Part shown: positions 1 through 45,419 of the stretch, piece after piece
Numbering within the stretch: the first letter of the stretch is position 1
Layout of the letters: each line of letters begins with the position of its first letter
From: Roseofilum halophilum BLCC-M91
GTDB lineage: Bacteria > Cyanobacteriota > Cyanobacteriia > Cyanobacteriales > Desertifilaceae
NCBI RefSeq assembly: GCF_030068445.1
Contig: NZ_JAQPOK010000141.1
Span: 1-45,419, forward strand
Direction of reading: 5' to 3'
DNA length: 45,419 bases
The notes under the pieces: model-generated
The model's database searches: none
Seen by the model: the letters and a program-made list of their open reading frames with translations, nothing else
Told to the model about the DNA's origin: nothing
Position numbers and translations under genes: made by a program

Positions 1-1
1 C

Positions 2-139
2 GATGTTATGAGGTACAGTAATCGAAATGTTCCTTGAGAGTGTTGTCCCATGAAAAGCCTGAAAAATGGGGATTATAGCGTGAAAAATGGTTTTCCCATT
101 ACCAATTACCCATTACCCATTACCGCGCGAAGCGCTGTA
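2..139. repeat. Left copy of 138-bp terminal inverted repeat
   Basis: Positions 2-139 are the reverse complement of 45281-45419. The outer 59 bases (2-60) match without a mismatch; the inner part, reading inwards, shows about six substitutions. The inner part contains CCATTACC-type heptamer repeats and the small palindrome GCGCGAAGCGC. The repeat overlaps the 3' end of the minus-strand DUF3226 gene and supplies its last ten codons and stop. Confidence 0.95.
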
Positions 140-708
140 ACTGCATCATGTAACTGTCTTCCCGGTGGATTTTGCCAAGCCAACCAAGTATAGATGTTCG
201 CTTTATCTACATGATGAGGATCTTTAAAGGTTGCCCCTTTTTGCTTGGCTTGTTGCGTTACTTCTTGTGCATATTCCCAAAGGGACTGGCTTTTATCTGG
301 AACTAGATATTTTAGGAACGTCTCTAACATTCCTTGGGTTTGGTTATCTGGCATAATCCAAACTCCGAATCGAATACCCATAGGAGTTACATGAATTAGT
401 CCAGATGGGGGTAATTGTTCAGGAATATTGGCAATACTGGGTAAGGAAAAATTTCTAATGCTCTGCCAACGTTCTTCTAAATCCAGATCTGCGTCTATGA
501 TTAATCCTAGGGCAGTTAATCCAGATTCTTTTAGCTGAGTTGAAATAAAATCTTGGTTAATGTTTTGATAGCCATCATGGGCTGTAATGTGTACAACGGG
601 TTGATGTTTAATGGGTTCCCAAATTACTCCATTGGCTTCCATCAACCAGGGGATAACTCTTTTATCTTCTTGTCCTTCAACAATTAGTTTTTTGGAATGA
701 CGTGCCAT
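106..708 (-). CDS. DUF3226 TOPRIM-like protein, partner of the adjacent ATPase
   Basis: 200 residues. The N-terminal strand with VEGQED (E11) and the IIDADLD segment (D72, D74) has the E...DxD layout of TOPRIM folds, as in OLD nucleases, topoisomerases and the DUF4435/DUF3226 families. A GVWIMPDN segment near residues 115-122 is also typical of DUF3226. The gene starts two bases after the stop of the upstream ATPase gene, so the two are almost certainly co-transcribed and translationally coupled. Split ATPase plus TOPRIM pairs resemble OLD-like and PARIS-like anti-phage systems, but a defence role is inferred here. The last ten residues (TALRAVMGNG) are encoded by the dispersed repeat at the window end, so the native C-terminus was probably replaced or extended by repeat insertion. 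Family call fairly sure; function unproven. Confidence 0.8.
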   Translation of the reverse strand: MARHSKKLIVEGQEDKRVIPWLMEANGVIWEPIKHQPVVHITAHDGYQNINQDFISTQLKESGLTALGLIIDADLDLEERWQSIRNFSLPSIANIPEQLPPSGLIHVTPMGIRFGVWIMPDNQTQGMLETFLKYLVPDKSQSLWEYAQEVTQQAKQKGATFKDPHHVDKANIYTWLAWQNPPGRQLHDAVTALRAVMGNG

Positions 709-710
709 GG

Positions 711-1862
711 TTAACGCACCTCAATGTCTTGAGTTGCAGCGATCGCCATTTCTTTTTCGGTAAAGACGATACTTTGAGGTTTATCCCGTTCGATGCGGTG
801 AATTCTGATGCCCTCTTCTGGGGTATCTACTTCACTAGCAATGGTGGCTAAACTGCGCCAGCAGTCACTGCTATGGGTGGTGGCAAACACTTGTACATTT
901 AAGCGTTTAGCGGTTTCCCAGACTAATTTCCACATATCCGCCATGGCTGTGTAATGCAAACCGGTGTCGATTTCATCAATGAATAAAAATCCATCTCTGG
1001 TATTGACAATGGCTAAGGCGAGTCCTAACATGCGCCAGATGCCATCGCCTAGACTGCCAATGGGAACCGGGCGATCGCGATCGGAAAGACGCACGAGGAA
1101 ACCCTCCCGCGATTGCGAAAACCGAGTGAACTGAGATGATACAGCAATCCGCTTAAATTTAGGCTCAATAGTTTGAAGGGCTTGGTGTACGGGTTGCTCT
1201 TCTGATGTTAAAACAATATTATTAAACAACTCAATCATTTTTTCTGAAGTGAGTGAAGACGATTCAATGAAATTTGTTCGACCTTCTGTTTTTTTGTGGG
1301 ATTTACTATACCTGGTAAATTTCACGATTAAATTATCAGGAATTGTTTCATCAACAGATAAGGGAAAACGAAAGTTATCAAAATATTTTTCTTTTTCCCA
1401 GTCTTTTCTAATTTCTCCTGTTCTCCAGGTTATCACCAGACTCAACTCATCGAAAATATCGGCATCAGGGTTGATGTACTCAAACGTTCGATCCCTGAAT
1501 TTTGTTGAATATTTAAATCGATCGGGATCTAAAATTATTGTGGCAATGACCGTTTCACAAATATCATTATTGAGTCCTGATATTTTAAATTCAATATTTG
1601 GATCGATAAGATGACTATAAAATAAGTGACGAATGTCAAAATCAAGGGACTGATTGGGTTGTTCAAAAAAATATTCACCTCGTCTTATCATCGAATCTCG
1701 TATCGGCTCAAGATTATTTTTTGAACACAAGAGTTGGATGGCTTCTAAGATAGAGGTTTTGCCACAATTATTAGCTCCGACGAGCAGATTTAAGCGACCT
1801 AGATCTGGCAACTCTAAGGACTGCAAGCCGCGAAAATTCTCAATTTTGACGCTTCTGAGCAT
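711..1862 (-). CDS. AAA family ATPase (OLD/RecF-like, AAA_15/AAA_21 type)
   Basis: 383 residues. The N-terminus VKIENFRGL is the typical opening of SMC/RecF/OLD-like ATPases. Walker A is GANNCGKTS at residues 29-37. A signature-like GSLGDGIWRMLGLALAI lies near 267-285, followed by Walker B (FLFIDEIDTGLH) and an H-switch (FATTHSSDC). The middle is a variable AT-richer insertion. There is no fused nuclease domain; the TOPRIM-like partner is encoded immediately downstream with a 2-base gap. Such ATPases use ATP-dependent DNA binding or clamping to control an associated nuclease. In OLD-type defence pairs the ATPase is the sensor or scaffold, which is the likely role here by analogy. The 104-bp gap to the divergent kinase gene at 1967 would hold its promoter. 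Confidence 0.85.
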   Translation of the reverse strand: MLRSVKIENFRGLQSLELPDLGRLNLLVGANNCGKTSILEAIQLLCSKNNLEPIRDSMIRRGEYFFEQPNQSLDFDIRHLFYSHLIDPNIEFKISGLNNDICETVIATIILDPDRFKYSTKFRDRTFEYINPDADIFDELSLVITWRTGEIRKDWEKEKYFDNFRFPLSVDETIPDNLIVKFTRYSKSHKKTEGRTNFIESSSLTSEKMIELFNNIVLTSEEQPVHQALQTIEPKFKRIAVSSQFTRFSQSREGFLVRLSDRDRPVPIGSLGDGIWRMLGLALAIVNTRDGFLFIDEIDTGLHYTAMADMWKLVWETAKRLNVQVFATTHSSDCWRSLATIASEVDTPEEGIRIHRIERDKPQSIVFTEKEMAIAATQDIEVR

Positions 1863-1932
1863 AGATGGAACTCGCTGGAAGAACGAAGAGAAAACGAATT
1901 CAAGTTTAACATGGGAATAGGTCAGAGTTTGG

Positions 1933-1938
1933 TATAAT
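1933..1938 (+). promoter_or_regulatory. Candidate -10 box of the DUF1537 kinase gene
   Basis: A perfect TATAAT lies 29 bases upstream of the ATG at 1967, placing a start site about 20 bases before the codon. No good TTGACA-like -35 sits at standard spacing; TTTAAC at 1905-1910 is too far. Tentative. Confidence 0.4.
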
Positions 1939-1966
1939 TTGACGAGTTATTGCTCGACCCAAACCC

Positions 1967-3298
1967 ATGAGTACCCAACCGAAAATAATTGTTCTTGACG
2001 ACGATCCCACCGGATCGCAAACGGTGCATAGTTGTTTGTTGCTGATGCAGTGGGATGTGGAAACCCTGCGGTTTGGCTTAACGGATGATTCGCCGATTGT
2101 GTTTATTTTGACGAATACTAGGGCACTGACTCCGGAGGAAGCTAAGGCGGTGACGGTGGAGGTGTGCCAAAATCTGAAACAGGCGATCGCCGCAGAAAAC
2201 ATCGAAAATTTCCTAGTCGTCAGTCGCTCAGACTCCACCCTCCGGGGCCATTATCCCATTGAAACCGATGCGATCGCCTCCGAACTCGGCCCCTTTGATG
2301 CCCATTTCCTCATTCCCGCCTTCTTTGAAGGGGGACGGATCACCCGCGATAGCATCCATTATCTGATCGTTGACGGCACGCCTACCCCCGTCCATGAAAC
2401 CGAATTCGCCAAAGATTCCGTATTTGGCTACTCCCACTCCTATCTTCCCGATTATGTGGCTCAAAAAACCCAAGGTCAAATTGTCCGCGATCGCGTCCAA
2501 CGGTTCCTACTCGAAGAAATTCGCGAAGGCAGCTTTGACCGCCTGATGTCCCTGAGCGATAATCAATGTGGAGTCGTAGACGCAGAACACCAAGTTGACC
2601 TAGACTGGTTTGCCGGTGACCTATTGCGAGCCAGTGCCCATGGTAAACGCTTCCTGCTCCGTAGCGCTGCCAGCATTCTCACCTCCCTAGCCCAACTGCC
2701 TCAGCAACCCGTAATGGCTGAACACATGAATCAATATGTGCGCGAAGGCAAACCCGGCGTAATTTTGGTCGGTTCCCATGTGAAAAAAACCACCGAACAA
2801 CTCGCCCAACTGCTGGAAGAGCCAGAAATTAGCGGCATAGAAGTGGATGTCAGCCAGCTACTCAAAAATGACCCGAAGACCCAAGAAAACCTGATACAGA
2901 GCATTTTACGCCAAGTTCAGGACATCCACAGCCAAGACCGAACCCCCGTTATCTACACCTCCCGCCAAGAACTCACCTTTCCCACCATTCAAGCGCGACT
3001 CGACTTTGGTAAACAGGTGTCCCACGTGCTAATGAGTGTGGTAGAGAACCTCCCCGCAGATATGGGCTATTTAATTAGCAAAGGCGGAATTACCTCCAAC
3101 GATGTCCTCAGTCGCGGGTTAAAGTTGCGATCGGCTCGTCTGCTTGGGCAAATTCTCCCCGGATGCTCCCTCGTGCGTACCCCCATCGATCATCCCCGGT
3201 TCCCCAACTTACCCGTGGTTCTCTTTCCCGGAAATGTGGGCGATCGCCACGGGTTAGCCACCGTCTATCAACGATTAAACCAGCCATCTGCTCACTGA
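1967..3298 (+). CDS. Four-carbon acid sugar kinase family protein (DUF1537)
   Basis: 443 residues, about the full length of the DUF1537/OtnK-DenK family. The N-terminus IIVLDDDPTGSQTVHSC is the family's hallmark, with the DDDPTG acidic loop binding substrate and magnesium. SRSDSTLRGHYP near residue 88 is the second conserved motif. The C-terminal half carries the nucleotide-binding motifs LISKGGITSNDV and VLFPGNVGD. Characterised members phosphorylate four-carbon sugar acids such as erythronate or threonate; the substrate here cannot be read from sequence. No aldolase, dehydrogenase or isomerase of the pathway is adjacent, so the enzyme may salvage or detoxify a minor metabolite. Divergent from the ATPase unit; followed by separately transcribed psbO. 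Confidence 0.85.
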   Translation: MSTQPKIIVLDDDPTGSQTVHSCLLLMQWDVETLRFGLTDDSPIVFILTNTRALTPEEAKAVTVEVCQNLKQAIAAENIENFLVVSRSDSTLRGHYPIETDAIASELGPFDAHFLIPAFFEGGRITRDSIHYLIVDGTPTPVHETEFAKDSVFGYSHSYLPDYVAQKTQGQIVRDRVQRFLLEEIREGSFDRLMSLSDNQCGVVDAEHQVDLDWFAGDLLRASAHGKRFLLRSAASILTSLAQLPQQPVMAEHMNQYVREGKPGVILVGSHVKKTTEQLAQLLEEPEISGIEVDVSQLLKNDPKTQENLIQSILRQVQDIHSQDRTPVIYTSRQELTFPTIQARLDFGKQVSHVLMSVVENLPADMGYLISKGGITSNDVLSRGLKLRSARLLGQILPGCSLVRTPIDHPRFPNLPVVLFPGNVGDRHGLATVYQRLNQPSAH

Positions 3299-3450
3299 AC
3301 GTCCTTAAGGGGATCTTAGCCGTACCATTTTATGAAATTATGGTTAAAAGAGTTTTGCCGATCCCCAACCCCAAGCCATCAGTGCTGAGTTCGGGAGCGG
3401 CAGGACTCCGTTGGAGGAAAACACACTTGGTCAACGCTAAAAACTCAACT

Positions 3451-4278
3451 ATGAAATACCGCGCTTTTATTGCTGTCATCCTAGCCTTGTGTTTGAGTCT
3501 AATTACAGCCTGTAGTGAAGGCCCAGCCGTAGGTAGCGACTACACCTACGATGATATTAAAAACACAGGTTTAGCAAACAACTGTCCTCAATTGGAAGAA
3601 ACCGCTAGAGGTTCCATTCCCCTAGATACGAGCAAAAGCTACGTCTTGACTGATTTATGCTTGCAGCCTAATGATTATTTTGTCAAAGAAGAAGCCACCA
3701 GCAAGCGTAAGCAAGCAGAATTTGTACCGGGTAAAGTGCTAACCCGTAAAACGTCCAGCCTTACGCAAGTCTATGGAGACCTGACCTTTGGCCCAGAAAA
3801 CACTCTGACTTTCTCAGAAAAAGGCGGAATTGATTTCCAAATTATTACCGTACTCCTACCCGGAGGCGAAGAAGTACCGTTCTTCTTCACCATCAAAAAT
3901 CTAGTCGCTCAAACTGAACCGGGTGCAGATAGTGTCAATACTTCAACTGATTTTGAAGGGAAATTCCGCGTTCCCTCCTATCGGGGAGCTACGTTCCTCG
4001 ATCCCAAAGGCAGAGGGGTAGCCACAGGTTATGATAATGCCGTTGCCTTACCTTCTAGTGCAGATGCTGAAGATTTCACCTTGGCCAATGTGAAACGGGT
4101 TCAAGTCGGTGAAGGAGAAATTTCTTTACAAGTCACGAAAGTTGACCCCAGCACAGGAGAATTTGGTGGAATTTTTGTGAGTGTCCAACCCTCTGATACT
4201 GACTTAGGCGCGAAAGAGGCTGTAGAGGTGAAAATCAAAGGACTCTTCTATGGTCGTGTAGAAGAAGACTTGAGCTAG
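3451..4278 (+). CDS. psbO: PsbO, photosystem II manganese-stabilising protein
   Basis: 275 residues from the ATG at 3451, the usual length. This start gives a proper export signal; extending the frame upstream to 3163 would overlap the preceding gene. Family motifs are TYDDIKNTGLANNCP, GIDFQIITVLLPGGEEVPFF, FRVPSYRGATFLDPKGRG and QPSDTDLGAKE. Two cysteines (NNCPQ and TDLCLQP) form the known disulfide of the beta-barrel. PsbO binds the lumenal face of PSII and stabilises the Mn4CaO5 cluster. The signal ends in an ITAC-S lipobox at residues 18-22 rather than an AxA site, so the mature protein may be lipid-anchored at C21. A terminator follows at 4305. No clear Shine-Dalgarno precedes the ATG; the 152-bp leader is otherwise non-coding. 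Confidence 0.97.
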   Translation: MKYRAFIAVILALCLSLITACSEGPAVGSDYTYDDIKNTGLANNCPQLEETARGSIPLDTSKSYVLTDLCLQPNDYFVKEEATSKRKQAEFVPGKVLTRKTSSLTQVYGDLTFGPENTLTFSEKGGIDFQIITVLLPGGEEVPFFFTIKNLVAQTEPGADSVNTSTDFEGKFRVPSYRGATFLDPKGRGVATGYDNAVALPSSADAEDFTLANVKRVQVGEGEISLQVTKVDPSTGEFGGIFVSVQPSDTDLGAKEAVEVKIKGLFYGRVEEDLS

Positions 4279-4304
4279 TTTAATTCAATTACTAAAGCCT
4301 GTTG

Positions 4305-4340
4305 TAGGGGTGAACCCTGGTTCACCCCTATATTTTTTGT
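4305..4340 (+). terminator. Rho-independent terminator after psbO
   Basis: Arms TAGGGGTGAAC (4305-4315) and GTTCACCCCTA (4320-4330) pair perfectly around CCTG, followed by TATTTTTTG. The same arm sequence recurs in the palindrome at 9565-9594, so this is a mobile or reused terminator element. Confidence 0.85.
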
Positions 4341-4471
4341 ATAAAAACCCTAAATTGATATTAAACTTTACATTTTGATTCACTCTTGTGTTTTATACTT
4401 AAGATTTAGTAATTCTATGCCCAAGTTAAAATTACTACTCTATATTTATACGATCATCTTGGGGAAAGATC

Positions 4472-6139
4472 ATGATCAATTTCTACAATCTATCGGTTGT
4501 TTTTGCGGAATTATTCATTGTTTTAGTCATATTTATTGTCCTGCAATGGCTGCTGAACTGGGTATTCAAAAAAAGTCACCATTTATCATGGCTTAAAGAC
4601 AAAAAAAGCCAAATTAACAATATTCGCAAAATCTCCAAAAAAATTCTAGCATTTGTTTGGTTAATACTCAGTCTTGCCATTATTCTATTTAATGTTTTTC
4701 TGATCTATCGAGGAGAACAAAATCTACCTCAGTACACCCTGGAATTATTTCAAAATATTCCTAAGCAGCTATGGCAAACGATCCTCTATGGAATCTTCAT
4801 AACTGGCGGTCTCATTATCATCACGTTAACCATCAGCCGTTACCTCGATCCCTTGCTGAAAAACGCTGGCAAACAAGTAAAAGATTTTGCGGTTTTTGCT
4901 AAATTAACCTCGGTTTACGATCAAACTGATACTTTTTTAGAGAAAGCTAAATTTCACTTCACCAATATTCTTTGGCTGGTTACACTCTATCTGAGTGGAT
5001 ACTTTTTTAAATTGCCTCCAACAGGATTAAATTACCTACAGATCCTATTAATTGGTTATTTAATCATTGCCTTTAGTATCCTCATATTGCAAGCCGCAAC
5101 AGCAATCATTGATAGCCTAGATAACTTAGTTGAATCCCACTTTAAACCAGGAACTTTAGTTTATCGATACTACAGTAACCTAAAGCATCTCGTTCCCTTT
5201 GCCAAGCGGTGCTTAGAAGCCGTTATTTATGTCAACATGGTGACTCAAGTAATTGGATTAATTCAGACCATTACTGGGTTTGCTAATATTGGCGAAAAAC
5301 TGGTCAACTTAATTGTCATTATTCTCCTGAGTCGAGTCTTTATTGAACTTGCCCAACTTCTTCTCGAAGAGGTCATGCTCACGGATCAAGACTTATCCGA
5401 GACCCAAAAACAACGCCGAATGACTATCACTCCCCTGCTGCAAAGTTTATCGAAATACCTGATCTACTTTGGCGCTGGCGTTTGGATTTTAGATGTGTTT
5501 GAAATCGACCCCACTCCCATTTTAGCCGCAGCCGGGTTATTGGGTTTAGCCGTCGGGTTAGGAGCGCAAAATTTGATTAATGATATGGTGAGTGGGTTCT
5601 TCATCTTGTTTGAAAACTATTATTTAGTGGGAGACTTTATCGAAACAGGAGATGCTTCCGGAGTCGTAGAAGCCATTGAACTCAGAACCACCCGCATCCG
5701 CCATCCCAATGGTCAAGTTTATATTATCCGCAATGGAAATATTGAAGAGGTTGTGAACTATTCCAGGGATTACATTTATGCCGTAGTCGATATCCCCATT
5801 TCCTATGAAGCCAATGTCAAGAAAATCTATGGAATTTTGCAACAAGTCAGTGAGGATTTACAAGCGAATCACCCCGAAGTTTTAGAACCGATTGATTTCA
5901 ATGGGATTGAGGAATTCACCCCCTCCCACATGACAATTCGTACTATGACTAAGCTCAGACCTACGAGTAACCCTAGGGGTATCCATGACGAAATTCAGGG
6001 AGTTGTGCGGGACATGATTAAAGCGGCTTTTGACCAAGCTGGAATTCCCCCACTTTTACCCCAACGAATTATTCGGTTTAAGTCCCCAGAAGATAGTAAA
6101 ATAAATCTTCTCAAACCTGACGATCAGTCTGTGATTTGA
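4472..6139 (+). CDS. MscS-family mechanosensitive ion channel
   Basis: 555 residues. The N-terminal 300 residues hold several hydrophobic segments (about 5-30, 55-80, 95-120, 160-215, 265-285), more than the three of E. coli MscS. The conserved MscS pore and beta domain spans about 345-440: AAAGLLGLAVGLGAQNLIND (TM3 equivalent with Gly/Ala packing), then DMVSGFFILFENYYLVGDFI and a beta domain ending VVNYSRD. The C-terminal alpha/beta vestibule follows. Such channels release solutes on hypo-osmotic shock; cyanobacterial paralogues are numerous and some have other ion roles. GGGGAAA just upstream of the ATG serves as Shine-Dalgarno. The gene stands alone between the psbO terminator and a weak hairpin at 6171. 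Confidence 0.92.
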   Translation: MINFYNLSVVFAELFIVLVIFIVLQWLLNWVFKKSHHLSWLKDKKSQINNIRKISKKILAFVWLILSLAIILFNVFLIYRGEQNLPQYTLELFQNIPKQLWQTILYGIFITGGLIIITLTISRYLDPLLKNAGKQVKDFAVFAKLTSVYDQTDTFLEKAKFHFTNILWLVTLYLSGYFFKLPPTGLNYLQILLIGYLIIAFSILILQAATAIIDSLDNLVESHFKPGTLVYRYYSNLKHLVPFAKRCLEAVIYVNMVTQVIGLIQTITGFANIGEKLVNLIVIILLSRVFIELAQLLLEEVMLTDQDLSETQKQRRMTITPLLQSLSKYLIYFGAGVWILDVFEIDPTPILAAAGLLGLAVGLGAQNLINDMVSGFFILFENYYLVGDFIETGDASGVVEAIELRTTRIRHPNGQVYIIRNGNIEEVVNYSRDYIYAVVDIPISYEANVKKIYGILQQVSEDLQANHPEVLEPIDFNGIEEFTPSHMTIRTMTKLRPTSNPRGIHDEIQGVVRDMIKAAFDQAGIPPLLPQRIIRFKSPEDSKINLLKPDDQSVI

Positions 6140-6170
6140 ATTATTTATTCTAAAGAATCGTAGCCTATAC

Positions 6171-6187
6171 AGCGCTTTGCGCTTTTG
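6171..6187 (+). terminator. Weak hairpin terminator after the MscS gene
   Basis: AGCGC-TTT-GCGCT followed by TTT lies between convergent genes. Its sequence also resembles the AGCGCTTCGCGC palindrome of the terminal repeat, so it may be a repeat fragment acting as terminator. Confidence 0.45.
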
Positions 6188-6207
6188 ATATCAGTAGAGG
6201 GAGTGGG

Positions 6208-9200
6208 TTATTTTTGTTTCAGGATCACCAGAGCCATATCATCAAATACGGTATGTTCGCCAATGTGATCCTGAACATCTGAAATAATGGCTTGGCGAAT
6301 TTCTTCGGCCGATCGCCGGTGATTGGCTCGCACCACTTCACAGAGTCTTTCTATACCATATCGACTTTTATCCGCACTTTGCGCTTCTGGAATGCCATCG
6401 GTATAGAGAACGACTACATCCCCAGAATTGAGGGGAATCTGACATTGGGAAATAAACTGACTAATGTTGTCTTCTAAACCCAGGGGAAGCCCTAGATCGA
6501 TGGTGTCAATTCGTTCAACTGTTCCCTCCCTGCGAACAACGATCGCTTCTTCATGTTGTCCGCTCAGTTGAATCACTCCATTGGTATAATCGAGCAGGGC
6601 AAGGGTCATGCTTTTATCGGAATTGATGCGCTCAACATTGCGATAAAGGGTACGATTGAGAATCGAGAGGAATTCAACGGGATCGGTTTGTTGGCTCTCT
6701 TGCAGGGTACGGACAGCCGTTTGAGCCATAATCATGATGATACTGCTTTCGAGACCATGGCCGGTAACATCGCCGATACCAATTTTCAGGCGATCGCCCT
6801 CAACCAAAACATCATAGTAGTCTCCACCCACCTCTTCAGCCGGTTGCATATAGCCAGCAATGTCCAAAGCGGCGATCGCCTTTAACTCATCAGCAGAAGG
6901 CAACACCATCTCTTGCATCCGGCGAATAATATCCAACTCCGCACTTAAATACAAGTTTTCCGCCTTCAACCGCTTCAAATTAAGCTGAGTCTGCAACCGC
7001 GCCAGTAACTCATCCTTAGCAATCGGTTTACTTAAATAATCATTCGCCCCCATATTTAAACCCGTAACAATATCTTGAATTTGCGTTTTTGCCGTCAGCA
7101 ATAAAATCGGTAATTCCGTCGCATTAAACCTTTTCCGCAATCGCTGCGTGACCTCATATCCCGTCATTTTCGGCATCATCACATCCAGCAAAATCACATC
7201 CGGTTTTAACCCATTACTAATTAAATCTAAAGCTTCTTGACCCGTACTCGCTTGCCAGATCCCATAATTTTTCAACGATAAATGATTGACCAACACTTGG
7301 CGATTAACCGGCTCATCATCCACAATCAGAATTTTTAACTGATCCTCTATTTCTACCTGCTCCATCGATTCAGAAACCATCAACCCTTCCTCGTCTGACA
7401 TCGCAGACAGGGCATCAAAATTTTGGATCGACAGACTTAAAGAAGACTTCTCGACTGTCCCCGAAGCAATGAGTAAGGTAAATGTAAACCTCGATCCTTG
7501 ATGAATCTGAGAAGTGACATTAATCGTTCCCTGATGGAGTTCGATCAGTTGTTTGGTAATTGCTAACCCTAATCCCGTTCCGCCATATTCCCGTTCCGTG
7601 GAACCATCTGCTTGCTCAAAAGAGGCAAAAATTTGATCGAACTTATCTTCCGGAATTCCAATTCCCGTATCCGACACTGAAATCGATAGATGAGAATGAT
7701 GATTACCAGAGTAAATCAATTCTGCACTCACTTCTACGGTTCCTGATGGCGTAAATTTAATCGCATTACCCACTAAATTATATAAAATTTGTTGCAGACG
7801 GTTTTCATCCGCTTCTGCGGGGGGGAAATTTTCGGGAATACTATTAATCAGTTGTAAATCTTTTTGACCGACTAATGGCTTAGATAAAGTTAATACGATT
7901 TCGACAATTGAATGTAAATCAACCGCTTTCAGTTGCAAGCTAATGGTCTGATGTTGTAACTTAGAAAAATCTAAAATATCATTGACCAAATTAGACAACC
8001 GACGAGCGCTGGCAATAATCGTAAATAAGTTAGAACGAGTCGCTGGCTGTAGTTCACCCGTAACTCCGTCAATCAAAGATTCAGCAATGCCGATAATCCC
8101 ATTTAAGGGGGTTCTCAGTTCATGGGAAGTATTGGCTAAAAATGTGTTTTTGATTTCATCGAGTTGTTTTAGTTCTTCATTTTTTCGCGCTAAATCTTCT
8201 TTTTGGCTCTCTAGGGTTTCAAAGGAAGATTTGAGCTGATTTGCCATAGAATTAAATGAACGGGCCAAATCTCCTAATTCATCTGTCCGATTGATATCCA
8301 CACTGTTTTGCCATTCTCCACTGGAGATTTTTTTGGCCGCTTCATTGAGATTAAAAATGGCTTGGACAATCCATCGCGAGGTAATGATTCCCACGACAGT
8401 CGCTACCCCCAACGCAGCTAAACAGAGAAAAATTGTGGTGCGATTGTTTTCATGAATTTTAGCCATGAAATCGGATTCGGGGACGATTACGACAATGAGC
8501 CAATCTAATCCATATTCATCGGCATAGGGAGTTACTTGGACGAGTTGCCATTTCCCCTCTTGTTTAAAGCGTAATTGTTGAGATTCATAAATATCTTTTA
8601 AGTCTTCAAAATTGGACTTTAAAAATAGAGCTGTATTTTGAATTAACGGATCGGAAATCTGTTCAGCTTGAATTCGCTTTTGTTCTTGATTTTCTTCAAT
8701 AAAGGGTAAATCTCCCGTGGAGGATGCCACTAATAAACCGTTGCGCTCGATAATAAAGGTTTCCCCGGTTTTGCCGACTTCTAGGTTTTCTAGGAAATCG
8801 GCGATCGCCAGCAAAGATAAATCTACCGCAAAGACCGCTTCTAGGTCACCGTCCTGATTATAATAGGGCCGCACCGCAGGTAAGGCTACATTGGGATAGG
8901 GTGCTACCCAGACATAGATATCTCCCCAAACGGGTTTCCCTGCTTTTTTCGCCGCTAAATACCAAGGTCGAGTTAATACATCATAATCAGGAAATTCAGA
9001 TAATAGCTCCGTGCGATCGCCGCGTTTATTGGTGGCATAAGTTTCAAAGCTTCGATCCGGATTCTCGGCTGTCGAATAGGCAACATTGGGAATGCCATCA
9101 ACCACTTGTTCTGCACCACTAAATAATGCTGATGGCGTGCCTAAATAGATATAAGATGCTTCTGTAAAAAGTTGAATTTGCTGCCAAAAATGATGCTCTA

Positions 9201-9492
9201 ATTCGGTAATATCTTCTAAATCGAGTTTCCCTAATTCTAAATCATGGGTATTAATTTCGTTGATTAAATGGGGTGTGTCTAGATAAGTATTCAAATGTTC
9301 TTGAATTCGATGAGTAATTTCTTTCCGTAACTGGGTCGCTAATTCTTCAACTGCCTGTTGGCCATTGCGATAAGACCAATATCCGATCAATCCAACCACA
9401 GCAAAAATTTGGACTAAGAAGGGTACAATTAACACCATCCGTAACGGCAATTTACCAGATGCTTTATTCATCCATCGGTTTAGCACTATCAT
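6208..9492 (-). CDS. Hybrid sensor histidine kinase with receiver and SpoIIE/PP2C phosphatase domains
   Basis: 1094 residues. Order: membrane helix at about 18-40; a large extracytoplasmic dCache-like sensor at about 45-340 (including DVLTRPWY and the DGDLEAVFAVDLSL strand); second helix at about 350-372; HAMP; coiled coil; HisKA with H457 in SHELRTPLNG; HATPase_c with GTGLGLAI; receiver with phospho-acceptor D770 in ILLDVMMPK; and a PP2C-like SpoIIE domain with GGDYYD at 889-894, GDVTGHG at 907-913 and a late DDMAL motif. All catalytic signatures are present. The protein can thus sense an external ligand, phosphorylate its own receiver and presumably switch a serine phosphatase that would act on an anti-sigma-antagonist-like partner. 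No STAS or partner gene is adjacent. Monocistronic on the minus strand. The alternative start MNKASGK is seven codons downstream. Confidence 0.95.
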   Translation of the reverse strand: MIVLNRWMNKASGKLPLRMVLIVPFLVQIFAVVGLIGYWSYRNGQQAVEELATQLRKEITHRIQEHLNTYLDTPHLINEINTHDLELGKLDLEDITELEHHFWQQIQLFTEASYIYLGTPSALFSGAEQVVDGIPNVAYSTAENPDRSFETYATNKRGDRTELLSEFPDYDVLTRPWYLAAKKAGKPVWGDIYVWVAPYPNVALPAVRPYYNQDGDLEAVFAVDLSLLAIADFLENLEVGKTGETFIIERNGLLVASSTGDLPFIEENQEQKRIQAEQISDPLIQNTALFLKSNFEDLKDIYESQQLRFKQEGKWQLVQVTPYADEYGLDWLIVVIVPESDFMAKIHENNRTTIFLCLAALGVATVVGIITSRWIVQAIFNLNEAAKKISSGEWQNSVDINRTDELGDLARSFNSMANQLKSSFETLESQKEDLARKNEELKQLDEIKNTFLANTSHELRTPLNGIIGIAESLIDGVTGELQPATRSNLFTIIASARRLSNLVNDILDFSKLQHQTISLQLKAVDLHSIVEIVLTLSKPLVGQKDLQLINSIPENFPPAEADENRLQQILYNLVGNAIKFTPSGTVEVSAELIYSGNHHSHLSISVSDTGIGIPEDKFDQIFASFEQADGSTEREYGGTGLGLAITKQLIELHQGTINVTSQIHQGSRFTFTLLIASGTVEKSSLSLSIQNFDALSAMSDEEGLMVSESMEQVEIEDQLKILIVDDEPVNRQVLVNHLSLKNYGIWQASTGQEALDLISNGLKPDVILLDVMMPKMTGYEVTQRLRKRFNATELPILLLTAKTQIQDIVTGLNMGANDYLSKPIAKDELLARLQTQLNLKRLKAENLYLSAELDIIRRMQEMVLPSADELKAIAALDIAGYMQPAEEVGGDYYDVLVEGDRLKIGIGDVTGHGLESSIIMIMAQTAVRTLQESQQTDPVEFLSILNRTLYRNVERINSDKSMTLALLDYTNGVIQLSGQHEEAIVVRREGTVERIDTIDLGLPLGLEDNISQFISQCQIPLNSGDVVVLYTDGIPEAQSADKSRYGIERLCEVVRANHRRSAEEIRQAIISDVQDHIGEHTVFDDMALVILKQK

Positions 9493-9564
9493 CGAATTGG
9501 GAAAAATCTCCTCTCTAGAAGGTTTAGGCTCTCACCTATCTTATCAAGAGGTAATTAAAAAATC

Positions 9565-9594
9565 TGTAGGGGTGAACGGCCGTTCACCCCTACA
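9565..9594. terminator. 30-bp perfect palindrome, terminator of the PEP-CTERM gene
   Basis: TGTAGGGGTGAACGG and its exact complement abut with no loop. Read on the minus strand it is followed by GATTTTTTAATT, so it should terminate transcription from the PEP-CTERM gene. Shares the TAGGGGTGAAC arm with the psbO terminator. Confidence 0.75.
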
Positions 9595-9640
9595 TCTAGA
9601 TCTGGTATGGTCAGCGTCTAATCTTTAGCTTCAGACTCGA

Positions 9641-10387
9641 TTAAAGCTCTTTCTTGCTCTTACGCAGACCGGCCATCCCCAATGCAGCTAATCCCAAAAC
9701 GGCCACAGTGCTGGAGGGTTCAGGAACGGAAACGCGATCGCCGGTAACTCCACGAACAGCAATCACCACATCATTGAAATCTCGGTCTGAACTTCCTCCT
9801 TCGTTATAGTGGACTCCGAAGAGGTCTTCAAATCCTAGGATGACCCAATTTTCTTTGGCAACTTTATCGAAATACTCATAAGCAACCACATGCTGTAGTC
9901 CATCAGCATTTGCGGAAATATCAGCACCGTAAATCTTACCATTACTGTTGTTTGCGCCATTGGCTTTAATCCTGAAATCTAGGGAAGTATCGCCCGCAAA
10001 AGTTCCTAAGCTGGCTCCATCACCTAGCTTCATGGGCCCATTTGCTTCTTTGAGAATACTCTCTGGAGAAGCAATATCAGCAAAAATCATTTCTGCTGTG
10101 CCACCATTGGCTGAGTAAAACAGTTGATTGCGATATCCTGCACCTTCATTGATAAAGAAGACATCAACTGGATCTACACCTCCTGTCCAGCGTAGAGTTT
10201 CTGGGTCAAGTTCCAACATCTTAGCAGAGGAATCTTCCATCCATAAGCGTTCCTGATTGACTCTTTCGTTAAACAGGTTAAACAAATCTGAGCGCTCAGT
10301 CTTCAGATTGAAACCATAGGCAGAGGTGGCAGAGAGTAAACCGGTGGCAGTGGCAGCAGCGAGGGCTAGGGTGGTGTTGAGTTTCAT
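9641..10387 (-). CDS. PEP-CTERM sorting domain protein with DUF4114-like domain
   Basis: 248 residues. The signal peptide is about residues 1-25 (ending SAYG). The body ends in a DUF4114-like segment with GFEDLFGVHY and SSDRDFNDVV, seen in many surface and calcium-binding proteins. The C-terminus has the exosortase signal: VPEPSST, a hydrophobic helix, then RKSKK. PEP-CTERM proteins are exported and processed at the PEP motif by an exosortase, then usually glycosylated or released to the surface; no exosortase gene lies in this window. It diverges from the LRR-TPR-CHAT gene across 249 bp. A terminator palindrome follows at 9565. Confidence 0.92.
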   Translation of the reverse strand: MKLNTTLALAAATATGLLSATSAYGFNLKTERSDLFNLFNERVNQERLWMEDSSAKMLELDPETLRWTGGVDPVDVFFINEGAGYRNQLFYSANGGTAEMIFADIASPESILKEANGPMKLGDGASLGTFAGDTSLDFRIKANGANNSNGKIYGADISANADGLQHVVAYEYFDKVAKENWVILGFEDLFGVHYNEGGSSDRDFNDVVIAVRGVTGDRVSVPEPSSTVAVLGLAALGMAGLRKSKKEL

Positions 10388-10636
10388 GGTATAAGCTCCG
10401 TTTCTGTGTGAATTAAATTAGTTTTGTTTGTAGGGAAGAACTTGAATAATAATGCAAGTTTTGTGTTTCTTCCGAGCAACCTTAAGCAATTGGGCTATTA
10501 CAATACCAGTTTAGGATGGAATCTAAGGGCTTGTCTTCGGGAGCTTAACTGAAGTTTGAGCTTCTCCATTATGAAGATTCAGTTAAGCTATCCGCATTAT
10601 TGCCTACTCAAAGATAGGGACTTAAAAGTATAAATT
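10388..10636. promoter_or_regulatory. Divergent promoter region with a 12-bp inverted repeat
   Basis: This 249-bp gap separates the divergent PEP-CTERM and CHAT genes. It contains AGCTTAACTGAA at 10542-10553 and its exact complement TTCAGTTAAGCT at 10578-10589, separated by 24 bases. The arms could form an operator pair or a leader hairpin 48 bases upstream of the CHAT start. No good sigma-70 boxes are evident. Confidence 0.5.
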
Positions 10637-13486
10637 ATGCTATTTATTAAATGGAATAGATTACGTTTATTGGCAGTTTCAACGCTCTTAAGTGCTGTGA
10701 TGTGGGGCGATTTAGCCCACAAGAGTGGGGCGAGTTCCCCTGTGCGATTGTTTCAGCAGTGGTGTGAAAGGGGAGATCTCTCCGCAGCTCAACAGCATAC
10801 GGTGTCTGTGTTGTTGCAGATGGCGGAAACTTCGGACTGTGGGGAAGCGCAAGAAGCTTTATCGGGGATGGTGAATCTGGATTTGGGTAACCGAGAGATA
10901 GAAGATATTACTCCGTTGTCGAGTTTGACGCATTTGAAGGGGCTGAATTTGAGTTTTAACCAGATTCGAGATATTACGCCCTTGGGGAATTTGACCCAGC
11001 TTAGTTTTTTGTTATTGTCGGGGAATAAAATTGAGGATATTACGGCTTTAGGTGAGTTAACGAATCTGAGTTATGTGATTGTCGATCGCAACCAAATCCG
11101 GACTCTACCCCCATCTTTCCCCAATTTACGGCAATTAACGGCGTTAGATCTGCAAAATAACCCGCTAGTGGAGAAAAACTGCCCCGTTACTCCTGCAACC
11201 GTCTGTTTATTTAGCGATGATGCCTTGGATGTGTTTGCTCAAGGGGAACAAGCCTATCAACAGGGGAACTTTGAGGAAGCGTTAACCCGGTTTGCCCAGG
11301 CTAGGGAAGTGTATCAGGAGAGTGGCGATCGCCGCAAGCAAGCCGATAGTCTCAATCGCATGGGGGATATCTACAGCCAACTGAGCGAATATGCTAAGTC
11401 GATTACCATTCGTCTGCAAGCCTTAGCTATTCGTCGCTCATTGCAAGACTTACCCGGCATTGGAGCCTCTCTGACCAGTTTAGCGGATAGTTATGAAAAA
11501 TTGGGACAATATGCCCAAGCGCGATCGATTTTGCAAGCAGCGCTGGAGAATATGCAAGGGCAGGAACAGGGGGGTATTCCCTTGGAAGGGGGACTCTATG
11601 AACTGCCCAAGGATCAAGGCGAGTTGTATAATTCTTTGGCACGGGTGCAGAATAAGATGGGAGAGCATGAGGAAGCGCTCAAATCTGCACAAACGGCGCT
11701 CAAGTATTACAACTTGCTCCCGGATGGCTATGATGGGAAAGACTTTGGAGTGCGCAATACCTTCGATCGAATTGGCATCACCTATGGCTATTTGGAGCAG
11801 TTCCAACAAGCCGAATCTTTTCTTAATCAAGCCCTTGAGCTAGGGCAACGAATGGGCGATCGCGCCGGTATAGCCAGTAGTTTAACCCATTTGGGCGAAG
11901 TAGCCAGCAGCCAAGGAGAAACCCAAACCGCTTTGGACTATTATCAGCAAGCATTGGAGATACGGAAAGAAATTGGCGATCGCGCCGGATCGGGTATAAT
12001 CCTCAATCAAATTGGCGCACTCTATCTCAGTCAACAGGATTATCGCCGCGCCATTGCTCCCCTACAAGAAGCCATTACCCTCTGGGAATCTCTGCGCCCT
12101 GGTTTACGCGATAGCGATAAAGTTTCCCTATTTGAAACTCAAATTACCACCTACGAACAATTGCAACAGGCACTGATTGCCGAAGAGCAAACCGAAGCCG
12201 CCCTAGAAATCGCCGAACGAGCCAGAGCCAGGGCATTTGTAGAACTTCTCGCCGCTCGACTCAGTGGCGAACCCGCAGAAACCTTTGAGACTCCCAATCC
12301 GCCCACATTAGCGGAAATCCGCCGCATTGCCCAGGAACAACAAGCCACCCTGGTGCAATATTCCATCGTCGGAGAGACGCTCTATATTTGGGTAATTCAG
12401 CCCAATGGACTAATCGAGTTGCGATCGCAAAACCTAGAAGACTTAGGCATTACCCTAGAAGATGCCGCCGAACGTACCCGCGTCGCCGCCGTCACCGGCA
12501 GAAGTCGCGGCATTCAACGGGGAGTCAATCAGTGGGTACAAGCCACCCGCTCCGGAGTCCAAAACAACGAACTAGAACCCCCTGCCAACACCCAGAAACG
12601 GCGCGTCAACCGTCGCCTCAAGAAAAGCTACGAACTCCTGATTGAACCCATCGTCGATTTACTGCCCAGCGATCCCCAGGAACAAGTGATTTTTATACCC
12701 CAAGGGAGTCTATTTCTCGTCCCCTTTCCCGCCTTGCAAGATCAACAAGGCGTATACCTCATCGAGAAACATACCCTACTCACCGCTCCCTCCATTCAAG
12801 TCTTAGGACTTGCTCGCCAACGCGCTCAACAATTATCCTCCGATCTCCAGGGTGCATTAGTCGTCGGCAACCCCAAAATGCCCAGCCTAGCCGAGTCTCC
12901 CGAAGCCAAACCCGAACCCCTTGACCCCCTCCCCGGAGCCGAAGCCGAAGCCCTTGTCATCGCCGAGTTACTGGGCACTGAAGCCCTGATTGGAGCCGAA
13001 GCAAGCGAGGAAAACATCGCCCAACAGATGGAAAACGCCTCTTTAATTCATTTAGCCACCCATGGCTTATTGGACGAACTCGAAGTCCTCGGATTTCGCA
13101 CCCCCGGAGCCTTAGCCCTGACTCCCACCGGCAATACCCGCGCTACCGATGGCTGGCTCACTTCCGAGGAAATTCTCGATCTGAATTTAACCGCTCAATT
13201 GGTGGTTCTCAGTGCTTGCAACACGGGACGAGGGGATATTACTGGAGATGGCATTATTGGCTTATCCCGCTCCCTGATTGCGGCGGGAACCCCTAGCGTG
13301 TTAGTTTCCCTCTGGGCAGTTCCCGATGCTCCCACGTCAGAGTTAATGCAAGCCTTTTACCGGGAATTGCCCACAACCAATAATCGCGCCGCCGCCTTGC
13401 GCCAAGCCATGTTAACCACCCTGGAAACCTTTCCCAATCCTCAAGCTTGGGCAGCTTTTACGTTAGTGGGAGAAGGGAGGAAATAG
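10637..13486 (+). CDS. Exported LRR-TPR-CHAT caspase-like protein
   Basis: 949 residues. An N-terminal hydrophobic signal (about 1-33) is followed by four to five internalin-type leucine-rich repeats (about 80-175; ITPLSSLTHLKGLNLSFNQI is one unit), a block of TPR repeats (about 195-490), a linker, and a C-terminal CHAT peptidase domain (about 640-949). The CHAT dyad is present: H809 in LIHLATHG and C861 in VVLSACNTG, followed by GDGIIGLSRSLIAAG. CHAT domains are clan CD cysteine proteases; TPR-CHAT proteins are common in cyanobacteria, and one class is a protease effector of type III-E CRISPR, but no CRISPR genes are here. The LRR plus signal peptide suggests recognition and cleavage outside the cytoplasm. 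The substrate is unknown; the divergent surface protein is a speculative candidate. Confidence 0.92.
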   Translation: MLFIKWNRLRLLAVSTLLSAVMWGDLAHKSGASSPVRLFQQWCERGDLSAAQQHTVSVLLQMAETSDCGEAQEALSGMVNLDLGNREIEDITPLSSLTHLKGLNLSFNQIRDITPLGNLTQLSFLLLSGNKIEDITALGELTNLSYVIVDRNQIRTLPPSFPNLRQLTALDLQNNPLVEKNCPVTPATVCLFSDDALDVFAQGEQAYQQGNFEEALTRFAQAREVYQESGDRRKQADSLNRMGDIYSQLSEYAKSITIRLQALAIRRSLQDLPGIGASLTSLADSYEKLGQYAQARSILQAALENMQGQEQGGIPLEGGLYELPKDQGELYNSLARVQNKMGEHEEALKSAQTALKYYNLLPDGYDGKDFGVRNTFDRIGITYGYLEQFQQAESFLNQALELGQRMGDRAGIASSLTHLGEVASSQGETQTALDYYQQALEIRKEIGDRAGSGIILNQIGALYLSQQDYRRAIAPLQEAITLWESLRPGLRDSDKVSLFETQITTYEQLQQALIAEEQTEAALEIAERARARAFVELLAARLSGEPAETFETPNPPTLAEIRRIAQEQQATLVQYSIVGETLYIWVIQPNGLIELRSQNLEDLGITLEDAAERTRVAAVTGRSRGIQRGVNQWVQATRSGVQNNELEPPANTQKRRVNRRLKKSYELLIEPIVDLLPSDPQEQVIFIPQGSLFLVPFPALQDQQGVYLIEKHTLLTAPSIQVLGLARQRAQQLSSDLQGALVVGNPKMPSLAESPEAKPEPLDPLPGAEAEALVIAELLGTEALIGAEASEENIAQQMENASLIHLATHGLLDELEVLGFRTPGALALTPTGNTRATDGWLTSEEILDLNLTAQLVVLSACNTGRGDITGDGIIGLSRSLIAAGTPSVLVSLWAVPDAPTSELMQAFYRELPTTNNRAAALRQAMLTTLETFPNPQAWAAFTLVGEGRK

Positions 13487-13488
13487 AG

Positions 13489-13517
13489 CGCTGCTCGCGG
13501 TAATAGGTAATGGGTAA
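13489..13517. repeat. Dispersed GCGCT...GGTAATGGGTAAT repeat copy
   Basis: GCGCTGCTCGCGGTAATAGG and the following TAATGGG heptamers match the inner part of the terminal repeats. It sits directly behind the CHAT gene stop. Confidence 0.8.
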
Positions 13518-13618
13518 TTATCAGTAGGGGCGGGTTATACCCAAATCTTGTAGACTGACAACTATTGCAAGTAAACCCGCCCTCTCCCACCAGATTTGAT
13601 TTTGATAAGAGTCAAAAT

Positions 13619-13636
13619 AGGGGGCTTAAGCCCCCT
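13619..13636. terminator. 18-bp perfect palindrome, likely terminator of the minus-strand gene
   Basis: AGGGGGCTTAAGCCCCCT is self-complementary. On the minus strand it is followed by ATTTTG, which fits a modest terminator for the secreted hypothetical gene. It lies between convergent genes. Confidence 0.55.
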
Positions 13637-13677
13637 GGTACAACCTTTATGAAGCGCATTATCCTCAGTAAAGGACA

Positions 13678-14529
13678 TTAACGGCGATAATGGGCTTGGG
13701 GGCCAGCCCAAGCCTCGGCGACAGAACGGCCGAAGGTCTGAGGCCGATCGCCGGTTGCTAGTAGCGTTTTACCCTCTGCATTCACTGCCCACATCGGCCA
13801 ATTCTCATCTCCGAGAATACCGGCTTTAAATAGTACATGGTTGGCATTATTCTCCGACCAACCCAGAAGTACCGCATGGCTATAATCCACCTGAGCCGGG
13901 GCGATGGTGGTTGTTTTATTCAAATTACGGTTCCAAATTACGGCATAATCCGATACCGTAGAAGAACTAAACAAGCCTTCAAACTGCCGTGCCAGGAGGC
14001 GATCGCCCAACTCTGACCAAGACACCGGCACTAACAGGGTAATCACCCCTGGTAATTGCGCTTCTGGGTTCCCATCAAAGGGATTATTGGCCAACGGAGA
14101 ACCAGCCGTCACCACCTCTAGATTACCGGTTTGTAAATTCTCCAAAAACATCACACTCGTGACTCGACTCGAATGCAGTTGCGCTCGGATTTTAAACTGA
14201 ATCCGACTATAGGCCGCATACTGACCATCGGGAGACACCAAGGAAGGAGTCCGATAATAGCGCAGTCCTGAACCATCCGTCGCAGAAACTTCTGCATGGG
14301 TATTTATGACCCAATTCCAGGGAATCGGATAGGGACTATCGAGGGGATCGCTATATTCTGAAGTTGGGTTCATGGGGGTTGCAGCAGCTTCAGGGGTAGG
14401 ATTACCAGAGGCCGAATCTTTCATGGCCCCAGCCATTGCAGATTTAGGCAGCAGCACCAGTAACAGTACAAACAGCAGCACCGAGGGATTAGTTAAGAGC
14501 GATTTTAGGCTCTGTAGGAATTTAGGCAT
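13678..14529 (-). CDS. Secreted hypothetical protein with TolB/WD-like motif
   Basis: 283 residues; I do not recognise the family. Residues about 15-34 form a signal peptide (hydrophobic leucine/valine run, ending SAMAGA). A low-complexity Pro/Ala/Thr/Ser stretch follows (35-65). The rest is beta-rich with one SPDGQYAAYS motif near residue 102, like a blade of TolB or WD40 propellers, but no repeated blades are clear. Two tryptophans near the end (NWPMWAV) and a WSELGDRLLARQ segment are distinctive. Probably a periplasmic or thylakoid-lumen protein. It stands alone, convergent with the CHAT gene and divergent from the OmpA-like gene. Start chosen at the only ATG that yields the signal peptide. 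Confidence 0.75.
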   Translation of the reverse strand: MPKFLQSLKSLLTNPSVLLFVLLLVLLPKSAMAGAMKDSASGNPTPEAAATPMNPTSEYSDPLDSPYPIPWNWVINTHAEVSATDGSGLRYYRTPSLVSPDGQYAAYSRIQFKIRAQLHSSRVTSVMFLENLQTGNLEVVTAGSPLANNPFDGNPEAQLPGVITLLVPVSWSELGDRLLARQFEGLFSSSTVSDYAVIWNRNLNKTTTIAPAQVDYSHAVLLGWSENNANHVLFKAGILGDENWPMWAVNAEGKTLLATGDRPQTFGRSVAEAWAGPQAHYRR

Positions 14530-14773
14530 CGAACTTCAATCTCGCGTATGGGGGATGGGTGAGAAGCAAAGCCCCAGTGAGGAGTATAAGTCCTTCCTGT
14601 CTTTACTAGAATACAGGGGATTGGGCTTTAAAAGGAAGGGGGCTTCAAGAGATTTAAAATTTCTTTGTGTTTGGGTGGCGATCGCACTGTTCAGGTTACG
14701 ATTTTGCGTTACGATTCTTTTGGTCTCTCGATCCGGGGCTGACCCATTCGGTTAATTGTGGATAACCTAATCT

Positions 14774-15568
14774 GTGACTGAAGTATCTGATTCCCCAACT
14801 CCCCCAACTCCCCCAACTCCCCCATCCCAGGGAAATCTGGTTACGTTTCTCTTGGTAACGATATTTCGCCTGTTATTGCTAGGGGTGAGCAGCTCTATGG
14901 CGTTTATCTTGGGTATAGCGATCGCCTTCTTTTACCCCGATCCCAATCCCCAAATGCCTTGGATTGAACGAGTTTTGCAGCAACCGTTTAATCCCCTCAG
15001 TGCCCAATGGTGGCAGTTTCGCCCTTCAGCCACCGCACCTCCCGTCAGTTTACAACAGCGCCAACAGGCCCGAGAAGAGTTCAATCAACTTCGATTAGAC
15101 TTCAATACCTGGGAAAATCGCCTCACCCAGTTAGAAGTCCAACTCAATCAACCCTTTCCCCAAAGACCGATTAAGACTCGTCTGAACTTACTAGAGCAAC
15201 AGTTATCCGGTCACGCTTCTCCCAAGGTCTTCATGGTAACCCTACCGAGTGACTTACTCTTTGAAGGCGATCGCACAACGCTCAATCCCAAACAATCGGA
15301 GTTACTCGATAGCCTCATCGCTGACTTACGCAAATTTCCCGACACTACCATTCAAATTAACGCCTATACCGATAATTTAGGCGATACTCAAGAAAACCTA
15401 GACCTTTCCTTACAACAAGCAGAATCAGTTTATGAATATCTTTATGCTGGGTTAGGAGATAATTACCATTTCCTCCGAGTCGGTTATGGAGAAACTCACT
15501 TCTTAGCCCCCAATGACTCTGACTCGGAACGACAACGCAACCGCCGCGTGGAGATTATTATCGAATAG
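14774..15568 (+). CDS. OmpA-family C-terminal domain protein
   Basis: 264 residues from a GTG start. A short N-terminus with tandem PTPP units (encoded by CCCCCAACT repeats at about 14795-14825) precedes one membrane helix (about 22-55). A coiled-coil-like region (about 90-135) and a C-terminal OmpA/MotB peptidoglycan-binding domain (about 150-264) follow. The domain shows LFEGDRTTLNPKQSELLD, INAYTDNLGD, NLDLSLQQAESVYEYL and the terminal RQRNRRVEIIIE, all canonical. It should anchor in the inner membrane with its domain binding peptidoglycan in the periplasm. The GTG start is supported by the reading frame and helix position; no strong Shine-Dalgarno was found. Confidence 0.88.
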   Translation: MTEVSDSPTPPTPPTPPSQGNLVTFLLVTIFRLLLLGVSSSMAFILGIAIAFFYPDPNPQMPWIERVLQQPFNPLSAQWWQFRPSATAPPVSLQQRQQAREEFNQLRLDFNTWENRLTQLEVQLNQPFPQRPIKTRLNLLEQQLSGHASPKVFMVTLPSDLLFEGDRTTLNPKQSELLDSLIADLRKFPDTTIQINAYTDNLGDTQENLDLSLQQAESVYEYLYAGLGDNYHFLRVGYGETHFLAPNDSDSERQRNRRVEIIIE

Positions 15569-15602
15569 GGAAATAGATGGGGGGACACGGTGACGCGCAG
15601 AT

Positions 15603-15623
15603 GCCCCATTACCCTTCTGCCCA
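15603..15623. repeat. CCCATTACCCTTCTGCC dispersed repeat
   Basis: A single copy of the motif that recurs near 20405-20438, 21267-21309 and 31800-31828, here between convergent genes and touching the 3' end of the YajQ gene. Confidence 0.75.
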
Positions 15624-15625
15624 AC

Positions 15626-16117
15626 TTAACGATAATTGGTAAACTGCAAGTCCACCGGTAAATCTTCCTGTTTTAACATCTGAATCACCTGTTGCAGATC
15701 GTCTTTCGACTTGGATGAAACCCGCAAAGAATCCCCTTGAATCGAAGCTTGTACCTTCTTAAACTCATCCCGGATGCGTTTATTAATCTTTTTGCCTAAA
15801 TCTTGGTCAATACCGCGCTTAAGCTTAATTTCCTGACGGACTCGGTTACCTCCAGCGGCCTCAATATCCCCAAATTGGAAAATTTTCAAGGATAAATTGC
15901 GCTTGGCAGCTTTAGTCCGCAAAATCGTTGTCACTGACTCTAAGGTTAAATTGCTATCCGTATTGATGGTAATCGTATCGTCCACCAACTCCACCGTCGT
16001 TTTCGAGTCCTTTAAATCATAACGGGATTTAATTTCCCGTTGAGTTTGGTCTAGAGCATTAACTAACTCTTGTTGGTCAAAGTCACTCACTACATCAAAG
16101 GAATAGGAAGAAGCCAT
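15626..16117 (-). CDS. YajQ family nucleotide-binding protein
   Basis: 163 residues from the ATG at 16117, the standard YajQ length; the ten codons upstream are not conserved in the family. The N-terminus [21 protein letters not shown]-like opening, [14 protein letters not shown] and a C-terminal [17 protein letters not shown] are family hallmarks. YajQ proteins form a two-domain ferredoxin-like fold; one homologue binds cyclic-di-GMP, but the role in cyanobacteria is not settled. Last gene of a run of five minus-strand genes. Confidence 0.93.
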
Positions 16118-16182
16118 AGGAACTAATGAGACACTATCAAACACCATATCAGCTTATCCCCCATTTCGGGGAAAGCCAAAAC

Positions 16183-16617
16183 CTAACTGCTTACTTGCAG
16201 AAAGCTTAAGCCAAACAAAGTTAAATTGCACAGGGAGCCAATGCCAAACATCAGCGATCGCCCCAAGGGAATGTTGAAAATATAAAATATACTATATAAT
16301 CCACGAGCCACCAAGAACACCAAGGCTGCCCAACCGGCCACCATTGAGTCTACTCCCGTAGCATAGGCCATCCCCGCAGCCGCCGCAAAAAGCATAAAGG
16401 CCTCAATCGAATTCTGGTGGGCCCAATTGGCTCGTTTAGCGTAATCTGGCAATTGATCCGACAACGCTCTAGGGGTTTCTAAATAAGCCATCCCCCCTTG
16501 AAAGCGAGCATAGGCGACCCAAAGAAAGGGAAAATAGATTAAAAACGCTGCTCCAGCGATCCCATAGAGTAACAGCGCAGAAACAGAAACGGACAAACTC
16601 ATCACCTCACGGATCAT
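16183..16617 (-). CDS. MAPEG family membrane protein
   Basis: 144 residues from the ATG at 16617 with about four hydrophobic segments. AYARFQGGMAYLETPRAL, KRANWAHQNSIEAFMLFAAA and ARGLYSIFYI match the MAPEG family (membrane-associated proteins in eicosanoid and glutathione metabolism). Bacterial members are mostly uncharacterised, possibly glutathione-dependent. The start ATG overlaps the upstream gene's TGA by one base (TGATG), indicating translational coupling. An in-frame ATG seven codons on (MSLSVS) is an alternative start. Confidence 0.88.
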   Translation of the reverse strand: MIREVMSLSVSVSALLLYGIAGAAFLIYFPFLWVAYARFQGGMAYLETPRALSDQLPDYAKRANWAHQNSIEAFMLFAAAAGMAYATGVDSMVAGWAALVFLVARGLYSIFYIFNIPLGRSLMFGIGSLCNLTLFGLSFLQVSS

Positions 16618-17132
16618 CAATCAAAATAAAACAAGGTTACCACTTTACGCTGCTCTTCCGCATCACGGCAAGTTTGCAATAAAGTCCAGCTATCATGAAA
16701 CGCAAAACAAATCAGTTGCTGACATCGGGTAATAATTTCCCCATTACACAACGAACTCGCTTCACCCAAAGACAACTCATTGTTCTCTGGTTTTTCCACC
16801 AAGTGAATCACTTGTTCGAGTAATTTTCGCGATTCTCTCGGTTGACGGTCTAAGCTTTGAGGCAAAATAACCGTCAACAAATTGGGATCTGCCCGCATCG
16901 CTCCTCGGACTGCGGCAAAATTTGTGCCCGTTGCTCCAGAGGTAATAATGTGGTTTCCCGATAGAACCAGGGAATAACTCATCGTTTCAATCAAATGTTG
17001 ATGAGTTATGGGGACATGGCGAGAACCGAGGAGGGCCAGCCGCTTTGATCCAGTTTGCTGGATCGTTGCCAGTTCTTGCTCTAGGGTATCAAATTTAGGA
17101 ATTTCTAAGGATTGACTCAATGCCAATAACAA
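16617..17132 (-). CDS. DprA-like Rossmann-fold protein (DNA recombination-mediator A type)
   Basis: 171 residues. LALLGSRHVPITHQHLIETM, followed by IITSGATGTNFAAVRGAM, is the DprA/LOG-type Rossmann motif. The protein is shorter than DprA (about 300 residues) and has no winged-helix C-terminus; cyanobacteria commonly carry such short forms annotated as recombination mediators. DprA loads RecA on incoming single strands during transformation, but whether the short form does so is unknown. Its TGA overlaps the MAPEG start. The upstream gap to the phosphotransacetylase-like gene is only 87 bp and full of C-rich repeats. Confidence 0.72.
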   Translation of the reverse strand: MLLALSQSLEIPKFDTLEQELATIQQTGSKRLALLGSRHVPITHQHLIETMSYSLVLSGNHIITSGATGTNFAAVRGAMRADPNLLTVILPQSLDRQPRESRKLLEQVIHLVEKPENNELSLGEASSLCNGEIITRCQQLICFAFHDSWTLLQTCRDAEEQRKVVTLFYFD

Positions 17133-17174
17133 CTAGGCTCTACAACTGAGATATTCTAGCAGATAATTTGCATA

Positions 17175-17241
17175 ACAGGGAACAGGGAACAGGGAATGGA
17201 CTGCCATCCCCCTATCCCCCTATCCCCCCATACCCCTATCC
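17175..17241. repeat. AACAGGG and CCCCCTAT tandem repeat tract
   Basis: Three near-perfect AACAGGG units (17175-17197) are followed by about four CCCCCTAT units (17204-17241). The second block covers the stop codon of the minus-strand phosphotransacetylase-like gene and encodes its last residues (DRGMGG). Confidence 0.85.
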
Positions 17242-18305
17242 TTGAGGTAACCTAACAACCGGTCTAGATCAACATGGGCAGCAGTCAACTCCGACATACA
17301 CTTGACTTTAACCGGTTCTTGGATCGGCACTGTGCCGAAGGCATTATCAATGATTTCCACAGTTGTTAACGTATCAAGATCTACTGTAAGAATGGGGATT
17401 TCCAACTCTTCAGCTCGACTAATAATGAGTTCTGAGGGAGACAGATGGCCGGTGAGAATTAAACATTGGGTCGAAGTCTCCAGAGCTGCCAATTGAATAT
17501 CGGTACGATCGCCCCCAGTCACCACGGCCATATTTTCCGCTTTACGGAAATATTTCAGAGCTGAATTAACGTTCATGGCTCCGATCCGCAAACTCTCGAC
17601 CATCAAATCTAAGCGATCGCTTCGACATAGCACGGTTGCCTCTAGACGACTGACCAATTCCCGGACACTAATACTGCGCAATAAATTACTGCGGGGGAGC
17701 TGGCCGAGGATCGCAATGCCTTGAGATTCCAGATAGGGGGCAAACTCTTGGTCAAAGGGTTCGATAAAGTCGGCAGTAATATCATTGACCACAATTCCGA
17801 GTAGGCGATCGCCCAAACGCTCTTGTGCAGATAGGGCCTGATCGATCACCTTTTGGCCATCAAACGGAATCACCAACACAATTCCCGCCGAGAGTTGATC
17901 GGCCATCTGCGCTAAAGACAAACCAAACAATCGCCCTTCATCCAAAGTCCCCGGCCCTTCCAATAGCACCAACTGCTCCGGAGACGGGGGATAATGGGGC
18001 TGAAACTTGGCCTGGCCATTACCTGCATTGCCCTGGGATAATCGCCGTTGAATGGTCTGTCGATCCATGGAAACCAACGTTGGATAGAGGCGATCGGCAG
18101 GTAAATCTAGGATCTGTGCAATAAAGGCCCCATCCTTATCCATTCCTTTAAACATCAGGTTTTCATTCCCCGTTGATAAAGGCTTACCATAGGCAATATC
18201 GAAGCCTCGCTCTTTTAGTTGCGCTCCCATCCCTAATAATGTTGCTGACTTACCACTGTAGGATTCTAGGGAACCTATTAGTAGATATTGGCTGATACCC
18301 GTCAC
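17220..18305 (-). CDS. Phosphotransacetylase-like (BioD-type NTPase plus DRTGG domain) protein
   Basis: 361 residues. The N-terminal half is a dethiobiotin-synthetase-like P-loop domain with GSLESYSGKSATLLG (residues about 11-25) and LLEGPGTLDEG. The C-terminal half is a DRTGG-type domain with VVTGGDRTDIQLAALET near residue 265. This matches the N-terminal regulatory part of long phosphotransacetylases without the catalytic Pta domain, so acetyl transfer is unlikely; a sensory or regulatory role is more plausible. The end of the gene lies in a CCCCCTAT repeat tract. Upstream lies the EbsA-like gene with a 32-base gap, suggesting co-transcription. Confidence 0.8.
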   Translation of the reverse strand: MTGISQYLLIGSLESYSGKSATLLGMGAQLKERGFDIAYGKPLSTGNENLMFKGMDKDGAFIAQILDLPADRLYPTLVSMDRQTIQRRLSQGNAGNGQAKFQPHYPPSPEQLVLLEGPGTLDEGRLFGLSLAQMADQLSAGIVLVIPFDGQKVIDQALSAQERLGDRLLGIVVNDITADFIEPFDQEFAPYLESQGIAILGQLPRSNLLRSISVRELVSRLEATVLCRSDRLDLMVESLRIGAMNVNSALKYFRKAENMAVVTGGDRTDIQLAALETSTQCLILTGHLSPSELIISRAEELEIPILTVDLDTLTTVEIIDNAFGTVPIQEPVKVKCMSELTAAHVDLDRLLGYLKDRGMGG

Positions 18306-18337
18306 ACACGCACTCCCAACTTGTTAATCATCATTAA

Positions 18338-18721
18338 TTAGTCATCTAATCGTAATAGCTTTCGGTAGAACGTTTGGGAAAAATCAATCATTTTCGTTCT
18401 GCGCCAATTGACATACAACTCAATCAAAAACTCGATAAATTCATGATTAGGCAGTTTTACCTCGTAGGTCAGTTCCGACTGACCATCAAACTGCATCCGA
18501 CAGACCGTCTCATCTGCGGGGAGTTTGGAGACAATAAACCAAGTGGCCAAAAAAGGAATACTCTCTCCTTTCTCAATCCGGCGTTCCCCTTCTAGAGAGG
18601 TTTTCTCATACACACTTATGGCATAGGGCAAGGCAGCACGCTTGTTACCTTGGTAGTAAGGCTGATAAACCCCAACCACTCCACCTTGAGCGGGTTCAAT
18701 TGCACTGAGATCGGTAGTCAT
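18338..18721 (-). CDS. Conserved cyanobacterial protein, EbsA-like (type IV pilus/biofilm)
   Basis: 127 residues, soluble, no signal. From memory, the GGVVGVYQPYYQGNKRAALP opening resembles EbsA, a conserved cyanobacterial protein needed for type IV pilus assembly and biofilm self-suppression in Synechococcus elongatus. The C-terminus (VNWRRTKMIDFSQTFYRKLL) is basic and aromatic. It is first in a run of five same-strand genes. A prepilin peptidase lies elsewhere in the window (27.2 kb), but no other pilus gene is adjacent. I am sure of the gene, less so of the name. Confidence 0.6.
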   Translation of the reverse strand: MTTDLSAIEPAQGGVVGVYQPYYQGNKRAALPYAISVYEKTSLEGERRIEKGESIPFLATWFIVSKLPADETVCRMQFDGQSELTYEVKLPNHEFIEFLIELYVNWRRTKMIDFSQTFYRKLLRLDD

Positions 18722-18929
18722 AAACGTTTTACTTACACGCCCGGTCTTAACAATAAAGATTTCTCAGTTTATCTTACATTGTCACCCATGCAGTTGAGCA
18801 ACTGTCAAGTGATTCCTTAGCCCGATCTCTAAGCAGCAATCCACAGTTCGTTACAATAAAGCACAGACCCTCTGCTTGCGGAGGGGATCGATCAAATATT
18901 CAGTCAGGATTAAGAGCGTCCATAACCTT

Positions 18930-20351
18930 ATGTCGGAGAAATCCAATTCTATCGACGATCGTCAGAAGTCCCTAAATGAAGATCGTCAAGTCTTTCAATC
19001 CATTTCTACAGATGCGGTGCAGGAGGAGATAAATGTTTCCTGTTTCGATGGAGTGGTCTATGAGGGCCGCAGACGAAAAGCGGCAGTGTTACTAATTGTA
19101 ATTTGGAGTGGGACGATCGCTTTCCATTTGCTCTCGTGGAGTCTGTGGCTGATCTGGGGCATCTTTGCCCTGATGGGGATTCATTGCCTTCGAGTCTTAA
19201 TGGCTAAACCGAGAAGACCTTTAGAATCCCTGGATCGAGAGCCTGGTGCAGATGTGCCGTTTGTCTCTTTGTTGGTGGCGGCCAAAAATGAGGAAACGGT
19301 GATTGCTCGTTTAGTGAAAATGCTCTGTAGTCAGGAATATCCCTTAGACCGCTATGAAGTCTGGGTCATTGATGACAACAGCAGCGATCGCACCCCCCAA
19401 GTGCTGGAGAGCCTCCGCCCAGACTATCCCCATCTGCATGTCATGCGGCGATCGGCTGGCGCGACAGGAGGGAAATCGGGAGCGCTCAATCAGGTCTTAC
19501 CTTTAACTCAAGGTGAGGTAGTGGCGGTCTTTGATGCGGATGCCCAAGTTTCCCCGGATTTATTGCGACGGGTACTGCCAGGGTTCGATCGCTCCAGAGT
19601 GGGTGCAATTCAACTACAAAAGGCGATCGCCAATGCTTCGGTGAATGTTTGGACTCAAGGTCAAGCCTCGGAAATGGCCCTCGATTCCTATTTCCAGCAA
19701 CAACGAATTGCCCTGGGAGGAATTGGAGAGCTGCGAGGTAATGGTCAATTTGTCCGACGCACGGCACTTGAACAATGCGGCGGATGGAATGAGGAGACGA
19801 TTACCGATGATTTGGATTTAACCCTACGCCTACATCTGGAACAGTGGGATGTAGACTTTATCCTCGATCCTCCCGTACAGGAAGAAGGGGTAACCACTCC
19901 TTTCGCCCTATGGCATCAACGCAATCGTTGGGCAGAGGGGGGATATCAACGATATATGGATTATTGGCGCTTGATTTTTAGCGGGCGGATATCGTGGATG
20001 AAAATTTGGGATATGTTGACGTTTTGGATCATCCAATATTTTCTCCCCAATGCGGCAATTCCCGATTGTTTAATGGCGATCGCCAAAAATCGGCTGCCGG
20101 TTTATACTCCCATGACAGCCCTGATGATTGGCATGTCTGTGATTGCCATGATTCAAGGTATTCGCCGTGTCAATCGAGTTAATGGTGTGGTCTCCAATTT
20201 ACCTACTCTCCTCTGGCAAACCTTGAAAGGAACCGTTTATATGCTCCATTGGCTCTTAATTGTGGCCAGTACATCCGCCCGAATCGCGGTACGCCCGAAA
20301 ACCTTAAAATGGGTGAAAACGAGCCATGAAGGTACGGTGGTGGTTGAATGA
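18930..20351 (+). CDS. mgdA: Monoglucosyldiacylglycerol synthase-type glycosyltransferase (GT2)
   Basis: 473 residues from the ATG at 18930; the frame can be extended upstream to a TTG at 18876, but the ATG is nearer the family start. Two N-terminal helices (about 50-90) precede a GT2 catalytic domain: VSLLVAAKNEE, VIDDNSSD, VFDADAQ (metal-binding DxD), TDDLDL and the QRNRW (Q/RxxRW) motif near residue 348. Two or three C-terminal membrane helices follow. The sequence matches cyanobacterial MgdA, which transfers glucose from UDP-glucose to diacylglycerol, the first step to the thylakoid galactolipids MGDG and DGDG. The C-terminal LRPKTLKWVKT-type segment is also family-typical. Monocistronic. 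Confidence 0.9.
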   Translation: MSEKSNSIDDRQKSLNEDRQVFQSISTDAVQEEINVSCFDGVVYEGRRRKAAVLLIVIWSGTIAFHLLSWSLWLIWGIFALMGIHCLRVLMAKPRRPLESLDREPGADVPFVSLLVAAKNEETVIARLVKMLCSQEYPLDRYEVWVIDDNSSDRTPQVLESLRPDYPHLHVMRRSAGATGGKSGALNQVLPLTQGEVVAVFDADAQVSPDLLRRVLPGFDRSRVGAIQLQKAIANASVNVWTQGQASEMALDSYFQQQRIALGGIGELRGNGQFVRRTALEQCGGWNEETITDDLDLTLRLHLEQWDVDFILDPPVQEEGVTTPFALWHQRNRWAEGGYQRYMDYWRLIFSGRISWMKIWDMLTFWIIQYFLPNAAIPDCLMAIAKNRLPVYTPMTALMIGMSVIAMIQGIRRVNRVNGVVSNLPTLLWQTLKGTVYMLHWLLIVASTSARIAVRPKTLKWVKTSHEGTVVVE

Positions 20352-20356
20352 TTGTA

Positions 20357-20438
20357 GATGGGGGGATGGGGAGATAGGGGGACACGGGGATGCGGAGGCG
20401 ATCCATTACCCATTACCCTTCTGCCCATTACCCACTGC
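20357..20438. repeat. GGGGGATG/GATAGGGGG plus CCATTACC repeat tract
   Basis: A G-rich tract (ATGGGGGGATGGGGAGATAG) is followed by CCATTACCCATTACCCTTC units. It separates convergent genes, and its right half encodes the last residues of the minus-strand HAD phosphatase. Confidence 0.85.
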
Positions 20439-21188
20439 TTGCTGTTGCAAAAAGGCGAGGGTGTCCAGGGTGGTATATGTAAAACTGCCCAGATCGCCCC
20501 GAATAACTTCAAAGGGAGAATCCGGTTCCCCTAGATCGCTTAAAACGGCGATCGCTCCAGGAAAGTCCTGATTTTGGGTATATTCATGCTGGGTGACTAA
20601 AGTCGGTAAACCCGCTTGAGTGGCTGCTTGTACCCCAGCTTGGGAATCCTCAATCACGATACACTCTCTGGGCGATACATGCATTTGCTCGATAACATAG
20701 TGATAAATATCTGGAGCAGGTTTTTTCTGGGCTACAATATCCCCGGCTGCAATCAGTTCAAACACGGTAGGATGAAAAAACTTCTCCAATAAGGCCATGG
20801 CATTGGGTAGGGCGCTCGTGGTGGCGATCGCCAAGCGTACATCTTTACCTCTAGCCTCTGCAATTAACCGTTCAACCCCCAGTCGCAAAGGAATCGAACC
20901 CTCTAACAGCAACTGTCGATAATACTTGGTTTTCTGACGATGCAATTGGGCTGCCCAAACTGCCAATTCTACCGGAGGCTCAAACTGGGGATGATACTGG
21001 CGAACGTAGGAAAGCAGACGCTCTTTTCCTCCCGACACTTCTAAAAGTTTCCCATAAAACTCGGCAGACCATTGCCACGGTAATCCTGCCTCAGAAAAGG
21101 CTTGATTAAACGCCAAACGATGGCCATCCCGTTCCGTTTCCGCTAGGGTTCCATCCACATCAAAAATAATCGCTTTCAGTTGCCCCAT
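20406..21188 (-). CDS. HAD-superfamily phosphatase, CbbY-like
   Basis: 260 residues. HAD motif I is IIFDVDGTLAETE near residue 8; motif II is LAIATTSAL; the lysine of motif III is in AQKKPAPDIY; motif IV is VIEDSQAGVQAA. The cap and motif order match the CbbY/beta-phosphoglucomutase subgroup; CbbY hydrolyses the Rubisco inhibitor xylulose-1,5-bisphosphate, which would suit a phototroph, but substrate specificity is inferred. The C-terminal AVGNGQKGNG is encoded by dispersed CCATTACCC repeats, the second gene in the window with such a tail. Convergent with mgdA. Confidence 0.88.
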   Translation of the reverse strand: MGQLKAIIFDVDGTLAETERDGHRLAFNQAFSEAGLPWQWSAEFYGKLLEVSGGKERLLSYVRQYHPQFEPPVELAVWAAQLHRQKTKYYRQLLLEGSIPLRLGVERLIAEARGKDVRLAIATTSALPNAMALLEKFFHPTVFELIAAGDIVAQKKPAPDIYHYVIEQMHVSPRECIVIEDSQAGVQAATQAGLPTLVTQHEYTQNQDFPGAIAVLSDLGEPDSPFEVIRGDLGSFTYTTLDTLAFLQQQAVGNGQKGNG

Positions 21189-21266
21189 ACAAAGTTTAAA
21201 TTTTAATTTAATACCACAAGTCTAAGATATTATTCTAGTTATAGATCGGCAACCAATGGGGACTCT

Positions 21267-21309
21267 CCCCATTACCCTTCTGCCCATTAACCATTACCCT
21301 TCTGCCCAT
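21267..21309. repeat. Two copies of CCATTACCCTTCTGCCCA
   Basis: Two tandem copies of the dispersed unit end five bases before the GTG start of the potassium channel gene, so the repeat forms its immediate 5' leader. Confidence 0.85.
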
Positions 21310-21314
21310 AAAGC

Positions 21315-22352
21315 GTGTCTTCCATCGAACAACAGTATCAGCGAATGCAACGAGAACTCCTGGTGGGTGTTCTTGCCCTAGCATTCGTTTGCATGTGGGG
21401 AACCATTGGCTATATGGTCATTGAAAAATGGTCTTTTCCCGATGCGTTTTATATGACCATTATCACCCTGACTACGGTAGGTTATGGGGAAGTAGAACCC
21501 ATGGAGGCACGGGGTAGAATCTTTACCATTGCCCTCATTTTTCTGGGAGTGATTAGCATTGGGTATATTGTCAATCGATTTACAGAAGCCTTCCTTCAAG
21601 GCTATTTTCAAGAAGGAATGCGTTTGCGACGACAACAGAAAGTGCTGAAAAACTTAGTCAACCATTATATTATTTGCGGTTTTGGTCGCACGGGACAACA
21701 GATTGCCCTGGAATTTCATGAGGAAGCCGTTCCATTTGTAATTGTTGATTCTAAACCGGAAGCCCTAGAAGCGGCCCAAAGTTTAGGCTATCTCGTCCTC
21801 CAAGGAGATGCCACCTTAGATGATACATTGCAAAGAGCTGGGATCAATCAAGCCTGTTGCTTAGTTGCGGCTCTACCTTCTGATGCCCAGAATCTCTACA
21901 CGGTTTTATCCGCGAAAACCCTTAAGAGCCAAATCAGGACGATCGCCCGCGTCAGTACCGATGAAGCAGCCGTGAAACTCTATCGAGGCGGAGCGGATGC
22001 CGTGGTTTCTCCTTATACTACGGCTGGACGCAAAATGGCCACAGCCGCCTTACGACCCCAAGTGATGCATTTTGTCGATGGCATGATCACCGGTAAAAAT
22101 CGCTCCTTATTAATTGAAGAATTCGTGATTGATTGCGATCGCTGTCCCTATATTGGCCAATCTCTACAACAAATGCAACTGCGATCGCGCTCTGGCGTTC
22201 TCGTCCTCGCCATCCGTCGTCAAGATGGAACCGTCATCGGTGCGCCAACCGGGGAAACCTTATTATTTCCCCAAGACCTACTCATTTGTATGGGAACCTC
22301 TGAACAAATTCGCCGATTAAAACAACTCCTCTCTCCCCTAAACCCTCTGTAA
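21315..22352 (+). CDS. Potassium channel with RCK (TrkA-N, TrkA-C) domains
   Basis: 345 residues from a GTG; an ATG ten codons on is an alternative, and neither has a good Shine-Dalgarno. Two membrane helices (about 15-35 and 70-90) flank the selectivity filter TTVGYGE (about 52-58). A Rossmann TrkA-N domain follows (IICGFGRTGQQIALEF, about 118-133; GDATLDDTL), then a TrkA-C domain (about 250-340). This is the MthK/SynK-like architecture; such channels conduct K+ gated by cytosolic ligands such as Ca2+ or nucleotides, and a cyanobacterial relative acts in the thylakoid. The location of this one cannot be told. Its leader lies in repeat DNA. Confidence 0.92.
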   Translation: MSSIEQQYQRMQRELLVGVLALAFVCMWGTIGYMVIEKWSFPDAFYMTIITLTTVGYGEVEPMEARGRIFTIALIFLGVISIGYIVNRFTEAFLQGYFQEGMRLRRQQKVLKNLVNHYIICGFGRTGQQIALEFHEEAVPFVIVDSKPEALEAAQSLGYLVLQGDATLDDTLQRAGINQACCLVAALPSDAQNLYTVLSAKTLKSQIRTIARVSTDEAAVKLYRGGADAVVSPYTTAGRKMATAALRPQVMHFVDGMITGKNRSLLIEEFVIDCDRCPYIGQSLQQMQLRSRSGVLVLAIRRQDGTVIGAPTGETLLFPQDLLICMGTSEQIRRLKQLLSPLNPL

Positions 22353-22471
22353 AGGATGGGGACATAGGAAATGGATAAAACGATGGAAATTGATGGATAC
22401 TTCAGATTCTCACCCATCACAGTTGTGAACCTAGTTGAGTCTGACCCCCAAGATTGAGTACACTCTCTATT

Positions 22472-23236
22472 ATGGAAATCAATGATCGCGACCAATCTGT
22501 ACTCAACGACAACGTTGACTTGAGTAGTCCCCTGGATAACCTAGGGCCCATCGATGGAACTCCAGAGAGCGCCCCCCCACCCGATCCAGAGGAAATGTTG
22601 CCCTTGCTAGAATCCCCAGTCACCCAAGAGCGGATGTTGGCAGCGAGGGCGTTTTGTGAAATCCAAGACCATCGCGCGATTCCCCATTTAATTACCCTAT
22701 TGGGCGATCGCTGTCCTTTGGTGCGCGTCAGCGCTGCCTATGCTCTCGGTCGGAATCCTTCTCCAGAGGCGATCGAAGCCATTATTGACCAACTGCAACG
22801 GGACTGGAATGGTTATGTCCGCAAGGGGTTAGTCTGGTCATTAGGCAATAATCGAGATAGCCGCAGTTTATTTCCTTTAATTGATTCCCTGCGTACCGAT
22901 ATCCCGGCCGTGCGCCTCTGGGCCGCTAGTGCCTTAGCGCAAATGACCCAAGTCAGTTATGAAGCGATTATTAGCACAATTCCTCCCCTGATCGAAGGAT
23001 TAAGACGAGACCCCATTCCCGCTATTCGCAGTAACTGCGCCTGGTCATTAGGTCAACTCGCCCGCGAACTGCCCTCAAATGTAGTTTATGCGGGGGCAAT
23101 TGATGGTCTGATTGAAGCCTTTGTCGAAGATGAAGACCTAGGAGTACGCGAAGATGCGCGATCGGCTCTTTTGAAAGTCGGAGACCCCAGAGCTTTGCAA
23201 CTGATTGAAGAATTGGAACAAGAAGGATGGTTTTAA
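22472..23236 (+). CDS. HEAT-repeat protein
   Basis: 254 residues from the ATG at 22472. An acidic, Pro-rich N-terminus (about 1-50) is followed by four to five HEAT/PBS-lyase-like repeats, for example RAIPHLITLLGDRCPLVRVS, YVRKGLVWSLGNNRDSRSL and AVRLWAASALAQM. The family includes phycobilin lyases (CpcE type), but HEAT proteins in cyanobacteria are diverse and no lyase motif is certain; a scaffolding role is as likely. Separate transcription unit. Confidence 0.8.
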   Translation: MEINDRDQSVLNDNVDLSSPLDNLGPIDGTPESAPPPDPEEMLPLLESPVTQERMLAARAFCEIQDHRAIPHLITLLGDRCPLVRVSAAYALGRNPSPEAIEAIIDQLQRDWNGYVRKGLVWSLGNNRDSRSLFPLIDSLRTDIPAVRLWAASALAQMTQVSYEAIISTIPPLIEGLRRDPIPAIRSNCAWSLGQLARELPSNVVYAGAIDGLIEAFVEDEDLGVREDARSALLKVGDPRALQLIEELEQEGWF

Positions 23237-23398
23237 TTAGGTTTGAGCAAGGGGTTGGCGATCGGATATCTCTAATCACTTCATTAAATTTATGATCTAG
23301 ATATATAACTTAAAACCTCTCCCGAACTAGACTTGGTATATACTTGATCGTATTTAGGATGTTTGGCCAAAATTATCGATAGGGAGACCTAACAAATC

Positions 23399-24292
23399 AT
23401 GCCCAATTATGCAGACCGAGATCAAGAAGCAACCATTAGTCTTTATTTTATGACGTGGAAGCGTCATCATGTTGATTTAGAAACGTTTGATAGTTACTGG
23501 GGTAATGTTCACGGCCCCGTAGGCGCTCGCCTATCTGCTCTATACCAATACTGGCAAATTCGTACTTGCAAGAATTATGGAGATATTTGGAATCCGATTG
23601 AGGGAGTTACCACTACCTCAATGCCAGAAGAAAACTTTGATGCTATTGGCGAATTAACATTCAAAAGCAAAGAAGAAATCCCAACATATATAAAACTAGG
23701 GATGGAGTATTTGGGAGATGACGATCCTAACTTCCTGCGTAGAAATATTGCCTATGTCACGACTCCTATTACTTACTATGATGAAATTGAAAATCCTGCA
23801 CCAACTTGGGAAGCAGAATACGATACATTTCACATCATGATCCGTAAAAATGATGGTGTCAGCTTACAGGATTTTCATGAATGGATGCAAGGGACTTTTG
23901 CTCCTCAGTTAGCGAAGAGTGCCCCGGTTATCAAACTACGCTTAAACTTGATGCTTGAAGCTGACAAAACGCGTACAGATGGGGATGGCGTATCTTATAG
24001 TCAAGATCCTGCTATGGATGTTCAAGCCGCTATGGAAATCGGTTTTAGAAATCGTCTGGCTTTACGAACTTACTTGGCTTCTGATGAATATAAGTCACTT
24101 ACTACAGGAATGAAAAAATATGTTAAGTCATTTCAACCTTACCCAGAACGCAGTAAAGCTACTTTTGTTTATAGTGGAACAGCAACTCTAGCAGGGCAGA
24201 GGGGCTTATCTGGAGCATTGGTAATTGAAAAACTAGGAGCAATGAACCAGCTTCGCGAAAATATTACTCAGCTAATGTTAGGGAAAGGTTAA
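23399..24292 (+). CDS. EthD-like protein with two dimeric alpha-beta barrel halves
   Basis: 297 residues. The N-terminal half resembles EthD (ISLYFMTWKRHH, then FDSYWGNVHGPVGARLSAL with the typical His). The second half repeats the pattern (FHIMIRKNDGVSLQDFHEWM, then APQLAKSAPVIKLRLNLML) but has Phe in place of that His. This looks like an internal duplication of a ferredoxin-like barrel with one degenerate site. EthD-type proteins help cytochrome P450 systems or cyclise and degrade small molecules; no partner enzyme is adjacent, so substrate and role are unknown. AGGGAG lies 12 bases before the ATG. The gene is more AT-rich than its neighbours, which might indicate transfer. A strong terminator follows. 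Confidence 0.7.
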   Translation: MPNYADRDQEATISLYFMTWKRHHVDLETFDSYWGNVHGPVGARLSALYQYWQIRTCKNYGDIWNPIEGVTTTSMPEENFDAIGELTFKSKEEIPTYIKLGMEYLGDDDPNFLRRNIAYVTTPITYYDEIENPAPTWEAEYDTFHIMIRKNDGVSLQDFHEWMQGTFAPQLAKSAPVIKLRLNLMLEADKTRTDGDGVSYSQDPAMDVQAAMEIGFRNRLALRTYLASDEYKSLTTGMKKYVKSFQPYPERSKATFVYSGTATLAGQRGLSGALVIEKLGAMNQLRENITQLMLGKG

Positions 24293-24330
24293 TTGAACCC
24301 TTGGGTTTCTCGGTGGCTAATCCTCACGTT

Positions 24331-24373
24331 CACTGGGTGTATTCAAGCATTGAATAAACCCAGTGTCTTTTTA
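24331..24373 (+). terminator. Terminator of the EthD-like gene
   Basis: A two-tier stem: CACTGGGT pairs with ACCCAGTG, and TATTCAA with TTGAATA around GCA, then TCTTTTTA. It ends just before the convergent DUF3611 stop. Confidence 0.85.
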
Positions 24374-24380
24374 TGAACCG

Positions 24381-24965
24381 TTAGGATTTCGGGCGGTTAA
24401 TGACATTCAATAGCCAGAGACTACCGACAATAGAGACAAAATGGGAGACCGTCGTATGAGTATTGCCCAGCAAGACAAATAAATCAATCGGTTCAATAAA
24501 TCTGCCCAGATCCGCTCCTGTGGGAATTAAGCCTTGGGGTTGAAAGAGGGATTTACCCAGTAGAATGCCAGTAATGGCTTCGGCAGCCAATAGAGACAAA
24601 CTCATACCGACAATATTACAGACCAGGCCAAATTTAATCATTTGGATGGTGGTAGCCTTGGAGGGACGGACGCTGCTATCGGGCGATCGCAATTGTCGAG
24701 CTAACCGAGTGTAGCGAAACGCTTGCACGATACTGAAATACAGCACGAGAAGACCGCAAATAGCAAAAAATGCCCCTCCTCCACGACCGGGATCTTGGAC
24801 TCCTGCTCGTGTCTCTTTACCAATTAAGGCAAACAGAAAGATAATCGTGGCGATCGCCCCTAACACCACTTGAGTCCAAAAGCTAATCCAAGCCGTCAGA
24901 CGCAAGTTCCCCGAAAATTTCTCTACGGCGGGGGGGAGGGCATAGAATTGGTCGTTATCAGGCAT
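24381..24965 (-). CDS. DUF3611 family membrane protein
   Basis: 194 residues with four hydrophobic segments (about 25-48, 65-82, 110-130, 165-185). Family features are an AWISFWTQVVLGAIA helix and the GRGGGAFFAICGLLVLYFS segment. DUF3611 is found in cyanobacteria and plastids; from memory, plant relatives include the chloroplast envelope protein Tic21/PIC1, discussed as protein import component or iron permease. Function in bacteria is not established. Convergent with the EthD-like gene. Confidence 0.8.
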   Translation of the reverse strand: MPDNDQFYALPPAVEKFSGNLRLTAWISFWTQVVLGAIATIIFLFALIGKETRAGVQDPGRGGGAFFAICGLLVLYFSIVQAFRYTRLARQLRSPDSSVRPSKATTIQMIKFGLVCNIVGMSLSLLAAEAITGILLGKSLFQPQGLIPTGADLGRFIEPIDLFVLLGNTHTTVSHFVSIVGSLWLLNVINRPKS

Positions 24966-25451
24966 AGTGATTCGCTACAGCTCCATTCCTTAATCTAGCA
25001 GGAAACTTGAAGAGGCGATCGCCTTGCAATCGAGAATTATTTGTAGGCTCAAGAATAATTGTGTTATCCTGCATGGTTGATAGGGACTAAGCGTATATCT
25101 TAGAGCATCCAATTCTGGATTTTAAGGGAAGCGCCTGTATCTATTGATGTAGGTTAGTCAACTCGTGAATCTCCCTGTTGTCATACAGGGCTTTAGTCCT
25201 CAGCTCAAAGGATTTCGCCTACCAATCGGGGTAACCATCAACGACTCAACCCAAAACCACTGGCATTTGGGTCAGACTATTTAGAGCTTCTACCGGGTGT
25301 GCATCTCAAAATTACCCAAAATCTCTTTTCAAGTTAACCTGAGCCAGTCTTTAACGTTTTGTAAGGGAATTTTCATAACCAGGGCTGCATTTACTCAAGT
25401 CCAGTTCATTGACCTGATTTGAGTTCATTCATGCTTGTGCAGAGAAAAGCT
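24966..25451. other. 486-bp intergenic region upstream of the PadR gene
   Basis: No ORF or tRNA is visible. The only clear structure is CCCTG (25173-25177) pairing with CAGGG (25186-25190) around an 8-base loop. The region contains one HIP1 octamer at its left end. It is long enough for a small RNA plus promoter, but no known RNA family was recognised. Confidence 0.4.
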
Positions 25452-25847
25452 ATGACATTTGAAGAAATTTATCGTTTTTTTCAAGACCCACCGCCCATTC
25501 ACTTGAATACCGAGTTAGCCGTCTGTTATGTCTTATCCGTCTTACTCAATAAAGACTCCTATGGAACCGAACTCATCCGACTCCTGAAAAAGCAGTATCC
25601 CAAATATCGCCTATCCGATACAGTGCTTTACAGTGCCCTCAAATTCTTAGAAGAAGAAGAGATGATCACCGGATATTGGAAGAAACTCGCCCGACGGGGA
25701 CGGCCTCGCAGGATGTATCAGATCCAATATCGGGGACGCGCTCAAGCTCAAGAATTGGCGCTCTTGTGGCAAGAATATACCAGTGATGGCCCCCTTGAAA
25801 TGGCAGCTCCTGCTTTAAGTGTGCGTAAAAGTGTCTCTCAATCCTAG
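25452..25847 (+). CDS. PadR family transcriptional regulator (Pex-like)
   Basis: 131 residues from the ATG at 25452, preceded by AGAGAAA; an in-frame ATG at 25431 would add seven residues. The winged helix runs through AVCYVLSVLLNKDSYGTELIRLL and the DTVLYSALKFLEEEEMITGYW segment, with the basic wing RRGRPRRMYQI. This is PadR, closest by eye to the cyanobacterial Pex-type clock-related regulators, though I cannot separate that from other PadR paralogues. PadR proteins usually repress genes in response to small molecules or stress. Targets are unknown. Confidence 0.85.
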   Translation: MTFEEIYRFFQDPPPIHLNTELAVCYVLSVLLNKDSYGTELIRLLKKQYPKYRLSDTVLYSALKFLEEEEMITGYWKKLARRGRPRRMYQIQYRGRAQAQELALLWQEYTSDGPLEMAAPALSVRKSVSQS

Positions 25848-25916
25848 GCAACTTTATGCCCTTTAGAGAAGTTAGGTTAAGTTATTTCACATAACCGATA
25901 ACCATCAGCCATGGTT

Positions 25917-25944
25917 GTAGGGGCGATCGCCCGATCGCCCCTAC
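25917..25944. terminator. Inverted repeat between convergent PadR and accD genes
   Basis: GTAGGGGCGATCG pairs perfectly with CGATCGCCCCTAC around CC. It contains HIP1-like cores and lacks a strong U-tract on either strand, so it may be a dispersed repeat more than a true terminator. Confidence 0.5.
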
Positions 25945-25974
25945 CTCTATTATTGTCAGGGTTGAATTAAACTT

Positions 25975-26943
25975 TCAATTCTCAACAGCCAAATGATGGG
26001 TGTTGAGGGTTGGATCGGGGGGCAGGGGATAGCTGGGAGCATCTCCATTGTGCTGTACTTTATCCACCGGTTTAGGGGTCTCTTCTTCCCTTCCATGGAG
26101 ACGCACCAACTGGGCTAAAGTTTTCTTCAGTTGGGTACGGGGCACAATTAAATCCACAAAGCCATGTTGGAGCAAATATTCCGAGGTTTGGAAATCATCG
26201 GGGAGCTTTTCCCGTAGGGTTTGCTCAATTACCCGTCGCCCAGCAAAACCAATAGTCGCTTTCGGTTCAGCTAAAATCAGATCGCCGAGCATGGCAAAAC
26301 TAGCAATTACGCCGCCTGTGGTGGGATGGGTAAGAACGGGAATGTAGAGTAAACCCGCTTCTCGATGTCGTTCAAGCGCTCCTGAAATTTTGGCCATTTG
26401 CATTAAACTGAGCATTCCTTCCTGCATTCTTGCGCCTCCGGAGGCACAAATCACGATCGCCGGTATGCCCTCTAAAGTCGCTTTTTCCAGAAGTCGGGTA
26501 ATTTTCTCCCCAACCACCGATCCCATGCTACCGCCCATAAACCCAAAGTCCATCACAGCTAGGGCAACGGGCAGGCCATCCAATTGACCTAAACCCGTTT
26601 GTACCGCATCATTGAGATGGGTTTTCCCTTGATATTCTTTGAGGCGATCGCTATAGCGTTTGCGGTCTTTAAACTTCAACGGATCGTCTGGACGCAGATC
26701 CTCATCCAAAGGAGTCCAAGTCTTACCATCCATCAATTGGGCAATCCGTTCATTACTATCGACCCGAAAATGGTGTTCGCATTCCAAACACACCATTTGA
26801 TTGCCCTGTAAATCCTTCGTATAGGTCAAAACCCCACACATAGGGCATTTCGTCCATAAGCCATCAGCAATTTCCCGTTCTTGGCGTTCTGGGCTGATGG
26901 GAGAAGTTTTTTGTCTGTTGGCAAACCAATCAAATAAAGACAT
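25975..26943 (-). CDS. accD: Acetyl-CoA carboxylase carboxyltransferase subunit beta
   Basis: 322 residues, normal length. The N-terminal zinc ribbon has [13 protein letters not shown] (CxxC) and VCLECEHHF (CxxC). The carboxyltransferase core shows [21 protein letters not shown] and [16 protein letters not shown]. AccD with AccA transfers carboxyl from biotin to acetyl-CoA to make malonyl-CoA, the committed step in fatty acid synthesis. It closes a five-gene minus-strand cluster after ftn2, a small ORF, the prepilin peptidase and the DUF2007 gene, with gaps of 29, 12, 4 and 35 bases. Confidence 0.97.
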
Positions 26944-26978
26944 GAAAAATAAAGAGATTCTCTAAATGGAACGTTAAA

Positions 26979-27194
26979 TTATTCGTCCGAGGTCTCCTCT
27001 ATTTCGCTCAGAAGCAACAAAGCACTCCAACGATGTTCGAGGGAAACTTGCACGGCAGTTGGAGACCCCATACCTAAATAAGAGACTACCCCACAATCAA
27101 CCAGGCGAGTGGGGATTTCCTGGGCACTGAGCAACTGTTCCATCAGTTCTGCCTCCCAGCGAGTTGAGGTCGTGCGAATTGTAATCCAAGACAC
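26979..27194 (-). CDS. Small DUF2007-like protein
   Basis: 71 residues. WITIRTTSTRWEAELMEQLL, then LLSAQEIPTRLVD, resembles the DUF2007 (signal-transducing PII-like) fold, which is defined by an IP-x-R/V core. It starts four bases after the prepilin peptidase stop, so it is co-transcribed. Function unknown; the family assignment is by eye. Confidence 0.65.
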   Translation of the reverse strand: MSWITIRTTSTRWEAELMEQLLSAQEIPTRLVDCGVVSYLGMGSPTAVQVSLEHRWSALLLLSEIEETSDE

Positions 27195-27198
27195 TCGA

Positions 27199-28002
27199 TT
27201 ATCCTATCAGGTTCGGCGGGAAAAATAACTGTATATAAGTGGATATCATCCGATCGCCCCAGAAGATAGTCAGGGCCCCGCCCAGGGCAAGAAACGGGCC
27301 AAAGGGCATTTTTTGGCGGCGTTTAAGTTGGCCAGAGGCGATCGCCCCTAACCCCACTACAGCCCCAATCAAACAGGCGAGAAACCCTGATAATAACAGC
27401 AATTTCCACCCCAACCAAGCCCCGATCGCCGCCGCCAGTTTCGCATCTCCCTCTCCCATGGCCGCTTGACCGAGCAGAAACGACCCCAAAATAATAATCA
27501 TTTCAAATAACCACAAGCCTAGGATCGCTCCAAACATGCCATCGAGCAACGGATCGGCCGCTCCTCCACCCCTAACCAGTTGATAGAGCAAACCGGCCAC
27601 CAAGCCAAACTGAGTGAGGCTATTGGGTAAAGTGAACGTATCCCAATCAATCATGGCTAACACCAACAGCCAACTCAAGCAGAACCAATAGCCCACCGTT
27701 TCCCAAGAGAGGCCAAACTGGAGATACACCCCTAGAAACAGTAAACCTGTAATGGCTTCAACGGTGGGATAGCGCCAAGAAATCGGGCTGTGGCAATAGC
27801 GACATTTTCCACCCAAAGCCAACCAACCGAACACCGGGATATTATCGGCTGCACTCAACCGATGGGAACAGAGGGGACAATGGGACGGAGGAAATAGAAT
27901 CGATAAACCAGCCGGAATGCGATAGATCGCCACATTCAGGAAACTGCCGATCGCCAATCCTAACACCAAGGCGATCGTCATACTCGGAATTTCAATCCAC
28001 AC
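27199..28002 (-). CDS. pilD: Prepilin peptidase (A24 family)
   Basis: 267 residues with about eight membrane helices. The N-terminal cytoplasmic loop has two cysteine pairs (CPLC and CRYC), as in bifunctional PilD enzymes. The catalytic aspartates are in AMIDWDTFTLPN and in the GEGDAKL (GxGD) motif. It cleaves and N-methylates type IV pilins at the inner membrane, needed for motility, phototaxis and DNA uptake. The gene is clustered with ftn2 and accD and not with other pilus genes. Confidence 0.95.
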   Translation of the reverse strand: MWIEIPSMTIALVLGLAIGSFLNVAIYRIPAGLSILFPPSHCPLCSHRLSAADNIPVFGWLALGGKCRYCHSPISWRYPTVEAITGLLFLGVYLQFGLSWETVGYWFCLSWLLVLAMIDWDTFTLPNSLTQFGLVAGLLYQLVRGGGAADPLLDGMFGAILGLWLFEMIIILGSFLLGQAAMGEGDAKLAAAIGAWLGWKLLLLSGFLACLIGAVVGLGAIASGQLKRRQKMPFGPFLALGGALTIFWGDRMISTYIQLFFPPNLIG

Positions 28003-28014
28003 CCCGCACCTCCC

Positions 28015-28308
28015 TTAATACAGTTGGGTTTCCAAATGGTTAAAAGGGATAAACACCTCTGTCGGCAGGAGAGCCAACCCTTCCTGAAACACCAAAACCG
28101 CCCGATAGCTCAACTGATTCACCACCACCCCTAACGGTTGCTGAAACTGGTCTGCATGTTTCTCGGCTGCCTCATCAGCCACCGTGCGATAGACCCCATA
28201 GGTATCACGAGCAACCCTGACTAAGGCTGGATCGAAGACATCCATACCCTTCGGGACATAAATGGGATAATTCGGATAACTTGGGGATTCTAAAGGGACT
28301 TGTACCAC
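28015..28308 (-). CDS. Conserved hypothetical protein
   Basis: 97 residues, soluble, family not recognised. Pro/Tyr-rich start (PSYPNYPIYVPKGMDVF), a helical middle and a C-terminus ending in EVFIPFNHLETQLY. Lies 29 bases after the ftn2 stop and 12 bases before the prepilin peptidase start, hence part of the cluster. No predicted membrane segments. Confidence 0.65.
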   Translation of the reverse strand: MVQVPLESPSYPNYPIYVPKGMDVFDPALVRVARDTYGVYRTVADEAAEKHADQFQQPLGVVVNQLSYRAVLVFQEGLALLPTEVFIPFNHLETQLY

Positions 28309-28337
28309 AGAGCAACTTTCCTAGCATTATGGGCTAT

Positions 28338-30482
28338 CTACACCGACCAATCCTCAATTCGCCATTGGCCCTCCTGACGAATCAACTGATACTGAACTCG
28401 AATGTCATCACTATAGGAGAGCAACCCATCCACTGCACCATTACGATAAAACTCTACCGATTCATTCACCGTCGCATCAACCATTGCCCGATCTTCGTCA
28501 TCCGGATTCACCGTGACTTCATTAATCGTCACTTGATGCTCATACTCACCATAGAAATTATCTTGCTGATCTTGCGTTGCCCGTTGTCTTTGTCTACTCA
28601 AAGCCGGATCGACCAAAATCGAGGACAACTGATCCACCTCATGATTAGATCCAAAGGCCTTAGCCTTCGTACTTAACCAAGTTTCAATCACGATTTTTGC
28701 CTTCTCTTGAGTCAACGGCCCCGTATCTGCCGTTGCTTCAGGAGGCCCTTCCGGAATCTCTAGGGGCGGTTGATTGAGCATCAATTGTAACTGCTCCCCT
28801 TCCAAAGCGGGAGTATTTCTAAACAACGAACCCATCAGTCCCAACACTTGGCCCATCAGCCAAATCAGAATCCCTAATCCCAGTAAGCCACCTGCTCCTA
28901 ATAAGACTAATCGTCCCCAATGGATAGAAGAACGTCCCGTTTTCCCACTCCCTCGCCGACTTTGAACCCGTCCCCGACCCCCAGAACCTTGACGCTGACT
29001 GACTCTTTGGCTTCTCGATGGGCTATTTGGGGGGCGATCGCCCACTCCCGCAGGCTCAGAGCGGCTTAAGGTTGCCGTTGTCGTCGTCGAACGCTCTAAC
29101 GAACTCCCAGCCTTTTCCCGGAGTGAGCTTGAGGGCACAGCTTGAGCGTCTTCCGCTTTCTCGATAGAAATCCCTCCCTCACCCTCGCGCTTCGGAGTCG
29201 CTTCCGGTTTAGATTGCACCACACTCCATTGATTCTTCTGACTACTCTCTAAAGGCAGGGCTTCTAAATACGCTTGTACCCGATCGTCAGCAAAATACTC
29301 TTTCAGGGTTTGCTGACAATCGGTCAAATCACGAAAATGGGGAAACACCTCTTCGTGTAACCAACGCTCGCTATACAAACACAAGCCCGGTAATAAATCG
29401 GGAGCGCCTTGGGAATTTTCCCGAATAAACGCTAATTGTTCGTATTCCCGACTCAATTCTAGGGACTGACTCGCTTGTTCCGTTTGTCCCAAGAGCAAAC
29501 AGCACACCGCCTGTTCTAAATGCACATCCTGCCGAGATCCCAACCGCATCAGCATTCGTTTAGCTCGGTTGATCAGAGCAGGTTGTTTATAAGCAAATCC
29601 CCGCACCAATAGGGCATAAACCGCCAAATAGGTCGCCACAGCCGATGGGCGTTGGGCTTCCGTTTCAAATAGGGTTTGTTGCTCTAAGGAAGTCAGATAA
29701 CTGCGTAATTGTTCAATAAAGCGCAGAAAATCATCAATATTCAGCCCTGACTGATCGTCTCCCGTCCCATCGAGTCCCCCCCGTTCTTGCAGCATATCCC
29801 GCAGCATCTGAATGCCATGGCGATGGGCGAGGGCATCGTCATTTTTTTGGGATAATAATTCTAGAATGCGATAGGGACGCAATTTATATAAATCAGCTTG
29901 CACTTCTCCCCGCAGGCTAGGAAATACCCCTTCTTTCAACAGCAGTTTTTCGCCCTTTTCTAAGGATAATGCCGCTTGTTCATAGGTTCCCTGTTGCCAT
30001 TCTTCTCGTCCCAACTCTAGACCCGCCAGGGCTAAGGTTAAGACTACATCAGCACGGGATAATTCAGGAATGGTATGGGTTGGTTCTCCTTCTTCATCCT
30101 GGGACGAGAGGGAGTCAAGATACTCTTGCCCCAGATTTAAGACCAGTTCATATTCACCTAACTCTAGAAGAATCAACAGTGCCCCTAGGGTTTGATGGTC
30201 TTCCACCTCCAGTGACGGTAGGGTTTCCTGAATCTGGGTTTCTTCTTTTCCTTGGCCGGGAAGATCGTGAAACGTCTTTTGGTCGTAAGCGGTTTTGGCT
30301 TCCGGATTAGATAAAATGTTGTAGGCCTGATCGAGCAGGGATTTTCGAGAGGCGATCGCCGTTTCCGAATATTCCCGCCGAGGCAGTTGCATCATGCGAT
30401 CGCGATGGGCCTGCTGCAACTGTTCGGCAGTTGCCTGTAGTGGTACGCCTAAAATTCGGTAATAATCGAGCGGAATACGCAC
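28338..30482 (-). CDS. ftn2: Ftn2/ZipN (ARC6-type) cell division protein
   Basis: 714 residues. The N-terminal J-like domain (about 5-70) begins LDYYRILGVPLQATAEQL but lacks the HPD motif, which is expected for Ftn2/ARC6. A long TPR-like helical region follows (to about 410), then a basic Ser/Arg-rich linker (about 440-515), one membrane helix (about 520-545) and the C-terminal IMS domain (about 590-714). Ftn2 anchors the FtsZ ring to the inner membrane and recruits other division proteins; the cytoplasmic N-terminus binds FtsZ and the IMS domain lies in the periplasm. It heads the ftn2-accD cluster. The promoter is likely in the 30483-30703 gap shared with divergent pdhA. Confidence 0.9.
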   Translation of the reverse strand: MRIPLDYYRILGVPLQATAEQLQQAHRDRMMQLPRREYSETAIASRKSLLDQAYNILSNPEAKTAYDQKTFHDLPGQGKEETQIQETLPSLEVEDHQTLGALLILLELGEYELVLNLGQEYLDSLSSQDEEGEPTHTIPELSRADVVLTLALAGLELGREEWQQGTYEQAALSLEKGEKLLLKEGVFPSLRGEVQADLYKLRPYRILELLSQKNDDALAHRHGIQMLRDMLQERGGLDGTGDDQSGLNIDDFLRFIEQLRSYLTSLEQQTLFETEAQRPSAVATYLAVYALLVRGFAYKQPALINRAKRMLMRLGSRQDVHLEQAVCCLLLGQTEQASQSLELSREYEQLAFIRENSQGAPDLLPGLCLYSERWLHEEVFPHFRDLTDCQQTLKEYFADDRVQAYLEALPLESSQKNQWSVVQSKPEATPKREGEGGISIEKAEDAQAVPSSSLREKAGSSLERSTTTTATLSRSEPAGVGDRPPNSPSRSQRVSQRQGSGGRGRVQSRRGSGKTGRSSIHWGRLVLLGAGGLLGLGILIWLMGQVLGLMGSLFRNTPALEGEQLQLMLNQPPLEIPEGPPEATADTGPLTQEKAKIVIETWLSTKAKAFGSNHEVDQLSSILVDPALSRQRQRATQDQQDNFYGEYEHQVTINEVTVNPDDEDRAMVDATVNESVEFYRNGAVDGLLSYSDDIRVQYQLIRQEGQWRIEDWSV

Positions 30483-30610
30483 AGTCTACTCCCTCAGCAG
30501 CAATGCTTACAGTTTAGGGCCGGGAAAATTTGCCCCCTGTTAACCCTTAGAATTATACTTCGCGCAACGATTCTTGTCTTGTCCTCCTTTAGATTTTTTC
30601 ATCAAGTTCT

Positions 30611-30640
30611 CCCATCCCCCTATCCCCCTATCTCCCCATT
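30611..30640. repeat. CCCCCTAT tandem repeats in the ftn2-pdhA gap
   Basis: CCCATCCCCCTATCCCCCTA and the following TCTCCCC are a short copy of the tract seen at 17204-17241, 90 bases or less upstream of pdhA. Confidence 0.75.
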
Positions 30641-30703
30641 GACGTATACTGAGTCTTTGCACAACAATAACATCAGCTTGTAGTGGTAGTAAGGGACGCA
30701 TTC

Positions 30704-31735
30704 ATGGCTCAAGAGAGGATCGTACCAGAATTTGATTCGTCTTCAGTACAACTGGGTCAAGAAGAAGGACTCAGATTGTATGAAGATATGGTATTAGGGC
30801 GGGTATTTGAAGATAAATGTGCAGAAATGTACTACCGGGGCAAAATGTTCGGTTTTGTCCATCTGTATAACGGTCAGGAAGCGGTGGCTTCTGGCGTAAT
30901 TAAGTCCATGCGTCCAGATGAAGATTTTGTCTGTAGTACCTACCGAGATCATGTTCATGCTCTGAGTGCTGGAGTTCCTGCACGGGAGGTGATGGCTGAG
31001 TTGTTTGGGAAAGCCACGGGATGCTCTAAAGGTCGCGGTGGCTCCATGCATATGTTTTCGGCTGAACATAAACTCTTAGGAGGTTATGCATTTGTGGCTG
31101 AAGGCATTCCTGTGGCAACGGGGGCAGCGTTTCAGAGTAAGTATCGCCGGGAAACCATGGGGGATGAAAGTGCCGATCAGGTAACGGCTTGCTTTTTTGG
31201 CGATGGGGCTTGTAATAATGGCCAGTTTTTTGAATGCTTAAATATGGCGGCCTTGTGGAAGTTGCCGATTCTGTATGTGGTGGAAAATAATAAGTGGGCA
31301 ATTGGCATGGCCCATGACCGAGCTACTTCAGTTCCCGAAATCTACAAGAAGGCTCATGCCTTTGGAATGCATGGGGTTGAGGTGGATGGAATGGATGTGT
31401 TGGCGATGCGGGAAGTGGCCAAAGAGGCGATCGCCCGTGCTAGAGCTGGAGAAGGCCCGACTGTGATTGAAGCTTTAACCTATCGGTTTCGAGGCCATTC
31501 CTTAGCCGATCCCGATGAACTACGCTCTAAAGATGAGAAAGAGTTTTGGTTCCCCAGAGATCCGATCAAACGGTTTGCCAGTTATTTAACCGATAAGGGT
31601 TTAGCCACTGAGGAAGAGTTAAAAGGTATCGATCGCCAAATTCAAGAAGTTGTGGATGATGCGGTGACATTCGCCCTCGACAGTCCCGAACCCGATCCGA
31701 GTGAACTCTACAAATATGTGTTTGTCGAGGATTAA
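30704..31735 (+). CDS. pdhA: Pyruvate dehydrogenase E1 component subunit alpha
   Basis: 343 residues from the ATG at 30704, preceded by AAGGGA seven bases before; the frame extends to a GTG at 30683 but this site lacks a ribosome site. The thiamine diphosphate motif GDG(A)[13 protein letters not shown] is near residue 165; [30 protein letters not shown] and [10 protein letters not shown] are family hallmarks. With PdhB it forms the E1 heterotetramer that decarboxylates pyruvate. No pdhB adjoins, as is usual in cyanobacteria. A terminator follows at 31775. Confidence 0.96.
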
Positions 31736-31774
31736 TACCATTGGTCTGGATCGGAAAAGTTAGCTCTAGAGTTT

Positions 31775-31797
31775 CCGCCCTTCCAGGGCGGCTTTTT
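31775..31797 (+). terminator. Rho-independent terminator of pdhA
   Basis: CCGCCCT-TCC-AGGGCGG followed by CTTTTT, 40 bases after the pdhA stop. Confidence 0.9.
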
Positions 31798-31875
31798 CCC
31801 TATTACCCATTACCTATTACCCTTCTGCCGTGCGTTTCGGACTTTCGTCCGAAAGATGTCCGCGAAGCGGAAAGC
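31798..31875. repeat. Dispersed TATTACCCATTACC repeats and two small hairpins
   Basis: Three TATTACCC-type heptamers and a CCCTTCTGCC unit are followed by TTTCGGAC/GTCCGAAA (31835-31854) and TCCGC/GCGGA (31859-31871). The hairpins are on the 3' side of the ndhF gene and could terminate its transcript. Confidence 0.7.
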
Positions 31876-31883
31876 CCTATATC

Positions 31884-33728
31884 TTAGGGGTGAACATAGA
31901 CAAACCAGCCCACTAGGGTCACGAGAACGCTAACCCCTAACAAAATCGTGAGAACATAAAGTTGGGATTGGCCGGCGGAACTATACTTTAACCCTTCTCC
32001 ACTAAACAGGGTCACCACCCCCACCAGATTGACAATACCATCGACGATATAGCGGTCAAACCAAGAGGTGAGTCGAGCGGATTGTTCTACGGCAAAGACA
32101 ACGGTCATCCGATAGAGGCGATCGATGTAAAAATCATAGGCTAACAGATCCTGGATAAACTTAACCGGTTTGAGAATTGACCGGGCTAAACTTCTCTGTA
32201 GGGGAATCTTTGCACCAATCACACAGCCTACTATCCCTGAAAGGATAACTAGAAATACAGTAGTTTTATGTACATAATTCCAATTAGGAATCAGGGACAA
32301 TTGATGTAATAACCAGGGACAGACCAAGGCGATCATCATTAAACTCACCATAGGTACAGCCATGGGCCAGGCCACTTCAGGAGCGCGGCGGGTTTTCGGT
32401 TGAGTCTCTCCGGCAAACACCAGACGATAGACCCGTGTTAAATTTACAGCGCTCAGACCATTCACCAAGAGCAGAACCACCAGTAACCCAGGTTCGGTGT
32501 ACCAAAAATCATCTGCACCTAAGCGCAAGGCCCAAAAGCCTCCTAGGGGAAAAAGGCCCACTAAACCCGCACTGCCCACCAGAAATGAAGTGGTCGTAAC
32601 GGGCATTTTCGACTGGAGTCCCCCCAGCTCGGTTAAATCTTGACTATTGGTGGTGAGGATAATCGAACCCACACTCATAAACAATAAAGCTTTGGCGATC
32701 GCATGGGCAAACAGCAACATCAGAGCAAATCCCGTCCACTGAGTCCCCACCGCCATAAACACCAAGCCTAAATAGGCGCTGGTACTGTGGGATAAAGCCC
32801 GTTTAATATCCACCTGGGCTAAAGCCACCAAAGACGCTCCGATCGCCGTTACCATCCCAATCGCCACTAAAGTCGCCGAAGCCACCGGAGACAGAGCCAA
32901 AATCGGTTGCAGCTTAATCAACACATAAGCGCCACAAGCCACCACCACCGAATTTCTCAAAATCGAGGCAGGGTTAGGCCCCTCCATGGCTTCATCGAGC
33001 CACAAATGCAGGGGAAATTGGGCGCATTTGCCCGTTGGCCCCGCAATCAGGGCTAATCCTAGGGCAGTGGCAAACCAGGGGGATAACTGGGCCGTTTCTG
33101 CCCAGATATAGAGGCGATCGAAATCCAGGGTTCCTGCCGTCGTTCCCAAAGCAACTAACCCCATCAGCAACAAAATATCGCCCACCCGCTTAGTTAAGAA
33201 CGCATCTCTAGCAGCCGTAACCACCAAAGGCTGCGCATACCAAAACCCCACCAACAGATAAGTCGATAGGGTAAGCATTTCCAGCAAACCATAGGTGAGC
33301 AACAGGGAATCACTCACAGCAATACCACTCATGGCGGCTTCAAAAAAGCCCATTAAGGCAAAAAATCGCGCCAAGGCCCAATCCTTTTCCAGATATCCCA
33401 GAGCATAGAGTTGGGCTAACAAGCTTAATCCCGTAATCAGGGACATTGCCCCTAAACTGACAGCAGAAATGGTCAAGGTGAGGGAAAAATCAATCTCCAT
33501 CACCTTGAGCCAGTGAAAAACAATTAAATAGGGTTCTGTGTCCCAAACGAGATTAAAGACAATTAATCCATGGCCTAGGGCCAAAACCGTCATCAGAAGG
33601 TTAAAGTAGGCGGCTGGCCTGGGCCCGGTACGACGCACGATCCGAGTTGACCAAGGCAGAGTAAGGATGGCTCCGACTAAACCATAGAATGGAATACACC
33701 AACTGGTTTCTAGGAAATATTCAGACAT
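31884..33728 (-). CDS. ndhF: NDH-1 subunit NdhF of the CO2-uptake type (F3/F4)
   Basis: 614 residues, about 15 membrane helices. Proton-pump motifs include GPTGKCAQFPLHLWLDEAME and LLFAHAIAKALLFMSVGSII. The sequence is shorter and more divergent than respiratory NdhF1, and ends with a lateral-helix-like C-terminus, in line with NdhF3/NdhF4 of the CO2-hydrating complexes NDH-1MS and MS'. I cannot decide F3 from F4 by eye. Usually ndhD and cupA/B follow, but pdhA is next and convergent, so the gene is solitary here. It diverges from the ccm operon, which suggests shared low-CO2 control. Confidence 0.85.
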   Translation of the reverse strand: MSEYFLETSWCIPFYGLVGAILTLPWSTRIVRRTGPRPAAYFNLLMTVLALGHGLIVFNLVWDTEPYLIVFHWLKVMEIDFSLTLTISAVSLGAMSLITGLSLLAQLYALGYLEKDWALARFFALMGFFEAAMSGIAVSDSLLLTYGLLEMLTLSTYLLVGFWYAQPLVVTAARDAFLTKRVGDILLLMGLVALGTTAGTLDFDRLYIWAETAQLSPWFATALGLALIAGPTGKCAQFPLHLWLDEAMEGPNPASILRNSVVVACGAYVLIKLQPILALSPVASATLVAIGMVTAIGASLVALAQVDIKRALSHSTSAYLGLVFMAVGTQWTGFALMLLFAHAIAKALLFMSVGSIILTTNSQDLTELGGLQSKMPVTTTSFLVGSAGLVGLFPLGGFWALRLGADDFWYTEPGLLVVLLLVNGLSAVNLTRVYRLVFAGETQPKTRRAPEVAWPMAVPMVSLMMIALVCPWLLHQLSLIPNWNYVHKTTVFLVILSGIVGCVIGAKIPLQRSLARSILKPVKFIQDLLAYDFYIDRLYRMTVVFAVEQSARLTSWFDRYIVDGIVNLVGVVTLFSGEGLKYSSAGQSQLYVLTILLGVSVLVTLVGWFVYVHP

Positions 33729-34185
33729 AAATGAGTTAATGGGCTAATCTGCTGTATTTTAAGAATTCAGTTAAAGTTTTAAGCTTAGTTTCTGGACAGT
33801 TTGAGACCCTCGATCTTCCCCTTGCTTAACGGCTCGGTGACGATCCCAATCCTTAGCCTACCCTAAAATGGAGTCTATCTCCTGAACAGAGCCGATGGCG
33901 ATCGCCTCTCTTCCCTTCCCCGTTCCCTTAAGTATATTTACATATCTTATCTACATCATGAGTCGATGCGCCATTATATCTGAACTTTGTTAATAAAAAA
34001 TTAATTTCTGTTAAGACATCACAAAAATTAATTAATCAAATCAAGGGTTATTATGATTAATTCTATTGCCAGGAGAGTCATGCTTCCCATATCCTTAATA
34101 GAGAAGCAAAAAAAACTATTTTGCAAACTAGGAAATTTGGGTGTCCTAGTGCTATCTTTCGCTTTTTCAGATCAGGAGATTAACA
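33729..34185. promoter_or_regulatory. AT-rich divergent promoter region ndhF / ccmK2
   Basis: 457 bp between the two starts, with no likely gene. AT-rich stretches such as ATTAATTAAT (34026-34038 area) could bind LysR-type regulators (NdhR or CmpR control CO2-uptake genes in relatives). An inverted repeat ACTAGGA (34127-34133) / TCCTAGT (34144-34150) lies in the ccmK2 leader, and AGGAG at 34174-34178 is the ribosome site of ccmK2. A short overlapping ORF from 34053 is not convincing. Confidence 0.5.
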
Positions 34186-34497
34186 ATGCCCATAGCCGTT
34201 GGAATGGTAGAAACCCTAGGCTTTCCTGCCGTCGTCGAAGCTGCTGACGCGATGGTAAAAGCTGCCCGTGTAACTCTGGTGGGGTATGAAAAAATTGGTA
34301 GTGGTCGGGTAACCGTCATTATTCGAGGAGATGTATCCGAAGTCCAAGCTTCAGTTGCTGCCGGGATTGAATCCGCCAAGCGGGTTGATGGTGGTGAAGT
34401 GCTATCGACTCACATCATTGCCAGACCCCACGAGAACCTAGAGTACGTTCTGCCCATTCGTTACACCGAAGCAGTGGATCAGTTCCGAAACTACTAG
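34186..34497 (+). CDS. ccmK2: Carboxysome shell protein CcmK2
   Basis: 103 residues, the usual CcmK2 length. A single BMC (PF00936) domain with [30 protein letters not shown] around the hexamer pore and [19 protein letters not shown]. It forms the hexagonal facets of the beta-carboxysome with the second copy downstream. The short C-terminus VDQFRNY separates it from the longer CcmK1. AGGAG seven bases upstream. First gene of the ccm operon; 101 bp precede ccmK1. Confidence 0.96.
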
Positions 34498-34598
34498 CAC
34501 CCTTGAAATCCAGCATTGGGGGAGGTTGAGTCGATAACCATCGCTCAACTTCATCCTCAAACCGATCCACCTTCCTTGAACACTTTAGGAGTCTTTAA
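34498..34598. promoter_or_regulatory. ccmK2-ccmK1 intercistronic hairpin
   Basis: GTTGAG pairs with CTCAAC around a 13-base loop, with GAGG and CCTC-type bases extending the stem. No U-tract follows, so it is likely a processing or stabilising element that could set different amounts of the two shell proteins. Confidence 0.45.
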
Positions 34599-34940
34599 AT
34601 GTCAATTGCAGTTGGAATGGTAGAAACCCTGGGGTTTCCTGCCGTTGTAGAAGCAGCCGACGCAATGGTAAAAGCCGCTCGCGTCACCCTCGTCGGGTAT
34701 GAAAAAATTGGTAGTGGTCGAGTCACGGTCATTGTCAGAGGTGACGTATCTGAAGTCCAAGCTTCCGTTGCTGCCGGAGTCGATAACATCAAGCGAGTCA
34801 ATGGGGGTAGAGTCCTATCCACCCATATTATTGCTCGTCCCCACGAAAACCTGGAGTACGTTCTGCCCATTCGTTACACCGAAGATGTGCAGCAATTTGC
34901 CGAAAGTACCAATGCCATTCGGTCGTCTAATCGTCCGTAA
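34599..34940 (+). CDS. ccmK1: Carboxysome shell protein CcmK1
   Basis: 113 residues, nearly identical to CcmK2 over the BMC core and with a longer C-terminus ([16 protein letters not shown]), as in CcmK1. TTTAGGAG provides the ribosome site. The strong DNA similarity of the two genes indicates tandem duplication, and probable gene conversion across the first 200 bases. CcmK1 and CcmK2 hexamers together tile the facets. Confidence 0.95.
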
Positions 34941-34964
34941 TGGTGGGATAGAACGATTACATTC

Positions 34965-35267
34965 ATGCAAATTGCTAAAGTTTGTGGCACAGTCGTTAGC
35001 ACCCAAAAAGACCCGAGTCTTAGAGGGTCGAAATTTCTGCTGTTGCAGTTGATAGATGAGCAAGGCCGTCTTCTGCCTGAATATGAGGTAGCCGCAGATC
35101 CAAGCGTGGGAGCTGGATTAGATGAATGGGTACTGGTGAGTCGTGGCAGTGCGGCTCGCCAACTTGAAGGAACCCAAAACCGCCCTGTAGATGCTACGGT
35201 TATCGGAATTATTGACACGGTAACCGTAAGTAATGCCCGCATCTATAGCAAAAAAGATACCTATTAA
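34965..35267 (+). CDS. ccmL: Carboxysome vertex protein CcmL
   Basis: 100 residues. MQIAKVCGTVVSTQKDPSL, KFLLLQLIDEQGR, DPSVGAGLDEWVLVSRGSAAR and VIGIIDTVTV identify the pentameric BMV/EutN family. Pentamers cap the icosahedral vertices. Starts 24 bases after the ccmK1 stop; 162 bp lie between it and ccmM. Confidence 0.97.
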   Translation: MQIAKVCGTVVSTQKDPSLRGSKFLLLQLIDEQGRLLPEYEVAADPSVGAGLDEWVLVSRGSAARQLEGTQNRPVDATVIGIIDTVTVSNARIYSKKDTY

Positions 35268-35414
35268 TATTCAGTCCTCAAGGGTCAAAGGGTTGGTCGA
35301 GGGCGGTATGCACTTTTCTATCTCCATTCAATCCATCAAAACCCTTGTGAGGTCGGATACCATCCTAAACTCGACCCATAAACCCCATGACACTAGAGAC
35401 AAAACTCTCGCTAT

Positions 35415-35420
35415 AGGAGG
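35415..35420 (+). promoter_or_regulatory. Strong ribosome binding site of ccmM
   Basis: AGGAGG nine bases before the ATG at 35430 fixes the start of full-length CcmM. Confidence 0.85.
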
Positions 35421-35429
35421 AAAATTATT

Positions 35430-37079
35430 ATGGTTGTGCGTAGCCATACAGGGAGCAGTGCGGCTCCCCCCACCCCTTGGTCAAAAGACTTAGCGGAACC
35501 GAAAATTGATAGTAGTGCCTATGTCCACGCCTTCTCAAATTTAATTGGTGATGTCCAAATAGGAGCCAATGTCTTAGTCGCTCCCGGAACATCCATCCGG
35601 GCCGATGAGGGCGCTCCGTTCTATATTGGGGATCACACCAATGTACAAGACGGTGTAGTGATCCATGGTCTTGAAGAAGGCCGAGTGGTTGGGGATGATG
35701 GCAAAAAATACTCCGTATGGATTGGCGATCATTCTTCTATTACCCACATGGCTCTGATCCATGGGCCAGCCTATGTGGGAGATAACTGTTTTATTGGTTT
35801 CCGCTCTACAGTATTCAATGCCAGAATCGGCAATGGCTGCATCGTGATGATGCACGCTCTGATCCAGGATGTGGAAATTCCCCCCGGAAAATATGTTCCT
35901 TCTGGATCAATTATTACCAATCAACAGCAGGCCGATCGCCTGCCAGATGTGCAAAAAAGTGATTTGGCCTTTGCCAGTCACGTGGTCGGCGTTAATGATG
36001 CCCTCAGAGCTGGCTATCGATGTGCCGACAATATCGAATGTATTACGCCCATTCGCGATGAATCGGGCAACTCATCGGGCAACTCTAGTAATGGTCAAGT
36101 ACAAAGCAATATGACAGCTCTTAATTCAGAAACCGTAAACCAAATTAAAAATTTACTCGCCCAAGGCTATAAAATCGGGGCAGAGTATGCCGATCAACGC
36201 CGTTTCCGCACTGGCTCTTGGAAGAGCTGCCCTGTGATTGATTCGCGCGATACAAGAGCCGTCTTATCGGCAGTTGAATCTTGTATGGCGGCCCATGGGG
36301 GTGAATATGTGCGCCTGATTGGTATCGATTCCCAAGCCAAACGGCGCGTCCTAGAAACCATTATTCAAAGACCGGGTGACCAACCGGTGGCCCCTAGCGC
36401 CAGCGCTCCAGCCTCCTCTAGAGTTCCGAGCCATCAAAATGGCTCCTCCTCCAACGGTGCAGGAATGGGCGCTGACTTGGCTTCACAAGTGAAACAATTG
36501 GTCAATCAAGGCTACCGAATTACAACCGAACATGCGGATAAACGACGCTTCCGCACCAGTTCCTGGCTAACCGGGACTCCGATTAGTGGAAGCAGCCCTA
36601 CAGCCGTTTTGAATGGCATTGAATCTGTATTGAAAGATTATCAGGGGGAATATGTACGCTTGATTGCGGTTGACCCCAATGCCAAACGTCGGGTTTTAGA
36701 GGAAATTATTCAGCGACCGGATGGTAGGGTGGCTTCGAGCAGTAATGGTGCGTCGAGTATGGCCAGTCCTTCGGCTTCAGCACCTCGTGCCAGTCGTCCA
36801 GTAGCAGTCGGTTCTGGAAAATTGAGTGCCGAGGCGATCGAACAAGTGCGTGCTTTGCTGGCCCAAGGCTACAAGATTGGCACAGAACATGCGGATAAAC
36901 GGCGCTATAAAACGGGATCGTGGAAGAGCTGTTCTCCCATTGACTCGAACCGTGAATCGGAAGTGGTTGCCGCTTTAGAAGCTTGCTTGGCCGAACATGA
37001 AGGGGAGTATGTACGGATGTTGGGCATTGATCCGAAAGTGAGACGGCGCATGGCTGAATCGGTAATTCAACGCCCGTAA
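35430..37079 (+). CDS. ccmM: Carboxysome scaffold CcmM (gamma-CA domain plus three SSUL repeats)
   Basis: 549 residues. The N-terminal gamma-carbonic-anhydrase fold (about 25-205) keeps three histidines at 79, 106 and 111, the zinc-ligand pattern of active CcmM, and cysteines 198 and 204 that form the activating disulfide in Thermosynechococcus. Three Rubisco-small-subunit-like modules follow: about 232-316, 349-431 and 465-549, joined by Ser/Pro linkers. Modules 1 and 3 have cysteine pairs 18 apart (267/285, 501/519); module 2 has none. CcmM links Rubisco into the pre-carboxysome matrix. M228 (ATG at 36111) could start the short M35 isoform of 322 residues with three modules only. Three modules makes this an M58-like form. 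Confidence 0.97.
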
Positions 37080-37089
37080 GCCCGGATTG

Positions 37090-37141
37090 AATTCCCTCAA
37101 GGGAATTAGCAGAGTGTAAAACCTGGGGGAGGTTGACCTCC
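37090..37141. promoter_or_regulatory. Two hairpins between ccmM and ccmN
   Basis: AATTCCCT (37090-37097) pairs with AGGGAATT (37100-37107), and GGAGGT (37128-37133) with ACCTCC (37136-37141). Neither is followed by a U-run. They may set mRNA stability and the lower level of ccmN. Confidence 0.5.
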
Positions 37142-37209
37142 TCCAAGGGATGGATCTTCGACTCTGTTCGATCTAAAAATGTGCTGCAACAATGAGGTTC
37201 GAGAATATT

Positions 37210-37992
37210 ATGGCGGTGATGCCTTGGCAACCTCTTCATAACCAAGCGTCTTGTATTGATGGGGAGGTGAGCATTGACCCTAGCGCGGTGGTGGCTTCGG
37301 GGGTAGCGTTGATTGCGAATCCCGAAAGTCGGATTGTGATTGGGGCGGGAGTTTGTATTGGTATGGGGGTGGTGCTTCATGCCGATCGCGGAACGTTGAA
37401 GGTTGAAGATGGGGCAATCTTGGGCGCGGGAGTGTTGATGGTGGGCGCGGGAACGATTGGAGCAAGGGCTTGTGTCGGGCCGGTTTCAACGGTGTTTAAT
37501 TGCTCAGTGGATTCAGAACAAGTGGTGGCTCCAGGTTCGTTGTTGGGAGACCAGGGACGTTCGGGAATGGAGGCTGAGGTGGTGGAGAAAACGGTTGAGT
37601 CTGTGGCGACAGTGGAGCCTGTGGAAGAGGCTCCAAAAGAGCTAGAGCCTCAAACGCAAGACTCTCAGGTTGAGACCTATAACCCTCCATCGAATCCTTC
37701 GGCGATGCAATCTTCGATTCATGCGGCTCAGGCGGCGATCGCCCGTAATTTAATCGCCAATCCCCCCCCGACCCGAACCAAGCCCGATCCGGAAACTCCC
37801 AACTCAGAGGAACCTTTAGCCAATGAGCCAGCTCAAGCCACTGAACCCCAAGAAGCTCAGGGGTCTGATGCACTCAACCCGTCGGTGTATGGACATCAAC
37901 ATCTGCAACGGTTAATGGCGACGTTGTTTCCCCATCGTCAGGCCTTGAATGGGGAGATACAGGATGCCCCCGTTTCTGAGGATTCCGATTAA
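37210..37992 (+). CDS. ccmN: Carboxysome adaptor CcmN
   Basis: 260 residues from the ATG at 37210, chosen because the family starts close to this point; an ATG at 37192 in frame would add six residues. A left-handed beta-helix of hexapeptides (about 15-125: SRIVIGAGVCIGMGVVLHAD) is followed by an acidic, Pro-rich linker and the C-terminal encapsulation peptide VYGHQHLQRLMATLFPHRQ (about 226-245), which docks onto CcmK hexamers. CcmN binds CcmM, bridging core and shell. Acidic tail of about 14 residues after the peptide. Confidence 0.95.
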   Translation: MAVMPWQPLHNQASCIDGEVSIDPSAVVASGVALIANPESRIVIGAGVCIGMGVVLHADRGTLKVEDGAILGAGVLMVGAGTIGARACVGPVSTVFNCSVDSEQVVAPGSLLGDQGRSGMEAEVVEKTVESVATVEPVEEAPKELEPQTQDSQVETYNPPSNPSAMQSSIHAAQAAIARNLIANPPPTRTKPDPETPNSEEPLANEPAQATEPQEAQGSDALNPSVYGHQHLQRLMATLFPHRQALNGEIQDAPVSEDSD

Positions 37993-38062
37993 GAGATTCC
38001 GTCAGGTTTGGCGATCGAACCTTTATACTTAAGAAAGATAGCGTAAATATAGAGGAGTGAAG

Positions 38063-38095
38063 ATGATCGATAGCCCTCTGAAGTCAAAAGCATGA
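38063..38095 (+). CDS. 10-codon leader ORF coupled to ccmO
   Basis: AGAGGAG (38051-38057) is a strong ribosome site five bases before an ATG that opens MIDSPLKSKA and ends in TGA. The TGA overlaps the ccmO ATG as ATGA (38092-38095). ccmO itself has no ribosome site. The ORF is out of frame with ccmO, so it is not an extension. Probable translational-coupling leader; no peptide function is implied. Confidence 0.6.
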   Translation: MIDSPLKSKA

Positions 38096-38832
38096 GTAGA
38101 CCCGATACTCTCCATGGAAGTTCGTTAGGTTTGGTGTCAACCCGGAGCTTTCCCGCAGTGATTGCGGTAGCAGATGCCATGATTAAGGCAGCGGAAGTGA
38201 CCTTGGTGGGCATTGAAAAAATTGGTAATGGCTATTGTACGGCGATCGCCAGGGGGAGGATTGCCGATATTCGGTTAGCGGTGGAATATGGCTCGCAAAC
38301 GGCCCGCGACTTTGGCCCGGAGCAACTCGTCAGTAGTAGCGTAATTCCCAGACCATTACCGAATTTAGAAGTCATCTTCCCCATTAATCCCCAGTTTATG
38401 GAAGTCGCGGCTTATAACCAGGAAAATCGCTATAGCCGTCAAGCGGTAGGATTGCTCGAAACCATTGGCTTTCCGCCCATGGTTGGGGCGGCCGATGCGA
38501 TGCTGAAATCGGCCAATGTAGAATTAATGTCTTTTGAAACCATCGGTTCTGGACTCTGTACGGCCATTATTCGCGGTTCAGTTGCCGATGTAGCCATGGC
38601 GATCGAATCGGGAGTGTATGAAGCCCAACGCATTGGAGAACTCAATGCCATTTATATTATCCCCAGACCTCAAGACGACTTAGAACAAATTCTACCGGTA
38701 GCCAGTGTTTTGATGACAGAAGAATCAGAACCCTTGAAGTTACCCATAAGCATCGAGCAGGAAGAGATGGAGGAAGAATTGATTAAGTTACCGGATCTGG
38801 AAAAAGTGCCCCTGAAAATTGAAGAAAAATAA
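38092..38832 (+). CDS. ccmO: Carboxysome shell protein CcmO (tandem BMC)
   Basis: 246 residues with two BMC domains: about 10-95 (SLGLVSTRSFPAVIAVADAM, KIGNGYCTAIARGRIADIR) and about 116-205 (AVGLLETIGFPPMVGAADAM, TIGSGLCTAIIRGSVADVA), and an acidic/lysine tail of about 35 residues. Forms pseudohexameric trimers in the shell and is essential for carboxysomes in Synechococcus. The pore residues GNG and GSG differ between halves. The start ATG overlaps the stop of a leader ORF. Sixth in the ccm run, 99 bases after ccmN. Many relatives keep ccmO elsewhere, so the linkage is notable. Confidence 0.95.
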   Translation: MSRPDTLHGSSLGLVSTRSFPAVIAVADAMIKAAEVTLVGIEKIGNGYCTAIARGRIADIRLAVEYGSQTARDFGPEQLVSSSVIPRPLPNLEVIFPINPQFMEVAAYNQENRYSRQAVGLLETIGFPPMVGAADAMLKSANVELMSFETIGSGLCTAIIRGSVADVAMAIESGVYEAQRIGELNAIYIIPRPQDDLEQILPVASVLMTEESEPLKLPISIEQEEMEEELIKLPDLEKVPLKIEEK

Positions 38833-38839
38833 GATTCAC

Positions 38840-39604
38840 CTAATCGAAAAATAAAGCGCCTAAATTCTTAAACTGAAAGCGCAAATGGGCCGGAATTCCC
38901 TTGGTGTGATTAAACTCCGTATGGGTTAATATGGTATCTTTCCAGGTGACATCCTGCACATTAGCGCCAGTCAAATCTGCTTCCCGTAAATTCGCATCAC
39001 TTAAATCTGCCCGGTAAAGATTAGCTTTAGAAAGATTAGCGCGACACAGGAGAGCCTCACTTAAAAAGGCTCGTTCTAAGTCCCCTTGAAATAACTCGGC
39101 GGCGGTCAAATTGGCCTGATTTAAGAAGGCTTGATTTAAATCGACCCCAACTAAGTTCGCATGGGAAAAATCGACTTGATTCAAGAACGCACCCATTAAA
39201 TTACTCTGAAACAAATTAGCATGGGATAAATTGGATTGAGTCAAAAAAGATTGACTTAAATTCGTGCGGCGTAAAATACCATGGCTCAACTTGACTCGTC
39301 TGAGATTGGCTTGATTAATTAAGGCCCCACTCAAATGGGCATGACTTAAATTGGAATCACTTAAATTAATGCCACTCAGACAAGCATGGCGAAGAATCGC
39401 GCCAGTTAAATCTGCTTTGCTCAAAAAAGCGCCACTTAAATTGCTCTTTTCTAAATCGGTTGCACTCCAATTAATGCCATTGAAATTTCCCTCTTTCAAG
39501 CTTGCCCCTCTGAGATCCGGTAGAATTTCAGGATGACTCTTGCGCCAAGCGTTCCAAGTGTCTATTCCTTCATGAAGTAAATCTAAATGTTCTTGATTAG
39601 CCAT
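38840..39604 (-). CDS. Pentapeptide repeat protein
   Basis: 254 residues. From about residue 45 to 235 it is made of A(D/N)LXX repeats such as SNLSGAFLSKADLTGAILRH and NLFQSNLMGAFLNQ, forming a right-handed quadrilateral beta-helix. The N-terminal 40 residues are a helical cap (HLDLLHEGIDTWNAW). No signal peptide or membrane helix, so likely cytosolic. Known members mimic DNA or act in signalling; the role here is unknown. It is convergent with ccmO with only seven bases between stops. Confidence 0.92.
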   Translation of the reverse strand: MANQEHLDLLHEGIDTWNAWRKSHPEILPDLRGASLKEGNFNGINWSATDLEKSNLSGAFLSKADLTGAILRHACLSGINLSDSNLSHAHLSGALINQANLRRVKLSHGILRRTNLSQSFLTQSNLSHANLFQSNLMGAFLNQVDFSHANLVGVDLNQAFLNQANLTAAELFQGDLERAFLSEALLCRANLSKANLYRADLSDANLREADLTGANVQDVTWKDTILTHTEFNHTKGIPAHLRFQFKNLGALFFD

Positions 39605-39835
39605 AACTGAGATGACAGACAGAGGTAAGGAGTCGATTACAATTTTTTAAGGTGTCTTTTCCTGCGGATTATTAGAATTTCGGCTTGTATAGGAACATAA
39701 AGGCTTGCCAGATTGGAAGTCTTTATCTTAAATGAGAAGAGGTTGGCCTTTAAGCTAACGTCTTAAAGGTGGGGTTTATGGCCCCCCAATTTAAGATTCA
39801 ATTGTGTCTCGTTGCCGATCGCCTAGGGAGGGTCT
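39605..39835. promoter_or_regulatory. Divergent region pentapeptide / WD40 genes
   Basis: 231 bp. CCTTTAAG (39747-39754) pairs with CTTAAAGG (39762-39769), a possible leader hairpin or operator upstream of the WD40 gene. GGAGGG a few bases before the GTG is the ribosome site. No other structure found. Confidence 0.45.
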
Positions 39836-41308
39836 GTGACTAATTGTCCTGTTTGTGGTACAGAGTATATTGAAGGAACCACGAAACTGTGTAAAACCTG
39901 TGGTTGGGATTTAACCCCGGAGTCGATCCCCGACCAAGTGCTACAAGTCCTCCTCCAACGAGAACGGTTGCGTTTGGCTTGGGCTAAAGGGGTTTGGGCT
40001 AGGGCCAGGGAGTTGGCTTCGCGGGTGAGGTTACAGTCAACATTGGGGGATCTACAGTCTCAGTTAGAGTTGGCGACCCAAGAGCGATCGCTACTACAAA
40101 GCCAACTGTCTCAAGTATATTCGCAAATGGAGGAAATCAGCCCAGCCCAACTCCAGGCCCTACTCATGAATCAAACGGATGGGGGAGAAACCCTGGTGGA
40201 GTTGCAACAAACCCAAACTCGACTCCAACAGGAACTGAGTCAAACCCAGGAATTACTGGAATTAGCCCAATCTCAAATTGGTTCGGATGGCTTGGATTTA
40301 ATCATTGAAGCCCTACAAGATCCATCGGTTCAAGTGCAACGAGTGGCCTATTTATTACTCCAACGCAGTGGTTCGATCAAGGCTCAGAGAGCAATAGAAG
40401 CTTTTAAGTTGCAGAGTTATCAGCTTTTCTCCTGTATGTATACCGGGAACCATGATGGCCCGGTACGGGCGATCGCCGTTTCTGCCGATGGTCAATGGAT
40501 AGCCAGTGGAAGTAATGACCAAACGATTAAAATTTGGCACGGAGAAACTGGGGAACTGCACCAAACCCTGACCGGCCATAGTGGTTCAGTCTTATCCGTG
40601 GCTATTTCTACCGACGGAGAAATTTTAGCCAGTGGCAGCAGCGATGGCTCGATTAAGGTCTGGAATCTGAAAACGGGTGAGTTAATGAGTACCCTGGCTG
40701 GGTATGCTGGGGAAGTGTGGACGGTGGCCATTACTCCGGACAATCAAATTGTGGCTGGAGGCAGTGAGGATAAGACGATCAAGCTCTGGAATTGGAAAAC
40801 GGGAGAGTTAACCAGTACCTTAGCGGGCTATGCCGGAGGCGTGCGATCGATCGCCATGAGTGGCCAAGGAGATAAAATTACTGGGGGGAGTAACGATCAA
40901 ACCATTAAGTTGTGGAATTTAGACCGTAAGGAGTTACTCTATACCTTAACCGGCCATAGCGATCGCGTGCGCTCTGTAGCCATTAGTGCGGATGGTCAAC
41001 GGTTAGCTAGTGGTAGTAGTGACCAAACCATTCGCTTATGGAATTTGGAAACCGGAGAAGCTGAACAAGTGCTTTGCGATCATGCAGCGGCCGTAACGTC
41101 AGTGATCATTACGGCAGATAATAAGGTTCTCGCTAGTGCCAGCGATGATTGTACAGTGAAGTTATGGAATTTGCAGACCGGCGAGTTGTTGCAAACCTTT
41201 ACCGATCATCTGAATTATGTGGTTGGGGTAGCCATCAGTGCCAATGGTGCCACCATGGCCACGGGAAGTTTCGATCATACGGTGAAAATTTGGCGGGTGG
41301 TGGCTTAA
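39836..41308 (+). CDS. Zinc-ribbon and WD40 repeat protein
   Basis: 490 residues from a GTG start. The N-terminus has a zinc ribbon (CPVCGTEYIEGTTKLCKTCG, residues about 4-23). A coiled coil rich in Gln/Leu runs to about 150, then a HEAT-like short region, then seven WD40 repeats from about 200 to the end, for example SVAISTDGEILASGSSDGSI and SVAISADGQRLASGSSDQTI. A full seven-blade propeller is present. Such proteins are protein-interaction platforms in the cyanobacterial cytoplasm; partners are unknown. Ends 42 bases before the TPR gene, so both may be transcribed together. Confidence 0.92.
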   Translation: MTNCPVCGTEYIEGTTKLCKTCGWDLTPESIPDQVLQVLLQRERLRLAWAKGVWARARELASRVRLQSTLGDLQSQLELATQERSLLQSQLSQVYSQMEEISPAQLQALLMNQTDGGETLVELQQTQTRLQQELSQTQELLELAQSQIGSDGLDLIIEALQDPSVQVQRVAYLLLQRSGSIKAQRAIEAFKLQSYQLFSCMYTGNHDGPVRAIAVSADGQWIASGSNDQTIKIWHGETGELHQTLTGHSGSVLSVAISTDGEILASGSSDGSIKVWNLKTGELMSTLAGYAGEVWTVAITPDNQIVAGGSEDKTIKLWNWKTGELTSTLAGYAGGVRSIAMSGQGDKITGGSNDQTIKLWNLDRKELLYTLTGHSDRVRSVAISADGQRLASGSSDQTIRLWNLETGEAEQVLCDHAAAVTSVIITADNKVLASASDDCTVKLWNLQTGELLQTFTDHLNYVVGVAISANGATMATGSFDHTVKIWRVVA

Positions 41309-41350
41309 AAAGTGGAGACAATTGGCAATTGAAATGAGGGAATAACAATC

Positions 41351-43066
41351 ATGAGTAAACAAAAGGAGCGGGGTTTAATCAAAATTGGGGCAATGCTGTT
41401 GAGCTTTGGCATGGTGTTGAGTCCCCAGTTGGCTTGGGGACAAGGATTACAGGACTTATTTCGCCAAGCAGAAGAAGCACGGCAAGCGGGAAATTATCGA
41501 GGCGCTGAGGAAATTTGGCGACAGGTGATTGAACAAGATCCCGATAATGCCCCGGCCTATTTGGGGTTGGGGAATCGTTTGCGGGATCAGAATAAATTAG
41601 AAGAGGCGATCGCCGCCTATGAGAAGGCGATCGAACTCGATCCCAATTATGCCTTTGCTTATGTGGGGTTGGGGAATGTCCTGCGTTCAGCCAATCAGTT
41701 GGAAGCGGCTAAAACCCAATATGAACAAGCCATTGAACTCAATCCCAATTTGCCGGGAGTATATTGGAATTTGGGCAATGTGTGGGCTGAGTTGGGGAAT
41801 TTAGAGGAGGCGATCGCCCAATTTCGGATCGCCCTGAAGCTCAAGCCTGATTCTGTGCCCGTTTACAATGATTTGGGCGATGTGCTGCTGAAATTAGGGA
41901 ATGTGGAAGAGGCGATCGCCATTTACAATGAGGCGATCGATCTGGGATCGCAGTATGTTTCCAGTTATGTGGGATTAGGAAATGCCCTGCGGGAAAATAA
42001 TCAACTCGAGCAGGCGATCGAAGCTTATAAAAGTGCCATCCAATTCAATGCTTTTGATGCTTCTGCCTATGTTGCCTTGGGGGATATTTACTATCAACAA
42101 CAAGATTGGCAGCAAGTGGTGGAAGTGTACCAAGCGGGGGTGAATCTCCAAGAAGATTACCGCGTGTATACGGCTTTGGGCTACGCTTGGCAACAGTTGG
42201 GGAATCTGGAGCGGGCGATCGCTGCCTATGAAGGTGCTATTAATGAAGACCCCAATGGGGTTCTGGCCCACTACAATTTGCTCGAATCCCAACGCTTATT
42301 GGCTCTAGAAGATGCCTCTAACGCCGAAAATGACGAAAACATCTCTAACGCTTCAGATGACCCCTCAGATAATGAAGAGACCTCTAGCCCTTCAGATGAC
42401 AAAAATGAAGTCAATTCAGAAGATCCTGAAACTCCTTCTCCTTTAGCTCCCATCGCCCGCATTATTACCCCCGTAGCGAATGGAGTGAATATTGGTACGG
42501 GTTGGTTATTGGAAAACACGGAAGATCGGGCCTTGGTGCTGACCAGTCGGGAGGCGATCGCCCATGCCTCCTCCTTAGAAAATGACCAGATTCAGGTGGA
42601 ATTTTTCCAGCCCTCAGAAACGGGGATTTTACCCCGCTATAGCGCCCAACTGATGCACATTACCCCAGAAGAAGCCCCCACCAATTTAGTCGTATTACAA
42701 GTTACTGGACTTCCGGAAACCATTCAACCCCTAGAGATCAGTACCGAATTAGGCGATCGGGAAGTAGAATTAATTGGCCATCCTTTTAATACTGACCCTT
42801 GGCAAACCGTGAGCGGCAACCTAGATACAGATGCTCAACCGGTTAAAATTACTGCTAATTTAGCCCAAGGATATGCAGGTAGCCCAATATTGAATCAAGA
42901 CCAACAGGCGATCGCCATCTTAGGCCATGTGGGAGCCGTTAACCCAGAAACCGAGACCCCCTTTACTCCAGCTATTACAGAAACCGGTGTGGTTTATCCC
43001 ATGGCATTAATTCAGGAACAACTCGAAGCTTGGGGCATTTTGGGAAAGGACATCGCCGGAAAGTGA
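41351..43066 (+). CDS. Exported TPR protein with a degenerate trypsin-like domain
   Basis: 571 residues. Signal peptide about 1-30 (ending LAWGQG), then seven to eight TPR repeats (about 35-310, e.g. APAYLGLGNRLRDQNKLEEA), an acidic Ser/Asp/Asn linker (about 320-365), and a C-terminal trypsin/HtrA-like fold (about 370-571). The fold keeps VNIGTGWLLEN, LVLTS, LIGHPF and GYAGSPILN. The expected His is replaced by Glu401, the expected Asp by Asn445, and the expected Ser by Ala509, so it is predicted to be proteolytically dead, possibly a periplasmic binding module. Paralogues with intact triads are common in cyanobacteria. May share a transcript with the WD40 gene. Confidence 0.85.
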   Translation: MSKQKERGLIKIGAMLLSFGMVLSPQLAWGQGLQDLFRQAEEARQAGNYRGAEEIWRQVIEQDPDNAPAYLGLGNRLRDQNKLEEAIAAYEKAIELDPNYAFAYVGLGNVLRSANQLEAAKTQYEQAIELNPNLPGVYWNLGNVWAELGNLEEAIAQFRIALKLKPDSVPVYNDLGDVLLKLGNVEEAIAIYNEAIDLGSQYVSSYVGLGNALRENNQLEQAIEAYKSAIQFNAFDASAYVALGDIYYQQQDWQQVVEVYQAGVNLQEDYRVYTALGYAWQQLGNLERAIAAYEGAINEDPNGVLAHYNLLESQRLLALEDASNAENDENISNASDDPSDNEETSSPSDDKNEVNSEDPETPSPLAPIARIITPVANGVNIGTGWLLENTEDRALVLTSREAIAHASSLENDQIQVEFFQPSETGILPRYSAQLMHITPEEAPTNLVVLQVTGLPETIQPLEISTELGDREVELIGHPFNTDPWQTVSGNLDTDAQPVKITANLAQGYAGSPILNQDQQAIAILGHVGAVNPETETPFTPAITETGVVYPMALIQEQLEAWGILGKDIAGK

Positions 43067-43149
43067 TAGTAAAATAAAATAGCTATCCTTTAAGGTCTTG
43101 ACATCATTTTAACGGGTAAACCCCAATATCCAAAAATAACAAAAAAATC

Positions 43150-43791
43150 ATGAGATTACCCACAATCACAGAAGATAGTATTGCTCTGGAACCGGGAGAT
43201 GAATTAATTCTGCGCTTTCGGACTTGGGAAGATTACGAAGAATTATTAACTCGTCGCGAAGATAAGGCTGGATTAAGAATTGACTATAATAGTAACACTC
43301 AAGAAATTAGAATCATGTCACCCTTGCCCCGACATGGAAATCAAGTAGACTTGCTGGCTGATTTTGTAAAGATTTTACTTCGCAATTCTGGCAAAGATTG
43401 GCAATCTTTTACTCCCATAACATTGAAACGAATCGATCGCCAGGGTATTGAACCCGACCACTGTTTTTATATCGATAATCGGTTAGCCGTTTTAGGTAAG
43501 GAGCGGATCGATCTAGAAACCGATCCGGCTCCAGATTTAGTCATTGAAGTCGATTTAACATCTATGACAGAACCGGAAAATTATGAGGCGATTGCGCCCT
43601 CAGAATTATGGATTTATCGAGACAATACGTTGCGTTTTTATCACTTTAGTTCTGAAGGTCATCAAGAAGTCGAAAACAGTCGGTGGTTTGGCGATCGCGA
43701 TCTAAAATCTCTCATTCCTAAATATATCGAGCGCGGTTGGGAAATGGGGTCGAGTGTGGCGATCCGGGAATTTGAAGAGGAAGTGCGATAA
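43150..43791 (+). CDS. Uma2 family (DUF820) endonuclease-like protein
   Basis: 213 residues. EPDHCFYIDNR and APDLVIEVDLTS give the PD-(D/E)xK core, with LPRHGNQVDLLADFV at the N-terminal helix. Uma2 proteins occur in large paralogous numbers in cyanobacteria and may be mobile or restriction-like elements, but no activity is shown for most. Codons upstream are AT-rich and no operon partner is obvious. Confidence 0.9.
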   Translation: MRLPTITEDSIALEPGDELILRFRTWEDYEELLTRREDKAGLRIDYNSNTQEIRIMSPLPRHGNQVDLLADFVKILLRNSGKDWQSFTPITLKRIDRQGIEPDHCFYIDNRLAVLGKERIDLETDPAPDLVIEVDLTSMTEPENYEAIAPSELWIYRDNTLRFYHFSSEGHQEVENSRWFGDRDLKSLIPKYIERGWEMGSSVAIREFEEEVR

Positions 43792-43858
43792 TGCGACTCA
43801 TCGCTGACGAATAGATTTTCAATGTATAATAAAATAAGAGCAATTCATTAATTCTCCA

Positions 43859-44680
43859 ATGACACAACGAACCATTCAATTAAAAATTCCCTTTGATTCC
43901 TTAGTGAATGCGATTACCGCCCTGGAAATTGAAGAAAAAGTTAAACTTTTTAATCTTCTAGAAACCGAAATATCTCAGTTAGAAAAAGACGAATTAGAAG
44001 ATGATCCAACAGTTCTTGAGGAAATCGAAGGAGCTAGAATGGCTTACCGAACGGGAGAGTATCAAACTCTGGGTTATCAGACGCAAAATGATAGCAAGTT
44101 TTCCGATAAAGCGATGATTCAACAGCAACTGGAGATCATGGCATATGACCCGGAAATTCAACAAGAGCTTGCCACTATCGATCGCGAATTTAATATGGAA
44201 ACCTTAACCGATCGCTTTCTTCTACCCGATCTCTACGATCGCGACTATTACCTGTGGTTGGAAACGACATCACAGTTGTTGCGCGTGCATGTCCGCTTGC
44301 ACAATCGCCAACTGGAGCGCATCGATGGGTCGCATCTGGCAGAAGAACTGGAAGACATGGGGAAAAGAGAAAAACGGGCGATCGAGAGTAACCTGGAAAT
44401 CCTGCTGATGCACTTACTCAAATATCAATATCAACCGGAAAAACAGACGAATAGCTGGCGCTACACCATTTACGAACATCGAAAACGACTCAAGAAAGCC
44501 TTCAAAGATAGCCCCAGTTTACGCGGATATTTTGAGCAAGTTTTTGACTCCTGTTATACAGAAGCGCGAACCATGGCAGCTCTAGAAACCGGAATGAACA
44601 GGGATGAGTTTCCAGAACTGTGTCCCTTTGCGATCGCCGAAACCTTAGATAGCGACTATTGGCCAGAGAATGAGGCATAG
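43859..44680 (+). CDS. DUF29 protein with N-terminal antitoxin-like segments
   Basis: 273 residues. The DUF29 domain begins near 122 (LYDRDYYLWLETTSQLL) and includes HLAEELEDMGKREKRAIESN and SWRYTIYEHRKRLKKAF. Residues 1-75 (ALEIEEKVKLFNLLETEIS and a GARMAYRTGEY end) look like a short cyanobacterial antitoxin, and residues about 85-115 (MIQQQLEIMAYDPEIQQELA) look like a second small ORF often found on its own. The gene therefore resembles a fusion of three neighbouring accessory modules. DUF29 has no established function. Confidence 0.8.
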   Translation: MTQRTIQLKIPFDSLVNAITALEIEEKVKLFNLLETEISQLEKDELEDDPTVLEEIEGARMAYRTGEYQTLGYQTQNDSKFSDKAMIQQQLEIMAYDPEIQQELATIDREFNMETLTDRFLLPDLYDRDYYLWLETTSQLLRVHVRLHNRQLERIDGSHLAEELEDMGKREKRAIESNLEILLMHLLKYQYQPEKQTNSWRYTIYEHRKRLKKAFKDSPSLRGYFEQVFDSCYTEARTMAALETGMNRDEFPELCPFAIAETLDSDYWPENEA

Positions 44681-44686
44681 ATTTGA

Positions 44687-44911
44687 TTAATAGTCATCGG
44701 TTACTGGTGGATGTTCACCTAATTCAACCCACATTTCTCTAGCACGGACTAATGCTGGGCGATTCATTTGTAATGTAGCGATCGCCGCTCTACCGACTTC
44801 AGTTAAACCTATCATTTCTGTTAAAAACTCTGCGGTGTGGCAATAGGCGCAACAGTTGCCAAAGCGATCGCGAATCTGCTGTCGCAACTCTACCGGAATA
44901 TAAGCACTCAT
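44687..44911 (-). pseudogene. Internally deleted HNH endonuclease gene
   Basis: 74 residues. The first 31 (MSAYIPVELRQQIRDRF, then CCAYCHTAEFLT) match the N-terminus of cyanobacterial HNH endonucleases including the CxxC zinc pair. Residues 32-74 (MIGLTEVGRAAIATLQ, then REMWVELGEHPP) match the C-terminus. The middle of roughly 80-90 residues with the HNH catalytic core and second zinc pair is missing in frame. The gene cannot encode an active nuclease. It overlaps the upstream small ORF by four bases (ATGA), the arrangement of the intact pair. The call rests on family memory; comparison with relatives would settle it. Confidence 0.75.
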
Positions 44912-45192
44912 GCTGCTGTTTCGCCTTCTTGTAAACGTTTTAGGGTATATCGGGCACGAGTTTTCAACAGCATTAGTCCATCAGCTTTAGCCAATAATTC
45001 ATCTAACTCACTCACTTCCTCCTCACAGAGCAAGGATTCTGCATTTTTTGTGACTAAATCCTGTAAGCGATCGCTCTCCCTCTGTGCGAGTTGACAACTG
45101 GCTAACGCCCTCAGTTCATTGAGACTCAAACCCATCAGACATTTGCCCCGATCCTCTGTATGACTCGGATCTGTCCCGTTTTGCTCTGCCAT
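44908..45192 (-). CDS. Small helical protein paired with the HNH gene
   Basis: 94 residues, soluble and helical. LSLNELRALASCQLAQRESDRLQ and LDELLAKADGLMLLKTRARYTL match small cyanobacterial proteins encoded just upstream of HNH endonucleases. Translation from the ATG at 45192 is supported by GGGGAGAG; an in-frame ATG at residue 20 is a second option and closer to the family start. Its stop overlaps the HNH ATG. The function is unknown; by pairing it might be an inhibitor or accessory of the nuclease. Confidence 0.75.
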   Translation of the reverse strand: MAEQNGTDPSHTEDRGKCLMGLSLNELRALASCQLAQRESDRLQDLVTKNAESLLCEEEVSELDELLAKADGLMLLKTRARYTLKRLQEGETAA

Positions 45193-45280
45193 GCTCTCCC
45201 CTAGCTCTTATTGCTTTTTGCGTATCGCTTTGTACATCGCTGTTACATCCAATCAAGAAAATAGATGCACAAATTAGAAG

Positions 45281-45419
45281 ATACAGCGCTTCGCGCGGTA
45301 ATGGGTAATGGGTAATGGGTAATGGGAAAACCATTTTTTACGCTAGAGTGCCCATTCTTCAGGCTTTTCATGGGACAACACTCTCAAGGAACATTTCGAT
45401 TACTGTACCTCATAACATC
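45281..45419. repeat. Right copy of 138-bp terminal inverted repeat
   Basis: Reverse complement of 2-139. It contains AGCGCTTCGCGC and four GGTAATG heptamers, then the unique 59-bp outer block. It lies about 90 bases upstream of the small HNH-paired ORF. Confidence 0.95.

Follow-up and report, generated by a model that had tools for sequence, protein, structure and literature searches.

The gene pair at the locus

We analysed a 45,419-nucleotide stretch of Roseofilum halophilum BLCC-M91 DNA (the window), at the left end of which the minus strand carries two ORFs: an ATPase gene and, after its stop codon and a gap of 2 bases, a DUF3226 gene, each encoding a separate chain (Table 1). The two genes, their coordinates and the gap had been predicted correctly from the letters alone, as had the OLD/RecF-like character of the ATPase and its intact Walker motifs; the protein matches Pfam AAA_15 (E = 1e-30) and also carries an H-loop motif, ATTHS. 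The second protein matches the DUF3226 profile (PF11536) with E = 1.2e-57, the match ending at position 186 of 208. Next to the pair, Pfam identifies an SBD_N/NBD_C-domain gene, which we take to be a four-carbon sugar-acid kinase, psbO and an MscS channel gene; these neighbours mark the host as a cyanobacterium. The window stops 105 bases past the pair, and this left edge, read in the original prediction as an accessory edge, is base 1 of the assembly contig and not an island boundary.

Table 1 Positions in the window of the gene pair, its motifs and the repeat
Feature	Position	Strand	Length or basis
OLD/RecF-type ABC ATPase (PDC-M38A), predicted sensor/regulator	711–1862	minus	383 aa
DUF3226 TOPRIM-like effector (PDC-M38B), predicted	106–708	minus	200 aa; 3′ end replaced by mobile repeat
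MITE-like repeat end inside DUF3226 gene, also contig start	1–139		Own-genome matches and interior copies
ATPase central lobe, codons 44–262 (exchangeable cassette in relatives)	1077–1733	minus	Comparisons of relatives
Walker A GANNCGKT, ATPase residues 29–36	1755–1778	minus	Motif in sequence
Walker B GFLFIDE, ATPase residues 291–297	972–992	minus	Motif in sequence
TOPRIM glutamate E11	676–678	minus	79/81 sequences
TOPRIM D72-x-D74	487–495	minus	D72 81/81, D74 78/81
K169, kept in all sequences; may correspond to BpOLD K562	202–204	minus	81/81; equivalence from order and spacing only

The pair is already catalogued as the PADLOC candidate PDC-M38. The ATPase matches the M38A model at 2.7e-88 over positions 1–383 of 383, and the DUF3226 protein matches M38B at 5.4e-63 over profile positions 13–197 of 220, its C-terminal end missing. 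PDCs are described, in an excerpt of PMC12988326, as putative systems named through a guilt-by-embedding approach; ‘DUF3226’ and ‘PDC-M38’ had no match in the literature that we searched.

A mobile repeat interrupts the effector gene

The pair had been said to lie next to repeats. The repeat is real, a MITE-like end at the very start of the contig, but its interruption of the DUF3226 gene had been missed. Window bases 1–175 have at least 47 matches in their own genome, at least 40 of them long, self included and many at contig ends; these counts are lower bounds, since scoring covered 40 of the 423 candidates from the first look. Interior copies (n = 5) are ~151 bp long with termini TACAGCG...CGCTGTA, the CGCTGTA end being present in 5/5 and the TACAGCG end in 4/5. 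Since ~151 bp leaves no room for a transposase, we class the repeat as MITE-like. One interior copy (C100) is shorter at its TACAGCG side.

The inner end of the repeat falls within the DUF3226 gene; the repeat supplies residues 191–200 and has cut off ~21 residues from the end of the TOPRIM protein. Gone with them is a conserved tail, F..WF..L, whose F, W and L are kept in 73, 76 and 76 of the 77 relatives that have letters at those positions, and which forms an ordered helix (residues 201–214) in the predicted model of an intact relative, L054, 63–64% identical to the window protein. A search of the 95%-complete assembly of the same genome with a relative's DNA recovered neither the missing gene end nor the left flank. 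An intact, functional window copy was considered and ruled out by the short profile match, the absent tail helix and the run into the repeat. We conclude that the window copy is probably non-functional, and propose that it is an inactivated or weakened allele interrupted by a MITE-like repeat. A second pair in the same genome (C36) has an open ATPase frame and a DUF3226 frame of just 111 aa.

Through a neighbouring gene, the window site could be located in all six genomes of the genus. Three of them hold the unit or a remnant and the other three do not: the site stretches taken from G213, G295 and G294 gave no tblastn trace of the pair, G213 having in its place a small ORF and a gene with a PIN domain, and G295 being alike in DNA. 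In G292 the DUF3226 gene is apparently split by another element: its two parts are found at the ends of two contigs, and the 28 outermost bases of these ends match each other in inverted order. In G293 the ATPase gene survives just in its initial portion, which continues into the antisense of a neighbouring gene. All three occupied sites in the genus are damaged, each differently.

Predicted fold and active site

No close solved relative of the DUF3226 protein was found by sequence, the best matches of its profile to solved structures being weak (1t6t, E 0.59; AriB, E 1.3). The original prediction had made a TOPRIM fold in the predicted structure its check, and this fold was found in the model of L054 (pLDDT 90.2, pTM 0.86). 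VIA structure alignment placed 2p62 (PH0156) first with Z 13.1, followed by the C-terminal region of BpOLD (Z 11.1 over 164 residues, rmsd 4.7), XccOLD (9.2), retron Eco2 (9.0), TsOLD (8.7) and AriB (7.2). The first five Foldseek matches were OLD C-terminal regions; no Foldseek E-value for this model was better than 0.001 (1.0e-03 at best among the matches listed). For the ATPase model (pLDDT 86.0), VIA Z was 18.9 with PtuA, about 18 with Rad50/SMC, 17.9 with GajA and 17.3 with AriA.

The E11 and D72xD74 motifs named in the original prediction are present and widely kept (Table 1), as are D15 (68), N122 (81) and E129 (81), among 81 unique sequences of 190–245 aa with scores of at least 180, the window protein included. 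In BpOLD, metal A is assigned to E400, D455 and D457 and metal B to E404, T506 and E508, with K562 in addition (excerpt of PMC6755086). Matched by order and similar spacing rather than by residue-level superposition, D15, E129 and K169 may correspond to the second-metal ligands and the lysine of BpOLD: E11 and D15 lie four apart like E400 and E404, and the threonine has no equivalent. From the L054 model, the DUF3226 protein is predicted to have an OLD-like TOPRIM fold.

Comparison with known systems

Both window proteins match the models of PDC-M38, which consists of the same two genes; in PADLOC it has no more than candidate status, and the window copy is truncated. The candidate defence unit of the original prediction was thus already catalogued, and this copy of it is damaged. 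PARIS (AriA/AriB, class 4 OLD) likewise comprises adjacent genes for an ABC ATPase and a separate TOPRIM protein, and both proteins resemble ours in fold (Z values above), but its partner is a DUF4435 protein of about 300 aa, whereas here it is a DUF3226 protein of about 215 aa. That the partner family differs from that of PARIS had been foreseen: at E ≤ 0.1 Pfam gives the window protein no family but DUF3226, and at E ≤ 1 PADLOC gives it no models but those of M38B. PARIS is detected as AAA_15/AAA_21 plus DUF4435, according to an excerpt of PMC9122126; membership was rejected on the partner family, as there is no DUF4435 match.

OLD classes 1–3 (P2 Old/TsOLD, GajA and retron Eco8) also have an OLD-type ATPase and conserve the E and DxD residues and possibly the Lys, and the C-terminal regions of BpOLD and XccOLD are, after 2p62, closest to the DUF3226 TOPRIM protein. 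These classes are single chains, whereas the window unit is made of two proteins, and no helicase or reverse transcriptase gene lies beside the window pair on its readable side; on the downstream side, where the GajB helicase gene of Gabija would be expected, the window ends after 105 bases. The window ATPase also matches the PADLOC AbiLi model of AbiL, at 5.5e-51, more weakly than it matches M38A, but the DUF3226 protein does not match the AbiLii partner at E ≤ 1.

Distribution, mobility and neighbourhood

DUF3226 of any type occurs in 59/292 genomes of the phylum, spread over 34/115 genera. Among 54 loci found by similarity on genome contigs, the ATPase gene immediately precedes DUF3226 in the same orientation in 50, at a spacing of −1 to +7 nt in 42 of them. 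As for the other four, a trace of an ATPase accompanies a fragment at L106, the L093 sequence starts 150 bases before DUF3226, and L107 is itself a fragment; L078 has a full-length DUF3226 gene, but the 773 bases between it and the contig end hold no trace of an ATPase. Matches were also found in seven plasmid records (Acinetobacter 4, Klebsiella 1, Plesiomonas 1 and Citrobacter 1); the ATPase gene directly precedes DUF3226 in all four records inspected, and the Citrobacter carrier is a 6.4 kb mobilizable plasmid. The phage records searched gave no match, nor did viral contigs yield a confirmed relative. In a poorly resolved tree of 46 rows (15/43 inner branches starred), L057, labelled Chloroflexi, and L061, labelled Planctomycetaceae, fall inside the cyanobacterial part; their labels may be binning errors.

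In nine of the 54 loci, mostly from Pseudanabaena, metH is among the two nearest upstream genes, and in Pseudanabaena-like genomes the pair has a fixed position behind it. Such a fixed place would suit a housekeeping or DNA-repair nuclease pair, that is, a RecF-like ATPase and a TOPRIM protein with no part in immunity, as would the RecF, Rad50 and SMC heads among the close sequence or structural matches and the cell-cycle role of an archaeal OLD protein described in an excerpt of PMC12796447. We consider this reading very unlikely, given that any-type DUF3226 is missing in 233/292 genomes of the phylum, that the window site in the genus either lacks the pair or holds it in broken or incomplete form, and that the pair is carried on plasmids and has its lobe exchanged. 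The scattered distribution that had been set against housekeeping linkage is borne out by the 59 genomes of the phylum and the three occupied sites in the genus; the metH loci count on the other side.

The original prediction had proposed a survey of defence islands. Ours covered 109 of 191 nearest-neighbour proteins, a set picked by hand that omits the majority of metH copies and many of the short ORFs. Most of these 109 flank proteins, taken without a control set, are not defence genes, the commonest Pfam family being Uma2 (9/109). Among the best 25 of 108 matched PADLOC families were PDC-S03 models (6), mad3 (2) and single matches to MTase_III, MTase_II, PD-T4-6 and dGTPase. The neighbourhoods are not clearly defence islands, and we claim enrichment neither way.

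The central lobe of the ATPase is exchanged among relatives

In relatives of the window ATPase, the central lobe (codons ~44–262) behaves as a cassette that recombination swaps between nearly constant ends. The pair itself is already catalogued, but this exchange is a new observation, described in no paper found by our literature searches. We compared ten Pseudanabaena-like loci, in nine of which metH is the first or second gene upstream. MetH is 85–96% identical, whereas the ATPases are 60–72% identical in 34/36 pairs. The low ATPase values arise because residues 41–200 and 241–260 average 30–51% identity, compared with 82–100% at residues 1–40 and 261–383. Median identity at four-fold sites is 51% for metH, 64% for the ATPase N-end (just 13–18 sites per pair), 40% for the centre and 56% for the C-end. 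L076 and L080 have a common centre (four-fold 85%, against 53% for metH) but different effectors (61% of residues), whereas L072 and L077 have a common effector (95%) but different centres (32%). These contrasts indicate that the parts have been shuffled.

Such variability of the centre is seen beyond these ten loci. Among 83 unique ATPases of at least 330 aa, 74 pairs with ends at least 0.9 identical have a median centre identity of 0.46 (minimum 0.23, maximum 1.00), the pairs not being independent of one another. Pseudanabaena contributes 35 of the 74 (30 with a centre below 0.5) and the genus of G237 three (two); in the remaining 36, from other groups, the centre is below 0.5 in 12 and has a median of 0.66.

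Comparison of DNA located the limits of the exchanged segment. L027 is 90–100% identical to L028 and L029 upstream (63–66% in the first window of the comparison) and to nt ~130 of the ATPase gene, 26–78% identical from nt ~130 to ~830, with 10/12 windows at or below 51%, and again 88–100% identical from nt ~830 through the end of DUF3226; L028 and L029 are 83–100% identical to each other through the pair. L016 and L007 show the reverse pattern, with 81–100% identity to nt ~1026 and then 50–88% through the remainder of the ATPase gene and through DUF3226. At the window site, G292 and G293 are mostly 93–100% identical to nt ~120–150 (codon 40–50) and 46–70% identical beyond it, soon lower. The window and G292 have one centre in common, their ATPases being 88% identical.

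Two other ATPase families served as controls. RecF, an ATPase of the same type, was compared in 19 genomes (171 pairs), with region limits set by position. Among 70 genome pairs with M38A ends at least 0.8 identical, the M38A centre fell below 0.5 in 45 and the RecF centre in 0. In four genomes of the genus of G237 (G095, G235, G237 and G253), RecF is 0.98–1.00 identical in every part, whereas the M38A centres are 0.23–0.24 identical in 4/6 pairs and 0.92 in 2/6. The PARIS-type control consisted of 20 P-loop ORFs that a motif search picked out of 30 DUF4435 loci from the same order of bacteria; here 11 pairs with ends at least 0.9 identical had a median centre identity of 0.94 and a minimum of 0.73, in a small set of ORFs taken without a criterion of adjacency to DUF4435 and with region limits from one sequence. 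Unlike the M38A centre, that of these 20 ATPases shows no exchange.

A lobe under loose constraint might also come to vary simply by evolving fast or by decaying, with no exchange of a recognition module. Residues ~101–200, much of the lobe, are indeed the least conserved stretch family-wide, and the copies in the window genus are decaying. This account is nonetheless quite unlikely, and as the sole cause largely refuted, by the abrupt DNA breakpoints between flanks of 90–100% identity, by the drop at four-fold sites in the lobe, by pairs with a common lobe and different effectors, or the reverse, and by the RecF and PARIS-type controls, which lack the pattern.

A candidate sensor–nuclease module

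On balance we favour the view that the pair is a candidate antiphage module of the abortive-infection type, in which an ATPase sensor with a recombining recognition lobe restrains a TOPRIM nuclease. The ABC ATPase would keep its partner nuclease in check, binding of a foreign signal by the central lobe would free or activate the nuclease, and the nuclease would cut nucleic acid, stopping the cell. We modelled this scheme on PARIS because it is the closest worked example. In PARIS, an ATPase hexamer sequesters the TOPRIM protein, which a trigger releases. The trigger is a phage protein that binds the ATPase, and the freed TOPRIM RNase cuts tRNA (PMC11455837 and an excerpt of PMC12409363). For the DUF3226 system, the pairing, the predicted folds and the conserved nuclease residues are established here; recognition by the lobe, restraint of the nuclease by the ATPase, a viral trigger and cleavage of tRNA or DNA are what we infer.

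An immune sensor under diversifying selection would be expected to show exchange focused on one lobe between catalytic ends that stay constant, to travel on plasmids and to be lost in some relatives, all of which is seen here. Against a defence role stand the presence of the pair in 11/12 genomes of one genus, its fixed place behind metH elsewhere, neighbours that are mostly not defence genes, the lack of a match in the phage records searched and L078 with no ATPase trace up to its contig end; a fast-evolving or DNA-binding lobe could, moreover, be exchanged without sensing virus. Carriage on small plasmids, such as that from Citrobacter, would equally fit a selfish stability module of the toxin–antitoxin or addiction type, with the TOPRIM protein as a toxin neutralised by the ATPase, loss killing the cell and defence being secondary. 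The two loci of the window's own genome, where the effector genes are shortened and the ATPases open, point the same way, as do the PIN-domain gene and small ORF that occupy the window site in G213 and G295. Addiction alone, however, does not predict exchange of an ATPase lobe between constant ends, and deletion of either gene of PARIS, though another system, is reported as non-toxic in an excerpt of PMC9122126; we hold this explanation to be unlikely.

Combinations of cassettes and effectors in one genus

In the genus of G237, 11/12 genomes carry the pair, G097 having only another type of DUF3226. The ATPases have one of two centres, A in six genomes and B in five, with identities of 0.26–0.29 between and 0.80–0.99 within them, and one of two C-ends (C1 and C2), each with its own effector. 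All four combinations occur among the 11 genomes: A–C2 in four, B–C2 in three, A–C1 in two and B–C1 in two. We do not find it credible that one sequence of 220 residues arose by change time and again, and the four classes therefore speak for recombination. The 300 bases upstream are 94–98% identical to those of G095 in 7/10 other genomes; G503, G504 and G480 have a different common upstream stretch and share just the last ~50 bases with the rest. Both A–C1 genomes belong to this second group, and the eight genomes with one flank show three of the four classes. Downstream, the 300 bases match G095 in only 1/10 genomes.

In the HsdS subunit of type I restriction systems, a variable recognition segment lies between conserved parts that can be used as recombination arms. 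The exchange described here is alike in outline, but HsdS is a DNA-specificity subunit, whereas here the lobe lies inside an ABC ATPase. We give even chances to the ATPase being a recombining immune receptor, whose lobe would be a plug-in recognition cassette, swapped whole among close relatives by homologous recombination via the conserved ATP-binding ends, and whose extreme C-terminus would travel with the TOPRIM effector as a second exchangeable unit. Another route to sensor diversity is described, in an excerpt of PMC10907252, for putative antigen sensors of conflict systems in multicellular bacteria, whose target part is diversified by retroelements; those sensors vary by error-prone reverse transcription, whereas here whole lobes are exchanged between near-identical flanks.

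The cassette exchange of the ATPase is the part worth following, more so than the catalogued pair or the broken window copy. Trigger recognition by OLD-type ABC-ATPase sensors is known in few cases. If our reading is true, natural exchange of a 220-residue lobe would directly mark the likely recognition part, and matched natural alleles that differ mainly in the lobe would make specificity testable by a simple swap. The DUF3226 system would then be set apart from PARIS as an ATPase–TOPRIM example of diversification by module exchange, and bacteria would be mixing sensors and killers at one place, as type I restriction loci mix specificity subunits.

In all 11 genomes of the genus of G237 with the pair, the effector allele tracks the last residues of the ATPase (DUF3226 identity at least 0.89 within and at most 0.83 between alleles), a linkage that fits protein contact but also the mere proximity of the two on the DNA. 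Two of the 11 have an effector frame that stops at 139–140 aa.

Turnover at the site of the pair

A PIN-domain gene and a small ORF occupy the site of the ATPase–DUF3226 pair in G213, a genome of the same genus, and the corresponding stretch of a further congener, G295 (L115), resembles that segment of G213 in its DNA. We conclude that the position adjoining the kinase-like gene is a turnover site. In a third genome of the genus, G292, two contig ends (those of L117 and L119) have 28-base inverted ends in common, and an element with these ends seems to split the effector gene there. The MITE-like repeat that cuts the DUF3226 gene of the window recurs at the opposite end, so that this repeat forms the border of the window on both sides.

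Coordinates of features at the pair's site and elsewhere
Feature	Location	Strand	Remark
PIN-domain gene (VapC-like, by eye) and small ORF	L114:4639-5363		G213, site corresponding to the window pair
MITE-like repeat, further copy	window 45279-45419	minus	95% (own-genome repeat matches)
psbO ORF as mechanically called	window 3163-4278		start overlaps adjoining gene
Second ATPase and DUF3226-like pair	C36:80522-81888 (L002/L120)		source genome (G000)

Related genes at other loci

In the Pseudanabaena-like loci L072, L076, L077, L084, L085, L086 and L088, the ATPase frame starts 17 bases past the stop of metH (methionine synthase; confirmed by Pfam in L076 and L085, and in L077 via a 92-aa piece), a spacing that suggests co-transcription of the two genes in these loci. 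Weak DUF3226 matches were also detected within frames of about 660 aa in L233, L234 and L227, which are possibly fused, OLD-like ATPase–TOPRIM relatives. In the second pair of the source genome, the ATPase frame is open and the effector frame spans just 111 aa. Within the window, the true start of psbO is probably the ATG at 3451, ahead of a signal-peptide-like stretch.
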